A stretch of 64,000 nucleotides of DNA from Alphaproteobacteria bacterium (lineage in GTDB: Bacteria; Pseudomonadota; Alphaproteobacteria; Rhizobiales; Xanthobacteraceae), in contig JBBCGH010000001.1 in NCBI GenBank assembly GCA_037200445.1, positions 248,001 to 312,000 of the forward strand. The letters run 5' to 3'. Shown here piece by piece: positions 1 through 64,000 of the stretch. Each line of letters opens with the position of its first letter. The first letter of the stretch is position 1. Made by a program: the position numbers and the translations under genes. The notes under the pieces were generated by a model. That model ran no database searches. It was not told the DNA's origin and saw only the letters and a program-made list of their open reading frames with translations.

Positions 1-1
1 G

Positions 2-184
2 GAACGATCGCACCTCGCGGGCGAGGCGTTCACGGTCGCCGACCTCAACGTGGCGAGCATTCTGGCCTGGGGCAAAATGGGCCGGCTGCAATTCTCCGCC
101 TGGCCGGCGGTCGCAAAATGGCTCGATGCTTGTCTCGCGCGTCCGGCGTACGGGCGGGTGCGCGAGCGGGCAAAGCGCGGCTGA
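2..184 (+). CDS. Glutathione S-transferase, C-terminal fragment (cut by window edge)
   Basis: Only the last 60 or so residues are present, because the gene begins before the window. The frame reads through a typical GST C-terminal helical domain: a LAGEAFTVADLNVASIL segment with the conserved Asp of the N-capping box (TVAD), then WPAVAKWLDACLARPAY, the usual 'final helix' of soluble GSTs. The family conjugates glutathione or reduces disulfides in the cytoplasm, but the catalytic thioredoxin-like half is not visible, so class and substrate cannot be judged. It ends at a TGA three bases before the stop of the convergent membrane protein gene. Confidence 0.8.
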   Translation, partial: ERSHLAGEAFTVADLNVASILAWGKMGRLQFSAWPAVAKWLDACLARPAYGRVRERAKRG

Positions 185-187
185 GGA

Positions 188-1075
188 TTAGCGCCGGTCG
201 AGGCGGGCCTCGAGTCGCGGCACGAGCAGCAGCACCGCGAACGCCGCGATGGCCCATAGCGCGAGCAGCAGGACGTAACGCGCGACGATCCACGCTGGCG
301 GCAGCGCGGAGGCGAGCGCATGCGAGAAAATCCAGTTGAACGGGATCACCAGCACGGGGCCGAGGAACAGCGTGTCGCGGATCGGCAGGAGTTTTTCGCG
401 TCCGCCGGCCTCTTGCGACGCGGCGTCGTCCATCAGCGCGGCGAGCGCGAAGAAGCCGGGCAGGGGCAGCGCGCTCGCCATGCCGACCCATTTCTCGTCG
501 AGTGCGACGCGCGAGGCGAAGAACAGGCACGCATAGGCGAGAACGAAGAACGCGATGCGCGCGAGCCCGGTGCCGTTCCCCCAGAACGACATGAAGCGGG
601 ACCAGTGGACGAAGAGGCCGGCTGCCCGCGACGCCTCGGTTCGAGGCTGCTTTGTCCAGAAGGTCAGCATGAACATGATCGCGACAATCGATGCGATGAC
701 GAACAGTACGAGGGCACCGGGAATGGCCGCGCGAAAGTCGGTGATCAGCCAGGCGCCCGCGAGCCACGCGAGCGACCATGCTGCCACGCGTGCGAACAGC
801 CTTCCGCCGCGCGGCCGCGCGGCGACGGGCGGCAGCTTGCCTGCAAACGAGATCACCGACGCGAACAACACGCAGTTGAAGATCACCAGCGGATAGATCG
901 CGTCCGCGACCACGACCGGCTCGGGACTCGCGATGATTGCGACGCCGTTGAGGATCGGAAACGTGAACAGCACGCCGGCGATGCGTTTGTCGGTCGTTCC
1001 CGCGTAGGCGATGACGAGGAAGACGAGAAGCGCAAGCGGAAGCTTCAGCGCGAAGGCGAGGAGCGGCGAGGTCAC
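188..1075 (-). CDS. Multi-pass inner-membrane protein of unknown function
   Basis: A protein of about 295 residues with roughly eight hydrophobic segments, starting with a LPLALLVFLVIAYAG helix near the N-terminus. No family was recognised. A GTG at 1075 is preferred as start because the reading frame upstream of it runs through a dispersed intergenic repeat (the frame gives the HSRASGNPG type of peptide that such repeats encode) and is unlikely to be translated. The segment around residues 125-130 carries several Arg (RPRGGR), which suggests a cytoplasmic loop. It is convergent with the GST gene at the window start and lies downstream of the methyltransferase gene on the same strand. Confidence 0.6.
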   Translation of the reverse strand: MTSPLLAFALKLPLALLVFLVIAYAGTTDKRIAGVLFTFPILNGVAIIASPEPVVVADAIYPLVIFNCVLFASVISFAGKLPPVAARPRGGRLFARVAAWSLAWLAGAWLITDFRAAIPGALVLFVIASIVAIMFMLTFWTKQPRTEASRAAGLFVHWSRFMSFWGNGTGLARIAFFVLAYACLFFASRVALDEKWVGMASALPLPGFFALAALMDDAASQEAGGREKLLPIRDTLFLGPVLVIPFNWIFSHALASALPPAWIVARYVLLLALWAIAAFAVLLLVPRLEARLDRR

Positions 1076-1082
1076 TGCCGCT

Positions 1083-1167
1083 CGTCCCCGTCCCCGATCA
1101 AGTCGGGGATAAACTCGCGGGGACCCAGTTCTTGGCCCTGGATTCCCGCTTGCGCGGGAATGAGCGG
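1083..1167. repeat. Dispersed intergenic palindromic repeat
   Basis: Two short stem-loops: CCCCGATCAAGTCGGGG followed by TTCCCGCTTGCGCGGGAA. The same TTCCCGCGAAAGCGGGAA theme recurs at 39,855 and in variant form at 38,428 and 63,388, always between genes, so this is a member of a dispersed family and not a gene-specific terminator. Confidence 0.65.
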
Positions 1168-1196
1168 AAGTGGTTGCGGGTGGCCGGCCTGACGTC

Positions 1197-1985
1197 TCAC
1201 GGCTTGCGCGCCTTTCCGGCCATCGCGGTCGCCGCATAGGTGATGCTGCCGTCGGCGGCCGGCGTCATCCGCGCGCGCATCACGTCGCGCAGCTTGCCGC
1301 GTTGCGCGTCAGTCAGGCTTGCGATCGTGCGGCCGGGCGGCGAGAACGGGATGCACTGGATGTCCCAATATTCGTCGAAGTTCGCGAACGTGCGCGTCAC
1401 CTCGATCTCGGTGGTGGCAATCTCGATGAATCCGGCCGCGGCGAGCGAGGCGTGCATGCCCTCTGCGGTGCCTTCTGCGACGAGCGGTGACGTCTGCTGT
1501 TCGCCGCCGATGCTGGCCACCCCGAGCATGATGGGTGCGTAGGGCGCGAAGTTCTCGGCGGCGGTGCGCTTCCAGGTATAGCCGCCGACGCGTCCGCCGG
1601 AGCGCAGGACGCGCTTCATCTCGGCGAAGGCTTGGCGGCGATCCGGGATGAAGTGGAGCACGAGCGCAGATGCCACGATGTCGAACGTGCCGTCCGCGTA
1701 AGGCAGGGCCATGGCATCGCCGGTCCGGAAGGCCGGTCCGGGGAGCGCCTTCCGCGCATGGTCGACCTGCGCCGGCGAGGGATCGACGCCGTCGAGCGAC
1801 TTCGGCGCGCGGCGGCGCAGGATCAGCTCGCTGAAGGCGCCGGTGCCGCAGCCGACATCGAGCCATTGCGCGCGGGCGGGCGGCTCGAGCCAGTCGAGGA
1901 ACCGCTCGCCGATCGCGCGGCTCCACGCGCCCATGAAGCGCTCGTAGTCATCCGCGGCGTCGAAGGTGATTTTCACTTCGGGCAT
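1197..1985 (-). CDS. Class I SAM-dependent methyltransferase
   Basis: A 262-residue cytoplasmic methyltransferase of the UbiE/Methyltransf_11 type. The SAM-binding motif I reads WLDVGCGTGAFSE near residues 41-53, an acidic residue that would bind the ribose follows in LDGVDPSPAQ, and motif II/III appears as DIVASALVLHFIPDRRQAFAEM. The substrate is unknown. The ATG at 1985 is preferred because AGGAACGAG precedes it; the frame continues upstream for 34 codons through sequence that looks intergenic. Neighbours (membrane protein, RidA-type protein) do not indicate a pathway. Confidence 0.8.
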   Translation of the reverse strand: MPEVKITFDAADDYERFMGAWSRAIGERFLDWLEPPARAQWLDVGCGTGAFSELILRRRAPKSLDGVDPSPAQVDHARKALPGPAFRTGDAMALPYADGTFDIVASALVLHFIPDRRQAFAEMKRVLRSGGRVGGYTWKRTAAENFAPYAPIMLGVASIGGEQQTSPLVAEGTAEGMHASLAAAGFIEIATTEIEVTRTFANFDEYWDIQCIPFSPPGRTIASLTDAQRGKLRDVMRARMTPAADGSITYAATAMAGKARKP

Positions 1986-2176
1986 TTGTTCTCGTTCCTG
2001 TAGCCTGCATGAAGCCTTAAGCGCGTCTACGCGCGTCTTCGACGCGCTATGGCGGAATGCGGGGACCCGGATTTCGCTGCGCTCCATCCGGGCTACGTGG
2101 ATGACAGTTCGGCATCCGCCGAACCATGCGGGCAGTCACCGCGGTATGTTGCTCTCCAAACCAGCGCGAGGGCAAC

Positions 2177-2575
2177 ATGATCAAGCGACTGCGCGTCGAG
2201 CCGTACTCGGACTATCTGGAGCGCTACCGCAAAGGGAAATCCCTTCCGGTGTCGATCGCGAACGGTTTCGTCTTCGTGTCGGGGCTGCCGCCGTTCGATC
2301 CGCAGACCGGCGCGATCGAGCGGGTCGCGTTCGAGAGCCAAGCCGAGCGCGTGATGACGCAGCTCAAGCACTGCCTGGAGGCGGCCGGCTCATCGCTGCG
2401 CCATGTGCTCAAGTGCAATGTCTATTGCACGCCGGATCCGGCGCACTTCGCGGCGTTCAACGCGGTCTATGACCGCTACTTCGCGGAGGAGAACCCGGCG
2501 CGCATCTTCGTGCAGGTGCCGTCGTGGCCCGGCCCGTTCGATGTCGAGATCGATTGCGTGGCGGTGGTGGGGTGA
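2177..2575 (+). CDS. RidA/YjgF family protein
   Basis: A 132-residue single-domain protein of the YjgF/YER057c/UK114 superfamily, whose best-known member hydrolyses reactive enamine/imine intermediates from PLP enzymes. The family pattern is visible: VFVSGLPPFDPQTG near the start, ERVMTQLKHCLEAAGSSLRHVLKCNVY in the middle, and the FAAFNAVYDRYFAEENPARIFVQV segment that contains the Arg used for carboxylate binding in RidA. The ATG at 2177 follows GAGGGCAAC, so an in-frame ATG 51 bases upstream is rejected. It may be a substrate-shifted paralogue, because the N-terminal extension (IKRLRVEPYSDYLERYRKG) is longer than in canonical RidA. Confidence 0.8.
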   Translation: MIKRLRVEPYSDYLERYRKGKSLPVSIANGFVFVSGLPPFDPQTGAIERVAFESQAERVMTQLKHCLEAAGSSLRHVLKCNVYCTPDPAHFAAFNAVYDRYFAEENPARIFVQVPSWPGPFDVEIDCVAVVG

Positions 2576-2608
2576 GGAGGGATTGACGAATGTAGGGGCT
2601 CGCGCGCG

Positions 2609-5488
2609 TTAGGCTTTGCTAAGCCGATCGCGGATCGCCCGTGCCGTCGCCAAGTGAGCCTCGTAAAACGCGACGCCTTGCGCGTGGCGCGCGTCACGCA
2701 TCGCCGCAAGAGCTTGTTGAATCTCGTTGATGGCGGTCGCGGCTATGGTGGCATCGCCGCTTCGGTCCGCAATAAGCATCAACGCGATGCCGTGATTTCC
2801 GGTGGTCATGGCCCAGTCGAGCGGCACGCGTTCGCGCGTGTACTCCGTCAAGGCCTCGCGATAGGCGGCTATCGCCTCTTCGAAGTGCTTAGTTCCACTG
2901 TGACGTAGGCCGATAGTTGCAAGTACGGTGCCGAGGTTGTTCTGCGTGGCTGCCCAGTCGAGCGGTACACGGTCGCGTGTCCTCTCCCTGAGAGCTTCGC
3001 GATAAGCCACGACCGCCTCGTCGAGGCGCGCCGTGCCGCTGTCGCGCTCCCCGAGGGCCTTCAGGGCGTTGGCAAGATTATTCTGTGTGGTTGCCCAGTT
3101 GAGCGGCACGCGCTCGCGCGTGTACTCCTTGAGCGCCTCGCGATAGGCCGCGATGGCTTCGTTGAGCCGCCCGGTGCTATTCTCCCGCTCGCCGAGCCTC
3201 ATCAGAGCATTGCCGAGACCATTCTGGGTCGTGGCCCAGCCGAGCGGTTCGCGTTCGCGCGTTCTCTCCTGAAGAGCCTCGCGGTGCGCAGCGACGGCTT
3301 CCTTGAGGCGCACGGTGCCGTTCTCGCGCTCCCCGAGGGTTGTTAGCGCAGTGCCAAGGTTGCTCTGTGTGGCCGCCCAGTCGAGCGGTACACGCTCGCG
3401 TATCCTCTCTTTCAGAGCCTCGCGATACGCCGCGACCGCCTCGTCAAGGCGCGCGGTCCCGCCCTCGCGCTCGCCGAGAGTTCTTAAGGCGTTGCCGAGA
3501 TTGCTTTGCGTTGCCGCCCAGTCGAGCGGTACACGCTCACGCGTGTATTCTCTGAGCGCCTCGCGGTAGGCTTCGACTGCCTCATTGAGTCTCGCGGTGC
3601 CGTTTTCCCGCCCGGCAAGGGCTGCGAGCGCATTTCCAAGATTGTTCTGCGTCATCGCCCAATCGAGCGGCACGCGGTCGCGGGGCCGCTCCTTGAGTGC
3701 CTCGCGGTAGGCCTCGACTGCCTCATGGAGGCGGGCCGTGCCGGCCTCCCTCTCCCCGAGAGCCCTGAGCACCGTACCGAGATTGCTCTGTGTCATCGCC
3801 CACTCAAGCGGCACCCGCTCCCGTGTGCGTTCCTTCAGCGCCTCACGGTAGGCTGCGGCTGCTTCATTGAGTCTTGCCGTGCCGGTTTCCCGCAGGCCGA
3901 GGACTCTGAGTGCGTTTCCGAGACTGGTCTGCGTCATGGCCCAGTCGAGCGGTGCGCGCTCGCGGGTCTGTTCCTTGAGGGCCTCGCGATAAGCCTGGAC
4001 AGCTTCATTGAGCCGCGCAGTCCCGCTCTCACGCTCGCCGATGATTTGGAACGCGTTCCCGAGATTATTGTGCGTCATAGCCCAGTCGAGTGGGGCGCGC
4101 TCGCGGGTCTGTTCTTTGAGTGCCTCGCGAAAAGCCTCAATCGCTTCGTCTACACGCCCCGTGCCCCCCTCACGCTTGCCAATAGTTGCGAGCGCCGTCC
4201 CGAGATTACCCTGCGTCCGTGCCCACTCGAGCGGCGTGCGTTCGCGTGTCCGTTCGTTGAGCGACTTGCGGTAGGCGTCAACCGCCTCGTGTAACCGAGC
4301 GGTGCTGCTTTCGCGCTCCCCAAGCCGCCAGAGTGCGAGTCCGAGGCGGTTGAGCGCTGCGCCGCGCTGGTCGGCGGTATCAGCCAAGGCGAACTGGGTC
4401 CGTGCGATTTCGATTGCGACTTCGAGAGAGAGGTTGACTCCCTTTTCGCTGCCTTGGCCCCAGAATGTCTCCCAGCGGTCTTCCAAGGTCGCGAGCTGCT
4501 GAGGAAGATCCTTCGGATGCTTGATGAGCGCGACACGTGCGACCCGTTGCGCCACGGCTTTCGCGTCGCGGCGCAATAAGTCCTGGTCAATACCGGCTTC
4601 CAGCAGTGTGACGCGCGACTGTCGTATTTCATCCCGGTGCTCGGATTCGCGGCGATCGAGTTCGATGAGCGCGGCGTCGACCTCTTTCGCCGCTTGGTCG
4701 AACCGGCCCGCCTTGGTTTGCTCGGCAACGCGGGCCAGCACAGCGTCGATAAAATCACCTTGATTCGTGCCGCGCTCACCCTTTGCGATGACATCGAGTG
4801 CGACTGAGACAGCATTTTCAAGCTCCGCGACAGCGCGGCCAAAGTCGAGTGCCTCGTCCGGCTTGAGGCGCCTAGCGAGCTTCAAAACGATCTCACGGTC
4901 GAGGCCCCCTTGCTCCGCCTTGCTCAGATCGCCGCGTTGGTCGAGGAGCTGGACGATGCGTTCGGCTACCGCGTCTGGCAGCTCTACGAGTGGGTCCGCG
5001 GTGCGGGTCTGCTTTTGCAGATGTACTAGGATCTCCCGGACGATTTGTGCGGCTAGTCTTTCCGGCGAGCTGAAATCGGGCTGAGCCACGATGCGGTTTT
5101 TGACGCGAGCGCGAAATTCCAATTGACGGCGATGCTGGTCCTCAGTCTCGTGCAAATTGCCCGGCACCGGAAAGCGCTCGTCGGTCACGTACACAAAGCG
5201 GCCGTCAGGTTTGGCGCTGTCGTATTCGATCTCGGTGATTGAACGGTGTTGGGCGTCTCCATCGGGCTCCCAACCGCGCCGCATGCCAATAAGCCCGATG
5301 TAGAAATCTGCGCTTGCCGCGTGCTCGATACATGACGCCACTGTGGGCGCGTGGCGGCCACCCATCGTTTTTTGGTGCGCACAGATGAAGATTCCGGTGC
5401 GCTTCAATTCCTCATCCACCGCGTCGCGAAAACTGGCGAGGTCCTCTGACGTGGAGGATACGAACACGGTGTGAGTTGTCTGTGCCAT
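2609..5488 (-). CDS. DUF4062 domain protein with a long array of 47-residue TPR units
   Basis: A 959-residue protein. Residues 5-160 match the DUF4062 pattern (HTVFVSSTSEDLASFRDAV, then FYIGLIGMRRGWEPDG and SITEIEYDSA), a flavodoxin/TIR-like fold found at the N-terminus of signalling and conflict ATPases. A helical linker follows. From about residue 378 the protein is a run of TPR-like units whose consensus is LDWAxTQxNLGNAL-x-LGER-x-GTARLxEAVxAYREALKERTRERVP, ten of them exactly 47 residues long, with degenerate units at both ends. No NACHT, NB-ARC or protease domain was seen. The ATG at 5488 is chosen because DUF4062 proteins begin about five residues before the VFVSST strand. It stands alone, divergent from mnmE. 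A sensor/effector role in stress or phage response is an inference from the domain pairing only. Confidence 0.8.
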   Translation of the reverse strand: MAQTTHTVFVSSTSEDLASFRDAVDEELKRTGIFICAHQKTMGGRHAPTVASCIEHAASADFYIGLIGMRRGWEPDGDAQHRSITEIEYDSAKPDGRFVYVTDERFPVPGNLHETEDQHRRQLEFRARVKNRIVAQPDFSSPERLAAQIVREILVHLQKQTRTADPLVELPDAVAERIVQLLDQRGDLSKAEQGGLDREIVLKLARRLKPDEALDFGRAVAELENAVSVALDVIAKGERGTNQGDFIDAVLARVAEQTKAGRFDQAAKEVDAALIELDRRESEHRDEIRQSRVTLLEAGIDQDLLRRDAKAVAQRVARVALIKHPKDLPQQLATLEDRWETFWGQGSEKGVNLSLEVAIEIARTQFALADTADQRGAALNRLGLALWRLGERESSTARLHEAVDAYRKSLNERTRERTPLEWARTQGNLGTALATIGKREGGTGRVDEAIEAFREALKEQTRERAPLDWAMTHNNLGNAFQIIGERESGTARLNEAVQAYREALKEQTRERAPLDWAMTQTSLGNALRVLGLRETGTARLNEAAAAYREALKERTRERVPLEWAMTQSNLGTVLRALGEREAGTARLHEAVEAYREALKERPRDRVPLDWAMTQNNLGNALAALAGRENGTARLNEAVEAYREALREYTRERVPLDWAATQSNLGNALRTLGEREGGTARLDEAVAAYREALKERIRERVPLDWAATQSNLGTALTTLGERENGTVRLKEAVAAHREALQERTREREPLGWATTQNGLGNALMRLGERENSTGRLNEAIAAYREALKEYTRERVPLNWATTQNNLANALKALGERDSGTARLDEAVVAYREALRERTRDRVPLDWAATQNNLGTVLATIGLRHSGTKHFEEAIAAYREALTEYTRERVPLDWAMTTGNHGIALMLIADRSGDATIAATAINEIQQALAAMRDARHAQGVAFYEAHLATARAIRDRLSKA
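2822..4231 (-). repeat. Ten tandem 141-bp units encoding TPR repeats
   Basis: The DNA is periodic at 141 bases (47 codons) over ten units within the DUF4062-TPR gene. Each unit contains a near-identical stretch reading, on the plus strand, CCCAGTCGAGCGGNACNCGNTCGCG. Units differ mainly at third codon positions and at a few solvent-exposed positions of the TPR helices, as expected for a family that expands and contracts by recombination. Confidence 0.85.
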
Positions 5489-5613
5489 TACGTCGGCGCA
5501 TCGCAATCTTTGGATGCGCCAAATGTGTCGTGAAATATCCTGGTCTGCAATTGGCGGGCGCACCAGGGCAAGGCTGTATCCTATCGACTCGCACTTAGCT
5601 CTAATGTGATCTC

Positions 5614-6975
5614 ATGTCGCGCACCGACACCATCTTCGCCCTCTCCTCCGGCCGCCCGCCCGCGGCAATTGCGGTGGTGCGCGTCTCCGGTCCGCGCGCG
5701 GCCGACGCGATCACGGCGCTCGGCGGAAGGCTCCCCGAGCCGCGGCGCGCCGCGCTGCGGCGCCTGCGCCATGACGGAGCGCTCATCGACGAGGCGCTGG
5801 TGCTCTGGTTTCCCGGCCCCGCTACCGAAACGGCTGAGGACATGGTCGAGCTGCACCTGCACGGCGGCCGGGCGGTGGTGGCGGCCGTGCTCGCGGCGTT
5901 GGGCACGCTGCCGGGCTTCCGGCCCGCAGAGGCGGGCGAGTTCACGCGCCGCGCGTTTGCCAACGGGCGGCTCGATCTGACCGCCGTCGAGGGGCTGGCC
6001 GACCTCGTGTTCGCCGAGACCGAGGCGCAGCGCGCGCAGGCGATGCGCCAGTTTTCCGGCGCGCTCGGCGGCCGTGCCGACGCCTGGCGCAGCCGGCTGA
6101 TCGAGGCACTGGCGCTGATCGAGGCGCGCATCGATTTTTCCGACCAGGACGTGCCGGACGACCTGGTTTCGCCGGCGCTTTATGTTGCGCGGGAACTGGT
6201 TGAAGAGATTGGGAAAACGCTAGTGGACGAACATCGCGGCGAGCGGCTGCGCGAGGGGCTCACGGTGGCGATCGCGGGGCCGCCGAACGCCGGGAAGTCG
6301 AGCCTGCTCAATCGCCTCGCGCGGCGCGAGGCCGCGATCGTGTCGCCCTACGCCGGGACGACCCGCGATGTGATCGAGGTGCATCTGGATTTGGGCGGCT
6401 ATCCGGTGACGCTGCTCGACACCGCCGGGGTGCGCGAGAGCGACGACCCGGTGGAGCAGGAGGGGGTGCGCCGTGCGAAGGCGCGGGCGGAGGCTGCGGA
6501 TCTGGTGCTGTGGGTGATGGAGGCGGGAAGCCCGGAGGGCGCCGTAGGGTGGGCACAACGAGGCGTCCCCACCACAGTGCCCAGAAATAATGAAATGAAG
6601 AGCAAGTGGATCATTCATAACAAGGCTGATTTATCTCCGGATCGAGCACAATTGAAAGATCAAGACCATAAATATTCAATTTCCGCGTTGACGGGCCAGG
6701 GGCTGGAAAACCTTGTGTCCGACTTGGCCGCTTTCGCCCGCGAGGCGTTCAGTGGCGGCGAGCCGGCACTGGTCACCCGCGAGCGCCATCGTGTTGCACT
6801 GCGGGAGACGGTCGATGCGCTCAGTCGGGCGCTGGCGATCGGCGTCTCAGGCGGCGAAGAGCTGATCGCCGAGGAACTGCGCCTTGCCACCCGGGCGCTC
6901 GGCCGCCTCACCGGCCGGGTCGACGTCGAGGACGTGCTTGACGTGATCTTCCGCGACTTCTGCATTGGGAAGTGA
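5614..6975 (+). CDS. mnmE: tRNA modification GTPase MnmE
   Basis: MnmE, with MnmG, installs the (carboxymethyl)aminomethyl group on uridine 34 of certain tRNAs. The 453-residue protein has the N-terminal tetrahydrofolate-binding domain ([22 protein letters not shown]), the G domain with GPPNAGKS at 222-229, DTAG at 269-272 and NKAD at 336-339, and the conserved C-terminal CIGK whose Cys is essential. Between the G3 and G4 motifs, residues about 310-323 are encoded by a REP-like intergenic element, and the following 35 codons are strikingly AT-rich for this gene. The frame stays open and all key motifs remain, so the protein is probably functional. mnmG follows after about 95 bases that contain a parS site. 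Confidence 0.97.
6543..6583 (+). repeat. REP-like element embedded in the mnmE reading frame
   Basis: The 13-mer CGTAGGGTGGGCA and the distal GTGCCCA match both ends of the REP-like elements at 11,419, 12,022 and 58,868, with nearly the same element length (about 42 bases). Here it lies in frame inside mnmE, between the codons for the G3 and G4 motifs. Confidence 0.7.
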
Positions 6976-6987
6976 CCTGCCCCGGAA

Positions 6988-7003
6988 TGTTTCACGTGAA
7001 ACA
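6988..7003. promoter_or_regulatory. parS: parS centromere site 1
   Basis: A perfect 16-base palindrome TGTTTCACGTGAAACA, the canonical chromosomal parS bound by ParB. It lies in the mnmE-mnmG gap, 2.7 kb upstream of parA. Confidence 0.95.
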
Positions 7004-7069
7004 TCTCCGATTGGCCCCACCGCCGCCTATGGCTTGTTGGCGAAATGGACCTCCGGTAAAAGCTCGCCC

Positions 7070-8947
7070 GTGCGCACGAAATTCGACGTTATCGTGATTG
7101 GCGGCGGACACGCCGGCTGCGAAGCCGCGGCCGCGGCGGCCCGGATGGGCGCACAGACCGCCCTGATCACGCACCGGCTCGCCACCATCGGGGCGATGTC
7201 CTGCAATCCGGCGATCGGCGGGCTCGGCAAAGGCCATCTGGTACGCGAGATCGACGCGCTGGACGGCCTGATGGGCCGCGTCGCGGACGCGGGCGGCATC
7301 CAGTTCCGGGTGCTCAACCGCCGCAAGGGTCCCGCCGTGCGCGGGCCGCGCGCCCAGGCCGACCGGCGGCTGTACGCGGCGGCGATGCAGCTGGCGATCC
7401 GCGAGACCGCGAATCTCACGGTGATCGAGGCGGAGGTGGACGATCTCGTCATCGGCGACGGCGCCGTGGCCGGCGTGCGCCTGACCGATGGCGGCGAGCT
7501 CGCATGTGGCGCCGCGGTGCTCACCACCGGGACCTTCCTGCGCGGCCTGATTCACATCGGCGAGCACCAGATGCCAGCCGGCCGGGTCGGCGAGGCGCCG
7601 GCCGTTGGCCTTTCGCTGACGCTGGAGCGGCTGGGCTTTGCGCTCGGCCGGCTCAAGACCGGGACGCCGCCGCGGCTCGACGGCACCACGATCGACTGGG
7701 AGGCGGTCGAGATGCAGCCGGGCGACGAGCCGCCCGAGCCGTTCTCGACGCTGACGGAGCCCATCACGACGCCGCAAATCGAGTGCGGCATCACGCGGAC
7801 GACTGCCGCCACGCATGAGATCATCCGCGCGAACGTGCACCGTTCGCCGATGTATTCCGGGCAGATCGCGAGCCGCGGGCCGCGCTACTGCCCGTCGATC
7901 GAGGACAAGATCGTGCGCTTTGGCGAGCGCGACGGGCATCAGATCTTCCTCGAGCCGGAGGGGCTCGAGGATAGCACCGTCTATCCGAACGGCATCTCGA
8001 CCTCGCTGCCCGAAGAGGTGCAGCGCGCGGTCGTCGCCAGCATTCCGGGGCTCGAGAACGCCCGCATGGTGCGGCCGGGCTACGCCATCGAATACGATCA
8101 CGTGGATCCGCGCGAGCTCATCGCGACGCTCGAGACCAAGCGCATGCGCGGGCTGTTCCTGGCTGGGCAGATCAACGGCACCACCGGCTACGAAGAGGCT
8201 GCGGCGCAGGGACTTGTGGCGGGCCTCAATGCGGCGGCGCGGGCAGGGGGTTCGGCCGAAATCGTGTTCGACCGCTCGGAAGGCTACCTCGGCGTGATGA
8301 TCGATGATCTGGTGACGCGCGGCGTCACCGAGCCGTATCGCATGTTCACCTCGCGTGCCGAGTATCGCCTGACGCTGCGCGCCGACAATGCGGACCAGCG
8401 GCTCACCGGGAAGGGCGTCGCGATTGGCTGTGTCGGGGCGGTGAGGGCGGCGCACTTCCGCGCCAAGATGGAAACATTGGAGGCGGGCCGGCGGCTCGCG
8501 CAATCACTCTCCATCACGCCCAACGAGGCGGGGCGTCATGGCCTGGCGCTGAAGAAGGACGGCCAGCGCCGCAGCGCGATCGACATCCTGTCCTATCCCA
8601 ATCTCGGGATGGCAGACGTCATCCGTGTCTGGCCGCAGCTTGCCGAAATTCCCCAGGACATCGCGCGGCAAATCGAGATCGACGCGAAATATGCGGTCTA
8701 TCTCGACCGCCAGGCTGCGGATGTCGCCGCGTATCGGCGCGACGAGGGCGTGGAGCTGCCGGAAAACCTCGACTATGCGGCCATAACCGCGTTGTCGATG
8801 GAAGTGCGCCAGAAGCTCCAAACCATCCGGCCGCGGACGATCGGGCAGGCGGGGCGGATCGATGGCATGACGCCGGCCGCGCTCACGCTGCTGGTCGCAC
8901 ATCTGCGTCGCGGAAAGCCAAAATGCGCAGTGGGTTCAGCGCGCTGA
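7070..8947 (+). CDS. mnmG: tRNA uridine-5-carboxymethylaminomethyl modification enzyme MnmG (GidA)
   Basis: The FAD-dependent partner of MnmE in wobble-uridine modification. The protein is 625 residues, close to the 629 of E. coli. It starts with [16 protein letters not shown] (FAD dinucleotide-binding GxGxxG), carries the family signatures [13 protein letters not shown] and [16 protein letters not shown], and retains the conserved Cys of [14 protein letters not shown]. The GTG at 7070 is chosen because family members begin M[12 protein letters not shown] and the open frame upstream crosses the parS site, although the ribosome-binding site before this GTG is weak. It overlaps rsmG. Confidence 0.95.
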
Positions 8948-9609
8948 TGCCGCGCGCCCCGATCGGTACTCCCAGCCCACCAGACAAGGCCGAAGCCATC
9001 GCGCTGTTCGGCCCCACTGTTTCACGTGAAACATGGGAGCGGCTTTCGCACCTCGTTGATCTGCTGGTGAGCTGGCAGAGATCGAGAAATCTGGTGGCGT
9101 CCTCAACCATCCCTCAGGTCTGGACTCGCCACGTCGCCGACTCGCTGCAGCTCCTCCCGCTCGTCCCAAATGCCGGGCGCTGGGTCGACCTCGGATCGGG
9201 CGGGGGCTTCCCGGGGCTCGTCATTGCCTGCGCGCTTACCGGCCAACCAACGGCCGAAGTGCACCTGGTCGAGAGCGTGCAGAAGAAGGCGGCCTTCCTG
9301 CGTGCCGCGGCGACAGAACTTTCTCTCCCGGCCATTGTCCACGCGGCGCGAATCGAGGATTTTGTCGCGGCAACCACCGAGCAGTTCAACGTCGTCACGG
9401 CGCGGGCCCTCGCACCCCTCGACCGTCTTATCGGTTACGCAATTCCGCTGTTGAAAAGAGGTGCGGTCGGCCTGTTCCCAAAGGGACAAGATGTAGAGGC
9501 TGAATTGACCCAGGCCGCTAAATCTTGGACTATTGACGTCGATCTGGTCCCAAGCAGAACTGATCCTCGAAGCCGCATTGTCCGGGTGTGGCGCGCGACC
9601 AAGCGGTAA
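8923..9609 (+). CDS. rsmG: 16S rRNA (guanine-527-N7)-methyltransferase RsmG
   Basis: RsmG (GidB) methylates N7 of G527 in 16S rRNA; loss causes low-level streptomycin resistance in several bacteria. The 228-residue protein shows the SAM-binding [16 protein letters not shown] and the [12 protein letters not shown] and [12 protein letters not shown] signatures. An ATG at 8923 follows GGAAAG and is preferred; the ATG at 8947, which overlaps the mnmG stop as TGATG, is the alternative. The codons TVSRETWER are built on a second parS palindrome, so the centromere site lies inside this coding sequence. The position between mnmG and parA is the standard origin-proximal order. Confidence 0.95.
9018..9033. 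promoter_or_regulatory. parS: parS centromere site 2, inside rsmG
   Basis: A second perfect TGTTTCACGTGAAACA, about 2.0 kb from the first and 645 bases upstream of parA. It is read in frame as part of rsmG (residues V-S-R-E-T). Confidence 0.95.
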
Positions 9610-9662
9610 CATGTTGTAATATATCGTCTTTCCAAGATTTGGCTTCCTTTGGAGCCGACCGA

Positions 9663-10472
9663 ATGACCGATACGCCACTCAGCCCCCGCGTCCTTGCCCT
9701 CGCCAACCAGAAGGGCGGCGTCGGCAAGACCACGACCGCGATCAACCTCGGCACCGCGCTCGCTGCGATCGGCGAGAACGTGCTGATCGTCGACCTCGAC
9801 CCGCAGGGCAACGCCTCGACCGGCCTCGGCATCGACCGCAAGAGCCGCCGCCGCTCGACCTACGATGTGCTCACGCGCCAGGTCACGATGCGCGACGCAA
9901 TCCTCGAGACCGCGGTGCCGCGCCTGCACATCGTGCCGTCCACGATGGACCTCTCCGGCCTGGAACTCGAAATCGCGCAGGAGCGCGACCGCGCCTACCG
10001 GCTGCGCGACGCACTGGCGTCGCTCAACGCACACGAAGGCACGCAGTACACCTATGTGCTGATCGACTGCCCGCCCTCGCTCAATCTCGTCACCGTCAAC
10101 GCGATGGCGGCGGCGAACTCGATCCTCGTGCCGCTGCAGTGCGAGTTCTTCGCGCTCGAAGGTCTCTCGCAGTTGCTCAAGACCGTCGACCAAGTGCGCA
10201 CCTCGCTCAACCCCAGTCTCACCATCCACGGCGTCGTGCTCACGATGTACGACGCGCGCAACAATCTCTCCGGTCAGGTCGTCGCCGACGTGCGCAACTT
10301 CATGGGCGAGAAGGTCTACCAGACGATGATCCCGCGCAACGTGCGCGTCTCGGAAGCGCCGTCCTACGGCAAGCCGGTGCTGCTCTACGATTTGAAGTGT
10401 GTCGGCAGCCAGGCGTACCTGCGCCTCGCATCCGAAATCATCCAGCGCGAACGCGCGCTACGCGCGGCGTGA
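9663..10472 (+). CDS. parA: Chromosome-partitioning ATPase ParA (Soj)
   Basis: ParA forms ATP-dependent gradients on the nucleoid that pull ParB-parS complexes apart. The 269-residue protein has the deviant Walker A NQKGGVGKTTTAINL near residues 15-29, Walker A' VLIVDLDPQGNAS, and Walker B YVLIDCPPSL. It lacks an N-terminal DNA-binding domain, which identifies the chromosomal (type Ib-like, short) form and not a plasmid form. The ATG at 9663 is preceded by TTGGAGCC at an acceptable distance. parB follows after 13 bases, so the two are co-transcribed. Confidence 0.97.
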   Translation: MTDTPLSPRVLALANQKGGVGKTTTAINLGTALAAIGENVLIVDLDPQGNASTGLGIDRKSRRRSTYDVLTRQVTMRDAILETAVPRLHIVPSTMDLSGLELEIAQERDRAYRLRDALASLNAHEGTQYTYVLIDCPPSLNLVTVNAMAAANSILVPLQCEFFALEGLSQLLKTVDQVRTSLNPSLTIHGVVLTMYDARNNLSGQVVADVRNFMGEKVYQTMIPRNVRVSEAPSYGKPVLLYDLKCVGSQAYLRLASEIIQRERALRAA

Positions 10473-10485
10473 CAAGGAGCCAACC

Positions 10486-11409
10486 ATGATGGCAGACGGA
10501 TCGCGGCTCGGCCGTGGATTGGCGGCGCTGATCGGCGACGTCGGCGACGAGGCGCAAGTGCTGGAGCGCCAGCGCAACCAGCGCCGCGTGCCGATCGAGT
10601 TCGTCAAGCCGAATCCGCGCAATCCGCGGCGTGTGTTCCCGGATGCCGAGCTCGATGAGCTCGCCGCCTCGATCCGCGAGCGCGGCATCATCCAGCCGAT
10701 CCTGGTGCGCAGTGCGCGCGGTACGATCGATCAATACGAAATTGTTGCCGGCGAGCGGCGCTGGCGCGCCGCGCAACGCGCGGGGCTTCATGACGTGCCG
10801 GTGATCCTGCTCGAGGTGAGCGACAAGGAATCGCTCGAGATTGCGATCATCGAAAACGTGCAGCGCGCCGATCTCAATCCGCTCGAAGAGGCAAGCGGCT
10901 ATGCGTCGCTCGCCGAGGAGTTCAACTACAGCCAGGACGAGATCGCGAAGATCGTCGGCAAGAGCCGGCCGCATGTCGCAAACACGCTGCGTCTCTTGAA
11001 GCTCTCCGATGCCGTGAAGGCCTATATCAATTCAGGCCAGCTGAGCGCCGGGCACGCGCGCCTGCTCGTCGGCCAGCCGAATGCCGAAGCGCTGGCCCAG
11101 ATGATCGTCGAGCGCGGCCTCAATGTGCGCCAGGTCGAGGAGATGGCACGTGCGGATGGCAAGCGGCAGGCGCGTGCCGTGCGCAAGACCGGATTGATGG
11201 GGCCTGATCCCGACACGGTCGCGCTGGAGAAGCGCCTGAGCGATGCGCTCGGTCTCACGGTGCGCGTCGCGCATCGCGCCGACGGGCAGGGCGTACTGTC
11301 GATCCGCTACCGCAACGTCGAGCAGCTCGACGAGGTCGTGCGGAGGCTGGAAAGCGGGGCGGGTGGTGCTCCGAAGGTGAGCGCGGGGCCGAGGATCAGG
11401 AGCTTGTAG
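10486..11409 (+). CDS. parB: Chromosome-partitioning protein ParB (Spo0J)
   Basis: ParB binds parS, spreads on flanking DNA as a CTP-dependent clamp and stimulates ParA. In the 307-residue protein the ParA-contacting N-terminal motif LGRGLAALIGD is followed by the CTP-binding domain with GERRWRAAQRAG and ENVQRADLNPLEEA, the parS-reading helix-turn-helix (EIAKIVGKSRPHVANTLRLLKL), and a C-terminal dimerisation domain ending in RIRSL. AAGGAG is placed 6-7 bases before the ATG at 10486. Its target sites are both visible upstream. A REP-like element begins 10 bases after the stop. Confidence 0.97.
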   Translation: MMADGSRLGRGLAALIGDVGDEAQVLERQRNQRRVPIEFVKPNPRNPRRVFPDAELDELAASIRERGIIQPILVRSARGTIDQYEIVAGERRWRAAQRAGLHDVPVILLEVSDKESLEIAIIENVQRADLNPLEEASGYASLAEEFNYSQDEIAKIVGKSRPHVANTLRLLKLSDAVKAYINSGQLSAGHARLLVGQPNAEALAQMIVERGLNVRQVEEMARADGKRQARAVRKTGLMGPDPDTVALEKRLSDALGLTVRVAHRADGQGVLSIRYRNVEQLDEVVRRLESGAGGAPKVSAGPRIRSL

Positions 11410-11418
11410 CGCGGACAT

Positions 11419-11463
11419 CGTAGGGTGGGCAAAGGCGCGCGCCTGCGCGCCGTGCCCACGTGT
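11419..11463 (+). repeat. REP-like element, left copy
   Basis: It begins CGTAGGGTGGGCAAAGG, contains a GC-rich inner inverted repeat (GGCGCGCGCCTGCGCGCC) and ends GTGCCCACG. It lies immediately after parB and touches the RAYT stop codon. Confidence 0.75.
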
Positions 11464-11993
11464 CACTCGCCGAACGCGCCCGCAGTCTCACCGACGTCGC
11501 CGCCCCAATCGATCGGCAAAGTACCTTCCTCGACATATCGATGAAAACTGCTATGTGGCCAATCGCGCACACGCGTAACGAGATTGTGCTTCACCGGATT
11601 GAAGTGAATATAGTCGATGTGGCGCGCCATGTCGGCCTCATCTCGGATCGCGTGCTCCCAATATCGTCTCTGCCAAATTCCCTTCTCACGCCTCGCAACT
11701 TTGCTCGCCGACCGAGAAGTGGAGGCGGGTAGGCGGCGCGAAAAACCACCCTTGATGATGTTCCAGCGCGTCGCGAAATCCGTGTCGTTCGCAGGCAGCG
11801 ACCAAATCGCATGCAGATGATCCGGCAACACGCAAATCGCAATCGTTTCGACTGGACGTTCCTGCTGAACCTGCGCGTAGGCGTGGCGCAGGAGATTGAC
11901 ATGGCGAACCAACGCATCGCTTGAGCAATCCGCGAGCGCGACGGTGAAGGAGAACGAGCCGCCCGGCACCTGTGCGCGGCGATAGCGAGACAT
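11463..11993 (-). CDS. REP-associated tyrosine transposase (RAYT, Y1-Tnp/IS200-like)
   Basis: A 176-residue single-domain HUH nuclease of the TnpA-REP family. The metal-binding HUH pair is in CVLPDHLHAIWSLP, the conserved GIWQRRYWEHAIRDE segment follows, and the catalytic Tyr is expected in HIDYIHFNPVKH. Such proteins cut and join single-stranded REP hairpins and are normally single-copy and vertically inherited, unlike insertion sequences. It interrupts the otherwise conserved parB-holA interval on the strand opposite parB and is flanked by its probable REP substrates. Confidence 0.9.
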   Translation of the reverse strand: MSRYRRAQVPGGSFSFTVALADCSSDALVRHVNLLRHAYAQVQQERPVETIAICVLPDHLHAIWSLPANDTDFATRWNIIKGGFSRRLPASTSRSASKVARREKGIWQRRYWEHAIRDEADMARHIDYIHFNPVKHNLVTRVRDWPHSSFHRYVEEGTLPIDWGGDVGETAGAFGE

Positions 11994-12021
11994 GGCAGAC
12001 CATCGTACACCGGAGCAGCCG

Positions 12022-12064
12022 CGTGGGCACGGCGCGCAAGCGCGCGCCTTTTGCCCACCCTACG
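12022..12064 (-). repeat. REP-like element, right copy (inverted)
   Basis: The reverse complement reads CGTAGGGTGGGCAAAAGG and ends GTGCCCACG, differing from the left copy at only a few bases and lying in the opposite orientation. Confidence 0.75.
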
Positions 12065-12075
12065 AATGCGGAGCG

Positions 12076-12106
12076 TGGATGGCCGGGACAAGCCCGGCCA
12101 TGACGG
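12076..12106. repeat. Short intergenic palindrome (GGCCGGGACAAGCCCGGCC)
   Basis: The stem GGCCGGG/CCCGGCC inside GATGGCCGGGACAAGCCCGG recurs in expanded form at 63,438 and in variant form around 42,800. It lies between the RAYT unit and the end of holA. Confidence 0.6.
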
Positions 12107-12142
12107 GTGAGAGTATCGAGCGCGCTCGCCCGTTCTACAAAC

Positions 12143-13177
12143 TCACACCCCCTCCCGCCTCCCCGCCCCGCGCGCGATCAGCATCAGCGCACGGTGCGCG
12201 ATCGTCTCGCCAAGATCGGACTCCTTGCGCGCATCGAGCGAGGCTTGCGCGAGCATCGCCATCGCGCGCGCGAGCCGCTCCGGCGTCCAGGCGCGCAGCG
12301 CCCTGGTGAAAGCGTCCTGGCGGCGGAAATGAATTCCGGATTGCGGGCGCCTGACGATGTCAGACAGCGATGTGCCGCTCGCGACTTCGAGGGACAAAGC
12401 GTGCAGCCGCTCGGCATGCCGTATCGCGCCGCCGATGATCGTGGACGGGTTCGTGCTTGCCACCTGCGCCTTGGCGAACTCCTTCTCGACGTCGGCGAGA
12501 TCGCCGGCGAAGGCCGCATCGATCAGGCTGTCGAGTGCGAGCGCGGACGCGTCTGCCACAACCGCTAGCACGTCGTCGAGCTCCACGCGCCCTGTCCCTT
12601 GCGCATAGAGCGCGAGCTTCCTGAGCTCGGCGCGCGAGGCGCGCCGGTCGCCCCCAAGCAACGGTGCGAGAGCATCGCGCGCGTCGGGCGCAATCGCCAG
12701 ATCGGCAGCGCGCATCTCGTCATCGATCAGCCGCGCGATGTCGCGCTCTCCATCCTCATAGCAGGGAATCGCCACCGCATTCTTCGCGCGTTCGACGAGC
12801 GCGCGCAGCGGCGCATTGCGCTTCAGATCGCCCGCCTCGATCACGACGCGGCAATCTTTCAACGGCGCCGCCAGTACGGCTTCGACCGCGGGCGCGATGT
12901 TGCGGCTGCCGGTGCGCACACGGATCGCGCGGCGGCCGCCGAACAGCGGCACCGTGGTTGCCTCATCGACGAGCCGGGCCGGATCGGAGGCGATCGCGTC
13001 GCCGTCGAGCCTTACCAGCGAGAACGGATCGTTCGGGTCGTCGACCGACGCGTGCACGATCGCATCGACGCGTTCGCTGACAAGCCCTGCGTCCGGACCG
13101 AAGACCAGCACGACGGCGCGCGCGGGATCCGGGCGCGCGACGAAGGTGTCGGCTTCGGAGGCTTTCAGGGCGACCAT
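12143..13177 (-). CDS. holA: DNA polymerase III subunit delta (HolA)
   Basis: The clamp-loader delta subunit, which opens the beta sliding clamp. The 344-residue length is typical. The N-terminal region shows the family pattern VVLVFGPDAGLVSERVDAIV and PFSLVRLDGDAI, followed by VPLFGGRRAIRVR; the C-terminal collar domain carries FRRQDAFTRALRAWTPERLARAMAMLAQASLDAR. It is transcribed after leuS and lptE, the normal alphaproteobacterial order, although a 160-base repeat-filled gap separates it from lptE. Confidence 0.93.
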   Translation of the reverse strand: MVALKASEADTFVARPDPARAVVLVFGPDAGLVSERVDAIVHASVDDPNDPFSLVRLDGDAIASDPARLVDEATTVPLFGGRRAIRVRTGSRNIAPAVEAVLAAPLKDCRVVIEAGDLKRNAPLRALVERAKNAVAIPCYEDGERDIARLIDDEMRAADLAIAPDARDALAPLLGGDRRASRAELRKLALYAQGTGRVELDDVLAVVADASALALDSLIDAAFAGDLADVEKEFAKAQVASTNPSTIIGGAIRHAERLHALSLEVASGTSLSDIVRRPQSGIHFRRQDAFTRALRAWTPERLARAMAMLAQASLDARKESDLGETIAHRALMLIARGAGRREGV

Positions 13178-13190
13178 GGTGCGCGCCCTT

Positions 13191-13318
13191 CTCCCCTCCC
13201 CCCATGAGCGAAGCGAATGGTGGGGAGGGGTCGGGGGTGGGGGGTGAGATGACTAGATCGACCCCCACCCCGGCTCGCCGCCGCGCGGCTTGCCGACCCT
13301 CCCCGCAAGGGGGAGGGT
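13191..13318. repeat. GGGGAGGG-type intergenic repeat cluster
   Basis: A tandem pair of stems built from CCCCTCCCC/GGGGAGGGG and CCCTCCCC/GGGGGAGGG, separated by about 60 bases including CGACCCCCACCCCGGCTCGC. This is a common dispersed intergenic element in this order. A small relative occurs at 31,426. It fills the gap between lptE and holA. Confidence 0.6.
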
Positions 13319-13337
13319 AAAGAACGGAGAGGTCTGA

Positions 13338-13883
13338 TCACGTCCCCGCAACAAAATACGACGCGACGCGGGTGCGCACATTCTCGGCGATCACCTTGGC
13401 GGCGCGGTTCTCGGCATCGAGACGTGCGCGCACGCGGGCGAAGCGCTGCTGTTGGCCCGGGTATTCGGACGAGACGCGCGAGAAGGTGTTGCCGCGCATC
13501 ACGACCTTGCCGGTGGCGAGCTCGGTGAGGGTGAAGTTCGCATCGATTCCGGTGATTTCGGCGACGACGAGGCCGGTGTTGATATCGGTCATGATCGAAT
13601 TGCGGCCGACGTTCATTCTCACCTTGAGCGCATGCGTCGGCGAAATCAGGCCGGTGCTGCCGTTGATCTCGAATCCGAGCGCGTTCTGCAGCTCGACGGC
13701 GATGCGCGACTCGGGTGTGCCGTTAGGCGCATCGACCCGCTCGACTTGCACTTGCGCCAGCGCGGTCGCGATCGGCGTTTCGCCGTTGAAGGACTTGGAC
13801 GCATAAAGCGGCTGGAAGCACGCCGCGTTCAGCGCACCAGCAGCGACAACAGCAGCAATGCGGAGAGAATTACGCCACCACAT
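13338..13883 (-). CDS. lptE: LPS-assembly lipoprotein LptE
   Basis: LptE plugs the LptD outer-membrane translocon that inserts lipopolysaccharide. The 181-residue protein begins with a short lipoprotein signal ending ALNAAC (Cys22 as lipidation site) followed by FQPLYAS, a hallmark of alphaproteobacterial LptE, and ends in [31 protein letters not shown]. The ATG at 13883 overlaps the leuS stop by 14 bases, so translation is probably coupled to leuS. The residue at lipobox position -3 is Asn, which is not ideal, but the remaining pattern is convincing. Confidence 0.9.
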
Positions 13884-16500
13884 TCACGATCCTTTGCGGG
13901 ACGACGATGACTTTTTTGGGGGGCTTGCCCCCCAGCACGCGCCGAACCTCCTCCAATTGTAGCACGGCGGCCTCAATTTCGGCAGTCGTGGCATTGCGCT
14001 GAACCGTCACCTCGGCGCGCTTCTTGCCGTTGATCTGCACCGGCAAGGTTACGGTGTCCTCAACAAGCAGCGCCTGCTCGACCTGCGGCCAGGGGGCCTG
14101 CGCCACCAGGCCGCGTTTTCGCTGCGCGGCCCAGCATTCCTCGGCCAGGTGCGGCATCATCGGCGAGAACAATATCACCATGATTTCAATGGCTTCGCGA
14201 ACCGCCGCCACATAGGCCGGGCTGACGCCGCCGTTCTGCCGGGCGGCCGCAAGCGAGGCCTGCAGCGCGTTCGACAGCTCGTAGATGTGGGCCACGCAGC
14301 GGTTGAAGCGCAGTTTCGGGATTTCGTCGGTCACTTTGGCGAGCGCGCCGTGGGCGGCCTTGCGCAGCGCCAGAACCGCGGCCTCGGCTCCGCTCCCTCC
14401 CCCGGCGTCGGCACCTTCGGCGATTTCGGCGGCCTCGCGCACCAGCCGCCACAGCTTCTGGACGAAGCGCCAGGAGCCCTGCACGCCCTCCTCGGTCCAG
14501 ATCACGTCGCGGTCCGGCGGCGAATCGGACAGCATGAACCAGCGCGCGACGTCCGCGCCGTATTCGCCGATGATGTCGTCGGGGTCGACGGTGTTGCGCT
14601 TCGACTTGGACATCTTTTCGATTGAACCGATGTTCACTTCTTCGCCGGTCGCGATCAGCTGCGCGCGGCGGCTGTCGCCCGTGCCCTCGACCTTCACCTC
14701 GGCGGGCGTGACGTAGTCGCCCTTCTGGGTCTGATAGGTCTCGTGGACCACCATGCCCTGCGTGAACATGCCGGCGAACGGCTCATCCAGCCCGATGTGG
14801 CCGGTGACCTTCATGGCGCGGGTGAAGAAGCGCGAATAGAGCAGGTGCAAAATCGCGTGCTCGACGCCGCCGATGTACTGGTCGACCGGCATCATGCGGT
14901 CGACGACCGCACGCGTGGTCGGTGCGTCTTCATTCCACGGATCGGTGAAGCGCGCGAAGTACCACGACGAGTCGACGAAGGTGTCCATCGTGTCGGTCTC
15001 GCGCGTGGCGGGATCGTCGCACTGCGGACACGCGACGTGCTTCCAGGTCGGGTGGTGGTCGAGCGCGTTGCCGGGCTTGTCGAAGGTCGCGTCCCCGGGC
15101 AGCTCGACCGGGAGATCTTCTTCCGGCACCGGCACCACGCCGCATTTGCCGCAATGGATCACCGGGATCGGGCAGCCCCAGTAGCGCTGGCGCGAGATGC
15201 CCCAGTCACGCAAGCGGAAATTCACCTGGCGCTCGGCGACGGGTGCGCCGCCGCGCCGCTCGCCTTCCAGCCGCTTCGCCACGTCTTCCTTCGCGGCCTC
15301 GATCGTCATGCCGTCGAGGAAACGCGAGTTGATCATCGTGCCGTCGCCGTCATAGGCGGTGTCGGTGATGACGAACGAACTCGGATCGGTGCCGGGCGGG
15401 CACACCACCGGCGTATTGCCGAGCCCGTATTTGTTGACGAAGTCGAGGTCGCGCTGGTCGTGCGCCGGGCAGCCGAAGATCGCGCCGGTGCCGTATTCCA
15501 TCAGCACGAAGTTTGCGACGTAAACCGGCAGCGTCCACTCCGGATCGAACGGATGAATGGCGCGGATGCCGGTGTCGAAGCCGAGCTTCTCCTGTGTGTC
15601 GACGATCGCCTGCGCGGTACCGTGGCGTTTGCACTCCGCGATGAACGCCGCGAGCTTTGGGTTCTTCGCCGCGGCGGCCTGCGCCAGCGGATGATCCGGC
15701 GCGATCGCGCCGAACTTCGCACCAAATAAAGTGTCATGCCGCGTGGTGAAGATCTCCAGCTCGGTCTCGCCCGAAGGCGTGGTGGCCGGATCGAGCGCAA
15801 AGCGGATCAGCAGGCCCTCGCTCCGCCCGATCCAGTTGCGCTGCATCAGCCGCACCTTGTCGGGCCAGCGGTCGAGCGTATCGAGCGCGTCGAGCAGCTC
15901 TTGTGAGTACTTCGTGATCTTGAAGACCCACTGGTTCATCTCGCGCTGCTCGACGATGGCGCCGCTTCTCCAGCCGCGCCCGTCGATCACCTGCTCGTTC
16001 GCCAGCACGGTCATGTCGACCGGGTCCCAGTTGACCTTGCGCTGCTCGCGCTCGGCGAGGCCGACTTTCAGGAAGTCGAGAAACAGCTTCTGCTGATGCT
16101 TGTAGTAGCTCGGGTCGCAGGTCGCGAACTCGCGGGACCAGTCGAGCGAGAGGCCCATCGACTGCAACTGCGCCTTCATGGCGGCGATGTTCTGGTAGGT
16201 CCAGGCGCGCGGCGGGATCTTGCGCTCCATCGCGGCATTCTCGGCCGGCAGGCCGAACGCGTCCCAGCCCATCGGGTGCAGCACGTTGTGGCCGCGCGCG
16301 CGCATGAAGCGCGCCAGCACGTCGCCCATGGTGTAGTTGCGCACGTGCCCCATGTGGATGCGGCCCGACGGGTAGGGGAACATCTCGAGCACGTAGTATT
16401 TCGGGCGCGGGTCGTCGTTGCGCGTGGCGTAGATGCCGCGGTCGTCCCACACCTTCTGCCAGCGCGGCTCCGCCTCGCGGGCGTTGTAGCGGTCGTTCAT
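13870..16500 (-). CDS. leuS: Leucyl-tRNA synthetase
   Basis: A class I aminoacyl-tRNA synthetase of 876 residues. The HIGH-type motif appears as [16 protein letters not shown], the KMSKS loop as [18 protein letters not shown], and the large CP1 editing domain lies between them ([15 protein letters not shown]). The C-terminal end [15 protein letters not shown] is the usual bacterial LeuS tail. The ATG at 16500 ([15 protein letters not shown]) matches the family start; the frame upstream of it is not homologous. It heads the leuS-lptE-(holA) run. Confidence 0.97.
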
Positions 16501-16685
16501 GTCGATTCGGGCTCTCGGACGCAAAAAATGGCCGCCGGAGTAGGAACATGGAGGAGGCGCGGGGGTCAATGGGGCGCAATTCGGGTACGGCTATCCCAAA
16601 CGACCGGTCCGGAGCATCATCGCGCCTCATCGCCGGAGCGACAGTTGACTGATCTCAGAGCTCCGCTCCATGGGCGAGAAATCGA

Positions 16686-17663
16686 ATGAAGCTCAAAGAC
16701 TACGAAACCGAGTACATCGCGTTGTATCGCGAGTTTTGTGAGACAGTGCGAGAGATCTTGGCAAAGGCGATCTCGGCCGTGGGCTTACCGCGGCCTCAGT
16801 CTATGCAATGCCGTCCGAAAGATCCCAGGAAGTTGAGGGCGCGGCTTGAACAGGACGGCGCGTTAGAAGCTGACAACATTGAGAGCTTGCGCCGCGATCT
16901 CGCGGGCGCGCGCATCATTTTTTACACGGACACAGACGTTGACCGCTTCATTGGGTCTCGCCTGATCTTCGAAAACTTTGACGTCGAGTCGGACGGCGTC
17001 AAAATTCATCATCCGACTGCTGAGAATGACGAGCGCCAGTACCGGGGTATCCACTATACAATACGACTGAAGGACGACCGCACAAGATTGCCTGAGTACG
17101 CGAAGTTCAAGGGCCTTCGGTGCGAGGTCCAACTCCAAACAATCTTGCACCACGCGTGGTCTGAGACATCGCATGACATTCTCTACAAAAGCGAGGCGCG
17201 GGAGGGATTTGGCGGGCGGGCGATGGAGGCGATTGAGAGTCGCTTCAATCGCATTATGAACAAGTACCTGCTTCCGGCGGGCTACGAATTCCAGCGGGTT
17301 CAACATGACTACGAGCGATTGCAGCAAGGCAAGGACTTATTCGATCGTGATCTTCTGACGCGATTGGATGAAGCCGCTAACAACAACGTGCGTCACGAAA
17401 TCTTATTGTCTTTAAAGCAGGACGTTCTTCCGCACTATGACGACATCGCTGCGATCTATGGCGACGTCCTTCAGGCGCTCGTGGCTGCTGCAAAAAAGGC
17501 GCGCGAAGCACCAACGAGGCAAATCACTACCCCATTCGGCGAACTAGAAGGAAAGACTGCGGCGGAAGTGACCATGTTGGTTGTGGAGACAATCGAGGCG
17601 TTTCGGTACACGGACATTGCCGGCAGCTTCAATGCGCTCCGGGAGCTGTATCCCCATGAATAA
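16686..17663 (+). CDS. RelA/SpoT-domain nucleotidyltransferase, synthetase-only
   Basis: A 325-residue protein with a RelA/SpoT synthetase domain at about residues 40-170: RRDLAGARIIFY (Asp71 matches the catalytic Asp), QYRGIHYTI at 118-126, and CEVQLQTILHHAWSETSHD at 146-164 (Glu147 matches the catalytic Glu of the EIQIRT motif). There is no HD hydrolase, TGS or ACT domain, so it could be a small alarmone synthetase or a toxic pyrophosphokinase acting on nucleotides or tRNA. Residues 175-325 are helical and unassigned. The downstream gene overlaps it by 8 bases. GC content is visibly lower than in leuS, suggesting transfer. Substrate and toxicity are unknown. Confidence 0.85.
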   Translation: MKLKDYETEYIALYREFCETVREILAKAISAVGLPRPQSMQCRPKDPRKLRARLEQDGALEADNIESLRRDLAGARIIFYTDTDVDRFIGSRLIFENFDVESDGVKIHHPTAENDERQYRGIHYTIRLKDDRTRLPEYAKFKGLRCEVQLQTILHHAWSETSHDILYKSEAREGFGGRAMEAIESRFNRIMNKYLLPAGYEFQRVQHDYERLQQGKDLFDRDLLTRLDEAANNNVRHEILLSLKQDVLPHYDDIAAIYGDVLQALVAAAKKAREAPTRQITTPFGELEGKTAAEVTMLVVETIEAFRYTDIAGSFNALRELYPHE

Positions 17664-19698
17664 GGAGCGCGTTCAAAAGAAGATTCTAGAAGTCACCGCG
17701 TCGCTCGCGAAGTATGAGATGGACGTTTGGGCGAAGGTTGGCCCGGGTGTCCAAAGCACGCTGCTCGACGCAATAAGCGCCATCACGCCGGAGGGTCGTA
17801 TTCATAGCCGCGAACTTGTGATCGCCGTATGCGAAGCGGTTCTTTCGCCGGAGATTGAGGGGGCAGTCTGGAAGGCGAACTCCGTGATGTTGCGGACTGG
17901 AGCAGTCCCGGTAATTCCCGAAATTGCTAAGATTCGCGACAAAGCGATTTCGTTCCTCTTCGAACTTTTCAGGGCCGCGAGAACAGATGCGGAGCGGCGT
18001 GAGCTAATCGGCACGTTGCGACGGGCGGGCTATTCGGGCGGGCGAACTGAGACGGGCGATGAATTACTTAGGCTCACACTCTCCGATGCGACACGAGTTG
18101 TCGATTTCTTGTTGAAGGATGCCGGGCCGCTCTCATACGAGCTGATGGCATCGTTGGAACACGACTACTGGTACGACTATCGCCGCGCGCGCGACATCTC
18201 TACGTCGCGGTCAAGAGTGAATTGCCGCGAGATCGCCATTCAACTTATGATAGCTATTGAGAAGCTCCGTGACAAATTCAACGAAGATCCGACCTTCGCG
18301 AAGTTTAAGGTGCTCGTCGGATTTGAGTCGGTCTTCCCTCACCAGTGGAAGGAGCGCGATGATGACAAGGCCGACGACTACGCAGCGTTAGAGCAATATC
18401 GCACAGACCAAGCGAGTAAGTACGTCGATTCAGTTGACGATCAGAACGAGGCGGAATGGTTCGAGCTCATTGAGCGCATTGCATCGGTTGAGTCGAACGA
18501 CTTGGCGACGTTTCCGCCGTTTACTCGTTTCCTGACCCAGCTATCGAGTTCGAAGCCGAGGACTGCCGCACGCCTTTTAGATAAGGCGTCGGAAAGTGTG
18601 GCCAGATTTCTTCCTGCTATTCTCGCCGGACTGAATGAGAGCGGGGACAGTGAGACCTACGATGAGCAAGTCACACGCATTCTCCAGGGTAGGAAATATC
18701 TAGCAGAGCTGGCGCGTCATCTGCGTTTAGCTGAAGGAGCCAGTCTGGATCTTAAGGAGAGAACGCTACATCGTGCAATTGACGTTCAACACGATGTGGC
18801 TGTGGCGGAATGCTTGATAATGGCGATGGAGGCGAAGCCCCAAGACGTTCCGCCCAAGGAAAAGTTTTTTGAGTTAGCGATCCATTATCTCAACCGCAAG
18901 CAAGCTTTCTGGTGGGTGCGAGCTCATTGGATTGCTCGACAAGCCTCATCATTCTTCGCCTCGTTGTCGAAAGATCAGGCGAGTCTTCTCATGCCCGCCA
19001 TGGTCCATGCGCCAAGGGTTGAGTATCAGGTGGAACAAGTCCTGATTCAAATTGCCAAACACTATTCAGCACTCGTGTGGGAGTGCTTTGCGTCTCGCCT
19101 TGTTATCAAAAGAGAAGGGCTAGAGGAGCACTACGAAGCCATTCCCTACCAGCTCCACGGATTGGAAAAGGAGCTGTCGAAAGACGCGAAGCTTGCGATT
19201 AAATTTGGTCGAAAGATGTTTGAAGTCGATGCTCGATTATTCCGCTTTCGAGGAGGCCGCTTGCTAAGCGCGGCCTTTCCATCATGTCCGTCTAACTTTG
19301 CCAATGAGTTGGCTAAGCTAGCCTCTAAAGGCGTGGAAGCAGATGTGAAGTTTGTTCTTGCGGTGATGGAGAATTACCACGGCGAAGAGACGACGCAGGA
19401 AGTACTGAAGCAAGTCATCGCAAAATTTCCGAATGACGACAATATCCGGACTAGCGTCGTTATTAGCCTTGAAAACACAGGCGTCGTGATGGGTGAATTT
19501 GGCTTTGCCAACGCGCTTCGCGAGAAACTTGAAATCGCCCGCACGTGGCTGACTGACCCCCGGCCAGAAGTTCGTGCCTTCGCTGAAGGCCATATTCGGA
19601 GTCTTGAACTCCGGATTGCAAGCGAGCAACGACGGGCCGAAGAGCGGAAGGCTCTTCGGGAGCTAGAATACGACCGAGACGATGAACTCCCGGAATGA
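17656..19698 (+). CDS. Large helix-rich protein of unknown function, partner of the RelA-like gene
   Basis: A 680-residue protein starting at an ATG that overlaps the stop of the RelA/SpoT-like gene by 8 bases, so the two are translationally coupled. No family was recognised. It has no membrane segment or signal peptide, is rich in Leu, Ala, Glu and Lys, and its second half reads like a HEAT/ARM-type superhelix (PRVEYQVEQVLIQIAKHYSA, FVLAVMENYHGEETTQEVLK, WLTDPRPEVRAFAEGHIRSL). It ends in a charged tail (RRAEERKALRELEYDRDDELPE). Base composition matches the RelA-like gene and not the surroundings. It could neutralise, sense for, or scaffold the nucleotidyltransferase; this is inference from coupling alone. 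Confidence 0.8.
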   Translation: MNKERVQKKILEVTASLAKYEMDVWAKVGPGVQSTLLDAISAITPEGRIHSRELVIAVCEAVLSPEIEGAVWKANSVMLRTGAVPVIPEIAKIRDKAISFLFELFRAARTDAERRELIGTLRRAGYSGGRTETGDELLRLTLSDATRVVDFLLKDAGPLSYELMASLEHDYWYDYRRARDISTSRSRVNCREIAIQLMIAIEKLRDKFNEDPTFAKFKVLVGFESVFPHQWKERDDDKADDYAALEQYRTDQASKYVDSVDDQNEAEWFELIERIASVESNDLATFPPFTRFLTQLSSSKPRTAARLLDKASESVARFLPAILAGLNESGDSETYDEQVTRILQGRKYLAELARHLRLAEGASLDLKERTLHRAIDVQHDVAVAECLIMAMEAKPQDVPPKEKFFELAIHYLNRKQAFWWVRAHWIARQASSFFASLSKDQASLLMPAMVHAPRVEYQVEQVLIQIAKHYSALVWECFASRLVIKREGLEEHYEAIPYQLHGLEKELSKDAKLAIKFGRKMFEVDARLFRFRGGRLLSAAFPSCPSNFANELAKLASKGVEADVKFVLAVMENYHGEETTQEVLKQVIAKFPNDDNIRTSVVISLENTGVVMGEFGFANALREKLEIARTWLTDPRPEVRAFAEGHIRSLELRIASEQRRAEERKALRELEYDRDDELPE

Positions 19699-19721
19699 GT
19701 GATCTCGTGCAGTGAAATCGA

Positions 19722-19982
19722 GTGCCCCTCTCCACGTTCCCCATCACCCGTCGCTGGCCCGTGCAACATCCGGACTGCCTCCAGCTCTATTCGATCAACA
19801 CGCCGAGCGGCGTGAAGGTCTCGATCATGCTCGAAGAGACCGGCCTGTCCTACGAGGCGCATCTCGTCGATTTCGGCAAGGACGAGCAGAAGACGCCGGA
19901 GTTTCTCTCGCTCAATCGGAACGGCAAGATCTCGGCGATCATCGATCCGGACGGCCCGGGCGGAAAGCCGCTGCCCTCATGA
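19722..19982 (+). pseudogene. Truncated nu-class glutathione S-transferase (5' fragment)
   Basis: The frame from GTG 19722 gives 86 residues that match the first ~84 residues of the intact GST at 25,852 almost line for line (QLYSINTPSGVKVSIMLEET against QLYSLNTPNGVKVSIMLEET) and stops abruptly after GGKPLP, at the point where the intact copy continues LFESGAILGYLG. Only the thioredoxin-like half remains, without the C-terminal helical domain, so it is most likely non-functional. The DNA is diverged from the intact copy, so the duplication is not recent. It lies directly downstream of the RelA-like island. Confidence 0.8.
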
Positions 19983-20048
19983 GCAGACGGTGCCGTTCTC
20001 GACCGCCTCGCTGTATGAAATATCTCAGGGCGCCTGGTGTTGGACCAT

Positions 20049-20088
20049 TTGACAACACCTCTCCCATGTTGGTATAAACTCCAACATG
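20049..20088 (+). promoter_or_regulatory. Promoter and palindromic operator of the TumE/TumA pair
   Basis: A TTGACA (20049-20054) and a TATAAA (20073-20078) are separated by 18 bases. An 8-base inverted repeat CATGTTGG-N8-CCAACATG (20065-20088) covers the -10 box and the start codon itself, a typical position for an autoregulatory toxin-antitoxin repressor. With transcription expected to begin about 7 bases after the -10 box, the message would be essentially leaderless. Confidence 0.75.
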
Positions 20089-20370
20089 CGCGCCGAGCCG
20101 CTGCTGGATGAGCGGCATGTTCTGGACGAGGTCACGTTCGTCGAGCTCGTCATCTGGCGGCTGCCGCGTCCGCTAAGCGGCTCGCGGCATTCGTTCAAGT
20201 ATCGGCTCGCGCTGGTTCGTGAGGGTGTTTGCGTTCTGCGTTACGATAACGAGGCCGGCAAGGGCGACCATCGGCACCTGCGCGAGCGGGAGACGCCCTA
20301 CCGTTTTGTCGACCTCGATACCTTGCTGGCCGATTTCTGGGCCGACGTCGAAAGCCGGAGGCGCGAATGA
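20086..20370 (+). CDS. tumE: TumE-type toxin (DUF6516-like) of a toxin-antitoxin pair
   Basis: A 94-residue protein with the family pattern: an N-terminal VELVIWRLPRPLSGSRHSFKYRL segment, a central VCVLRYDNEAGKGDHRHLRERE stretch rich in His and Glu, and YRFVDLDTLLADFWADV near the end. Such proteins are found next to a winged-helix antitoxin and are annotated as TumE-family toxins. The start is fixed by the promoter geometry, because the ATG lies within the operator. Its stop overlaps the antitoxin ATG (ATGA). The toxin target is not known to me. Confidence 0.7.
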   Translation: MRAEPLLDERHVLDEVTFVELVIWRLPRPLSGSRHSFKYRLALVREGVCVLRYDNEAGKGDHRHLRERETPYRFVDLDTLLADFWADVESRRRE

Positions 20371-20708
20371 CGATCGTCACGCTGCAAGTCTCCTCACTCG
20401 AGGCGGTGAAGAAACGCGCCGCGCGTGCTTTTCGCGGCGAGAAGCAGGGCGCGCGCATCACCTTCGCGTCGCCGGAGCTCTTGTTCAAGCTTTTGACGGC
20501 GAAACGCTGGGAGCTGATCCGCACCATGACCGGCGCCGGCGCCATGACCATCCGCGAGGCGGCGCGCCGCGTTAACCGCGACGTGAAGGCCGTGCATGGC
20601 GATGTGCGTGCGCTGCTCGACTGCGGCGTGTTGCGGCGGACCGAGAAAGGGCTGATCGTCTTTCCCTTCGAGGCGGTGCATCTCGATGTGACGCTGCGCG
20701 CCGCGTAA
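20367..20708 (+). CDS. tumA: TumA-type antitoxin, winged-helix DNA-binding protein
   Basis: A 113-residue protein of the HVO_A0114-like helix-turn-helix group: AKRWELIRTMTGAGAMTIREAARRVNRDVKAVHGDVRALLDCGVLRRTEKGLIVFPFEAVHLDV reads as a complete winged helix with the recognition helix around VNRDVKAVHGDVRAL. Its N-terminus (VTLQVSSLEAVKKRAARAF) probably wraps the toxin. The ATG overlaps the toxin stop by four bases, so the order is toxin first, antitoxin second. The palindrome over the promoter at 20065-20088 is the likely binding site. Confidence 0.7.
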   Translation: MTIVTLQVSSLEAVKKRAARAFRGEKQGARITFASPELLFKLLTAKRWELIRTMTGAGAMTIREAARRVNRDVKAVHGDVRALLDCGVLRRTEKGLIVFPFEAVHLDVTLRAA

Positions 20709-20797
20709 CTGCCGATTGAGCCTCGGCCACGCACTATTGCCCGACCCGGCCGTCATTCACTAGCCTCTGCTGCAGAAACTTCCGGCCACCCCTCGCC

Positions 20798-22306
20798 ATG
20801 AACATCCAGACCCCGCTCCGCGCCACCACCACCAGCGCCGACACCACCGAGCATTTCGACGTGCTCATCGTCGGGGCGGGGATATCGGGCGTGGGCGCGG
20901 CGTATCACCTGACCGCGCAGTGTCCGGGCACGACATTCGTCGCGCTGGAGACGCAGCAAAGCTTTGGCGGAACGTGGCTGACCCATCGCTATCCGGGCAT
21001 CCGCTCGGACAGCGATCTGCACACCTTCGGCTATCGCTTCAAGCCGTGGACCTCGGCGCCGATCGCGACCGCGGAGGAAATCCTGGCGTACATGGGCGAG
21101 GTGATCGAGGAGAACGCGCTCGGTCCGCATATCCGCTATCGGCACACGATCCTGTCGGCGTTGTGGTCGAGCGCGGAGAATCTCTGGACCATCGAGGCGG
21201 TTCGGAGCGACACCGGGCAGCGGCTCACCTTCACGGCGAATTTCTTCTGGGCGTGCCAGGGCTACTACCGCCATTCCGAAGGCTACACGCCGGAGTGGAA
21301 GGGCGTGGCGGATTTCAAGGGCCGCATCGTGCATCCCCAGCTTTGGCCCGACGACCTCGATTACAGGGGAAAGAACGTCGTGGTGATCGGCTCGGGCGCC
21401 ACCGCGGCGACACTCATCCCCGCCATCGCGAGCGAATGCGCGCACGTCACGATGCTGCAGCGCTCGCCGACCTTCTTCCGCACCGGCCGCAACGCGATCG
21501 AGATCGCCGAGGAGCTGCGCAAGTTGCAGATCGACGAATCGTGGATCCACGAGGTCGTCCGGCGCAAGATCACCTATGAGCAGACGGTGTTCACGCAGCG
21601 CTCGTTCAGCGAGCCCCAGAAAGTGACGAAGGAATTGCTCGGCGCGGTCAGCGCGATCCTCGGCCCCGGCTACGACATGGAGACGCACTTCACGCCGCGC
21701 TACCGGCCATGGCGGCAGCGCATCGCGTTCGTGCCGGATGGCGATCTGTTTCACAGCATCAGGTCGGGCAAGGCGTCGGTGGTGACCGACGAGATCGACC
21801 GCTTCGTCGCGACCGGCATTCTCCTGAAATCGGGCAAGACGCTTCAAGCCGACATCATCGTCACCGCCACCGGCTTTCATCTCAGCGCGCTCGGGGATAT
21901 CGATTTCGTGATCGACGGCAAGCCGCTCGCACTCGCCGATACCGTCACCTATCGGGGCATGATGTTCACCGGGGTGCCCAACCTGGTTTGGGTGTTCGGC
22001 TATTTCCGCGCGAGCTGGACGCTGCGGGTCGATCTCGTCGCCGACTTCGTGTGCGGGCTGCTCAAGCACATGCAGCAGATCGGGGCGCGAAAGGTTACGC
22101 CGGCGCTGCGGCCCGAGGACAAGGACATGCCGCTGTTGGACTGGATCGATCCGGAGAATTTCAATCCCGGCTACATGATGCGCGGCATGCATTTGCTGCC
22201 GAAGCGTGGCGACAAGCCGGAATGGCAGCACAGCCAGGATTACTGGAACGAGCGCACCCAGTTCGCCGCGATCGATTTCAACGACAGCGCATTTGTTTAC
22301 GCGTAA
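20798..22306 (+). CDS. Flavin-containing (Baeyer-Villiger type) monooxygenase
   Basis: A 502-residue class B flavoprotein monooxygenase that uses FAD and NADPH. Visible motifs are the FAD-binding VLIVGAGISG at 22-31, the class signature FKGRIVHPQLWP from residue 173 (FxGxxxHxxxW/P pattern), the NADPH-binding VVVIGSGATAAT, and the ATG motif VTATGF. Overall form resembles EthA-like enzymes, which oxidise ketones, thioethers or thioamides; the substrate here is unknown. There is no neighbouring acetoacetate or ester-hydrolase gene to suggest a catabolic pathway. It ends 107 bases before the CadC-like regulator on the same strand. Confidence 0.9.
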   Translation: MNIQTPLRATTTSADTTEHFDVLIVGAGISGVGAAYHLTAQCPGTTFVALETQQSFGGTWLTHRYPGIRSDSDLHTFGYRFKPWTSAPIATAEEILAYMGEVIEENALGPHIRYRHTILSALWSSAENLWTIEAVRSDTGQRLTFTANFFWACQGYYRHSEGYTPEWKGVADFKGRIVHPQLWPDDLDYRGKNVVVIGSGATAATLIPAIASECAHVTMLQRSPTFFRTGRNAIEIAEELRKLQIDESWIHEVVRRKITYEQTVFTQRSFSEPQKVTKELLGAVSAILGPGYDMETHFTPRYRPWRQRIAFVPDGDLFHSIRSGKASVVTDEIDRFVATGILLKSGKTLQADIIVTATGFHLSALGDIDFVIDGKPLALADTVTYRGMMFTGVPNLVWVFGYFRASWTLRVDLVADFVCGLLKHMQQIGARKVTPALRPEDKDMPLLDWIDPENFNPGYMMRGMHLLPKRGDKPEWQHSQDYWNERTQFAAIDFNDSAFVYA

Positions 22307-22412
22307 GGCTGTAACCGGCAGGCCGAACGTCGGCGTCGTGTCGCTGGGAAGTGATGACGGCGGCTCCGGCTAGTTTGCTAGACTCGGCGCCGGCATTCGC
22401 GCACGCTGCGAG

Positions 22413-24188
22413 ATGAAAATGGCCCCCGACGGCGCCGAACCGGTAAACCAGCCGCCAGCAAGGCGCCTGCGCTTCGACCGGTATGTGCTCGACCTCGATC
22501 GCGGCAGCCTGCTTCGCGACGGGGCTGAGATTACGCTGCGGCCGAAGACTTTCGCGGTGTTGCTGCACCTTGTCGAAAATCCGAACCGTCTTGTCTCGAA
22601 GGAAGATCTCTTTGGCGCGGTCTGGCCGAACATCGCGGTGACCGACGACGCGCTGGTGCAAAGCATTGGCGAGCTGCGCCGCGCGCTTGGCGACGACGGG
22701 CCGCGCCTGATCAGGACGGTTCCGCGCCGCGGATACCGGCTGGAATCGGACGTCTCGGCCGATCCGGAAGCCGGACTCTCCGCCGCTGCGCCTCCGGTCG
22801 CGGCGCCGCGAACCCAGGACGCCGTTGCGGCGTCCGAGCAGGCGACCATATCGTCGCGGCGGTCATTCGCGATGTTGCGCTGGGCGCTCGCGCTTGGGGC
22901 CGCGCTGGCCATGGCGCTGCTGTGGGCAGGCGCCGCGTCCGACTGGAGATTTTTTGCCGGCCGGCCCGGGGCGACAGTCGAGACTGTGCGGCCTGGGGCG
23001 AAGCCCGCAATCGCCGTCCTGCCATTCGAGAATCAGGGTGAAGACCGAACGCGTGACTATTTCGCGGATGGGCTGACGCAGGACATCATTGCGGCGCTGG
23101 GGCGCTTTTCCGAGCTGACCGTGATGTCATGGAATGCGGTCTTCCCCTACAAGAACAAGCATACGGCTCCGGCCGAGATCGGCCGCGCGCTCGCGGTCCG
23201 CTATCAGCTTGAAGGCAGTGTGCGCGAGAGCGAAGGGCGCGTGCGGGTGACCGCACAGCTCGTCGACGCGAACGGGCATGTGCTCTGGTCCGGCAGTTTC
23301 GATGAGCCGCGCGCCGAGCTGTTCGCGCTGCAAGACAAGATCACGACCGAGATTGCACGGCGGCTCCCCGTCCAGCTCACGCAGATCGAGCAGCGGCGCG
23401 TGCAGGCGCGGCCCACCGAAAACCTCGAAGCCTACGACTATGTGTTGCGCGCGAGGCCGGCCTCGCAGCGTCCGGCGCGCGCCAGCATCGTGGAAGCGCG
23501 TGAGCTGTTGCGCCGCGCGATCGCACTCGATCCGAATTACGCGTCAGCCTATGCGGGGCTTGCCGACACCTATCACATCGCGACCGTGATGGGGTGGGCG
23601 GAGTCCCCGACGGAGTTTCTCGGCCGCGCCGCAGAGCTTGCCAACAAGGCGCTGAGTCTGAACGAATCCGAAGTGCACGCGCGCAGCATCCTCGGCCGCA
23701 TTCACATCTTCTATCGCCGCTACGAGCAGGCCAAAGCCGAGATCGATCGCGCGATCGCGATCAATCCCAACGATGCGGATGGCCTCGCCGGCCGCGGCAA
23801 TATCCTGATGTGGTCGGGGCAGACCGACGCGGCGATCGAAACACTGGAGCTCGCACAGCGGATCGATCCCGAGCTCAACCCCTTCGATCGGTCTGCATTG
23901 AGTCTCGCCTATTATCTCAAGCAGCGCTACGACGCGGCGATCGAACAGGCGGAGCTCAATCTGCGCCGGACCGAGGGTGCAAATTTCAGCCGCATCGTGC
24001 TCGCCGCCGCGGACGCACAGCTCAACCGGACCGAAGAGACCGCGCAGGCCGTGGCGGCGATCCACCGGCTCGATCCGACATTCGACGCGCAGGAGTTCGG
24101 GACCAAGTTTCTCAGCGTTGATGATCTCGCACACCTGCGCGAGGGTCTGCGCAAGGCCGGCTTGATGGCGCCGGAGTCCAGGCCGTGA
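22413..24188 (+). CDS. CadC-like membrane-anchored winged-helix regulator with TPR domain
   Basis: A 591-residue one-component regulator. Residues 19-110 form an OmpR-type winged helix (LRFDRYVLDLDRGSLLRDG ... IRTVPRRGYRLE). A single transmembrane helix lies at about 153-175, followed in the periplasm by a TolB-N/FlgO-like domain (PAIAVLPFENQGEDRTRDYF, ADGLTQDIIAAL) and TPR units at about 360-560. This class senses a periplasmic condition and binds DNA from the membrane. Target genes are unknown; the flavin monooxygenase upstream and the YHS gene downstream are candidates by position only. Confidence 0.88.
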   Translation: MKMAPDGAEPVNQPPARRLRFDRYVLDLDRGSLLRDGAEITLRPKTFAVLLHLVENPNRLVSKEDLFGAVWPNIAVTDDALVQSIGELRRALGDDGPRLIRTVPRRGYRLESDVSADPEAGLSAAAPPVAAPRTQDAVAASEQATISSRRSFAMLRWALALGAALAMALLWAGAASDWRFFAGRPGATVETVRPGAKPAIAVLPFENQGEDRTRDYFADGLTQDIIAALGRFSELTVMSWNAVFPYKNKHTAPAEIGRALAVRYQLEGSVRESEGRVRVTAQLVDANGHVLWSGSFDEPRAELFALQDKITTEIARRLPVQLTQIEQRRVQARPTENLEAYDYVLRARPASQRPARASIVEARELLRRAIALDPNYASAYAGLADTYHIATVMGWAESPTEFLGRAAELANKALSLNESEVHARSILGRIHIFYRRYEQAKAEIDRAIAINPNDADGLAGRGNILMWSGQTDAAIETLELAQRIDPELNPFDRSALSLAYYLKQRYDAAIEQAELNLRRTEGANFSRIVLAAADAQLNRTEETAQAVAAIHRLDPTFDAQEFGTKFLSVDDLAHLREGLRKAGLMAPESRP

Positions 24189-24206
24189 CCGCTAGATTTT
24201 TTGTTT

Positions 24207-24279
24207 GAGCATGATCTTTTCCGAAAACCGGTTCCCGTCCCCGATCGGGGTCGAGGACATGCTTTTCGGGATCATGCTC
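24207..24279. repeat. CGAAAACCGGT-type dispersed repeat
   Basis: A long imperfect palindrome with outer arms GAGCATGATC/GATCATGCTC and the inner motif TCCGAAAACCGGT, ending in TTTTCGGGATCATG. Relatives occur at 36,830, 44,847, 47,452 and 62,670. It joins the 3' ends of the CadC-like gene and the YHS gene and touches the YHS stop codon. Confidence 0.8.
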
Positions 24280-24737
24280 TACTCCTTCGGCAGGATGGTC
24301 CGGTTCTGGTTTGCCTTGACGACGTTCGCGGCAAGATCGTTCTGGAACAGGACGGGTCCCGCTGGCGCCGGACTGCCGAACACGTAAAGCTTGCCCTCGC
24401 TGATCAGCCAGTTTTCCGGGTTCGCGACCACGATCTGACCTTTCGCGAGCGCCATTGCGCAGTAATTGCCGAACTGCGGCGCATAGCGCACCGGGTCCGC
24501 CTTGAAGCGATCGCGGTGCTCGGCGCTGACGAACAGATAGCGGTGGTCGTCCCAGTCGTAGGCGAACTCGGGCGCGCCCTTTGTCGGCTTCCCCAGCGTG
24601 AAATACGCCACCGGGTCGTAGCCCTTGATGGCGAGCGGAAAATCCGCCGCCCCCGCGGATGGGGCCCCGAGGGCGAAAGCGGTCGCGGCGAGCGCCACGA
24701 GGTGAAGGGCGGTTCGGCGGCTCAGGGCGGCTGTCAT
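24279..24737 (-). CDS. Exported YHS-domain protein
   Basis: A 152-residue protein with a signal peptide (SRRTALHLVALAATAFALGAPSAGA; the twin Arg hints at the Tat route) and one YHS domain: KGYDPVAYFTLGKPTKGAPEF, then FVSAEHRDRFKADPVRYAPQFGNYCAMAL. YHS domains are small Cys-containing modules thought to bind metal, and many periplasmic examples lie near metal or redox genes. The ATG at 24737 is chosen because the signal peptide begins there. The gene faces the CadC-like regulator gene across a dispersed repeat. Confidence 0.85.
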   Translation of the reverse strand: MTAALSRRTALHLVALAATAFALGAPSAGAADFPLAIKGYDPVAYFTLGKPTKGAPEFAYDWDDHRYLFVSAEHRDRFKADPVRYAPQFGNYCAMALAKGQIVVANPENWLISEGKLYVFGSPAPAGPVLFQNDLAANVVKANQNRTILPKE

Positions 24738-24864
24738 GATCCGTGCTCCTGCGATGATGGGGGCCAATCGACCCCGCAAGGCAATCAGAACGGTCCGCTC
24801 CGGTAACGAGGAAGGCCGAAGGAAACACCGAAAAAACACCGAAATTTGGGCCGCCGTGAACATC

Positions 24865-25740
24865 TTACCCCCGCTCGATCGGCAACGCCGCATCTTTCGC
24901 CCATTCGCCCATCGAGCCGTCATAGAGCGCGAGGTCGTCGTAACCGAGCTGGTGCATCAGGAAGAGATCGATGGTGGCCGAGATGCCGCCGCCGCAATAG
25001 CAGATGACCCGCTTGTCCTTGGTCGCGCCCTGCGCGGCGAATTTCGCGGCCGCGTCGGCGAGTGTCGTGAAGCCCTTGGTGGCGCGGTCGATCAGGGTTG
25101 CGGCCGAGACGTTGACGCTGCCGGGGACGCGTCCGGGCCGGCCGTAGCGGCTCGGCTCGAGGCCCGCATGGAATTGCGGCCCGAGCGCGTTCACCGTGAC
25201 GGTGTCCGGCGCGCCGATCGCGGCTTGTGTCGCGTGCTTGTCGGCGAACATCCCTGGCCGCGGCCGCGCCTTGAAGCTGGCGGCCGGATAGTCCCTCGGG
25301 TCGCCGCTTTCGATTGGGCGCCCCTCGGCCTTCCATTTGTCGAAGCCGCCGTCGAGCACCGCGGCCTTGTCGAAGCCGAGCGCGCGCAGCATCCACCAGA
25401 AGCGCGTCGACCACATCATGCTGCCGATGCTGTAGAGCACGACGCGCCCGCCCTCGCCGATGCCGTGGCGCGCGAACGCGGCTTCGAGCTGCGCGATATC
25501 CGGCATCATGAACCAGGGCCGCTGGCTCTTGTCGGAGAACTCGCCCTGCAGGTCGAGAAAGTTCGCGCCGGGAATGTGCGCCTCGCGAAAGGTCGCGAGC
25601 CCCGGCACCGGCAGGTACGGCTCGTCAACGCCGGGCGGCGGCGGATTGTTGTAGGTCGTACAGTCGTAGATCCGCAGGCGCGGGTCGCCGAGGCAGGCGG
25701 CAAGCGCTTCCGTTGAGATGATGGCGTTCGGGTCGCGCAT
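24865..25740 (-). CDS. Two-domain sulfurtransferase (rhodanese / 3-mercaptopyruvate type)
   Basis: A 291-residue protein with tandem rhodanese domains. The N-terminal one (HIPGANFLDLQGEF, then VVLYSIGSMMWSTRFWWML) lacks the catalytic Cys, as usual. The C-terminal one carries the active-site loop VICYCGGGISATIDLFL, in which the Cys of CGGGIS is the sulfur carrier. The loop differs from the CGSGVT of mercaptopyruvate enzymes and the CRKGVT of thiosulfate enzymes, so the donor cannot be called. The start at 25740 (MRDPNAIISTEALA) fits the family; the long open frame upstream is antisense to the GST gene. Confidence 0.88.
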   Translation of the reverse strand: MRDPNAIISTEALAACLGDPRLRIYDCTTYNNPPPPGVDEPYLPVPGLATFREAHIPGANFLDLQGEFSDKSQRPWFMMPDIAQLEAAFARHGIGEGGRVVLYSIGSMMWSTRFWWMLRALGFDKAAVLDGGFDKWKAEGRPIESGDPRDYPAASFKARPRPGMFADKHATQAAIGAPDTVTVNALGPQFHAGLEPSRYGRPGRVPGSVNVSAATLIDRATKGFTTLADAAAKFAAQGATKDKRVICYCGGGISATIDLFLMHQLGYDDLALYDGSMGEWAKDAALPIERG

Positions 25741-25851
25741 GGGTGGCTCCGGCGGGCGGAGCGGGATGATAGGGAATGGCTGCCGGAAGGCGAGTCTTGA
25801 TGGCGGTAGGGCGCGTTGCCATCTCTCTGCCAGACCGCTGGAGATTTTTGA

Positions 25852-26556
25852 ATGGCCGATCTCTCCGCCTTCCCCGTCACGCGCCGCTGGCCGGCGCAGC
25901 ATCCGGACCGGCTGCAGCTTTATTCGCTCAACACGCCGAACGGCGTGAAGGTCTCGATCATGCTCGAGGAGACCGGGCTCCCCTATGAGCCGCATCTCGT
26001 CGACTTCAACAAGAACGACCAGAAGACCCCGGAGTTTCTCTCGCTCAATCCGAATGGAAAAATCCCGGCGATCATCGATCCGGACGGGCCTGGCGGAAAG
26101 CCGCTGCCGCTGTTCGAGTCGGGCGCGATCCTCGGCTACCTGGGGGCCAGGACCCACAAGATGATCCCGCTCGATCCGGCGCGGATGTACGAGACGATCC
26201 AGTGGGTGCATTTCCAGATGGCGTTCGTCGGGCCGATGTTCGGCCAGGTCGGCTTCTTCAACAAGTTCGCCGGCAAGGATTTCGAGGACAAGCGCCCGCG
26301 CGACCGCTACGTGAACGAGTCAAAGCGCATCCTCGGCGTGATGGACCAGCGCCTTGCCGGCCGCCAGTGGTTCATGGACGACGACTACACGATCGCCGAC
26401 ATTGCGATGCTCGGCTGGGTGCGCAACCTGATCACGCTCTACGAGGCGCGCGAGCTGGTCGAATTCGACAGGTTCGGCAATGTGGCGGCGTGGCTGGAGC
26501 GCGGCCTCGCGCGCCCGGCGGTGCAGCGCGGGCTACAGATCCCGAAGCGCGGGTAG
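25852..26556 (+). CDS. Glutathione S-transferase, nu-class (YfcG/YghU-like)
   Basis: A 234-residue cytosolic GST. The N-terminal LQLYSLNTPNGVKVSIMLEETGLPYEP places the Thr-Pro-Asn glutathione-contacting motif typical of YfcG/YghU proteins, which act mainly as glutathione disulfide reductases; NPNGKIPAII contains the cis-Pro, and LFESGAILGYLG the gamma-glutamyl-binding Glu-Ser. The C-terminal domain includes DDDYTIADIAMLGWV. The ATG at 25852 lies 111 bases from the divergent sulfurtransferase start. A truncated, diverged copy of its 5' half sits at 19,722. Confidence 0.93.
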   Translation: MADLSAFPVTRRWPAQHPDRLQLYSLNTPNGVKVSIMLEETGLPYEPHLVDFNKNDQKTPEFLSLNPNGKIPAIIDPDGPGGKPLPLFESGAILGYLGARTHKMIPLDPARMYETIQWVHFQMAFVGPMFGQVGFFNKFAGKDFEDKRPRDRYVNESKRILGVMDQRLAGRQWFMDDDYTIADIAMLGWVRNLITLYEARELVEFDRFGNVAAWLERGLARPAVQRGLQIPKRG

Positions 26557-26618
26557 ACCGGCGCTCCTGTTTTCGAGACGTTGGTGTTCGGCGGACACCA
26601 AGATAGTCTGTTGCCCGG

Positions 26619-27392
26619 ATGATCGACCTCTACAACGTTCCATTGCCGGTGGTGTTCCTGGGCGGGCTCGCGCTGATCTGGGGCGCGAGCGAGATTGGCT
26701 GGCAACTCGGCGCGCGCCGCAGCCACCAAAGCACCAACATCGCCACGCTGGAAAGCGCGATCGTCGGGCTGCTGGCGCTGATCATCGGCTTCACCTTCGC
26801 GATGGCGCTGACGCGCTTCGAAGCGCGGCGCGACGCGGTGGTGCAGGAGGCGAACGCCATCGGCACAACGGCCCTGCGCGCCCGTCTGTTGCCCGAGCCG
26901 CATCGCGCCGAGACCCTGAAGCTGCTCCGCGACTACGTGCAGGTTCGTCTCGATGCGTTCCAGCGCGGCCTGTCGCTCGCCCAGGCGAGCGCCACGGTGG
27001 AGCGCTCGAACGCGCTGCAGGAATCGCTGTGGCAGCAGGCAATAGCCGTCGCGGAGAAGGACAACGAGATGGTCCCGACGGGTCTCTTTATTCAGTCGCT
27101 CAATCAGATGATCGACAGCCAGGGCGTGCGCCTCGCAGCGCTGCGCAACCGTATCCCGAGCATCGTGCTGGTGACGCTTTACGTGCTTGCCGCCGCGTCC
27201 GGCGGATTTGTCGGCTATGCGAGCGCCATCGATCCGAGGTTGACCCGGCTGCCGGTCGTCATCATGGGACTGCTCATCTCGCTTGTGCTCTACCTGATCA
27301 TCGATCTCGACCGCCCGAACAGCGGCTTCATCACCAACAATCACCAGGCGATGATTGATACCGCGGCCAGCATCAAGAGTTTCCCCGACTGA
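26619..27392 (+). CDS. DUF4239/bestrophin-like membrane protein
   Basis: A 257-residue inner-membrane protein with two N-terminal transmembrane helices (LPVVFLGGLALIWGASEI, SAIVGLLALIIGFTFAMAL), a central cytoplasmic helical region starting RFEARRDAVVQEANAIGTTALRARLLP, and two C-terminal helices (IVLVTLYVLAAASGGFVGYAS, LPVVIMGLLISLVLYLII). This layout and the EANAIGTT signature are those of the DUF4239 family, sometimes labelled bestrophin-like. Channel activity is not established. Confidence 0.75.
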   Translation: MIDLYNVPLPVVFLGGLALIWGASEIGWQLGARRSHQSTNIATLESAIVGLLALIIGFTFAMALTRFEARRDAVVQEANAIGTTALRARLLPEPHRAETLKLLRDYVQVRLDAFQRGLSLAQASATVERSNALQESLWQQAIAVAEKDNEMVPTGLFIQSLNQMIDSQGVRLAALRNRIPSIVLVTLYVLAAASGGFVGYASAIDPRLTRLPVVIMGLLISLVLYLIIDLDRPNSGFITNNHQAMIDTAASIKSFPD

Positions 27393-27398
27393 CCAGTA

Positions 27399-27674
27399 TC
27401 AGATCGGCCGCTTGTCCTTGATGCGGGCGATCCGGTCGGCGTCGTCGGCGGAGAGAAAGCGGCCGCGCTCCAGAAGCTCGAGCGTGTATTCCTCGTAGGT
27501 GAGGCCGACGGCTTCGGCGCGGGCCAGACGAAACAGCGCATGATCGCGCGATTTCGGTTTCCATGCGGCGCGATGTGCGTTCTTCCAGCTGTAGTAGACG
27601 TAGATGTCGCCGTCGCCCCACTCGGGGCCTTCCTCGTCGTCGAGCGGCGGGCCCTGGTTGTGGTTGCGCGTCAT
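27399..27674 (-). CDS. Small conserved acidic protein of unknown function
   Basis: 91 residues, no family recognised. It begins TRNHNQGPPLDDEEGPEWGDGD and continues with IYVYYSWKNAHRAAWKPKSRDHALFRLARAEAVGLTYEEYTLELLERGRFL split over a Trp/Tyr-rich strand and two helices. Its ATG overlaps the stop of the XRE-cupin regulator by four bases, so it is the second gene of that operon and probably linked to its function. It converges on the DUF4239 gene with a six-base gap. Confidence 0.7.
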   Translation of the reverse strand: MTRNHNQGPPLDDEEGPEWGDGDIYVYYSWKNAHRAAWKPKSRDHALFRLARAEAVGLTYEEYTLELLERGRFLSADDADRIARIKDKRPI

Positions 27675-28237
27675 CTGCGCACGAGCACGACAAGATACCG
27701 GCACGGCGTGCTGCCGTCGTTGCGATAGGTGCAATCCGCCGGCGGGCCGAATTCGAGGCTGTCGCCGGGGCCGAGGTCGTGCGTCACGTCGCCCTCGGCG
27801 AAGGTGAGCCGTCCGGCCAGCACCCAGATCACATGCGACATGCGCGTATACGATGCGGCCGGAAATGACACCGATGCGCCGGGCGGCAGGTCGACCTCGG
27901 TCAGTTCGATCGGCGACGTCGCCGAGGCGGCAACCTGGCGGCGGACATAGCCGGTCGCGGGATCGCGCCAGATCGCCTGGGTCTTGGCGCGCACCGGACC
28001 ACGCCTTGGGGTCTCGTCCTCTGCCAACAGCGCCGAGAGCGTCAGGCCGAAAGCAGCCGAGAGGCGCCCGAGCAGGGCGGCGGTCGGGCTCACCTCGGCG
28101 CGCTCGATCTTGGAGATCATCGCCTTGGAGACAGAGGCGCGTTCGGCGAGGTCGTCGAGCGACCAGCGGCGCGCCGTGCGCTCGCCCCGGACCCGGGCTG
28201 AGATCGCGGACGTGAGCGTGTCCTCTAAAGTAGACAT
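27671..28237 (-). CDS. XRE-family regulator with C-terminal cupin domain
   Basis: A 188-residue transcription factor. Residues 14-70 form a lambda-repressor-type helix-turn-helix (RWSLDDLAERASVSKAMISKIER), and residues 105-188 a small cupin barrel (VSFPAASYTRMSHVIWVLAGRLTFAEGDVTHDLGPGD). Such regulators sense a small ligand or metal through the cupin and often control their own operon or amino-acid/polyamine uptake. The four-base overlap with the downstream acidic protein gene indicates an operon. Confidence 0.9.
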   Translation of the reverse strand: MSTLEDTLTSAISARVRGERTARRWSLDDLAERASVSKAMISKIERAEVSPTAALLGRLSAAFGLTLSALLAEDETPRRGPVRAKTQAIWRDPATGYVRRQVAASATSPIELTEVDLPPGASVSFPAASYTRMSHVIWVLAGRLTFAEGDVTHDLGPGDSLEFGPPADCTYRNDGSTPCRYLVVLVRR

Positions 28238-28299
28238 AAGTCAATTATGCTGGACATCAGCGCACAAAACAAGGCTAAAGCCTCTCGGCCCGCCCCGAA

Positions 28300-29475
28300 T
28301 CACCGATTGGGGAATTGAAAAATCGATTCCACCTTGCCGGACGGGGTGATGTCGAAGCGCACCAGGCGCCCGCCAAGACCGTAGAGGTAGGCCTTGTTTG
28401 AGCCGAACTCCCACGGCGCCCGGGAGGGCTCGCCGAATCGCGACGTGAGGTCGGTGAGGGGATCCCCGATGCGCACGCCCTCGATGCGGCCCTCGAACGG
28501 CGCGTCCACCCGAATGTTCTCCAGCGTCTTGTTCGCATCCGAAAAGAAAAACCGGATGCCCAGCGACGGGAGACTGAGCATCAGCGACATTCCGCCTGAA
28601 ATCGGTTCGGATTTGATGTTGTAGACCGCCTTCACGGCATCGATGGAATCGCCAAACTTGACCTTGAAGTCGTAGTTGTCCGGCTCGAGCCCCCGGTACG
28701 CCGGCGGCTTGACGGGCGCGGCCACCGCCGGCACCGGGGCGGGCGATTTGGCTGCGGGTACATCTGTTGGCGGCGCGCCGGCGGCTGGTGCTTTCGCGGG
28801 CTGGGCTACCGTCGGCGATGGCGGGGCCTCTCGCACGGCGGGCGGACTGGCGGCCGGCGGGGCAGGCTGTGGCCGCGCTTCGCTGAGCGCGACGTCTTTC
28901 GGGGCGCTGACCGGGCTTGGCGGCGCCGGATGGGGCCAGAGGAAAAAAGCCGCGAGCCCGATGGCCGCAGCGACCGCGGCACCGCCGGCGGGCAAGACCC
29001 AGGCGGGTCGCCCGCGCGGAAGCAAGTCTCGCAGCGCCAGTTCGAGTGCCTTGGCGTCGGCATTGAAGCGCGTGTAGCGCAATTCCATCGCGTGGCGCCG
29101 TGCGAGCGATTTCAGATCGTCCGGCAACGCCTCCTCGGGGGGCATCGTCGCGCCATCGACCAGCACCGGTATCACCGGAATATCCCGTTTGAGCGCGGAG
29201 GCGAGCTCGACGCGCACGTAGTCGTGGTCGCTGTCGAACCGCCGCTGGCCCTTGCTGTCGCGCGCGTCGAACCAGTTGGCGCCGACGATCGCCAGCACCA
29301 CGTCGCATTGAGCGACTTGTGCGTCGAGCTGCTTCACGAAGTCGAGCCCCGGCTTCATGCCGTCGACATCCATGAAGACCGCGCGCGATCCGAACGCGTT
29401 CCGCAGGTTATCGGCCAGCCGGCCGGCCAGGCCGCGCGTGTCATCGCGCCGATAGTTGATGAATATTCCCGTCAT
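28300..29475 (-). CDS. TIR-domain transmembrane protein with Pro/Ala linker and unknown C-terminal domain
   Basis: About 391 residues. Residues 1-140 form a TIR domain: TGIFINYRRDDTRGLAGRL (strand A and BB-loop region), VFMDVDGMKPGLDF, and DHDYVRVELASAL, whose Glu (about residue 90) aligns with the NADase catalytic Glu. One transmembrane helix at about 159-180 is followed by a 90-residue Pro/Ala-rich linker and a C-terminal domain of about 120 residues (DNYDFKVKFGDSIDAVKAVY, FEGRIEGVRIGDPLTDLTSRFGEP) that is presumably periplasmic. The ATG at 29475 is used; a GTG three codons upstream is possible. TIR proteins of this sort range from NAD-cleaving defence effectors to scaffolds; no partner gene is adjacent. 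Confidence 0.82.
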   Translation of the reverse strand: MTGIFINYRRDDTRGLAGRLADNLRNAFGSRAVFMDVDGMKPGLDFVKQLDAQVAQCDVVLAIVGANWFDARDSKGQRRFDSDHDYVRVELASALKRDIPVIPVLVDGATMPPEEALPDDLKSLARRHAMELRYTRFNADAKALELALRDLLPRGRPAWVLPAGGAAVAAAIGLAAFFLWPHPAPPSPVSAPKDVALSEARPQPAPPAASPPAVREAPPSPTVAQPAKAPAAGAPPTDVPAAKSPAPVPAVAAPVKPPAYRGLEPDNYDFKVKFGDSIDAVKAVYNIKSEPISGGMSLMLSLPSLGIRFFFSDANKTLENIRVDAPFEGRIEGVRIGDPLTDLTSRFGEPSRAPWEFGSNKAYLYGLGGRLVRFDITPSGKVESIFQFPNR

Positions 29476-29514
29476 CTCCGGCACCCCCCGCCGCCGGACA
29501 ATATCACTCCGGGA

Positions 29515-30303
29515 CTAATTCCAGTACGCCGGATACCCCGAATTCCGCCCCTCAGCCTCCAGGAGGCGTAGCATCGCGGGCCATTCCAGCACGCCGTAAG
29601 GCCGGCGCGTGCCCGGTTGATAAAGGTGCGCGGTGTGCGCGAGCACGTTCTCGCCCGGCATGGTCAGTTCGGTGCGCGCCGCCATCGCGTCGACCTGCGC
29701 GCGGCAGGACATTTCGAGCTGGTACATGGTGTTGAAGGCCTGCTGGATCGTGGCGCCGCAGGTGAGCAGGCCGTGGTTGCGCATCACCAGCGCGTCATGC
29801 GGCCCGAGGCCCGCAACGATCCGCTCGCGCTCGGCGAGATCGACCGCCGGGCCCTCGTAGTCGTGATAGCCGATGTGGCCGACAAAGCGGATCGAGGTCT
29901 GCGACAGCGGCAACAGCCCGCATTTCATCGCCGCCACCGCCATGCCGGCGCGCGTATGGGTGTGGATCACGCAGGCGACATCGGGGCGTGTTTTATGGAT
30001 CGCGCCGTGGATCACGTAGCCGGACTTGTTAATGCCGTAGTCGGTGTCGGGCTTGGCGACGATGTTACCCTCGACGTCGATCTTGACCAGGCTCGACGCG
30101 GTGATCTCTTTGTAGAGCAACCCATAGAGATTGATCAGCAGATGCTCGGTGCCGGGAATACGCGCCGTGATGTGATTGTAGATGAGGTCGGTCATTCCGT
30201 AGGCGTCCATCAGGCGATAGCAGGCTGCAAGATCGCAGCGCGCCTTCCACTCCTCCGGGCTGACGGAACCGCGGACGGACGCAAAATCGGTCGAATAGTT
30301 CAT
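29515..30303 (-). CDS. Class II aldolase/adducin family protein
   Basis: A 262-residue protein with the zinc-binding pattern of class II sugar-phosphate aldolases and epimerases: LIYNHITARIPG, CVIHTHTRAGMAVAAMK (two metal-ligand His) and LVMRNHGLLTCGATIQQAF (third His). Related enzymes act on fuculose-, ribulose- or rhamnulose-phosphates, while others in this group are decarboxylases or of unknown role. The start at 30303 follows a GGGAG ribosome-binding site. It is divergent from the adjacent substrate-binding protein gene, and a shared catabolic role is possible. Confidence 0.87.
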   Translation of the reverse strand: MNYSTDFASVRGSVSPEEWKARCDLAACYRLMDAYGMTDLIYNHITARIPGTEHLLINLYGLLYKEITASSLVKIDVEGNIVAKPDTDYGINKSGYVIHGAIHKTRPDVACVIHTHTRAGMAVAAMKCGLLPLSQTSIRFVGHIGYHDYEGPAVDLAERERIVAGLGPHDALVMRNHGLLTCGATIQQAFNTMYQLEMSCRAQVDAMAARTELTMPGENVLAHTAHLYQPGTRRPYGVLEWPAMLRLLEAEGRNSGYPAYWN

Positions 30304-30389
30304 TCGGCATTCTCCCTGCCGCGACACTAGCGTGGATTTTGCGCGCGCTCCATCCGGGCTACGATGCGCGCAACACAAGGGAGGAATGC

Positions 30390-31400
30390 ATGCGCCGCCG
30401 CGAGTTCTGCCTCGGTCTTGTCGCCATGCCGGCGCTCGCGCGCTCGGCCTTCGCCGACGAGGCCTCGTCCATCACGCTGATCGCGCAGCACGGGTTGCCG
30501 TATCTGCCGCTGATGGTGATGGAGGCGCAAGGGCTGGTCGAGAAACACGCCGCAAGGCTCGGCGTGCCGAACCTCAAAACCGACTACCGCACGCTCGGTG
30601 GCACCCAGTCGATCATCGATGCGCTGATCGCAGGGTCGATGCATTTCGGCATCGCGGGCGTGCCCGGGCTTGCGACCCTGTGGGACAAGACGGTCGGCAC
30701 CGAGCACGAGGTGCGCGGGCTCTGCGCCGCGCAGGCGATGCCGTTCCTCCTCGTCACCAACAAGCCGGAGATCAAGACCATCGCCGACTTCAAGGAAGGC
30801 GACAAGATCGCGGTGCCGGGCGTGAAGAACTCGAACCAGGCGATCTGCCTGCAGATGGCGGCCGCGAAGGAATGGGGGCAAGAAAACTACGCGAAGCTCG
30901 ATCCGCTCACGATCACGCTGCCGCATCCGGACGCGACGATCGCGATCATTTCCAAGTCGACCGAGGTCACCGGCCACTACGGCGTGTCGCCGTTCCAGGA
31001 TTACGAGGCAGCTTCGCCCGGCGTGCACGTGGTGCTCAAATCCTACGACACGCTCGGCGGGCCGACGACGAACGGCGTTATGTTCATGGCGAAGAAATTC
31101 CGCGATGCGAGCCCCAAGGTGACGAGCGCGGTCTACGCGGCGCTCGTGGAAGCGTCGGACTTCATCAACAGAGAGCCGCGGCAGGCGGGGGAGATCTACA
31201 TCGCCAAGACCAACGAGAAGCGCTCCGGACCGGCCGAGATGGAGAAGCTGATCTCCAATCCGGACAACGTCTGGGCCACGACGCCGCTCAACGCGATGCG
31301 CTACGTCGAGTTCATGCACAAGGTCGGCACTTGCAAGAAGCTACCGGCGAGCTGGAAAGACATGTTCATGCCCGAGGTGCATGAACTGAAGGGGAGCTGA
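30390..31400 (+). CDS. NMT1/TauA-like ABC transporter substrate-binding protein
   Basis: A 336-residue periplasmic protein. The N-terminus RRREFCLGLVAMPALARSAFADEAS is a signal peptide with a twin-Arg-like start. The body follows the sulfonate/nitrate/pyrimidine-precursor binding family (ITLIAQHGLPYLPLMVMEAQGLVEKHA, then GGTQSIIDALIAGSMHFGIAGVPGL, then IADFKEGDKIAVP). Ribosome-binding site AGGGAGGAA precedes ATG 30390. No permease or ATPase gene is adjacent, so it is an orphan binding component here. Ligand unknown. Confidence 0.87.
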   Translation: MRRREFCLGLVAMPALARSAFADEASSITLIAQHGLPYLPLMVMEAQGLVEKHAARLGVPNLKTDYRTLGGTQSIIDALIAGSMHFGIAGVPGLATLWDKTVGTEHEVRGLCAAQAMPFLLVTNKPEIKTIADFKEGDKIAVPGVKNSNQAICLQMAAAKEWGQENYAKLDPLTITLPHPDATIAIISKSTEVTGHYGVSPFQDYEAASPGVHVVLKSYDTLGGPTTNGVMFMAKKFRDASPKVTSAVYAALVEASDFINREPRQAGEIYIAKTNEKRSGPAEMEKLISNPDNVWATTPLNAMRYVEFMHKVGTCKKLPASWKDMFMPEVHELKGS

Positions 31401-31425
31401 GTTCGCCGGGGCCGCGCACTCCGTG

Positions 31426-31450
31426 TCCCCCTCCAGGGGAGGGTGACGGA
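31426..31450. repeat. Small CCCTCC/GGAGGG intergenic palindrome
   Basis: CCCCCTCCAGGGGAGGG forms a short stem of the same type as the cluster at 13,191. It could double as a terminator element, but no T-run follows. Confidence 0.35.
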
Positions 31451-31479
31451 GCGTGTGGCCTCCTCCGTGCAACGCTTCT

Positions 31480-31893
31480 CTACGCCTGCTTCTCGGTGAA
31501 GAACTTCTCGCCATAGGCAAAGCGGTTCGGCTTGAGGAAGAAGCCGAGGATCACGGCGCCATTCGGTGATACCGCCTCATGCTGATTGCCGCCCGGCCGC
31601 CAGCAGAACTGGCCCGGCCCGCAGATGCCTTCGTGATCCTCGAGCGTGCCCTCGATCACATAGGTCTGTTCGAGCGCGGTGTGCTCGTGCAGCGGCACGA
31701 CGGCGCCGGGCGCCAGCTTGAACAGCGCCGTGGTGATCCCGCTGTCGTCGGAATAGAGCACCTTGATCTGGATGCCGGGAAACTTGGTTACCTCCCATGG
31801 CATGTTCGGAACATCGAGATAGCGCGAGGCGAGATGCGGCGGGTTCTCGGGTCTGATGTCGGAATGTACGACCTTGCGGGCTTGCGCTGACAT
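31480..31893 (-). CDS. Cupin-domain protein, ChrR-like
   Basis: 137 residues with one cupin barrel: the metal-ligand motif LAPGAVVPLHEHTALEQTYVIEG supplies two His and a Glu, and the second motif WRPGGNQHEAVSPNGAVIL supplies the third His. Such single-domain cupins include acetylacetone-cleaving-type and ChrR-like enzymes; substrate unknown. It converges on the substrate-binding protein gene. Confidence 0.8.
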   Translation of the reverse strand: MSAQARKVVHSDIRPENPPHLASRYLDVPNMPWEVTKFPGIQIKVLYSDDSGITTALFKLAPGAVVPLHEHTALEQTYVIEGTLEDHEGICGPGQFCWRPGGNQHEAVSPNGAVILGFFLKPNRFAYGEKFFTEKQA

Positions 31894-32200
31894 GGAATCC
31901 TCCTTGGGATCGGCGCACGGCTAGCGCGACATCGTTGGAAGGCTTGTTGTGCGTCGCGCCTGACGCTCATGGATCACGTTATCTCATGCGCAATCTCGCG
32001 TGAATGGGGCAGCGCTGGCCCTCATCGCTTCATGGCGCCGTGCATACGCCATGGTCCAGACGCGCCGCTGATCGATGGAACTCCGAAAAGCCGGCAGCTC
32101 GCTGCGGGATATGGTACTGCGATACACACGCTCGGCGCGCCGGGTGCGCTATGAGGAATCATCGCCGCGAGTTGTCGCGGCACGAAAGTGAATCATTCGA
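31894..32200. other. 307-base interval without a recognised gene
   Basis: This lies between the divergent cupin and radical SAM genes and must contain both promoters. Short frames on either strand show no family resemblance or ribosome-binding site. No riboswitch, terminator or repeat was recognised. Confidence 0.5.
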
Positions 32201-33979
32201 GTGCAGGCTCCAATAGCGCAGGCGACCAGCGGGGCCAGGCGACGATTCAGGCTCATTCTGATCAAGCCGTCACATTACGACGACGATGGCTACGTGATTC
32301 AGTGGTTCCGCTCCGTGATGCCGTCGAACTCGCTGGCCGCGCTTTACGGCCTTGCGATCGACGCCGCCAAGCGTCAGGTGCTCGGTCCGGATGTCGAGAT
32401 CGACGTCCTGCCCATCGACGAAACCAATACGCGTGTCCGGCCGAAAGACATCATTGCGGACATGGCGCGGCATGGCGGGTTCGGGCTGGTCGGCCTGGTC
32501 GGCGTGCAATCGAACCAGTTTCCGCGTGCCGTGGACATCGCCCGGCCGCTGCGCGCGGCCGGCGTGCCGGTCGTCATTGGCGGCTTCCATGTCTCCGGGT
32601 GCCTCTCGATGCTGCCGGGCATCCAGCCCGACCTTCAGGCCGCGATCGATCTCGGCATCAGTCTTTTTGCGGGCGAGGCCGAAGCACGGCTCGACGACCT
32701 GCTGCGCGATGCGGTCAGCGCCACGATGAAGCCGATCTACAACTATCTCGACGACCTGCCGTCGATCGAAGGCGCGCCGATCCCGTTCCTGCCCGCCGAG
32801 CACGTCAAGCGCACCGCCGGCAACTATTCGACATTCGACGCCGGGCGCGGCTGCCCGTATCAATGCTCGTTCTGCACCATCATCAACGTGCAGGGGCGCA
32901 AATCGCGCCGCCGTTCACCGGACGACGTCGAGCACATCATCCGCGCAAACTGGGCCGAGGGCACGCGCCGCTTTTTCATCACCGACGACAATCTCGCCCG
33001 CAACAAGGATTGGGAGCCGATCCTCGATCGGATCATCGCGTTGAGAGACCAGGGTATCAAGGTCTCGCTCATGATCCAGGTCGATACCCTCTGCCACAAG
33101 ATTCCGAACTTCATCGAGAAGTGTGGCAAGGCCGGCGTGACCCGCGTGTTCATCGGCATGGAGAGCGTCAATCCCGAAACGCTGATGGCGGCGAAGAAAC
33201 GCCAGAACAAGATCACCGAGTACCGCAACCTGCTGCTCGCCTGGAAATCGATCGGCGCCGTCACGTATGCGGGCTACATCCTGGGATTCCCCACGGATAC
33301 GCCGGAGACGATCCGGCGCGACATCGCCACCGTGCAGAAAGAGCTTCCGGTCGACATGATGGAGTTCTTCATCCTGACGCCGCTGCCGGGGTCGGAGGAC
33401 CATCAGATCCTGTTCAGAAAGGGGACCGCGATGGACCCCGACATGAACAAGTACGACACCGAGCACGCGTGCACGGCGCATCCGCGGATGAGCAACGAAA
33501 CGCTGGAGGCGGTCTACCGCGCCGCGTGGGACACCTACTATACGCGTGAGCACATGGCGACGATCCTGCGCCGTGCGGCCGCGACCGGCGTGCGCCTCGG
33601 ACCCCTGCCCGGCACGCTGTTGCACTTCGCGCTGTTCACCAAATGGGAGAAGACCCATCCGCTGCAGGGCGGCATCTTCCGCCTGAAATACCGGCGCGAC
33701 CGCCGCCCAACTTTGCCGCTAGAACCGGTGTGGCGCTTCTATCCGCGGTTCGCCTGGGAGCTCGGGCAGAAGGCGATCGCGGTCGCAAGCGCCGCGATTT
33801 TCCTGTTCGGATTGAAGAAGCGCATCAAGGCCGATCCCGACCGGCTGGCCTATCGCGATGCCGCGATCACGCCGGTGACCGAGGACGAGACCGGCACGCT
33901 CGACCTGTTCACCAACAATGAATCCGCGCGCCAGGCCGTGGCGCACGAGCGCAGGGTCAAGGAGCTGACGGCGGCATAA
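32201..33979 (+). CDS. B12-binding-type radical SAM protein
   Basis: A 592-residue protein. Residues 15-150 form a Rossmann-like cobalamin-binding-type domain (FRLILIKPSHYDDDGYVIQW, GLVGVQSNQFPRAVDIARPL, VPVVIGGFHVSGC) without the DxHxxG His ligand. The radical SAM core begins at FDAGRGCPYQCSFCTI with the CxxxCxxC that binds a 4Fe-4S cluster, and continues with VFIGMESVNPETL and GYILGFPTDTPETI. Residues 420-592 are a long C-terminal extension with a hydrophobic stretch (AIAVASAAIFLFGL) that may be membrane-associated. The start is a GTG; the upstream region gives no better candidate. Substrate unknown, with hopanoid or lipid modification a possibility given the membrane-like segment. Confidence 0.88.
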   Translation: MQAPIAQATSGARRRFRLILIKPSHYDDDGYVIQWFRSVMPSNSLAALYGLAIDAAKRQVLGPDVEIDVLPIDETNTRVRPKDIIADMARHGGFGLVGLVGVQSNQFPRAVDIARPLRAAGVPVVIGGFHVSGCLSMLPGIQPDLQAAIDLGISLFAGEAEARLDDLLRDAVSATMKPIYNYLDDLPSIEGAPIPFLPAEHVKRTAGNYSTFDAGRGCPYQCSFCTIINVQGRKSRRRSPDDVEHIIRANWAEGTRRFFITDDNLARNKDWEPILDRIIALRDQGIKVSLMIQVDTLCHKIPNFIEKCGKAGVTRVFIGMESVNPETLMAAKKRQNKITEYRNLLLAWKSIGAVTYAGYILGFPTDTPETIRRDIATVQKELPVDMMEFFILTPLPGSEDHQILFRKGTAMDPDMNKYDTEHACTAHPRMSNETLEAVYRAAWDTYYTREHMATILRRAAATGVRLGPLPGTLLHFALFTKWEKTHPLQGGIFRLKYRRDRRPTLPLEPVWRFYPRFAWELGQKAIAVASAAIFLFGLKKRIKADPDRLAYRDAAITPVTEDETGTLDLFTNNESARQAVAHERRVKELTAA

Positions 33980-34041
33980 ACGCGGTCTGAGACGGCGAGC
34001 TTGCGGACGGGGATAAGACCTCGCGACGTCAGACTCGCGGC

Positions 34042-34797
34042 TCAAGCCGCAGGCCGATGCGCGCGGAGGAACGAGCGGATCTGGCGCACCGCGAGCGGCA
34101 CGCGCTCCTTCGGCTCCTTCCAGGGGAACATGCTCACCTCCGCATTGGGGGCGAGCATCGCGGTTTCCATGGCGACCGCATAGGGGTGCGCCGGGACATC
34201 GTCGGGCAGGATCAGCACCGGCGTCTGGCAATTGCGCACGAAGTCGCGCGTCACGGTGAAAACGAAATCCGGATCGGTGCGGTACATACGCGTGACGAAC
34301 CGATCAACCATCTCCATGGTGAGGTCGGGCCGGCGCTTCACCAGCTCCGGACCCCAGTTCTTCATGTTATTGTTGTAGAACAGGTCGCGCATCTCGGGCC
34401 GCGACCCGCTCGGCTGCGTCAGCACTCCCGCGACGACGCGGTCCGGCGCGCGCTTGATCAGATTCCAGATGAACGGGCCGCCGATGCAGAAGCCCAGCAC
34501 CATAAATCTATCGATGCCGAGGTGATCCATCAGGCCGATGTGGTCGTCGGTATAGGACTCCCATGGGCGGTCGATCTCGAGTGGCCCGGATGACTCGCCG
34601 CCGTTCGCGTTGCGCAGGTCCGCCGCGATGCAACGGTACTCATCTTTGAATTCCTCGATTGCATTGAAGGGCGGGTAGCTGCCCGTGAGTTGGGCGATCG
34701 ACGAATTCAATCCTCCGCCCGCGATCAGCAGCAAAGGAAAGCCTGAACCGCTTTCCTCGTAACGGATGCGAACGTCACCGCGTTGGTAGAAAGGCAT
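34042..34797 (-). CDS. Alpha/beta hydrolase with a Cys in the nucleophile elbow
   Basis: A 251-residue alpha/beta-hydrolase-fold protein: FPLLLIAGGGLNSSIAQL (oxyanion region), YRCIAADLRNANGGES and the nucleophile elbow FMVLGFCIGGPF, in which Cys104 replaces the usual Ser (G-x-C-x-G, as in dienelactone hydrolases). A candidate acid residue is in VLILPDDVPAHPYAV. The canonical His near the C-terminus is not obvious, although HP in that segment could serve. It lies nine bases downstream of the MFS transporter gene on the same strand, so the two probably form an operon in which the transporter imports the hydrolase substrate. Confidence 0.85.
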   Translation of the reverse strand: MPFYQRGDVRIRYEESGSGFPLLLIAGGGLNSSIAQLTGSYPPFNAIEEFKDEYRCIAADLRNANGGESSGPLEIDRPWESYTDDHIGLMDHLGIDRFMVLGFCIGGPFIWNLIKRAPDRVVAGVLTQPSGSRPEMRDLFYNNNMKNWGPELVKRRPDLTMEMVDRFVTRMYRTDPDFVFTVTRDFVRNCQTPVLILPDDVPAHPYAVAMETAMLAPNAEVSMFPWKEPKERVPLAVRQIRSFLRAHRPAA

Positions 34798-34806
34798 CGT
34801 TACCCC

Positions 34807-36048
34807 CTATGCCGCCGCCAGCCGCCCGCGGGTGATGGTGCGGCTGCGGATCAAGAGCCAGCCGATGATCGCGATATTGAGCAGGTTCCACAGGAAGCCG
34901 TTGGCGAAGGCCGCGCGGTAGGAGCCGGTGAGATCGAAGATCGCCCCCGACATCCAGCCGCCGAGCGCCATGCCGAACAGCGCGAACATCAGCGCGATGC
35001 CGGTGCGGGTGCCCGCATCCTTCGGCGGGAAGTATTCGCGCACGATCACCGCATACATCGGGATGATGCCACCCTGGAACAGCCCGAACAACGCCGACAC
35101 CACGTAGAGCGAGGTCAGCCCATTGAACCCGAGATAAAGCAGCAGCGCGAAGGCCTGCAGCGCCGTGCCGATCAACAGCGCGCCGAGGCCGCCGATCTTG
35201 TCTGCGATGCTGCCCGAGGCGACGCGCGCGATCAGTCCGAGGCCGAGCATCAGCGAGAGCATCTCGGCGCCGCGCGCTACGCCATAACCGAGGTCGGCAC
35301 AATAGGCGACGATGTGGACTTGCGGCATCGCCATGGCGACGCAGCAAGAAATGCCGGCGACCGCGAGCAGCGCCTGCAGCGTGTTCGGCTTGATGCCGAG
35401 CGAGCCACGTGCGGCGCCGGCACCCTCAAGGTCGACGTGCTCGACCGGCGAGGGGCGGCGCAGCATCAGGGCAAGCGGGATCATTGAGACCAGACAGAAG
35501 ATCCCGATGCCGATGTGCGTTGCGCGCCAGCCATCGGTCGTGACGAAGTGTTGCACGATCGGAGGCCAGATGGCGCCAGACGCATAGTTGCCGCACGACG
35601 CGATGCCGATCGCGATGCCGCGGCGTTTCTTGAACCAGTGCGACATGTCGGAGACGATCGGTCCGAACGTGCCGGAGCATCCGAAGCCGATCACCACATG
35701 AGCTGCGACGAGCGCCCAGATATTCGGGGCGTACCCGGCAGCGACGAAGCCGATGACAGTGAACAATGTCCCGCCGATCGCCGGGATGAGGATGCCATAG
35801 CGATCCAGCAGGCGCCCCATCGCGACGCCGCCGAACGCGAAGCCGAGCATCGCGGCGGTGTAGGGCATCGAAGCTTCGTTGCGCAGGATGCCGAAATCGG
35901 CCTGCACGGGGGGCAGCACGACCACATAGGACCACATGCCGACGCTGCCGATGGTGCCGAGCACCAGCGCGACGAACAGGCGGATCCAGGCGTAAGTGGA
36001 GTCGACCCCGCCCAAGTCGGCGCGGGGAGAATGTGCGATGCTGACCAT
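34807..36048 (-). CDS. Major facilitator superfamily transporter (monocarboxylate/oxalate-formate-like)
   Basis: A 413-residue inner-membrane protein with about twelve hydrophobic segments, including FVALVLGTIGSVGMWSYVVV at the start and the loop motif GRLLDRYG between helices 2 and 3, which is the MFS signature. The second half repeats it (GSIADKIGGLGALLIG). The pattern GCSGTFGPIVSDMSHWFKKRRGIAIGI resembles the monocarboxylate/oxalate-formate antiporter branch. It is the first gene of a pair with the alpha/beta hydrolase. Confidence 0.9.
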   Translation of the reverse strand: MVSIAHSPRADLGGVDSTYAWIRLFVALVLGTIGSVGMWSYVVVLPPVQADFGILRNEASMPYTAAMLGFAFGGVAMGRLLDRYGILIPAIGGTLFTVIGFVAAGYAPNIWALVAAHVVIGFGCSGTFGPIVSDMSHWFKKRRGIAIGIASCGNYASGAIWPPIVQHFVTTDGWRATHIGIGIFCLVSMIPLALMLRRPSPVEHVDLEGAGAARGSLGIKPNTLQALLAVAGISCCVAMAMPQVHIVAYCADLGYGVARGAEMLSLMLGLGLIARVASGSIADKIGGLGALLIGTALQAFALLLYLGFNGLTSLYVVSALFGLFQGGIIPMYAVIVREYFPPKDAGTRTGIALMFALFGMALGGWMSGAIFDLTGSYRAAFANGFLWNLLNIAIIGWLLIRSRTITRGRLAAA

Positions 36049-36136
36049 GTGACCCGGCGTTGAATTCCAGCGGCGTTGGTAGCACCTCGGTCAAGTTCAG
36101 GAAATGTGATCTCGCGAATTGGTGATATGAGTTTCC

Positions 36137-36829
36137 GTGATGAATACTGACGCCCTGACATCCAGCGAGGGCCTTGCGCGCGTGCGCCAGGAGATTGCAG
36201 CCGCCTGCGCCGAGGCGAAGCGCGACCCGGCGACCGTGACGCTGATCGCGGTCTCCAAGACATTTCCGGCGGATGCGATCGAGCCGGTGATCGCGGCGGG
36301 CCAGCGCGTGTTCGGCGAAAATCGTGTCCAGGAGGCCAAGGCCAAATGGCCGGCGCTGACCGCTGCGCATCCGGGCCTCGAGCTGCACCTGATCGGGCCG
36401 TTGCAGTCCAACAAGGCAAAGGAGGCGGTCGCGCTGTTCGACGCGATCCATTCGGTCGACCGGCCAAGCATTGCGGAGGCGCTGGCGAAGGAGATCGCCA
36501 GGCAGGGCCGGCGGCCGCTGCTCTTTGTCGAGATCAATACCGGCGCGGAGCCGCAGAAGGCCGGGGTGCTGCCCCAGGACGCTGACGCCTTCATCAAGAC
36601 CTGCCGCGAAACCCATGGGCTGGAGATCGCGGGCCTGATGTGCATTCCGCCCTTCGAGGAAGCGCCTGCCCCGCACTTTGCCCTCACCGCCAAGATCGGG
36701 GCGCGGAATTCCCTGAAGCTGCTCTCGATGGGGATGAGCGCGGATTTTGCGACCGCGATTGCGTTCGGCGCCACGCATGTGCGGGTCGGGACGGCGATTT
36801 TCGGCGCGCGGGCGGGGTATCGGGCATGA
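36137..36829 (+). CDS. YggS-type PLP homeostasis protein
   Basis: A 230-residue fold-III PLP-binding protein that buffers pyridoxal phosphate and has no known catalytic activity. Lys40 in TLIAVSKTFP is the Schiff-base lysine; RVFGENRVQEAKAKWPAL, LHLIGPLQSNKAKEAV and LSMGMSADFATAI are family signatures, as is the phosphate-binding THVRVGTAIFGAR near the end. The TGA stop and last Ala codon (GCATGA) coincide with the start of a dispersed CGAAAACCGGT repeat. Confidence 0.95.
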   Translation: MMNTDALTSSEGLARVRQEIAAACAEAKRDPATVTLIAVSKTFPADAIEPVIAAGQRVFGENRVQEAKAKWPALTAAHPGLELHLIGPLQSNKAKEAVALFDAIHSVDRPSIAEALAKEIARQGRRPLLFVEINTGAEPQKAGVLPQDADAFIKTCRETHGLEIAGLMCIPPFEEAPAPHFALTAKIGARNSLKLLSMGMSADFATAIAFGATHVRVGTAIFGARAGYRA

Positions 36830-36896
36830 CCCCGAAAAGCATGTCCTCGACCTGATCGGGGATGGGTACCGGTTTTCGGATTCAGGTCATGCCCCA
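36830..36896. repeat. CGAAAACCGGT-type dispersed repeat
   Basis: It contains CCCCGAAAAGCATG, TGGGTACCGGTTTTCGG and the closing CAGGTCATGCCCC. Same family as 24,207, 47,452 and 62,670. The yggS stop codon falls in its first bases (GCATGACCCCGAAAAG). Confidence 0.75.
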
Positions 36897-36912
36897 AGAA
36901 AGCGCCCAAAGA

Positions 36913-36956
36913 AAAGCCCCGACGCGGGGCTGGGGGGCTGAGTGCGTCGGGGCTTT
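36913..36956 (+). terminator. Strong stem-loop terminator after yggS
   Basis: A perfect 13-base stem, AAAGCCCCGACGC pairing with GCGTCGGGGCTTT, around an 18-base G-rich loop. The A and T tracts at its feet make it able to act in both directions, though it is about 137 bases beyond the 3' end of the L,D-transpeptidase gene. Confidence 0.7.
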
Positions 36957-37092
36957 GTATGTGCGGTGGCCTCCTCAGCCCCCGCACAGACGAACTTGGT
37001 CCCCAACGCGCCGCCAGAGAGTTCGTTCCGGGTCATCGAAAAAAACTTCGAGCAGGAGAACTTCTCTTATCCCATTGTCAGCGCTTGGAAAT

Positions 37093-37623
37093 TCACCGCT
37101 GGCCGATATTGATCGCCGTCCCCGGTCCAAGATTCTTTAGAAGCTGCCACAACCGTGTCCGCGGCATCGCCACGCAGCCGGCGGTCGGCGCCAAGCCGGG
37201 CTTGGCAAGGTGCAGAAATACCGCGCTTCCGCGGCCGGCAATGCGCGGGCGCGTGTTGTGGTCGATTTCGATAATGAAATCATAAAGATGATCCGCGCGG
37301 CGCAACCGGTCGCCGGCCTGCCCGGCGCGGGCTTTGATCGGCCGGTTGTAGCGGCGATCGGCGGGATCTTCGCACCAGGCGTCGATTGCGGTGATCCGCC
37401 GGACCGGAAGCTGCGTCGCAGGCCGCGGATTGCGGTCCGCGCGCCACCACAGCCGCACGGGCCGAAACGTGCCGCGCGGCGTGCCGCCGTCTCCCTCCCG
37501 CTTGTTGGCCAAAATGCCGCCGCGCCCGAGCGCCACCGGCCAGGCGAGCGGACCGGCGCGCAACACCCCGCGGGTGCGGATGCCGGGAGCAGTACTTACA
37601 TGAATATCCTTCAGTGCCCGCAT
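37093..37623 (-). CDS. L,D-transpeptidase (YkuD domain) family protein
   Basis: A 176-residue protein with the catalytic signature VFLHLAKPGLAPTAGCVAM (His138, Cys150; HxnTxGC pattern). YkuD enzymes make 3-3 cross-links in peptidoglycan or attach lipoproteins to it. No signal peptide is visible with the start at 37623, which is unusual for a periplasmic enzyme, but cytoplasm-predicted short forms of this subgroup are common in the order. It is divergent from the response regulator gene 107 bases away. Confidence 0.85.
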   Translation of the reverse strand: MRALKDIHVSTAPGIRTRGVLRAGPLAWPVALGRGGILANKREGDGGTPRGTFRPVRLWWRADRNPRPATQLPVRRITAIDAWCEDPADRRYNRPIKARAGQAGDRLRRADHLYDFIIEIDHNTRPRIAGRGSAVFLHLAKPGLAPTAGCVAMPRTRLWQLLKNLGPGTAINIGQR

Positions 37624-37729
37624 CCCTCCCCACCCTGCATTTCGTAAGTTGAATCAATAGCCCCGCCGCTTGCGCTTTCTCCCCCGAATGTTCTATTTCG
37701 CGCAACTGCCGGACTCCCGGAGAACTTCG

Positions 37730-38416
37730 ATGTCCAACGTCCGCAAGATCCTGATCGTCGACGACGATACCGAGCTGCGCGAGGCGCTGGTCGAACAGCT
37801 TGCGTTGCACGAGGAATTCGACGCCGAAGCCGTCGACTCCGGCGCGAAAGGCGTGCAGTCCGCACGCAACGGGCACATCGACCTCGTGATCATGGATGTG
37901 GGTCTGCCCGACATGGATGGCCGCGAGGCGGTGCGCATCCTGCGCAAGAACGGCTTCAAGTCGCCGATCATCATGTTGACCGGTCATGACACCGATTCGG
38001 ACACGATCCTCGGACTCGAATCGGGCGCGAACGACTACATCACCAAGCCGTTCCGTTTCGCCGTGCTGCTCGCGCGCATCCGCGCGCAGTTGCGCCAGCA
38101 TGAGGCGAGCGAGGACGCGGTGTTCACGATCGGGCCATACACGTTCCGGCCCTCGTCGAAGCTCCTGATGAACCCGAAGGGCAACAAGGTCCGCCTCACC
38201 GAGAAGGAGACCGCGATCCTGCGCTATCTCTATCGTGCCGGGCAGCGGCCGGTGTCGCGCGAGGTGCTGCTGCAGGAGGTGTGGGGCTACAACTCCGGCG
38301 TCACCACGCACACGCTCGAGACGCACATCTACCGGCTGCGCCAGAAGGTCGAAAAGGACGCCGGCGCGCCTGCGATCCTGGTGACCGAAGGCGGCGGCTA
38401 CAAGCTGATGCCGTGA
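37730..38416 (+). CDS. OmpR-family response regulator (CenR-like)
   Basis: A 228-residue two-component regulator. The receiver domain shows KILIVDDDTELREALVEQL, the phospho-acceptor Asp56 in LVIMDVGLPDMDG, and the Lys of NDYITKPFRFAVLLARI. The C-terminal winged helix includes VRLTEKETAILRYLYRAG and THTLETHIYRLRQKVE. It resembles the CenR group of cell-envelope regulators in alphaproteobacteria, but no histidine kinase is adjacent, so the assignment is tentative. The ATG at 37730 follows CCCGGAGAA. The neighbouring L,D-transpeptidase is compatible with an envelope role. Confidence 0.9.
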   Translation: MSNVRKILIVDDDTELREALVEQLALHEEFDAEAVDSGAKGVQSARNGHIDLVIMDVGLPDMDGREAVRILRKNGFKSPIIMLTGHDTDSDTILGLESGANDYITKPFRFAVLLARIRAQLRQHEASEDAVFTIGPYTFRPSSKLLMNPKGNKVRLTEKETAILRYLYRAGQRPVSREVLLQEVWGYNSGVTTHTLETHIYRLRQKVEKDAGAPAILVTEGGGYKLMP

Positions 38417-38427
38417 ATATTGTGGGT

Positions 38428-38545
38428 GTCATCGCCCGCGAAGGCGGGCGATCCAGTAACCTCCGATGTTGATTCGGTTGCCGTTATGCCGCTTCATCGG
38501 CGGTGGTGTTTACTGGCTGCCCCGCCTTCGCGGGGCATGACGGGC
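38428..38545. repeat. Paired CCCGCGAAGGCGGG intergenic palindromes
   Basis: Two stems, CGCCCGCGAAGGCGGGCG at one end and GCCCCGCCTTCGCGGGGC at the other, form an inverted pair that fills the gap between the response regulator and the cyclic-nucleotide protein genes. The same family is seen at 1,083, 39,855 and 63,388. Confidence 0.7.
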
Positions 38546-38549
38546 ATAG

Positions 38550-39011
38550 ATGAGCATCGAGGACGACATCGCATTCCTGGAGGGCATTCCGTCGCTCCGG
38601 CTGCTCGGCCGCGATGCGTTGCGCATTCTGGCGATCGGCGCGGAGAGCCGCTACATCCATGAAGGCATCTCGTTGTTCGGCGAAGGCGAGGATGCCGATT
38701 GCGCCTATGTGGTGCAGGAAGGCTCGTTCGATCTCGTCGCTGAAAATAACTCCATGGCCTCGGTCGCCGGGCCCGGCACGCTGATCGGCGAGACCGCGCT
38801 GTTCACCGAGGCGAAGCGGCTGACCGCCGCGGTCGCGCGCGAGCCGTCCACGGTGGTGCGCATTCCCCGCCAGCTTTTCTTGAAGATGCTCGAAGGCTAT
38901 CCGGACGCGGCGCGGCGCATGCGCGATGCCATCGCCGGCAAGGTGAGCCGCACTGCGGCGGAACTGTCGCGCGTGCGCAGCGCGCTGACGCGCGAGCCCT
39001 CACGGCGGTGA
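38550..39011 (+). CDS. Cyclic-nucleotide-binding (cNMP) domain protein
   Basis: 153 residues containing one cNMP-binding beta-roll: ISLFGEGEDADCAYVVQEGSFDL, then SVAGPGTLIGETALFTEAKRLTAAVARE, where LIGETALF is the phosphate-binding cassette (Glu present, the following Arg of the R-A pair less clear). There is no DNA-binding domain, so it is not a CRP-type regulator but may modulate a partner. Its stop overlaps the GTG start of the DUF2293 gene. Confidence 0.85.
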   Translation: MSIEDDIAFLEGIPSLRLLGRDALRILAIGAESRYIHEGISLFGEGEDADCAYVVQEGSFDLVAENNSMASVAGPGTLIGETALFTEAKRLTAAVAREPSTVVRIPRQLFLKMLEGYPDAARRMRDAIAGKVSRTAAELSRVRSALTREPSRR

Positions 39012-39304
39012 ACCGGCGCGACGCGCTCGAGGCCGCGCTACGCCGCCTTGCGCCGAAGATTCCGCCGCACGAATTCGGTGCCGTCATCGATCATGCGCTC
39101 GACAGTCCGGGGCTCAGATCGGCCGCGCCTGACACCGCCGCATGGCTCTCGCTCGCTGCCTATGTGCGCCACACCTTCACCGAGTATGACACGCTGCTCG
39201 CGCAAGGTTACGACCGCGACAGCGCGCGGCATTTCGTGGCGGACGAGATGACCGCAGTGCTTAAGCACTGGGGCGTGCGGCGGCCATTGGGGAGCGACGA
39301 CTGA
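39008..39304 (+). CDS. DUF2293-type small protein
   Basis: 98 residues, start GTG overlapping the upstream stop (GTGA). The pattern ALRRLAPKIPPHEFGAVIDHALDSPGL ... AAYVRHTFTEYDTLLAQGYDRDSARHFVADEMTAVLKHWG split over helices corresponds to the DUF2293 family of short, mostly alphaproteobacterial proteins. Function unknown. The overlap suggests co-translation with the cNMP-binding protein. Confidence 0.75.
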   Translation: MNRRDALEAALRRLAPKIPPHEFGAVIDHALDSPGLRSAAPDTAAWLSLAAYVRHTFTEYDTLLAQGYDRDSARHFVADEMTAVLKHWGVRRPLGSDD

Positions 39305-39358
39305 CCCGATATACTCGAGGCGCGATCAACGGGGATCGCGCCGACCCACGGGGGACAC

Positions 39359-39841
39359 ATGTTCGCCACGCCTGCGATTGCGTTTCACACCATCCTCAGC
39401 CTGATCGCGATCGGCACGGGCGCCTGCGTCATCCTCTGTATGTCGAAGGGCAGCCGCCCCGGCTACTCCACGCTCGCGTTTCTCATCACCATGATCGCGA
39501 CCGACGTGACCGGCTTCTTCCTGCCCGCCGCCAAGCTTTTGCCCTCGCACATCACCGGCATCATTTCGCTCGCCGTTATCGCGATCGCACTTGCGGCCAA
39601 CTACGCGTTTCATTTCGCCGGGGCGTGGCGCTGGATTTACGCCGTGACGATGGGCATCGCGATCTATCTCAATTTCTTCGTGCTGGTGACGCAGCTCTTC
39701 CTCAAGGTCGGCTTCCTGCATGCGCTTGCGCCGAACGCGCCCGACAATCCTGAGCCGCCCTTCCTGATCGCGCAAGTGATCGTGCTCGCGATCTTCGTAT
39801 GGCTGATCTGGAAGAGCGTGAAGAATTTCCGGCCCAGTTGA
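39359..39841 (+). CDS. Four-helix membrane protein of unknown function
   Basis: 160 residues with about four to five transmembrane segments: FHTILSLIAIGTGACVILC, STLAFLITMIATDVTGFF, ITGIISLAVIAIALAANYAF, WIYAVTMGIAIYLNFFVLV and LIAQVIVLAIFVWLIW. Conserved-looking His and Gln in the helices might bind haem or quinone, but no family was recognised. Confidence 0.75.
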   Translation: MFATPAIAFHTILSLIAIGTGACVILCMSKGSRPGYSTLAFLITMIATDVTGFFLPAAKLLPSHITGIISLAVIAIALAANYAFHFAGAWRWIYAVTMGIAIYLNFFVLVTQLFLKVGFLHALAPNAPDNPEPPFLIAQVIVLAIFVWLIWKSVKNFRPS

Positions 39842-39854
39842 GCCGATCTCCCGC

Positions 39855-39918
39855 TCATTCCCGCGAAAGCGGGAATCCAACTTTTGGCGATCCCCGCCTG
39901 CGCGAGGACGAGTGCCAA
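39855..39918. repeat. Intergenic TTCCCGCGAAAGCGGGAA palindrome pair
   Basis: ATTCCCGCGAAAGCGGGAAT is followed by GATCCCCGCCTGCGCGAGGA, a decayed partner. Same family as 1,083 and 38,428. It separates convergent membrane-protein and cupin genes. Confidence 0.65.
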
Positions 39919-39930
39919 AGTGGCGTTCGA

Positions 39931-40284
39931 TTAGATCACCTTCCGCGCCGCCGCGGTCTTGGCATCCCCCGTATTCGGCGTGCCGGTTGGCTCGATCAGC
40001 AGGATGTGAACTTCCTCGCGCGCGACCGGGCGGTGTTCGACGCCGCGTGGAACGATGAACATCTCGCCCGGCTGAAGTGTCACGGTGCGGTCGCGCAGCT
40101 CGATATCGAGCGTGCCCTTGAGCACGAGAAAAAAATCGTCCGTGTCGTCATGCTTGTGCCAGATGAACTCGCCCTTGAGCTTCGCAACCATGACGTCGTG
40201 GCCGTTGTAGATCGTCACCGTGCGTGGCGAGAAGTATTCGCCAAAGGTCGCGAGCTTTTCGGCGAGATTGATTCTGTCGGTCAT
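39931..40284 (-). CDS. Single-domain cupin protein
   Basis: 117 residues. The cupin motifs are VAKLKGEFIWHKHDDTDDFF (His-x-His with nearby acidic residues) and PGEMFIVPRGVEHRPVA (final His). Family members include mannose-6-phosphate isomerase-like and uncharacterised proteins. Its ATG shares a base with the stop of the upstream serine hydrolase (TGATG-type junction), so the two form one operon. Confidence 0.85.
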   Translation of the reverse strand: MTDRINLAEKLATFGEYFSPRTVTIYNGHDVMVAKLKGEFIWHKHDDTDDFFLVLKGTLDIELRDRTVTLQPGEMFIVPRGVEHRPVAREEVHILLIEPTGTPNTGDAKTAAARKVI

Positions 40285-41681
40285 CACCGTCTCCTGCGTC
40301 GCTGGGACTTGGCTGGCTTGCCGTAGCGCGTCTCCATCTCGCGCGCGACCTGAGCGGCGGGACGCAGCTGCGAGCTTCCAAGCCATATTTCGGTGATCCG
40401 GCCCGACTTGCCGCGCACGCAGCGTACCGGCTCGCCGTAGCTGCCGTAGCCGGTCGCGGCCGCGATCCGTCCGGTGTTGCGGCCGGTGATTTCGAGTTCG
40501 CTCGCGTCGAACAGCGGGTTCAGGAATCCGGGCCCGGCGAGCATCACCTTGTTGCCCATCGGAAGGAGATCGATCGCCCCCCAAAGCGTCCACCAGCGTC
40601 CACTCCAGTCCTTGACCTTGCGGGCAGGCGGGCCGTTGCGCGCGTAGGCTTGCAGCACATGCATGATCCCGTCGGCCCAGATCCCGGCCCAGCCGTCGAG
40701 CGAGTTGCCGAGAACCGAGATCGTCAGCTCCTGCTGCGGGATAGTGCGCGTGGAGGAGATGTAGCCCTGGAGGCCGCCGGTGTGGCCGAACCACTCCCAG
40801 CCGTTGAACGTGCCGCTCATCGTGCCGAGACCGTAGTACTGCTCGAATGCCGAATGCGGATTGCGCCAGAGCCGGCGCGTCATCTCGCGGCGGCTTTCGA
40901 CCGACAGCACGCTGCGCTTCGCGGCGGGCGATAGCTGCGCGAAATAGCGGGTAAGGTCACTGGCGGTGCTCACGAAGCCGCCGGCAGGCGCGATGGCGTC
41001 CAGCGAAAAGTCGCCCGGAATGACGAGACGCCGCCCGAGCAGCATGCGTCCGGTGTGGCCCCGCGCGAACGGCGTGCCGCGCTTGAGCGGCATGTCGGGT
41101 GTCGTCTCGGTCAGGCCGGCGGCATCGATGATCTCGCGCTTGATCCACTTGCCAGACGGCTCGCCAGTGATCGCTTCGATGATCAGGCCGACGAGGCCAT
41201 AGCCATGATTGGAATATTTGAGCCGCGTGTTCGCCGCGATGACCGGAGGCGCCTTGAGGTCGGCGAGAAGCTGCTGTGCGGTTGGAAACGGACGGCGATC
41301 GGAGAAGAAGCCGGAGTCGCTGCCGTCGCGGACAAGCCCGGCGCTGTGCGAGAGCAACTGCGCGATGGTGGCGCGCGCCGCGGCTGGGTGGAGCCCGCCG
41401 ACATACTGCCCGGCCGTGTCATCGAGCTTGAGCTTGCCCTGCTCGCGCAGCTTCAGGACGCCACCCGCCGTGAAGCTCTTGGTGTGCGAGGCGACACGGA
41501 AGCGGTGTCGCGGTGTTAGCTCCTCGCCGGTCGCAAGGTTTGCGACGCCGAACGCGCGCTCGAAGGCGAGCTTTCCGCGGCGGGAAATCGCGATGATGCA
41601 GCCCGGCTGCTGGTGGGCGCGCATCTGGAATTCGATCCAGCGCGGGATGTAGTCGAGCGCGGCGGCAAGCCAGCGGTCCAT
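40284..41681 (-). CDS. Serine hydrolase of the beta-lactamase (class C / DD-peptidase) family
   Basis: A 465-residue protein with all three motifs of the serine beta-lactamase fold: SHTK at 65-68 (nucleophile Ser and general-base Lys), YSN near residue 155, and HTG in WFGHTGGLQGY around 306. A C-terminal domain of about 110 residues follows (GRWWTLWGAIDLLPMG, YGEPVRCVRGKSGRITEIWL). No signal peptide was seen, so it is probably cytoplasmic and closer to esterases or peptidases than to true beta-lactamases. It is co-transcribed with the cupin gene. Confidence 0.9.
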   Translation of the reverse strand: MDRWLAAALDYIPRWIEFQMRAHQQPGCIIAISRRGKLAFERAFGVANLATGEELTPRHRFRVASHTKSFTAGGVLKLREQGKLKLDDTAGQYVGGLHPAAARATIAQLLSHSAGLVRDGSDSGFFSDRRPFPTAQQLLADLKAPPVIAANTRLKYSNHGYGLVGLIIEAITGEPSGKWIKREIIDAAGLTETTPDMPLKRGTPFARGHTGRMLLGRRLVIPGDFSLDAIAPAGGFVSTASDLTRYFAQLSPAAKRSVLSVESRREMTRRLWRNPHSAFEQYYGLGTMSGTFNGWEWFGHTGGLQGYISSTRTIPQQELTISVLGNSLDGWAGIWADGIMHVLQAYARNGPPARKVKDWSGRWWTLWGAIDLLPMGNKVMLAGPGFLNPLFDASELEITGRNTGRIAAATGYGSYGEPVRCVRGKSGRITEIWLGSSQLRPAAQVAREMETRYGKPAKSQRRRRR

Positions 41682-41698
41682 GGATGTGCCCCTATCGG

Positions 41699-41830
41699 GT
41701 GTCCCGCACGCGATGCAGCACGGAGTGATGCATCGCAGATGCGGGACCCCGGTTGTTTCTCCTGGAAACCGGGGTACCGGTTCTGCAGCGCATCATTACA
41801 TGCTGCGCTGCGCCCGGGACACAGGGGCGC
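41699..41830. repeat. GATGCAGCAC-type dispersed repeat
   Basis: An extended palindromic region: GTCCCGCACGCGATGCAGCA, then GATGCATCGCAGATGCGGGA, ACCCCGG/CCGGGGT around a short loop, and finally GCAGCGCATCATTACATGCT with GCCCGGGACA. The arrangement of alternating stems is characteristic of repeats in this order. It lies between the serine hydrolase and exonuclease genes. Confidence 0.6.
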
Positions 41831-41839
41831 AACCCTCGT

Positions 41840-42658
41840 CTACACCTCGACCGTCGCCGTCACCGGCACGTGATCCGAAGGCCTCTCCCAGCCGCGTGCG
41901 TGCTTGGCGATGTCGAGGCGGGACACGCGGTCGCCGAGCTGCGGCGAGACCCAGATGTGGTCGAGGCGGCGGCCGCGGTCCGCGGCTTTCCAGTTGTCCA
42001 TCGCGCGGTAGCTCCACCACGTGTAGAGCTTCGCCGGCTCAGGGGTCAGCTCGCGCGCGATGTCGACCCAGTTGCCCACCTTGCGAAACGCGGTGAGCTT
42101 CCCGGTCTCGACCGGCGTGTGCGAGATCACCTTGAGCATCTGCTTGTGGCTCCACACGTCGTGCTCCAGCGGCGCAACGTTGAGATCGCCCACAAGAATA
42201 GCGCGCGCGCCGTTTTGCGGACGCAACTTTTCCATCGCGGTGACCTCGTCAAGGAACGCGAGCTTGTGGGCGAATTTTTCGTTGATCGCCGGATCGGGCT
42301 CGTCGCCGCCCGCCGGCACGTAAAAATTATGCAACGTGACGGGATCGCGCAGGCCCGCCTTCTCGCTGAGCGTCACCGCGATGTGGCGGCAGTCTTGCCT
42401 GCCGCAGTAGTTGTCGATGGTGACGCTCTCGAACGGCAGACGCGAGAGCACCGCGACGCCGTGATAGCCCTTCTGCCCGTTGAGCGCCGCATGCGTGTAG
42501 CCGAGGCGGCGGAAGCGCTTCAGCGGGAAGGCGTCGTCGGGAGATTTCGTCTCCTGCAGGCAGATCACGTCCGGCCGGACCGCCTTGATGAAGCGCGACA
42601 CCAGATTGATGCGCAGGCGGACCGAGTTGATGTTCCAGGTGGTGACGGTGAGGGGCAT
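41840..42658 (-). CDS. xthA: Exodeoxyribonuclease III (AP endonuclease family)
   Basis: A 272-residue endonuclease/exonuclease/phosphatase-fold protein that cleaves at abasic sites and trims 3' ends. Motifs are TVTTWNINSVRLR (catalytic Asn), DVICLQETKSPD (metal-binding Glu), AILVGDLNVAP (Asp and Asn), RRLDHIWVSP (Asp), and PSDHVPVTATVEV at the end (catalytic His). The ATG at 42658 matches the family start; the frame upstream is antisense-like sequence through a repeat and the TctC gene. Confidence 0.94.
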   Translation of the reverse strand: MPLTVTTWNINSVRLRINLVSRFIKAVRPDVICLQETKSPDDAFPLKRFRRLGYTHAALNGQKGYHGVAVLSRLPFESVTIDNYCGRQDCRHIAVTLSEKAGLRDPVTLHNFYVPAGGDEPDPAINEKFAHKLAFLDEVTAMEKLRPQNGARAILVGDLNVAPLEHDVWSHKQMLKVISHTPVETGKLTAFRKVGNWVDIARELTPEPAKLYTWWSYRAMDNWKAADRGRRLDHIWVSPQLGDRVSRLDIAKHARGWERPSDHVPVTATVEV

Positions 42659-42714
42659 GTGGTCGATACATAGCTGCCCATGCGCCTGACGCAAGGTGGC
42701 GCGAAACGCTATCC

Positions 42715-42829
42715 CCGTCATCCCGGCCGAGCGTAGCGAGGAACCGGGATCCATCTTGCAGCGAGTCATGACGCTCGATGGGTCCCGGCTCGCGCCACGC
42801 GTTGCGTGGCTTGGCCGGGATGACAGCGG
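42715..42829. repeat. GTCATCCCGGCC-type dispersed repeat
   Basis: Outer arms CCGTCATCCCGGCC and GGCCGGGATGACAGCGG form an inverted pair about 100 bases apart, with internal palindromes CCGAGCGTAGCGAGGAACCG and GCGCCACGCGTTGCGTGGC. It separates xthA from the TctC-family gene. Confidence 0.7.
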
Positions 42830-42831
42830 AG

Positions 42832-43803
42832 TTACTCCACCGCCTTGATGTTCGCGTCCTTGATCACCTTGGCCCAGCGCGCGATCTCGTCGGCCGCGAA
42901 TGCGCGGAATTCGTCCGGTGTGCTGCCGACCGCAACGATGCCCTGATCGGCGAGCTTTGCCTGCATGGCTGGATCGGCGAGCGCCTTCTTCGCCTCCGCG
43001 GAGACGCGATCGACGATCTCCTTCGGCACGCTGGCGGGCGCGATGATGCCGGCCCAGGTGCCGGAGACGAAATCCGGCACGCCCTGCTCGATGATGGTCT
43101 TCACGCCTGGTGCCGCCGGGATCGGCTCCTTGGCGGCGAGCCCCAGCGCCTTGACGTTGCCGGCAGTCACCTGCGGCATCAGCGGGCCGACGATGTCGAA
43201 CATCACGTTGATGTTGCCGGCGACCGTATCCTGCAGCGCGCCCGCGGTGCCCTTGTAGGGAACGTGCACCATGTCGAGCCCCAGACGCGACTTGAACATC
43301 TCCATGGTGAGATGCGCGGCCGCGCCGACGCCCGAGGATGCGAAACTCAAGGAGCCGGGTTTCGCCTTCGCGAGTACGATCAACTCCTGAATGTTGTTCG
43401 CCGGCAGTGATTTGTTCGCGATGATGATCAGCGGCGCGGAGCTCATCAGCGAGACGTAGGTGATGTCCTTCAGCGTGTCGTAGGGGAGCTTCGGATTGAG
43501 CGTTGCGTTGACGGCGTGTGCGGCGATCACGGTGCCGAAGGTGTAGCCGTCGGGCGGCGCTTTCGCGACGGCGTCCGTGCCGATGATCGCGTTGGCGCCC
43601 GGCTTGTTCTCGAAGACGACCGTGACGCCGAGCGCGTCCGCCACTTTCTGCCCGACCAGCCGCGACATCAGGTCGGTGTAGCCGCCCGGCGTGTAGGGCA
43701 CGATCCAGCGGATCGGCTTGTTCGGCCAGGCCTGCGCCAGGGCGCTGCCGCACAATGCCAATGTGACGGCAAACGCGGCAAGGCCGCGTCGGACGATGTT
43801 CAT
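42832..43803 (-). CDS. TctC/Bug-family periplasmic binding protein
   Basis: A 323-residue tripartite-tricarboxylate-transporter binding receptor. Signal peptide RRGLAAFAVTLALCGSALAQ is followed by WPNKPIRWIVPYTPGGYTDL, and the family signature VVFENKPGANAIIGTDAVAKAPPDGYT appears near residue 60. VPYKGTAGALQDTVAGNINVMFD is the second-lobe signature. There are no TctA/TctB genes nearby, as is usual for this greatly expanded orphan family. Ligand unknown, probably a carboxylate. Confidence 0.92.
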   Translation of the reverse strand: MNIVRRGLAAFAVTLALCGSALAQAWPNKPIRWIVPYTPGGYTDLMSRLVGQKVADALGVTVVFENKPGANAIIGTDAVAKAPPDGYTFGTVIAAHAVNATLNPKLPYDTLKDITYVSLMSSAPLIIIANKSLPANNIQELIVLAKAKPGSLSFASSGVGAAAHLTMEMFKSRLGLDMVHVPYKGTAGALQDTVAGNINVMFDIVGPLMPQVTAGNVKALGLAAKEPIPAAPGVKTIIEQGVPDFVSGTWAGIIAPASVPKEIVDRVSAEAKKALADPAMQAKLADQGIVAVGSTPDEFRAFAADEIARWAKVIKDANIKAVE

Positions 43804-43890
43804 GGTGTCGCTCCCTGGTGCCGTATGCGGCAGTGGGGAGCTTTAGGGTTTCGATGCACATGGGGCAAGGCGACCGACCGGCCACTCAGG

Positions 43891-44000
43891 CCTCATCCTG
43901 AGGTGCGAGCGGCAGCGAGCCTCGAAGGATGGCCCGAAGCGCAATAGGAGCATTTGGCCATCCTTCGAGACGCGGCCTTTGGCCGCTCCTCAGGATGAGG
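43891..44000. repeat. CCTCATCCTGAGG-type dispersed repeat
   Basis: Outer arms CCTCATCCTGAGG and CCTCAGGATGAGG, with inner arms CCTCGAAGGATGGCC/GGCCATCCTTCGAG, form one large hairpin about 110 bases long. This element is widespread in Nitrobacteraceae-like genomes. It lies between the TctC gene start and the lolA stop. Confidence 0.75.
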
Positions 44001-44006
44001 GTTGAG

Positions 44007-44777
44007 CTACTGAATGATCTCTTTGCGCTCGTAGTTGATCCGGAACATGGTCGGATCGATTTTTTGCGCAGGGTCGAGATTGTAGAGCGCGACGGTGGTG
44101 TCGTAGCCCTGCGGATCGGTGATGGTCCACTGCTTGAGCTGCATGTCCTTGACCGAGAACATCAGCAACACCTTGTGCGTGCCGCCGAGCGTCTGCTTCT
44201 CCTCCATCGCGAGGCTGATGAAGGTGTCGTCGGCCGACACCGCGGTGACGTTGGTCTCCTTGAGCAAATCGATGCGGTCGGCGAGCAGGAAACGCAGCGG
44301 TGTCTGCGAGAGCGGGTAGAGGTCCTGCGTCTCGAGCTTGCGGTCGCGCACCACCAGCGAAGAACCGTCCGAGACGAGCTCGATTGGGCTTGGCGGCTTG
44401 TACTCGAAGCGCACGCGTCCGGGCTTTTGCAGGTAGAACTTGCCCTCGGAGCGCCGGCCGTCGGGTCCGACCTGCACGAAGTCGCCGACCAGGTTCTGCA
44501 CACTCATCAGGTAGACGTTGACGCGCTCGATCAGCCCGCGCTGTTTGGCATCGAACGCGGTTGTGGTGCCGGACGAGCCGAAGCCCGGGAACTTGAAGGG
44601 GAAGAGGTTGTTGGCGGCTGACTGCGTCGGCACGGGGGCGGGCGCGGATTCGGGAACGGCCGTGGGCGGCGGCACGATGCTGGCCTTCGGGCGCGGCGCG
44701 GGTGTCGGCACAGGCTGCGCGGATACCACGGACGCGCCGAGGAGCAGGCAGGCGCCGGTCAGAATCGTTCTCCGCAT
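44007..44777 (-). CDS. lolA: Outer-membrane lipoprotein carrier protein LolA
   Basis: A 256-residue periplasmic protein that carries lipoproteins from LolCDE to the outer membrane. After the signal peptide (RRTILTGACLLLGASVVSAQ) comes a Pro-rich linker of about 60 residues, then the LolA fold: LIERVNVYLMSVQNLVGDFVQVGPDG, FYLQKPGRVRFEY, LVSDGSSLVVRD and TPLRFLL. The ATG at 44777 is preferred over one four codons upstream, because GGAGG overlaps the latter. It lies downstream of ftsK, the same ftsK-lolA order as in E. coli. The Pro-rich linker is an addition relative to the E. coli protein. Confidence 0.88.
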   Translation of the reverse strand: MRRTILTGACLLLGASVVSAQPVPTPAPRPKASIVPPPTAVPESAPAPVPTQSAANNLFPFKFPGFGSSGTTTAFDAKQRGLIERVNVYLMSVQNLVGDFVQVGPDGRRSEGKFYLQKPGRVRFEYKPPSPIELVSDGSSLVVRDRKLETQDLYPLSQTPLRFLLADRIDLLKETNVTAVSADDTFISLAMEEKQTLGGTHKVLLMFSVKDMQLKQWTITDPQGYDTTVALYNLDPAQKIDPTMFRINYERKEIIQ

Positions 44778-44846
44778 CCCATCCTCCAAGAGCCGCCGAC
44801 CTTAATCGCCTGGCTGTGGCGATTTCGCGGCTCACCGTCCGGTCCG

Positions 44847-44886
44847 CATGATCCTTGTCGGAAAACCGCCCGACGCTCCGGGGATC
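44847..44886. repeat. Partial CGAAAACCG-type repeat
   Basis: GCATGATCCTTGTCGGAAAACCG corresponds to half of the elements at 24,207 and 47,452; the second arm is decayed to CTCCGGGGATCA. It lies between ftsK and lolA. Confidence 0.55.
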
Positions 44887-44891
44887 AGGCC

Positions 44892-47390
44892 TCAATACGA
44901 CGCGTGCTCGGGCTCGCCTACCAGAATCTCGCGCTTTCCGGCATGGTTTGCCTGCCCAACGATGCCTTCCAGTTCCATCTTCTCCATCAGCGATGCGGCG
45001 CGGTTGTAGCCGATCTGCAGCCGGCGCTGGATGTAGCTCGTCGAGGCCTTGCGGTCGCGCACGACGATCGCGACGGCCTGGCTGTAGAGATCGTTGGTCT
45101 TGCCCATCTCGGAGTTGTCGAACACCGACGCGTCGCCGCCCTCGCCTTCCTCGAGCTCGTCGCTGACCGTGACAGCCTCCAGATACTGCGGGGTGCCCTG
45201 CGACTTGAGGTGCCGGACGATCTTCTCGACTTCCTCGTCGGAGCAGAACGGCCCGTGCACGCGGCTGATGCGTCCGCCGCCCGCCATGTAAAGCATGTCG
45301 CCCTGGCCGAGCAGCTGCTCGGCGCCCTGCTCGCCGAGGATCGTGCGGCTGTCGATCTTGGAGGTGACCTGGAACGAGATGCGGGTCGGGAAATTCGCCT
45401 TGATGGTGCCGGTGATGACGTCGACCGAAGGGCGTTGCGTCGCGAGGATCACATGGATGCCGGCGGCGCGCGCCATCTGGGCGAGGCGCTGCACCGCGCC
45501 TTCGATGTCCTTGCCGGCGACCATCATCAGGTCGGCCATCTCGTCGACGATCACCACGATATAGGGGATGAGATCGAGGTCGAGCTCTTCCTTCTCGTAG
45601 ATCGCGTCGCCGCTCTCCTTGTCGTAGCCGGTGTGCACGGTGCGCGAGAGCATCTCGCCGCTCTTCTTCGCTTCCGCGACGCGCGCGTTGTAGCCGTCGA
45701 TGTTGCGCACGCCGAGCTTCGACATCTTGCGGTAGCGCTCCTCCATCTCGCGCACCGCCCACTTGAGCGCGACGACCGCCTTCTTCGGGTCGGTGACGAC
45801 CGGGGTCAGCAGGTGCGGGATGCCGTCATAGACGGAGAGCTCCAGCATCTTCGGGTCGATCATGATGAGCCGGCAGTCGTCGGGGCGCAGCCGGTACATC
45901 AAGGACAGGATCATGGTGTTGATGGCGACCGATTTGCCCGAGCCGGTGGTGCCGGCGATCAGCAGATGCGGCATGCGCGCAAGATCGACGATCACCGGCT
46001 CGCCCCCGATGGTCTTGCCGAGGCAGAGCGGCAGCCGCGCCTGCGTGTCGGTGTAGTCGGAGGACGAGAGCAGCTCGCGCAGCAACACCTTCTCGCGCTT
46101 CGGGTTGGGCAGTTCGATACCGATCGCATTGCGGCCGGGGACGACCGCGACGCGGCAGGAAACCTTGCTCATCGAGCGCGCGATGTCGTCGGAGAGGCCG
46201 ATCACGCGCGAGGACTTGATGCCGGGCGCGGGCTCGAGTTCGTAGAGGGTGACCACCGGGCCGGGGTGAGCGTTGATGATCTCGCCGCGCACGCCGAAAT
46301 CGCCGAGCACGCTTTCCAGCGCCTGTGCGTTTTCCTGGATCGCCTCGTTGGAGAGGGTCTGGCGGTCCATCGCGCGCGGCGCTGCGAGCAGCGCCAGCGA
46401 GGGCAGTTCGTAGCCGTCCCTGCCGCGTTTTGCCGGACGTGCGGCCGCCGGCTTGACGCGCTTGCGCGGCGCGACTTCGACCTCGTCGTCTGCCTCCTCG
46501 TCGTCCTCGACCTCCTCGCTCTGTTCGTCGGCCGGGTTCGAGTAGGCCTCGGCGTGCGGCTCGATCATCGTGACCGCGGCGGGATCTTGGCGCAGTGCCA
46601 CCACGCGCGGGCGGCGCCGCCACGGCAGGAGGTCGAGCAACATCGTAGGCAACAGCAGGAGGCGCGCCTTCACGCTGTAGAGGAAGTGATAGAGCCAGCC
46701 GAGCGAAACGAAGCTGCGCGGCTCGCGCTCCTCCTCGTCCTCCTCGTCTTCCACATTCCGTTTGGCGGCTTTCCGCGCCGGCTTTTCTTCGACTTCTTCC
46801 TTCTCCGCGTCCTCGCGCCGCAGCCCGAAGCCCGCCGCCAGCGCCAGAGTCACCAGAGCCGCGATGCCCAGCACGATCGCAATCGCGAACCGCGGCGCGC
46901 CGGAAAGCGGCGCGCCGAAGATCCAGGCCGGCACGTGCAGCAGCGAATCCCCGACCACACCGCCGAGACCGGTCGGCAGCGGCCAGGCCTTGCTCGGCGC
47001 AAGGCACGACGCAAAGCCCGCCGCAGCGATCGTGCCGGCGACCCAGAGGATGGCCCGCATGCGCTGGCGCGTGACCGTGCGGTGCGTGAGCAGGCGCCAG
47101 CCCCACGAGGCGAGCGGAAGCAACAGCGCGACGGTGGCGATCCCGAGGATCTGCATCATCAGGTCGGCGCTGGCGGCGCCGACGATGCCGAGCGCATTGC
47201 GCACCGGCGCATTGGTGGCGTGGCTGAACGAGGGGTCCTGCACCGACCAGGTGGCGAGCGCGAGCGCCGCGATGCCCGCGACAGCAAGCAGTGCGAGCCC
47301 CACGATCTCGGAGACACGCCGGCGCGCGGCGGCGCGCAGGTCGTCCGAGACGATGTCACCGAGCGAGAGGCTGTAACGGATCGCGGGCAT
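44892..47390 (-). CDS. ftsK: DNA translocase FtsK
   Basis: An 832-residue septal DNA pump that resolves chromosome dimers and clears the division site. The N-terminal region (residues 28-190) has four transmembrane segments; residues 195-330 are an acidic, low-complexity linker, much shorter than in E. coli. The motor has [13 protein letters not shown] at 479-491 (Walker A), [17 protein letters not shown] (Walker B) and [20 protein letters not shown]. The C-terminal gamma winged helix reads [20 protein letters not shown] and continues with [15 protein letters not shown]; it would read KOPS sequences. lolA follows. Confidence 0.95.
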
Positions 47391-47451
47391 GCGCGCTTCT
47401 ACGCTCCGTGCCGTCTACAAACGGTAATCGGACACGCGCTCTTTTCTTTGC

Positions 47452-47497
47452 GCATGATCTTGTCCGAAAACCGGTACCCACTTTTCGGGATCATGCG
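47452..47497. repeat. CGAAAACCGGT-type dispersed repeat, canonical copy
   Basis: A clean copy: GCATGATCTTGTCCGAAAAC, then CGGTACCCACTTTTCGGGAT and CATGC, with arms pairing end to end. Its last bases provide the TGA stop and the final Ala codon (GCATGA) of the adjacent aminotransferase gene. Confidence 0.85.
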
Positions 47498-48696
47498 CCC
47501 AACACCTTGACCATGCGATGCAGCGCCTCGGCCGTGGTCTCGCGGTCCTGCACCATCGCGACGCGGATGTAGCCTTCGCCCGCGTTGAAGCCGTTCGCCT
47601 GCGGGCGCGCCGCGTAATTGCCGGGCACGACACGCAGGCCGCCTTCCCGCCACAGCTTCACGGTCGCGGCTTCGCTGCCGCCGTGCTGCGATACGTCGAG
47701 CCACAGGAAGAAACCGCCCGCGGGGCGCTTGTAGCCATAGCGGTTGCCGAGGATCTGGTCCGCAAGATCGAATTTGGCGCGATAGAGCGCGCGGTTCTCT
47801 TCGACATGCGCCTCGTCGTTATAGGCCGCGATGGCGACGTCCTGCGCCGGCACCGGCACCTGCGGCGCCGACACCGTGCGCAGATTGAGGAGTGCGGCGA
47901 GGAACTTCCTGTCGCCCGCCACGAAGCCGACGCGCAGGCCGGGCAGGCTGGAGCGCTTGGAGAGCGAATTGAACGTCACCACGTTGGCGAAGTCGCGGCC
48001 TGCCACCTCGAGCCCCCCGGTCGGCTCGTGCCGCCAGAAGATTTCCGAATAGCACTCGTCCACGAACAGCATGAAATTGTGTTTCTGCGCGAGCGCCGCG
48101 ACGCGCGCGAGATAATCGCGGCTCGCGACCGACCCTTGCGGGTTCGCGGGCGTGGCGAGATAGAACGCGACTGTGCGGGCGAGCAGCTCGGGCGAGAGCG
48201 CGTCGAGGTCGGGCAGGAAGCCGGTCGCAGCCGTCGCGTCGAGATAGACCGGCTCGCAGTCGGCCGCGAGCGCGCCGGCCGAGTAGGGCGCGTAAAATGG
48301 ATTCGGCACCAGAATGGCCGGCTTGCCTCCCTTTGCGCCGATGAATCGTTTCGCCGCGATCGCAGAGAGGAACAATCCTTCGCGCGAGCCCGCGAGAACC
48401 AGGATTTCGCTCATCGCCTCGATCGGGCGCGGAAGTGCATAGCGGCGGCCGAGCCACCCGGCGACCGCCTGACGGAAGCCGTCAGTGCCGGCATTCCCCG
48501 GATAGCGGCCGAAGCCGGCCGTGCTCTTCGCCAGCACCGGCGCGACGAACGACGGGACCGGGTGCTGCGGCTCCCCGACCGAGATGTTGATCATCGGCAT
48601 GCCGGGCGGCGTATCGCCCAGCAATTCGGTCAGCCGCACGAACGGCGAGCGTGCATCGGGAGCCCGGGCGGGAGGGGCGCGTTCGGGTGCGTTCAT
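47491..48696 (-). CDS. PLP-dependent class I/II aminotransferase, possibly N-succinyl-diaminopimelate aminotransferase (DapC)
   Basis: A 401-residue fold-I aminotransferase. INISVGEPQHPVPSFV and GFGRYPGNAGTDGFRQAVAGW form the N-terminal substrate region, PNPFYAPYSAGALAA the cofactor loop, ATPANPQGSV the conserved NPxG, and TFNSLSKRSSLPGLRVGFVA contains the PLP-binding Lys. The general form agrees with alphaproteobacterial DapC proteins of the lysine/diaminopimelate pathway, but no dap genes are adjacent, so the substrate is uncertain. The ATG at 48696 starts MNAPERAPP; a longer open frame upstream has no family similarity. The stop is supplied by a dispersed repeat. Confidence 0.85.
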   Translation of the reverse strand: MNAPERAPPARAPDARSPFVRLTELLGDTPPGMPMINISVGEPQHPVPSFVAPVLAKSTAGFGRYPGNAGTDGFRQAVAGWLGRRYALPRPIEAMSEILVLAGSREGLFLSAIAAKRFIGAKGGKPAILVPNPFYAPYSAGALAADCEPVYLDATAATGFLPDLDALSPELLARTVAFYLATPANPQGSVASRDYLARVAALAQKHNFMLFVDECYSEIFWRHEPTGGLEVAGRDFANVVTFNSLSKRSSLPGLRVGFVAGDRKFLAALLNLRTVSAPQVPVPAQDVAIAAYNDEAHVEENRALYRAKFDLADQILGNRYGYKRPAGGFFLWLDVSQHGGSEAATVKLWREGGLRVVPGNYAARPQANGFNAGEGYIRVAMVQDRETTAEALHRMVKVLGA

Positions 48697-48874
48697 GGCC
48701 CAATTTTCGGCGGCGGGACGCCCCGCCGGACTGGCGTTGCGCCACCATAGGAGGGGGCAGGTTAAGGCGCGATTAACCAATCGGGGGCGGGGGGAAGCGG
48801 TTGCCCAGGAGGGAAAGCGCCGCGCGCGTTTCCGACCGAAACGGTTGCTGCGGACCTTGTGATTTTGCGTGCTT

Positions 48875-48897
48875 TGGCATATGTCTGCGGCATATGC
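48875..48897. promoter_or_regulatory. Probable VapBC operator
   Basis: Two copies of GGCATATG spaced 13 bases apart, the second extended to a perfect palindrome GGCATATGCC, lie 22-45 bases before the vapB start. The position fits autoregulation by a VapBC complex. A weak TTGTGA 14 bases upstream could be the -35 box. Confidence 0.5.
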
Positions 48898-48919
48898 CTC
48901 AAAATGAGAGGGAAAACTT

Positions 48920-49156
48920 ATGGCTGAGCAGCGCCGCGTCAGTCTGTTCCGCAATGGCCGCAACCAGGCAGTCCGGATTCCCGTCGAATTCGAACTGCCA
49001 GGCGATGAAGCGGTCATTCATCGCGACGGCGACCGCCTGGTGATCGAGCCGGTGCGCAAGCGTGGGCTCATTGCATTGCTCAAGACGATGAAACCTTTGG
49101 ACGAGAATTTTCCCGAGATCGACGATACTCCTACGGTGCCGGAGCAGCTGCTGTGA
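48920..49156 (+). CDS. vapB: Antitoxin VapB (AbrB/SpoVT fold)
   Basis: 78 residues. The N-terminal swapped-hairpin DNA-binding domain reads RVSLFRNGRNQAVRIPVEFELPGDEAVIHRDGDRLVIEPV, the VapB-type AbrB pattern with FRNGRNQAVRIP. The C-terminal tail (LLKTMKPLDENFPEIDDTP) would wrap the toxin's active site. GAGAGGGAAAA precedes the ATG. The vapC GTG overlaps its stop by four bases. Confidence 0.92.
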   Translation: MAEQRRVSLFRNGRNQAVRIPVEFELPGDEAVIHRDGDRLVIEPVRKRGLIALLKTMKPLDENFPEIDDTPTVPEQLL

Positions 49157-49554
49157 CTCTCTACATGCTGGATACCAACATCGTCTCGGACTTGATTAGA
49201 AATCCGCAGGGCAGAGTCGCGAAGCGCATCAGCCGCGCAGGTGAAGACAATATCTGCACGAGTATCATCGTGGCCGCCGAATTGCGCTACGGGTGCGCCA
49301 AGAGCAACTCGAACCGGTTGCGTAACGCCGTCGAAGATCTGCTCGGCGAGATCAGCGTTCTGCCATTCGATGTTCCGGCTGACGAAAAATACGGCGCAAT
49401 CCGCGCCGAGTTGGAAGCGGCCGGCAAGCCGATCGGCGGCGACGACCTGTTGATTGCCGCCCACGCGCAGGCCGCCGGCGCCACGATCGTGACCGCCAAC
49501 GCTGACGAGTTCAGACGCGTCCCCGGCCTGAAGGTCGAGAACTGGTTAGGTTAG
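49153..49554 (+). CDS. vapC: Toxin VapC (PIN-domain ribonuclease)
   Basis: 133 residues with all four acidic active-site positions of the PIN domain: Asp7 in YMLDTNIVSD, Glu43 in AAELRYG, Asp97/98 in GGDDLLIAAHA, and Asp118 in TANADEF. VapC toxins cut tRNA-fMet or rRNA. The start is GTG, overlapping the antitoxin stop (GTGA). The form is the common chromosomal VapC of alphaproteobacteria and is apparently intact. A decayed gene fragment begins 16 bases after the stop. Confidence 0.94.
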   Translation: MTLYMLDTNIVSDLIRNPQGRVAKRISRAGEDNICTSIIVAAELRYGCAKSNSNRLRNAVEDLLGEISVLPFDVPADEKYGAIRAELEAAGKPIGGDDLLIAAHAQAAGATIVTANADEFRRVPGLKVENWLG

Positions 49555-49570
49555 CCGCTCGCCGTTCACC

Positions 49571-49751
49571 GCTTCATTAACCGCATCAACGGCCCGCAGA
49601 GATAGGCCTCTGACACCGGTGCGCGCGCGAGCACGGCAGGCTGCATCCGTTCGCCGCGTGGAAGATGCAGGAGTCCGCGAACGCCTTTTTGGCGATGGCG
49701 TCGAGACAAAGCTGTATCAGGCCACGCTTGCTCAAGCGCGGATGCCGCGCC
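49571..49751 (-). pseudogene. Decayed 3' copy of the Cys-rich gene at 50,351
   Basis: About 180 bases matching the 3' end of the intact gene at 50,351-50,800 at roughly 85% by eye (both contain CGCATCAACGGCCCGCAGAG and TAGGCCTCTGACACCGGTGC). The final residues APVSEAYLCGPLMRLMK are identical, but a one-base indel near 49,630 shifts the frame, and the gene's 5' part is absent. The copy ends close to the mazEF operator. It separates vapBC from mazEF. Confidence 0.75.
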
Positions 49752-49771
49752 TGCTCCCTTGCGTCCCGACC

Positions 49772-49802
49772 CGTAACGCGTTACGCTGTAACGCGTTACG
49801 GG
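49772..49802. promoter_or_regulatory. Tandem palindromic operator of mazEF
   Basis: Two perfect 12-base palindromes GTAACGCGTTAC (49773-49784 and 49788-49799), 15 bases centre to centre, lie 15 bases before the mazE start. The pair is further enclosed in CCCGTAAC/GTTACGGG. This is a classical arrangement for cooperative binding of an antitoxin dimer. Confidence 0.8.
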
Positions 49803-49814
49803 TGGAGAAGTCGA

Positions 49815-50027
49815 ATGGCGGCACCCGCCGAACGAATGAAGGCGATGCGACAGCGGCGACGCGAACGAGGCCTGCGCGAGGTGCGTCTCGTCGTTGCCGA
49901 CGCCCGCTCGCGGGCGGTGCGGCGACGGGTGGCAAGAGAGGTCGCCGGGCTCGACCCGGAACGCGAGCGCGACGCGCTGCAATGGATTGAAGCGGTCTCC
50001 GAGTTCGACGCAGATGCGACGCGGTGA
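49815..50027 (+). CDS. mazE: MazE-family antitoxin
   Basis: 70 residues: PAERMKAMRQRRRERGLREVRLVVADARSRAVRRRVARE, divided by a turn, then LDPERERDALQWIEAVSEFD. This is the short antitoxin type found before PemK/MazF toxins in alphaproteobacteria, with an N-terminal ribbon-helix-helix-like segment and an acidic C-terminus. ATG 49815 is preceded by GGTGGAGAAG. The toxin gene overlaps its end by 14 bases. Confidence 0.82.
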   Translation: MAAPAERMKAMRQRRRERGLREVRLVVADARSRAVRRRVAREVAGLDPERERDALQWIEAVSEFDADATR

Positions 50028-50343
50028 CCTGATGACCGTCGCGGCGGCTGGCGACTATGGCAAGCCCCGTCCGGCGGTCATTGTTCAAACCGACGCTTTC
50101 CCCGAAAGTCACGCCTCGGTCGTGGTCTGCCAATTGACTTCCGATCTCGCGGACGCGCCTGATTTTCGCGTCACCGTCGAGCCCACGCCGGAAAACGGAT
50201 TGCGGCGCACCTCGCAGATCATGGCCGACAAGCCGGTCACCATCCGGCGCGAACGGCTCGGACAGAAGATCGGGAGTCTCGGCGACCAAGACATGGCTCG
50301 GCTCGGGATTGCGTTGGCGTTTGTTTTCGGGCTCGCGGATTAG
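50014..50343 (+). CDS. mazF: MazF/PemK-type endoribonuclease toxin
   Basis: 109 residues beginning MRRGDLMTVAAAGDYGKPRPAVIVQ, the standard MazF opening, with SHASVVVCQLTSDL and RRTSQIMADKPVTIRRERLGQKIG as the conserved mid-section (Ser/Thr and Asp/Arg residues of the RNase site). MazF cleaves mRNA at short sequence motifs. The start lies within the antitoxin gene. It ends 8 bases before the convergent Cys-rich gene. Confidence 0.93.
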   Translation: MRRGDLMTVAAAGDYGKPRPAVIVQTDAFPESHASVVVCQLTSDLADAPDFRVTVEPTPENGLRRTSQIMADKPVTIRRERLGQKIGSLGDQDMARLGIALAFVFGLAD

Positions 50344-50350
50344 CGAGCGC

Positions 50351-50800
50351 TCATCCCTTCATCAGCCGCATCAACGGCCCGCAGAGATAGGCCTCTGACA
50401 CCGGTGCGCGCAGCGAGCGCGGCAGGCTGCATCCGTTCGGCGCGTGGAAGATGCAGGAATCCGCGAAGGCTTTCTTCGGTATTGCGTCGAGATAGAGCCG
50501 CATGAGGGCGCGCTTGCTCAGGCGCGAATGCCGCGCCCAGGCTTGAGCAATCGCGGTTTCGTCGAGGTAGGCGTCGTTGCCGCCCTTGCTGCAGCAATGG
50601 CCGCGGCAGGCGGCGCACGCTTCGGCGAACGTCGTTGCTTCGGGCTTTGGCTTCGGCGCGTCGGCGGCCTTGACGCGCGGGCGCGAGACTTCGGCGATCA
50701 GTCCCTCGAGGAACGCAGCGAAAATTCTGCGCCGCTTTGTGCCGACCGGGCGCAAGGGCCGATCAAAGCCAGGCAGTTCGATATCGCGCCATTTGATCAT
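50351..50800 (-). CDS. Cys-rich metal-binding-type protein of unknown function
   Basis: 149 residues. A Cys cluster (EACAACRGHCCSKGGNDAYL) and further Cys in DSCIFHAPNGCSLPRSLRA and YLCGPLMRLMKG resemble YkgJ-type metal- or Fe-S-binding proteins. A Cys-to-metal count of about eight suggests one or two metal sites. No membrane segment or signal peptide. The 3' end is duplicated, in decayed form, at 49,571, with mazEF between the two copies. Function not known. Confidence 0.75.
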   Translation of the reverse strand: MIKWRDIELPGFDRPLRPVGTKRRRIFAAFLEGLIAEVSRPRVKAADAPKPKPEATTFAEACAACRGHCCSKGGNDAYLDETAIAQAWARHSRLSKRALMRLYLDAIPKKAFADSCIFHAPNGCSLPRSLRAPVSEAYLCGPLMRLMKG

Positions 50801-50885
50801 GTCGATGGATCTCTTCTGCCGCGCAACGCGGCCAGTCCCTCGACTCGGAATCTACACCTTTCGCGGAGCGCAAAGAATCTGGCTG

Positions 50886-50922
50886 TCAAAAAAGTGAGAG
50901 GCCTCGGGGTGAGCCGAGGCCT
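50886..50922 (-). terminator. Rho-independent terminator of the glnK-amtB cluster
   Basis: Read on the minus strand: an 11-base perfect stem AGAGGCCTCGG/CCGAGGCCTCT around a 6-base loop (50895-50922), then CAC and a run of six T (AAAAAA on the plus strand at 50886-50891). It lies 50 bases beyond the amtB stop at 50,973. Confidence 0.9.
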
Positions 50923-50972
50923 CTCGACGGAGGGGGCGGTGCCGGGTCTCCACCCCAACCGTAGCGGTGAAG

Positions 50973-52433
50973 TTACTGAACGGCCTCGCCGTGCAGCGCG
51001 AGATCGAGGCCTTCCTGCTCGACCTCCTTGGTGACGCGCAGGCCGATGACCATGTCGATCACCTTGAGGATGATCAGCGACACGACGGCGCCGTACACCA
51101 GCACGATGACGATGCCGTAGACCTGGTTGAGCAGCTGGGGGACGTTCCCCTCGAGCAGGCCGGCGGTGCCGCCGTATTGCTCGACCGCGAATACGCCGGT
51201 GAGCAGCGCGCCGACGATGCCGCCGACACCATGCACGCCGAACGCGTCGAGCGCGTCGTCGTAGCCGAACATGTGCTTCATGCCCGTGACGCCCCAGTAG
51301 CAGACGATGCCGGCCGCGGCGCCGATCGCGAGCGATCCGAGCGGTCCGACGAAGCCCGAGGCCGGCGTGATCGCAACGAGGCCCGCAACGGCGCCGGTGC
51401 AGAGGCCGATGACGGTCGGCTTGCCGCGGTGGATCCACTCGACCAGCATCCACACGAAGCCGGCCGTTGCGGTGGCGAACTGGGTTACCGCCATCGCCAT
51501 GCCGGCCTGCATGCCTGCCGTCACGGCCGAGCCTGCGTTGAAGCCGAACCAGCCGACCCACAGCAGGCCGGCGCCGATGAAGGTCAGCACCATGTTGTGG
51601 CCGGGGCCGGTGTCCTTGCGCCTGCCGAGACAGATGGCGCACATCAGGCCCGCGATGCCCGAGTTGATGTGCACGACCGTGCCGCCGGCGAAGTCGAGCA
51701 CCTTGATCATCGCGTCGGAGTTACCGGCGGCGAGGAAGCCGTCCGGTCCCCACACCCAGTGCGCAATCGGCGCATAGACGAAGATCGCCCACAGGCCGAT
51801 GAACCAGAGCATGGCGGAGAACTTCATGCGCTCTGCGAACGCGCCTGCAATCAGCGCCGGCGTGATGATCGCGAAGGTGAGCTGGAAGCAGATGTAGACA
51901 GTCTCCGGGATCGTCGCGGCGAGCGGATTGGGATTGCCGATGCCCTTCGAGATGTCGCTCAGGATGCCTTGCAGGAATGCTCGGCTGAACCCTCCGATGT
52001 ACGGGGAGCCAGCCGTGAAGGCCATGCTATAGGTGCAGATCACCCAGAGGATCGTGATCAGGCAGGTGATGGCGAAGCTCGTCATCACGGTGTCGCCCAC
52101 GTTCTTCTTGCGCACCATGCCGCCGTAGAAGAGCCCGAGGCCCGGGATGGTCATCATCAGCACGAGCGCGACCGAGGTGAGCATCCAGGCGGTGTCGCCG
52201 GAATTCGGCGTGCACTTCTCGAGCACGGCCTTCTTCGGATCGGGATCGGCCGCACAGGCCGGTGGCGCGGCGGGCGCCGCTGCCGGCTCCGCGGCTGCTG
52301 CCGGGGCGGCAGGCGTCGGCGCCGCCATCTCGGCATAGGAATGCGATACCGTGCCGACGCTGAGCGCAAAGCCGAGGAGAGCCGCAACAGCGAGTCCCAC
52401 CAGCCCGGCACGGAAGGGTTTCTTGAACGTCAT
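50973..52433 (-). CDS. amtB: Ammonium transporter AmtB (copy 1)
   Basis: A 486-residue ammonium channel with a signal peptide (LVGLAVAALLGFALSVGTVS), an Ala/Pro-rich periplasmic stretch and eleven transmembrane helices. SGDTAWMLTSVALVLMMTIPG starts the Amt fold; GLFYGGMVRKKN, DFAGGTVVHINSGIAGL and FGVHGVGGIVGALLTGVF are the family signatures, including the twin His (in VVHIN and FGVHG) of the pore. The C-terminal tail (RVTKEVEQEGLDLALHGEAV) is the GlnK-binding element. It is the last gene of the glnK2-amtB2-glnK1-amtB1 run. Confidence 0.96.
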   Translation of the reverse strand: MTFKKPFRAGLVGLAVAALLGFALSVGTVSHSYAEMAAPTPAAPAAAAEPAAAPAAPPACAADPDPKKAVLEKCTPNSGDTAWMLTSVALVLMMTIPGLGLFYGGMVRKKNVGDTVMTSFAITCLITILWVICTYSMAFTAGSPYIGGFSRAFLQGILSDISKGIGNPNPLAATIPETVYICFQLTFAIITPALIAGAFAERMKFSAMLWFIGLWAIFVYAPIAHWVWGPDGFLAAGNSDAMIKVLDFAGGTVVHINSGIAGLMCAICLGRRKDTGPGHNMVLTFIGAGLLWVGWFGFNAGSAVTAGMQAGMAMAVTQFATATAGFVWMLVEWIHRGKPTVIGLCTGAVAGLVAITPASGFVGPLGSLAIGAAAGIVCYWGVTGMKHMFGYDDALDAFGVHGVGGIVGALLTGVFAVEQYGGTAGLLEGNVPQLLNQVYGIVIVLVYGAVVSLIILKVIDMVIGLRVTKEVEQEGLDLALHGEAVQ

Positions 52434-52468
52434 GATCGTTAGCTCCTGTCCGTAGAGTTGGTTTGCGC

Positions 52469-52945
<477 letters not shown>

Positions 52946-53040
52946 CTAAGCCGTTGGCTGAACTATCTTTTTCATAGGATCAGAGGGCGCGACCGAGGGT
53001 GCGCTTCGTGGCCGCGCACAATCACGCGTCAAACGTGCAT

Positions 53041-53074
53041 AAAAAATGTTCAGGCGTCAGAGTGCCTGACGCTT
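53041..53074 (-). terminator. Rho-independent terminator after amtB copy 2
   Basis: On the minus strand AAGCGTCAG pairs with CTGACGCCT around a 5-base loop (53052-53074) and is followed by ACATTTTTT. It lies 20 bases after the amtB copy 2 stop and would separate the two glnK-amtB units. Confidence 0.75.
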
Positions 53075-53093
53075 GGGCAACAGCAGTCGATCC

Positions 53094-54425
53094 TCAGGAG
53101 TGGATCGACTCGCCATGCTGTGTGATGTCGAGCCCCATCTGCTCGGCCTCGGGTGTGACGCGCAGCGCCGTGACGAAGCCGACGAGCTTCAGGATCACCG
53201 CCGTACACACGCCCGACCACGCGATCGTCACCAGCGCGCCGACGATCTGGATGAGCACCTGGCGCGGATTGCCATCGATCAACCCGGGCAGGCCGTTCGG
53301 CGTCGAGGCATCGATCGACACGGCCGCGGTCGCGAACACGCCGGTGAGCGTGACGCCAATGCAGCCGCCAATGCCATGCACGCCGAACACGTCGAGCGAG
53401 TCGTCATAGCCGAGCCAGAGCTTGAGCTTGGTGCAGGCCCAGTAGCATCCGCAACCCGCCACGATGCCGATCACGATGCCGTGCCACGGCAGCACGAAGC
53501 CGGACGCGGGCGTAATGGTGCCGAGCCCGGCGATCGCGCCGGAGATGATGCCGAGCACGGAGGGTTTGCCGCGATCCTTCCATTCGAGCAGCATCCAGGT
53601 GAGCGCGCCTGCGCTTGCGGCGAGATGCGTCGCGACGATCGCCATCGAGGCACGCGGGCCGGCCGAGAGCGCGGAGCCGCCGTTGAAGCCGAACCAGCCG
53701 ACCCAGAGCAGGCCGGTGCCGACCACCGCCATCGAGAGATCATAGGGTGCGAGGTTTTCGGTGCCGTAGCCGCGCCGCTTGCCGAGCATCAGCGCGGCGA
53801 CGAGGCCCGCAACGCCTGCGTTGATGTGCACCACGGTGCCGCCCGCGAAGTCGAGCACGCCGTAGCTTTGCAGGAAGCCGCCGCCCCACACCCAATGCGC
53901 CAGCGGCACGTAGACGATCAAGAGCCAGAGCACCGCGAACAGCAGGAACGCCGAGAAGCGCATGCGGTCCGCGACTGCCCCCGAGACCAGCGCGACCGTG
54001 ATGATTGCGAACGTCATCTGGTAGATCATGAACAGGCTCTCGGGGATCGTCTTGGCGAACGGGCTCACCGAGTCCATCCCGATGCCGTGCAGCAGAATGC
54101 GCTCGAAATTGCCGAGTGCCGGCGCATCGCCCGAGAACGCGAGCGAATAGCCGATGATGGCCCACAGCAGCGACACAATGCACACCGACACGGCGCTCTG
54201 CGCCATGGTGGCGAGTACGTTCTTCTTGCGCACCATGCCGCAGTAAAACAGCGCAAGGCCCGGGATGGTCATCAGCAGCACCAGCGCGGTCGCGGCGATC
54301 ATCCATGCGGTGTCGCCGGCATCGATCTTCGATACCGGGGCACTCGCAGTGACCATCTCGGCGAATGCGGGCGTGGCTGCGAGTATGCCGACCAGAATCG
54401 GCACGGCGCGCGACAGAAGCGTCAT
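53094..54425 (-). CDS. amtB: Ammonium transporter AmtB (copy 2)
   Basis: A 443-residue paralogue of copy 1 without the Ala/Pro-rich insert: signal-like start VPILVGILAATPAFAEMVT, SKIDAGDTAWMIAATALVLL, LFYCGMVRKKNVLATM, FAGGTVVHINAGVAGLVAAL and DVFGVHGIGGCIGVTLTGVF (pore His retained). C-terminal TPEAEQMGLDITQHGESIHS. The two copies are moderately diverged, so the duplication is old. It is immediately preceded by glnK copy 2. Confidence 0.96.
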   Translation of the reverse strand: MTLLSRAVPILVGILAATPAFAEMVTASAPVSKIDAGDTAWMIAATALVLLMTIPGLALFYCGMVRKKNVLATMAQSAVSVCIVSLLWAIIGYSLAFSGDAPALGNFERILLHGIGMDSVSPFAKTIPESLFMIYQMTFAIITVALVSGAVADRMRFSAFLLFAVLWLLIVYVPLAHWVWGGGFLQSYGVLDFAGGTVVHINAGVAGLVAALMLGKRRGYGTENLAPYDLSMAVVGTGLLWVGWFGFNGGSALSAGPRASMAIVATHLAASAGALTWMLLEWKDRGKPSVLGIISGAIAGLGTITPASGFVLPWHGIVIGIVAGCGCYWACTKLKLWLGYDDSLDVFGVHGIGGCIGVTLTGVFATAAVSIDASTPNGLPGLIDGNPRQVLIQIVGALVTIAWSGVCTAVILKLVGFVTALRVTPEAEQMGLDITQHGESIHS

Positions 54426-54511
54426 TTTGATCCCCCGGACTTCTTGCCGGGCTGTGGTCCGCGTCCTGGTCTCACCACCAGGACGCGGACACCCGGCACC
54501 GCCATGAAAAG

Positions 54512-54904
<393 letters not shown>

Positions 54905-55105
54905 TTAGGCGCTGCGGAAACGGGCAGGCGCCTAACCTGTGGGCAACCTCTTCTGCCGCTCACCGCCCTTTTCCTGCCGGCAAGACCGAAAAGCTTGGGA
55001 ACGTTCCAAACCTTCGTCTGGTTGTTGGCCATCGAGGCGATGGCCAGAATGGGCTCGGGACAGCGCGGGCCGTCAGGCCACCCCGGACCGGCAAGGAGTA
55101 TCGTG

Positions 55106-55624
55106 ATGGCGCGCGGAAACGTGGCCCAAACGCTTCCGGAGGCGATCCCGGCCCCTCAGAAAATCGGCATTTCCCTCAATATCAATGGCGTCGAGCGAAA
55201 ACTCGACATCGCACCCTGGACAACTCTGCTCGATGTTCTGCGCGAGCATCTCGACCTGACCGGCACGAAAAAGGGCTGCGACCACGGCCAGTGCGGTGCC
55301 TGCACGGTGCTCCTCGATGGGCGGCGCGTGAACGCGTGCCTGACCCTGGCGGTGATGAAGGACGGCGCCAGGGTCACGACCATCGAGGGGCTTGCGGCCG
55401 ACGGCAAGCTGCATCCCGTGCAGCAGGCCTTCATCGATCACGACGCGTTCCAGTGCGGCTATTGCACGCCAGGGCAAATCTGCTCTGCGGTCGGCCTGAT
55501 CGCCGAAGGCAAAGCCAAGATAGAAGACGAAATCCGCGAGCTGATGAGCGGCAACATCTGCCGCTGCGGCGCCTACACGAACATCGTGGCGGCGATCCAG
55601 CAGGCGATGGGTGAGCAATCATGA
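55106..55624 (+). CDS. paoA: Aldehyde oxidoreductase, [2Fe-2S] subunit (PaoA/YagT-like)
   Basis: The small electron-transfer subunit of a xanthine-oxidase-family molybdoenzyme, 172 residues. Cluster I: CDHGQCGAC with Cys58, 63, 66 and Cys78. Cluster II: CGYCTPGQ (117, 120) and ICRCGAY (152, 154). E. coli PaoA carries a Tat signal, but none is visible here, so this complex is probably cytoplasmic. The ATG at 55106 follows AAGGAG. The next gene overlaps its stop by four bases (ATGA). Confidence 0.9.
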   Translation: MARGNVAQTLPEAIPAPQKIGISLNINGVERKLDIAPWTTLLDVLREHLDLTGTKKGCDHGQCGACTVLLDGRRVNACLTLAVMKDGARVTTIEGLAADGKLHPVQQAFIDHDAFQCGYCTPGQICSAVGLIAEGKAKIEDEIRELMSGNICRCGAYTNIVAAIQQAMGEQS

Positions 55625-56637
55625 TCAACTTCGACTATGCGCGCGCCGAAAGCGTCGCGGACGCGGTGCGCCTGATCGGGACCGATCCGGCAGCGAAATT
55701 CATCGCAGGCGGCACCAACGTGGTCGACCTGATGAAGTACGACGTGGAGAAGCCGTCGCGGCTGATCGACATCTCGCGGCTGCCGCTCAGGAACGTGGAA
55801 GAGACGAAGGCCGGCGGCTTGCGCATCGGCGCACTCGTGCCGAACAGCGACCTCGCCTACCACCCGCTGATCGAGGCGCGCTATCCGCTGCTTGCAAGCG
55901 CGATCCTTGCCGGCGCCTCGCAACAGCTCCGCAACATGGCGTCGACCGGTGGCAATCTCTTGCAGCGGACGCGCTGCGCATACTTCTACGACGTTGCCAC
56001 CCCCTGCAACAAACGCGAGCCCGGCAGCGGGTGCTCGGCGATCGAGGGGCTAAATCGTGGTCACGCAATCCTCGGCACAAGCGAGGCTTGCGTCGCGACG
56101 CATCCGTCCGACATGTGCGTTGCGCTACGCGCGCTGGATGCAACCGTGCATGTGACCGGCACGACTTGCGATCGCGCAATCCCGATTGCGGACTTCCATC
56201 GGCTGCCGGGCGACACACCGCACCTCGACACGAACCTGCGTCCGGACGAAATCATCACGGCGATCGAACTGCCGCCGCAAGGCTTCGCGTCGAACTACAG
56301 TTACCTGAAGATTCGTGATCGTCTCTCCTATGCGTTCGCGCTGGTATCGGTCGCGGCCGCGCTGGACCTGGATGGCAAGACGATCAAGCAGGCATGTTTC
56401 GCGCTTGGCGGCGTTGCGCACAAACCCTGGCGCGATCCCGAGGCCGAAGCGGCGCTGAGCGGTCGGCCGCCGAACGAAGCGAGCTTCACCCGCGCCGCCG
56501 ATGTGCTGCTGCGCGACGCCAAGGCTCTCGAGCACAACGCCTTCAAGATCGATCTCGCGCGCCGCGCGATCGTGCGCACGCTGACCCAGGCGGCAAACGG
56601 CACGCCGCAGTCGCAGTCGAACAAGAAAATCGCGTGA
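55621..56637 (+). CDS. paoB: Aldehyde oxidoreductase, FAD-binding subunit with extra Cys motif (PaoB/YagS-like)
   Basis: A 338-residue FAD subunit. FIAGGTNVVDLMKYDVEKP contains the FAD-binding loop, followed by RNMASTGGNLLQRTRCAYFYD. The insertion TPCNKREPGSGCSAIEG and the Cys of TRCAYFYD correspond to the [4Fe-4S] cluster found in E. coli PaoB and absent from ordinary xanthine dehydrogenase FAD subunits. It passes electrons from the molybdenum site through the clusters to FAD and then to an acceptor. Confidence 0.9.
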   Translation: MINFDYARAESVADAVRLIGTDPAAKFIAGGTNVVDLMKYDVEKPSRLIDISRLPLRNVEETKAGGLRIGALVPNSDLAYHPLIEARYPLLASAILAGASQQLRNMASTGGNLLQRTRCAYFYDVATPCNKREPGSGCSAIEGLNRGHAILGTSEACVATHPSDMCVALRALDATVHVTGTTCDRAIPIADFHRLPGDTPHLDTNLRPDEIITAIELPPQGFASNYSYLKIRDRLSYAFALVSVAAALDLDGKTIKQACFALGGVAHKPWRDPEAEAALSGRPPNEASFTRAADVLLRDAKALEHNAFKIDLARRAIVRTLTQAANGTPQSQSNKKIA

Positions 56638-56652
56638 GCCAGCGAGTAGATC

Positions 56653-58866
56653 ATGAGTCCCTATATCGGTAGAGCCACATCCCGCGTTGACGGCCCCGCG
56701 AAAGTGACCGGCGCGGCGAAGTACGCCGCCGAGTACAGCGTTCCCGACCTCGCGCATGCGAGCGTCGTTGGCGCGACCATCGCCAAGGGCTCTATCAAGA
56801 GCATCGACATCAGCGCGGCCATGCGGGTGCATGGCGTGCTCGCCGTGCTGACGCACAAGAACCGTCCGCCGCTGCCGGACAAGGACGCGGCGTACAAGGA
56901 CGAAGTCGCGCCGGAAGGCTCGCCTTACCGGCCGCTCTACGGCGACAAGGTTCTGTTCGACGGCCAGCCCATCGCGCTGGTGGTCGCCGAAACCTCGGAG
57001 GCCGCGCGTTTCGCCGCAACACTGGTCGACGTGGAATACGACAAGCAGCCGCACGTCACGGACATCTATGTCCAGCGCGATGCGGCCGTGCCGGTCAAGA
57101 GCCCGCCCGAGGAAATGGGTCCGCCGAAGACGCGCGGCAACCCGCAGAAGGCGCTCGCCGCCGCCGCGGTGCGCCACGATGCCGAGTATTACGTGCCGAC
57201 CGAGCACCACAATCCGATGGAGCTCTATGCCTCGACGGTGATCTACGAGGCCGGCGGCAAGCTCACGGTCTACGACAAAACCCAAGGTGTGCAGAACGTC
57301 CACAACTATCTCTGCGGCGTCTTCGGCATGAAGCCCGACGATGTGCGGGTGATGTCGCCATACATGGGTGGCGGCTTCGGCGCAGGCCTGCGGCCGCAGT
57401 TTCAGGTGATGCTGGCGGTGCTGGCAGCCCGCGCGCTGCAACGGTCGGTGCGCCTCGTGCTGACGCGCCAGCAGATGTATGCGCTGGGCCACCGGCCGGC
57501 GATGATCCAGCGCATCGAGCTCGGTGCAAACGCCCATGGCGCCCTCGATGCGATCACGCACGACGCCGTTACGATCACCTCGACGTACGAGGACTTCCAT
57601 CGCCAGGAGACGGGTTGGTCCGCGCTTCTCTACAAGAGCGCCAACGCCTCGTATGCGCACAAGCTCGCGCGGCTCGATCTCGCGACAGCGTGCGACATGC
57701 GCGCGCCGAGTGCCGCCACCGCGCTGTTTGCGCTCGAATCCGCGATGGATGAGCTCGCGGTCAAGCTCGCGATCGATCCGCTCGAGCTTCGCCTGCGCTG
57801 CTATTCGGACCGCGACCAGATCGAGGACAAGGCTTACAGCAGCAAGGCGCTGCGCGAATGTTACCGCCAGGGCGCCGAAGCCTTCGGCTGGGCGAAGCGC
57901 AATCCCCAGCCGCGCTCGATGCGCGACGGCCGCGACCTGATCGGCTGGGGCATGGCGACGGGCGTGTGGGAGGCACTGCAGATGCCGATCGCGGTGCGCA
58001 TTGCGCTCTCCGCCAACGGCCACGCCGAAGTCTCGTGCGCAACTTCGGACATCGGCACCGGCACCTACACGATCATGGCGCAGGTCGCCGCCGACATGCT
58101 CGGCCTGCCGCTCGACAACATCAGCATCAAGATCGGCGACTCGAGCCTGCCCCAGTCGCCGGTGGAGGGCGGGTCGTGGATTGCGACCTCGGTGGCGAAC
58201 GGCATCACGACGACCGCGGAGGCGATCCGCAAGGAGCTGCTGCGGCTCGCCAAGAAGACGCCGAATTCGCCGCTCGCCAGGCTGACCGTCGATGACGTGG
58301 CGCTGGCGGACGGCAAGCTCGCGAGCAAACAAGATGCTTCGCGCGCAGTATCCATCGCGGATGTGATGCGGCACGGCGCTGTCGACCGCATCGAGAAGGA
58401 GCTGACCACCAAGCCAACGTCCGATCACAAGCGCGCGCAGAACACGCACTCGGCCATATTCGCCGAGGTGAGGGTGGACGAGCAGCTCGGCGTGATCCGC
58501 GTCGCCCGCGTGGTCAACGCAGTGGCGGCCGGCCGCATCCTGAATCCGAAGACCGCCGGCAGCCAGATTCTCGGTGGCGTCGTCTGGGGCATCGGCATGG
58601 CGCTGCACGAGGAAACGGCGATCGATCACCGTTTTGGCCGCATCATGAACGCCAACATCGCCGAGTATCATGTGCCGGTGCATGCCGACGTGCACGACAT
58701 CAAGGTGATCTTCGTCGAGGAGCACGACGACAGCAATCCGCTGGGGCTGAAGGGTGTCGGCGAAATTGGGATCGTTGGCATCGCAGCGGCGATTGCCAAC
58801 GCGATCTTTCACGCGACCGGCAAGCGGGTGCGCGATCTGCCGATTACGCTGGACAAGCTTTTGTAG
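56653..58866 (+). CDS. paoC: Aldehyde oxidoreductase, molybdopterin-binding subunit (PaoC/YagR-like)
   Basis: A 737-residue catalytic subunit. SRVDGPAKVTGAAKYAAEY opens the family, SPYMGGGFGAGLRPQFQ and DIGTGTYTIMAQVAAD contact the cofactor, and LKGVGEIGIVGIAAAIANAI contains the catalytic Glu of the GxGE motif. Form and order (2Fe-2S, FAD, Mo subunit) match PaoABC, which oxidises aromatic aldehydes. No maturation chaperone gene (paoD/xdhC-like) lies next to it in this window. A pair of REP-like elements begins right after the stop. Confidence 0.92.
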   Translation: MSPYIGRATSRVDGPAKVTGAAKYAAEYSVPDLAHASVVGATIAKGSIKSIDISAAMRVHGVLAVLTHKNRPPLPDKDAAYKDEVAPEGSPYRPLYGDKVLFDGQPIALVVAETSEAARFAATLVDVEYDKQPHVTDIYVQRDAAVPVKSPPEEMGPPKTRGNPQKALAAAAVRHDAEYYVPTEHHNPMELYASTVIYEAGGKLTVYDKTQGVQNVHNYLCGVFGMKPDDVRVMSPYMGGGFGAGLRPQFQVMLAVLAARALQRSVRLVLTRQQMYALGHRPAMIQRIELGANAHGALDAITHDAVTITSTYEDFHRQETGWSALLYKSANASYAHKLARLDLATACDMRAPSAATALFALESAMDELAVKLAIDPLELRLRCYSDRDQIEDKAYSSKALRECYRQGAEAFGWAKRNPQPRSMRDGRDLIGWGMATGVWEALQMPIAVRIALSANGHAEVSCATSDIGTGTYTIMAQVAADMLGLPLDNISIKIGDSSLPQSPVEGGSWIATSVANGITTTAEAIRKELLRLAKKTPNSPLARLTVDDVALADGKLASKQDASRAVSIADVMRHGAVDRIEKELTTKPTSDHKRAQNTHSAIFAEVRVDEQLGVIRVARVVNAVAAGRILNPKTAGSQILGGVVWGIGMALHEETAIDHRFGRIMNANIAEYHVPVHADVHDIKVIFVEEHDDSNPLGLKGVGEIGIVGIAAAIANAIFHATGKRVRDLPITLDKLL

Positions 58867-58867
58867 T

Positions 58868-58968
58868 CGTAGGGTGGGCAAAAGCGCACGCTTGCGCGCC
58901 GTGCCACGCGTTTTGCGCAGGTAGATGGACGCTTGGGCACGCCGCTTCGCGGCTTTGCCCACCCTACG
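58868..58968. repeat. Inverted pair of REP-like elements
   Basis: The first copy begins CGTAGGGTGGGCAAAAGC and ends GTGCCACG; the second, in opposite orientation, ends GCCCACCCTACG, about 25 bases farther on. The doublet resembles a BIME and would form a large hairpin in RNA. It lies between the paoC stop and the convergent thioesterase stop, which suggests a role in bidirectional termination or mRNA protection. Confidence 0.8.
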
Positions 58969-58979
58969 ATTCCTACAAT

Positions 58980-59843
58980 TCAGGGGCGCCTGATCCGCAC
59001 CAGGCCTTCCTGCGCGACGCTCGCCACCAGCACGCCGTCGCGGCGGTAGATCAGCCCGCGCGCGAAGCCGCGCGAGCCGCTCATGGTCGGGCTCTCCTGC
59101 GAATAGAGAAGCCAGTCGTCGGCACGGAACGGGCGGTGCAGCCACAGCGCATGATCGAGGCTCGCGCCCATGAAGTCCTTCTCGAACAGACTGCGCCCAT
59201 GCGGCACCAGCGCGGTGTCGAGCAGCGACATGTCGGAGGCGTAGGCGAGCACGCACTGATGAATCGAGGGATCGTCGGGAAGCTTTGCGCTTGCGCGGAT
59301 CCAGACATTGAACTTGCCATCCTCGTATTTCTTGCCGAGATAACGATCGTACTCCACGGGCCGCAGTTCGATCGGCCGCGCGCTCTGATAATAGCGGCGC
59401 ACCGGCTCGGGCATCGTCTCCATCACCTTGGCGCGGATCTCCGTGTCGGTCGGCAGCTTCTCGGGCGGCGGGACATCCGGCATCGTCACCTGATGCGTCA
59501 GTCCCTCTTCATCGTTGTGGAATGAGACCGCGAGCACGAAGATCTGCTGGCCATTCTGGATCGCGACGACGCGGCGCGTGGTAAAGCTCTTGCCGTCGCG
59601 GCTGCGGTCCACCTCGTAGATGATCGGCACCTTGGGATCGCCGCCGACCAGGAAATAGCAATGCAGCGAGTGCGGCGTGCGCCCCTCGACGGTGCGGATG
59701 GCGGCGACCAGCGCCTGCCCGATCACCTGTCCGCCGAACACGCGCTGCCAGCGGTCCTGGGGGCTGCGGCCGCGAAACAGGTTGACCTCGAGCTGTTCGA
59801 GGTTGAGCACGTCGAGCATGGTTTTGACGGCAGCTTCGGACAT
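58980..59843 (-). CDS. tesB: Acyl-CoA thioesterase II (TesB family)
   Basis: A 287-residue double-hotdog thioesterase. NLFRGRSPQDRWQRVFGGQVIGQAL opens the first hotdog, and VEGRTPHSLHCYFLVGGDPKVPI follows it. The active-site Asp of E. coli TesB is expected near the C-terminal hotdog; SLDHALWLHRPFRADDWLLY with its DHALW pattern is the family signature, and RGLIYRRDGVLVASVAQEG closes the domain. The enzyme releases free acids from medium- and long-chain acyl-CoAs in the cytoplasm. It is divergent from the FAD hydroxylase gene. Confidence 0.92.
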   Translation of the reverse strand: MSEAAVKTMLDVLNLEQLEVNLFRGRSPQDRWQRVFGGQVIGQALVAAIRTVEGRTPHSLHCYFLVGGDPKVPIIYEVDRSRDGKSFTTRRVVAIQNGQQIFVLAVSFHNDEEGLTHQVTMPDVPPPEKLPTDTEIRAKVMETMPEPVRRYYQSARPIELRPVEYDRYLGKKYEDGKFNVWIRASAKLPDDPSIHQCVLAYASDMSLLDTALVPHGRSLFEKDFMGASLDHALWLHRPFRADDWLLYSQESPTMSGSRGFARGLIYRRDGVLVASVAQEGLVRIRRP

Positions 59844-59944
59844 GATGATTGCTCGGGATGAAGGTCTTGAGGACCACGCCGTGCGCGCCGTTGAAAGTCA
59901 AGGCGAGGTGTCCGGTTGCGCCGAATGGCGCTAGATTGTCCCGC

Positions 59945-61165
59945 ATGAGCAGTCAGAAAGCCGATGTCGTGATTGCGGGCGGCGGGTTCGCCGGTCTCGC
60001 GCTGGCGCTCGCGCTGCGCCAGGGGCTCGGCGACGCGTTCCGCATCGTGGTGGCCGATCCGGCGTTCGCGGCCGGTGCGAAGCCGGACCTGCGTGCCTCA
60101 GCGATTGCGGCTGCGGCGCGGCGCATGTTCGAAGCGCTCGGCGTCTGGGATGCGGTCGCCGCGGACGCGCAGCCGATCCTCGACATGGTGGTGACCGATT
60201 CGAAGCTCGAGCATGCGCTGCGGCCGGTGTTCCTCACCTTTGCGGGCGAGATCGAAGAGGGTGAACCCTTCGCCCACATGATCGAGAACGCGCCGCTCAA
60301 TGCGGCGCTGGCCGCCAAGGCGCGGACGCAGGGGATCGAGTTGCGCGCCACCGCGGTCACGGGATTCGAGTGCGGGGGCTCGCGCATCGGCGTGTCGCTC
60401 GGTGACGGTGGCTTGTCAGCCGCGCTGCTGGTCGCGGCGGACGGAGCGCGCTCGCGCGTGCGCGAGCAGGCCGGCATCGCGACGCATGGCTGGAACTACG
60501 GGCAGTCGGCGATCGTCACCACGGTCGCGCATGAGCGCCCACATGAAGGCCGCGCCGTTGAGCACTTCCTGCCGGCCGGCCCATTCGCGATTCTGCCGCT
60601 GACGGGTAACCGTTTTTCTCTCGTGTGGACCGAAACCGATGCCGAAGCCGCGCGCATCGTCGCGCTGCCGGATGATGAATTTCACGCCGAGCTGGAGCGG
60701 CGCTTCGGTCTGCACCTCGGGGACATCGGCGTTGTCGGCGCAAAACGCGCCTATCCGCTCGGGCTGTTCATCGCACGCGCGTTCGTCGCCGAGCGGATCG
60801 CGCTGGTCGGCGACGCCGCACATGTGATCCATCCGATCGCGGGCCAGGGCCTCAACATGGGCTTGCGCGACGCCGCCGCGCTCGCCGAGGCGATCGTCGA
60901 TGCGGCGCGTCTCGGGCTCGATGCCGGGGGCGCGGACGTACTCGATCGCTACCAGCGGTGGCGGCGCTTCGACACCATGATGATGGGCGTTGCGACCGAT
61001 GGCCTCAATCGCCTGTTCTCGAATGAATCCGATATGCTGCGGCTGATGCGCGATGTCGGCCTGGGGCTGGTCGACCGCATGCCGGGGCTGAAATCGTTCA
61101 TCATCCGCGAGGCCGCGGGCGTGACCGGCGATGTGCCGAAGCTGCTGCGCGGCGAGGCGCTTTGA
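59945..61165 (+). CDS. FAD-dependent ubiquinone-biosynthesis-type hydroxylase (UbiH/UbiF family)
   Basis: A 406-residue flavoprotein monooxygenase. VVIAGGGFAGLALALAL is the FAD-binding fold, DLRASAIAAAARRMFEALG the UbiH signature, ADGARSRVREQAGI the DG motif, and IALVGDAAHVIHPIAGQGLN the second FAD motif (GD). The family hydroxylates the ring of ubiquinone precursors at C5, C6 or C1; which position cannot be told here. The ATG at 59945 was chosen because the frame upstream does not fit. It is divergent from tesB. Confidence 0.9.
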   Translation: MSSQKADVVIAGGGFAGLALALALRQGLGDAFRIVVADPAFAAGAKPDLRASAIAAAARRMFEALGVWDAVAADAQPILDMVVTDSKLEHALRPVFLTFAGEIEEGEPFAHMIENAPLNAALAAKARTQGIELRATAVTGFECGGSRIGVSLGDGGLSAALLVAADGARSRVREQAGIATHGWNYGQSAIVTTVAHERPHEGRAVEHFLPAGPFAILPLTGNRFSLVWTETDAEAARIVALPDDEFHAELERRFGLHLGDIGVVGAKRAYPLGLFIARAFVAERIALVGDAAHVIHPIAGQGLNMGLRDAAALAEAIVDAARLGLDAGGADVLDRYQRWRRFDTMMMGVATDGLNRLFSNESDMLRLMRDVGLGLVDRMPGLKSFIIREAAGVTGDVPKLLRGEAL

Positions 61166-61170
61166 TCAGG

Positions 61171-61941
61171 CTATCGTGGCTGACTTATCGCCGCGGCCTG
61201 CATGGCGGCAAGTTTTTTCAGGACGAATGCTTCGTGGTCGGGAGGAAAGTAGACGCCATTGATCGTTTGTTGGTTTGGCCGCAGCGCAAAAGAAACCGAG
61301 ACGAGAAAGCCGGCCGGTACGCCCAACACGTCGTTGGTTGAGTTCGGATAGGCGGATTCCAGAGCCGCGCGCAGCTTTGTGTGCGCAGCTTCAAAGGCGC
61401 TCCGCCATTCCAGATATTCGGCCGTTTCACCCTTCACAAGCTTCAGCAGGAATTGCTGTGCGTGTGAACGCGTCAGATTCTGAATCGTCAGCGCCAGCAG
61501 GGACGCCCGGGCGATGATGCGCGTGAGGTGCTGGCGACAGGAATCGGCAAAAGCCTGGGCCTTGGCGGCGTCTCCTTGGGCGACCGCATCCTTCGTCATC
61601 GGTACCAACGCCGAAGCGATGTTTCGATTGTTCCCGAGTTCAAACACCTCGAAAGAGATGGTCGGCTTGAACGACTTCAGCATCTCATCAACGTCCGGCC
61701 CGATTTTGACTTCCCCGATGTAAACGAATTGCGCAGGCTTTTCCGGCTGCTGATAGCGCAGCGCTGTGCTGAGGGCAGAGGTATCCGACTCGACCACGGG
61801 ACCGTGATCCGGTGCGGCCAAACCTGGCGCAAGCTGCTTCAGGGCGTCGTTTGCCTGGGTGGCGATGCGGGTCAGTTCGTTCGCAAGGCCACCAAGGGCG
61901 TCCAGCTCGGTATGAAACTCGATCTTTGGCTCTCCGTTCAC
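61171..61941 (-). CDS. Hypothetical protein of unknown function
   Basis: 256 residues, no family recognised. The N-terminal third is helical (HTELDALGGLANELTRIATQANDALKQL), then a strand-rich part (QFVYIGEVKIGPDVDEMLKSF, ISFEVFELGNNRNI), and a long helical C-terminal half (SCRQHLTRIIARASLLALTIQNL). No signal peptide or membrane segment. Base composition is lower in GC than that of its neighbours, which suggests transfer. It is convergent with the hydroxylase gene and downstream of the racemase-like gene. Confidence 0.65.
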   Translation of the reverse strand: MNGEPKIEFHTELDALGGLANELTRIATQANDALKQLAPGLAAPDHGPVVESDTSALSTALRYQQPEKPAQFVYIGEVKIGPDVDEMLKSFKPTISFEVFELGNNRNIASALVPMTKDAVAQGDAAKAQAFADSCRQHLTRIIARASLLALTIQNLTRSHAQQFLLKLVKGETAEYLEWRSAFEAAHTKLRAALESAYPNSTNDVLGVPAGFLVSVSFALRPNQQTINGVYFPPDHEAFVLKKLAAMQAAAISQPR

Positions 61942-61974
61942 CGTGTTTGCCTCAACGGTTCGTGCGAAATCGCG

Positions 61975-62664
61975 TCAAGCCGCCAGCAACCGCCTCGTGA
62001 TCTCCGCGATATGCACCCCGGCGCAATCGAGCGTGGGGAATCCGGCGTTCTGTTCGTTCATCACCATCGAGAGATCCGTACCGGCGAGCAGCACGGCTTC
62101 GGCACCGTCGCGCGTCATGAGGGTATGCGCGAGCGCGCGGAGACGATCGAGGGTCGCGGGGGTCGAGCGGTCATAGACGACGTCGAGATAGGCGTTGTTG
62201 ATCGTCTCGATCTCGTCCGGCTTTGGCATCACGACAGCGACGCCGAGGCGGCCGAACATTTTCGACTGGACGGTCGAGCGCGTGCCGAAGAGCGCGATGC
62301 GCTTGAGCCCGCGCGCTTTGATCGCGTCTGCGACGGTCGACACCATGTCGATCAGCGGAATTTTCAGCAGCGGCGTGAGTTGCGAGGAGCAGATGTGCGG
62401 GGTGACGGCGACGATCGCCGCCATCTCGGCGCCGCCATCGGCGGTCGCGTCGATGAAGCCGTTGAGATAGCGCGCAAGCTCGTCGAGCTTGCCGGCTTCG
62501 GCCAGCGGGCGGCCATGATCGACATCCGCATGCGCGATCAGCATGCGCGCCACGGCGGCTCGCGCTTTGTGTGCGGCGATCAGGCCATTGTAGTAGTACA
62601 CGGTCGCGTTCGGACCGAGTCCGCCGACGAGGCCGAGGATACGTCCTTCCTTTTCATTGTGCAT
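61975..62664 (-). CDS. Aspartate/glutamate racemase family protein lacking the usual Cys pair
   Basis: About 229 residues. GLVGGLGPNATVYYYNGLIAAH opens the fold, and the second half repeats it (IALFGTRSTVQSKMF). In cofactor-independent racemases two Cys act as bases, in motifs resembling ACNTxH and GCTE. Here these positions read VAVTPHICSS and LLAGTDLSMV, so both catalytic Cys appear to be replaced. It is therefore either a non-racemase or uses other residues. The ATG is at 62664 or 62667; a longer frame begins inside a dispersed repeat and is rejected. Confidence 0.8.
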   Translation of the reverse strand: MHNEKEGRILGLVGGLGPNATVYYYNGLIAAHKARAAVARMLIAHADVDHGRPLAEAGKLDELARYLNGFIDATADGGAEMAAIVAVTPHICSSQLTPLLKIPLIDMVSTVADAIKARGLKRIALFGTRSTVQSKMFGRLGVAVVMPKPDEIETINNAYLDVVYDRSTPATLDRLRALAHTLMTRDGAEAVLLAGTDLSMVMNEQNAGFPTLDCAGVHIAEITRRLLAA

Positions 62665-62669
62665 CATCT

Positions 62670-62728
62670 GATTCCGAAAACCGGTGCCCATCCCGGATCA
62701 CGTCCGGGACATGCTTTTCGGGATGATG
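62670..62728. repeat. CGAAAACCGGT-type dispersed repeat
   Basis: GATTCCGAAAACCGGTGCCC, then a stem TCCCGGATCACGTCCGGGA, and GCTTTTCGGGATGATGCGCG, the same element as at 24,207 and 47,452. It lies between a GST gene stop and the start of the racemase-family gene. Confidence 0.8.
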
Positions 62729-62735
62729 CGCGCGC

Positions 62736-63359
62736 TCAAGTGAGCGGTATCCCGCCGCAGTGCTCCTGGAAGGCGCCGCGCTTGCCGATCTCGCCGAACC
62801 AGCGTTCGAGGTTCGCCATCTTCGGCCGCTCCGGCACCAGCTCCATGTAGCGGCGGATCATCACGCCGACCGGAATGTCGGCGTAGGAGAAGTCCTCGCC
62901 CGCCATGTAGCGCGTCCTGCCGAGCTGCTCATCCATGATCTTCGCGGCGGCGATCGTCTTCTCCTTGCCGGCCGCGATCGCATTTGCGTCCCGCTTCTCG
63001 GGCGGTGTGCGGATCAGCCCCCAGAACACCGGCGTGATCGCCGGGCCGATGACGGAAAGCTGCCAGTCCATCCATTGATGCGCCTTGGCGCGCACCTTCG
63101 CGTCCTTCGGCTCCAGCGTGCCGCCGTGCTTTGCCGCGAGATAGCGCACGATCGAATTCGATTCCCACATCGTGTAGCCGTCGTCTTCCTCGAGCGTCGG
63201 CACCAGCGAGTTCGGGTTCATCGCGAGGTAGAACGGCTCCTTCGTTTTGCCGTAGGCGCCGCCCACGTCGATGCGCTCACACGGAATTTTGAGTTCGCCC
63301 ACCGCCCACATCGCTTTCTGCACGTTGGACGAAGTGTTGCGGCCCCACATTTTCAGCAT
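62736..63359 (-). CDS. Glutathione S-transferase family protein
   Basis: A 207-residue cytosolic GST. MLKMWGRNTSSNVQKAMWAV places the glutathione-contacting Ser of RNTSSNVQK, NPNSLVPTLEEDDGYTMWESNSIVRYLA contains the cis-Pro and the conserved Glu-Ser, and DFSYADIPVGVMIRRYM is the C-terminal capping region. The group is related to plant-pathogen- and rhizobia-type GSTs of unknown substrate. The ATG at 63359 is used because GST domains start within five residues of it. Confidence 0.9.
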   Translation of the reverse strand: MLKMWGRNTSSNVQKAMWAVGELKIPCERIDVGGAYGKTKEPFYLAMNPNSLVPTLEEDDGYTMWESNSIVRYLAAKHGGTLEPKDAKVRAKAHQWMDWQLSVIGPAITPVFWGLIRTPPEKRDANAIAAGKEKTIAAAKIMDEQLGRTRYMAGEDFSYADIPVGVMIRRYMELVPERPKMANLERWFGEIGKRGAFQEHCGGIPLT

Positions 63360-63387
63360 GATGTTTCTCTCCCGATTCACCACACGC

Positions 63388-63508
63388 GTCATGCCCCGCG
63401 AAAGCGGGGCATTCACGTCTCCTGACCAACCTACAAAGACGTGGATGGCCGGGACAAGAGGGCGTTCACGCCCGTCTTCGACGGGCTATGCCCGGCCATG
63501 ACGAATGC
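63388..63508. repeat. Two different intergenic repeat elements side by side
   Basis: GTCATGCCCCGCGAAAGCGG begins a short stem at 63388-63414, in the same family as 38,428. From 63438 a larger palindrome follows: TGGATGGCCGGGACAAG and GCCCGGCCATGACGA as arms, with CGTTCACGCCCGTCTTCGAC and GGGCTAT inside, related to the short copy at 12,076. Confidence 0.7.
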
Positions 63509-63525
63509 GGGCGTTGAAGGCGCGG

Positions 63526-63714
63526 CTAATCCAGCCGCCGCGCCTCTTCGGGCAGCATGATCGGGATGCCGTCGCGGATCGGATAGGCGAGCTTGGCGGA
63601 ACGCGAGATCAGCTCCTGCTTCTCGCGATCGTATTCGAGCGGGCCCTTGGTGAGCGGGCACACCAAAATTTCAAGAAGCTTCGGATCGACGCTGCTGGCG
63701 GGACGTTCGGTCAT
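63526..63714 (-). CDS. Trm112-family zinc-binding protein
   Basis: 62 residues. [23 protein letters not shown] is the Trm112 signature, followed by [25 protein letters not shown]. Only one Cys (in LVCPL) is seen, so the zinc site of eukaryotic Trm112 is not complete, as in most bacterial relatives. These small proteins are thought to activate methyltransferases. It lies just downstream of the LON-domain gene on the same strand, a common arrangement. Confidence 0.9.
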
Positions 63715-63771
63715 GGTCTCTTCCGGTTGATCGCGTACGATAGCACGAGCAGGCTAGCTATTGCAGCCGCG

Positions 63772-64000
63772 TCATTGCAGCTTGGTCGCGCCCTCGGTGC
63801 TGCTCTTGGCAAGCTCGATCTCGGTGAGTGCGACCAGGATTTCGGCGCGGGTCTTCAGGTCGGGCGCTTCCAGCATCGCCTGCTTGTCGGCCGAGCCGTA
63901 GGGCGACATCATCGCAAGCGCATTGACCAGCGCCTCGTTCGGCGCCTTCTCGATGCCGTCCCAGTCGGCATTGAGCTTGTTCGCCTTGAGGAAGCCGGCG
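63772..64000 (-). CDS. LON substrate-binding-domain protein, C-terminal part (cut by window edge)
   Basis: Only the last 75 residues are present. The frame reads GFLKANKLNADWDGIEKAP ... NALAMMSPYGSADKQAMLEA and PDLKTRAEILVALTEIELAK, ending STEGATKLQ. This is the end of the short LON-N (ATP-dependent protease La domain) family, which has no protease domain. The adjacent Trm112 gene supports the identification. Confidence 0.8.
   Translation of the reverse strand, partial: AGFLKANKLNADWDGIEKAPNEALVNALAMMSPYGSADKQAMLEAPDLKTRAEILVALTEIELAKSSTEGATKLQ

Follow-up and report, generated by a model that had tools for sequence, protein, structure and literature searches.

The window analysed here, a stretch of 64,000 nucleotides from an alphaproteobacterium of the family Xanthobacteraceae (assembly GCA_037200445.1, contig JBBCGH010000001.1), carries two overlapping genes between leuS and a truncated glutathione S-transferase (GST) gene. 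The features of the locus, numbered from the first nucleotide of the window, are as follows.

16686-17663, forward strand: effector gene P0001, encoding a RelA/SpoT-fold nucleotidyl/pyrophosphotransferase of 325 aa (PF04607, E 3.3e-10)
16812-17195, forward strand: synthetase domain, residues 43-170 of P0001 (Pfam range; 26-row alignment)
17283-17660, forward strand: C-terminal helical tail of P0001, which in fused relatives runs on into the solenoid (collinear with the fused proteins P0003 and P0006)
17656-17663, forward strand: start/stop overlap of 8 bases, ATGAATAA (position kept in Bradyrhizobium retamae)
17656-19698, forward strand: gene of P0002, a HEAT-like alpha-solenoid protein of 680 aa counted from the ATG, the proposed sensor/regulator
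19726-19973, forward strand: GST gene fragment, the right edge of the insert (blastn)

The reading frames confirm the 8-base overlap reported in the original prediction, which had read the pair as a conflict or stress module. Pfam assigned P0001 to RelA_SpoT with 40.7 bits against a cut-off of 27 and detected no other domain in it; the absence of hydrolase, TGS and ACT domains claimed earlier thus holds, and Asp71, the YRGIHY strand and Glu147 lie where they had been placed. R43, K45, D71, R76 and E147 are invariant in all 26 aligned synthetase domains, the window's row included, and the position of Y119 is occupied by Tyr or Phe. We take R43, K45 and R76 to serve the ATP side, D71 the metal and Y119 the acceptor, with E147 as the base. 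The profile of the relatives matched solved small alarmone synthetases, which are also the nearest solved structures by sequence and by fold. Scored with the NCBIfam GTP diphosphokinase model, a curated equivalog, P0001 reached 12.7 bits against a cut-off of 320 and does not qualify as a housekeeping small alarmone synthetase. In PADLOC it matched the candidate PDC-S33 (E 5.3e-10). The tail of P0001 matched the solenoid profile A6 (E 2.5e-20), of which the fused rows are themselves part. The genome encodes one further RelA_SpoT protein, in an 801-aa frame. In the BFVD search the sole match under 0.001 was a 432-aa phage RelA/SpoT protein, with about 220 columns matched, and a scan of viral contigs with P0001 alone gave nothing new. 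A more distant RelA/SpoT-like protein, 31% identical over 66% of P0001, is encoded on a Limnohabitans plasmid (L083:3992-5431) among HigB, PemK and Fic genes.

P0002 had no Pfam match up to E 1, HEAT included, and no PADLOC or NCBIfam match; its search against PDB sequences gave nothing better than E 1.1, and the solenoid profile reached at best 16 bits among 177,635 PDB sequences. Its annotation draws on relatives at 59 loci, on the model of a fused relative and on fold matches. In the model, of a 1013-aa Gallionella protein (42 aligned rows, mean pLDDT 84.6, pTM 0.64), the synthetase domain leads into a long solenoid made up mostly of helices; by fold the model resembles HEAT/ARM proteins (such as PP2A-A, CAND1 and importins), at levels common for helical repeats. 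HEAT was found over the Pfam cut-off in two of nine scanned solenoid proteins. The predicted structure supports a HEAT/ARM-like alpha solenoid and agrees with the HEAT-like character suggested for the second protein at the outset.

Relatives were collected with P0002 itself, which matched four of 72,556 plasmid records, and with alignments based on it, which returned 46 loci in contigs of species-representative genomes (a scan seeded by two conserved peptides, which misses divergent copies), six viral contigs and, in a sample of 289 genomes of the class, three in addition to that of the window. None of 50,697 phage records matched P0002, and a second solenoid query (L010) likewise found no match in the phage collection. 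The census comprises 60 loci, i.e. the 59 found and the window; three more loci, copies of the window, were left out. Near-copies among the loci are L037/L061, L004/L058/L060, L007/L009 and L029/L030. Among the full-length matches in the genome samples of class, phylum and order, seven lie outside the window and the contigs of the 46 loci, all with an effector, three of them (L014-L016) within the 60; the effectors of L065, L069, L071 and L072 were judged from length and N-terminal sequence only.

A solenoid gene apart from its partner in most genomes, which would have spoken against the original prediction, was not seen: 31 of the 60 loci have a synthetase domain (class I), 26 have a different effector (class II), and of the other three one is cut by a contig end (L043) and two are decayed (L036, which lacks the synthetase part, and the fragment L039). 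In 27 of the 31 class I loci synthetase and solenoid are fused in one frame of 994-1310 aa (L021, at a contig end, excepted), while two are broken (L024, L034) and two are split, namely the window and L017 of B. retamae. In class II a solenoid gene of about 800 codons directly follows the effector gene (L061 is cut by a contig end), its start being placed at -26 to +8 bases relative to where that gene ends. These effectors comprise 21 PIN proteins, three restriction-endonuclease-like proteins (a fold call with no Foldseek match under 0.001), one DUF4365 protein and one of unclear type, and all end in a similar winged-helix-like adaptor. P0001 was not detected by a profile built from the class II N-termini alone. 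Scans of viral contigs with class II queries added L091, where a solenoid of 804 aa follows a PIN-like gene of 308 aa; this locus stands outside the count of 60, and the scan with the restriction-endonuclease-like effectors gave nothing new. The helical protein is thus tied to a set of effectors and is not RelA-specific, and the pair in the window belongs to a wider family whose defining part is the solenoid.

Several loci depart from these patterns. The class II effector of unclear type (L014:3882-4688) still bears the adaptor (E about 1e-3), and Pfam matched nothing in it up to 0.5. The decayed solenoid at L036:7184-10455 presumably adjoins a 7TM-transglutaminase gene and is possibly a recombination or assembly junction. 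A longer fused version in R. rhizogenes (L003:6653-10585) carries a C-terminal poly-gamma-glutamate hydrolase domain (Pfam E 8.6e-45), and one of similar length occurs in Ensifer (L054:7909-11781).

Synthetase and solenoid are normally one protein, and the two-gene form is a local exception. In the fused relatives the sequence continues through the point of the window's stop and start, and among the 31 synthetase loci only the window and that of B. retamae are split with both frames open. Their modules share 69% protein identity and an identical 8-base overlap, with the stop codon TGA in B. retamae and TAA in the window; since the same overlap is kept with another stop codon, the split is inherited and not a sequencing error.

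The suggestion that the pair is an acquired island is borne out by composition and by comparison with a congener. The GC content of the module is 53.6%, compared with 65.2% in the rest of the window and 65.9% in leuS, and the six lowest-GC segments among 244 of 3013 bp all overlap it; the B. retamae module is likewise low in GC (52.1% vs 64%). The module is inserted between leuS and the GST fragment, so that the start of leuS and the fragment lie about 3150 bp apart; in the congener (G056, one contig) about 450 bp separate the leuS start from a GST reading frame that is intact. The broken GST copy noticed earlier is a 248-bp 5' piece, 87% identical to the start of the GST reading frame at 25852-26556, and in blastn it matched 25861-26108 of the window and also the GST reading frame of the congener. 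DNA similarity to the B. retamae locus spans 16661-19673, i.e. the module, at 71%, and outside it the sole DNA match between the two is a 33-bp repeat. Because this similarity coincides with the module, because its GC content is low and because leuS and GST lie closer together in the congener, we conclude that the gene pair moves together and came in as a unit.

The GST 5'-end repeat also flanks about 5.9 kb of extra genes (19726-26556), and the leuS-GST gap of the congener is filled by another short sequence; the leuS-GST site may be an insertion hot spot. The 33-bp repeat, palindrome-like and located at 12074-12106, is unchanged in the B. retamae locus and nearly unchanged in two congeners.

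Counting the window's own genome, the solenoid was found in one of 198 genomes of the family (searched with P0002 alone) and four of 289 of the class; with the solenoid profile it was found in two of 398 genomes of the phylum and nine of 397 of the order, two of these nine being short partial matches. A tree was built from 55 solenoids, without L024, L034, L036, L039 and L043; in it one 100/100 branch separates the RelA class from class II, and the PIN type is interrupted by the restriction-endonuclease-like, DUF4365 and unclear types. The five effector labels require four changes, the least possible, against a mean of 21 for shuffled labels. As the labels are strongly clustered, exchange of the effector has happened but few times in this sample.

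An enrichment of relatives near defence genes had been put forward as a check of the original prediction. The two nearest open reading frames on each side were compared with PADLOC (150 of 178 proteins, under 1200 aa, with three longer proteins and the loci L003-L006, L034, L036, L039, L053 and L059 left out), and 81 families matched at 1e-10; the 25 of these 81 that were listed include MzaA, mad2/mad3, endonuclease and SAVED effectors, SduA, AbiU, DRT proteins and GajB. The fifth and sixth open reading frames (104 of 126 proteins, the same loci left out) matched 83 families, with JetB/JetC, SIR2, E1-E2, TRIP13 and HORMA among the 25 listed. All these counts are of families and not of proteins or loci, and they are inflated by overlapping models that match one protein. 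The fifth and sixth frames, intended as the control for defence linkage, were themselves rich in defence families, and the other 47 open reading frames of the window were used instead; this control, from one genome, gave two weak families. The relatives do lie in defence-rich regions, but defence families are no more abundant among the near neighbours than among the farther ones, so the signal is one of such regions and not of a tight link. In R. rhizogenes, TIR, caspase, metallophosphoesterase and SIR2 genes as well as transposases are found close to the gene. A classical defence neighbourhood is absent from the window itself, where the companions are the two weak PADLOC families and a TumE-type pair. 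The TumE-type gene of this pair (20086-20370, PF20126 over cut-off) lies just right of the GST fragment and overlaps by four bases a small gene (20367-20708) that by eye looks like a helix-turn-helix partner; the same genome has another TumE-like match, containing an internal TAG, at 3,747,821-3,748,048.

A class II query also found a protein of 1206 aa on a plasmid of Aulosira laxa (P0010; 21.5% identity, E 9e-12). Its residues 457-1195 align with the 36-row solenoid profile (158 bits), and an AAA_16 P-loop match in its N-terminal half just passes the cut-off (32.9 against 32.6, with neighbours). In this one sequence the solenoid makes up the C-terminal half of a protein of AAA/STAND-like type, and it is mainly on account of this one protein that we regard the solenoid as a sensor like those of STAND receptors. 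The gene for the combined P-loop and solenoid protein (L096:6462-10082) could be an ancestor or an offshoot of the receptor family. Searches for further proteins of this kind returned from the plasmids only the protein itself and two known class II loci, and none from the viral contigs. Homology of the class II adaptor to the Aulosira linker was considered and rejected (no significant HMM match; hhalign probability 5%).

Our preferred reading, which we hold to be somewhat better than even, is a mobile sensor-effector module of immunity (or self-damage) in which the solenoid controls an interchangeable growth-arrest enzyme. The solenoid is the constant part and would recognise a cue of infection, damage or genome invasion. 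It is physically linked to the effector, by fusion in most class I copies and as the adjacent gene in class II, and in the window the two overlapping genes presumably yield a 1:1 complex. The solenoid may hold the effector off until the cue appears and then release or reposition it. The effectors vary. In the window, where the synthetase residues are intact, the fold suggests an enzyme that would transfer pyrophosphate from ATP to a nucleotide or to tRNA, and the resulting arrest of growth or translation would leave a phage unable to multiply; in the relatives PIN nucleases or PD-(D/E)xK-like nucleases, carried on the winged-helix-like adaptor, could do the same job. The module is mobile, and its relatives have a defence-rich context. 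Of the original prediction, the coupling of the genes, the conflict type and a sensor or scaffold as partner stand, whereas a RelA-specific toxin with its antitoxin does not, as the solenoid also accompanies other effectors and is far larger than the antitoxin domain of CapRel.

It is less probable, roughly a one-in-several chance, that the locus is a toxin-antitoxin pair kept by addiction, i.e. a constitutive synthetase toxin with the solenoid as its neutraliser only and no specific sensing of infection. The operon with its 8-base overlap, the existence of plasmid copies, the TumE-type pair next door and the synthetase fold shared with toxSAS enzymes (extract of PMC9712102) are in keeping with it; a partner of 680-800 aa is, however, unusual for a simple antitoxin, as is an arrangement in which the synthetase part comes first and, at 27 of the 31 class I loci, is fused to that partner, and the same partner is kept with unrelated effectors and recurs as the C-terminal half of an AAA_16 protein. 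Moreover, the YXXY motif conserved in the CapRel antitoxin domain (extract of PMC9712102) is not conserved here, as no pair of conserved tyrosines three apart was found in 24 aligned rows. A pair with a small antitoxin was rejected on account of size, fusion and effector exchange. More doubtful still is a stress-response alarmone synthetase whose solenoid reads a metabolic cue and whose product is ordinary (p)ppGpp, given the patchy distribution (1/198 family, 4/289 class, 2/398 phylum and 9/397 order genomes), the partner held in common with nucleases and the low score with the GTP diphosphokinase model. Decay to a split pseudogene of a formerly fused protein, to which the predominance of fused copies and the broken L024 and L034 might point, is very improbable, as the split in B. 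retamae has an identical position and overlap, with 69% protein identity and both frames open, and the window keeps the catalytic residues.

If the sensor-effector reading is true, several phyla would share a modular defence family, hitherto undescribed, with a constant sensor and a variable weapon, so that an alarmone-type enzyme, an RNase and a DNase would be available for testing one kind of trigger. RelA/SpoT-type effectors would also gain a second, structurally unrelated mode of sensor control, and the question would arise whether signalling by a solenoid receptor is possible in the absence of an ATPase.

The searches made matched the module to no described system. RelP and RelQ are small alarmone synthetases that stand alone, and P0001 falls far below the NCBIfam GTP diphosphokinase cut-off. 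The PADLOC model PDC-S33, which by its label we take to be a computational candidate, matches the synthetase domain and 12 of the 36 A6 proteins (A6 includes 12 that are fused), but the match covers 128 of 349 model positions and the model has no information on the solenoid. A weak match to OloA of Olokun was found in two of the 36 solenoid proteins (best 3.1e-7), and Olokun was rejected, as the other 34, P0002 included, had no OloA match. CapRel likewise joins an N-terminal synthetase of RelA/SpoT fold to a C-terminal controlling or sensing part, and the adenine-coordinating arginines and the G-loop aromatic appear to be kept, the equivalence of positions being our own assignment (extract of PMC9712102). 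The controller of CapRel is a small pseudo-zinc-finger domain, whereas here it is a HEAT-like solenoid of about 680-800 aa that is also paired with nucleases, and membership in CapRel is not supported. Exchange of effectors is as such already known, since other conflict systems take PIN or RelA domains in the effector slot, as described in an extract of PMC7159879; in the literature searched, mostly open-access, we recognised no description of the solenoid family, its direct coupling or the adaptor. Compared with STAND/Avs receptors, no ATPase family appeared in the Pfam matches of P0001, P0002 or the scanned relatives and effectors, and in P0001 and P0002 no P-loop NTPase lies between effector and sensor; the one NTPase protein found to carry a homologous solenoid is that of Aulosira. 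We tentatively propose, as a possibility that we rate well below even, that these are NTPase-free receptors akin to NLR and Avs proteins, one solenoid family serving both in an ATPase-driven receptor (Aulosira) and stand-alone, plugged directly into interchangeable killers: a RelA-type pyrophosphotransferase, a PIN RNase and two PD-(D/E)xK kinds, with the nucleases attached via the winged-helix adaptor.
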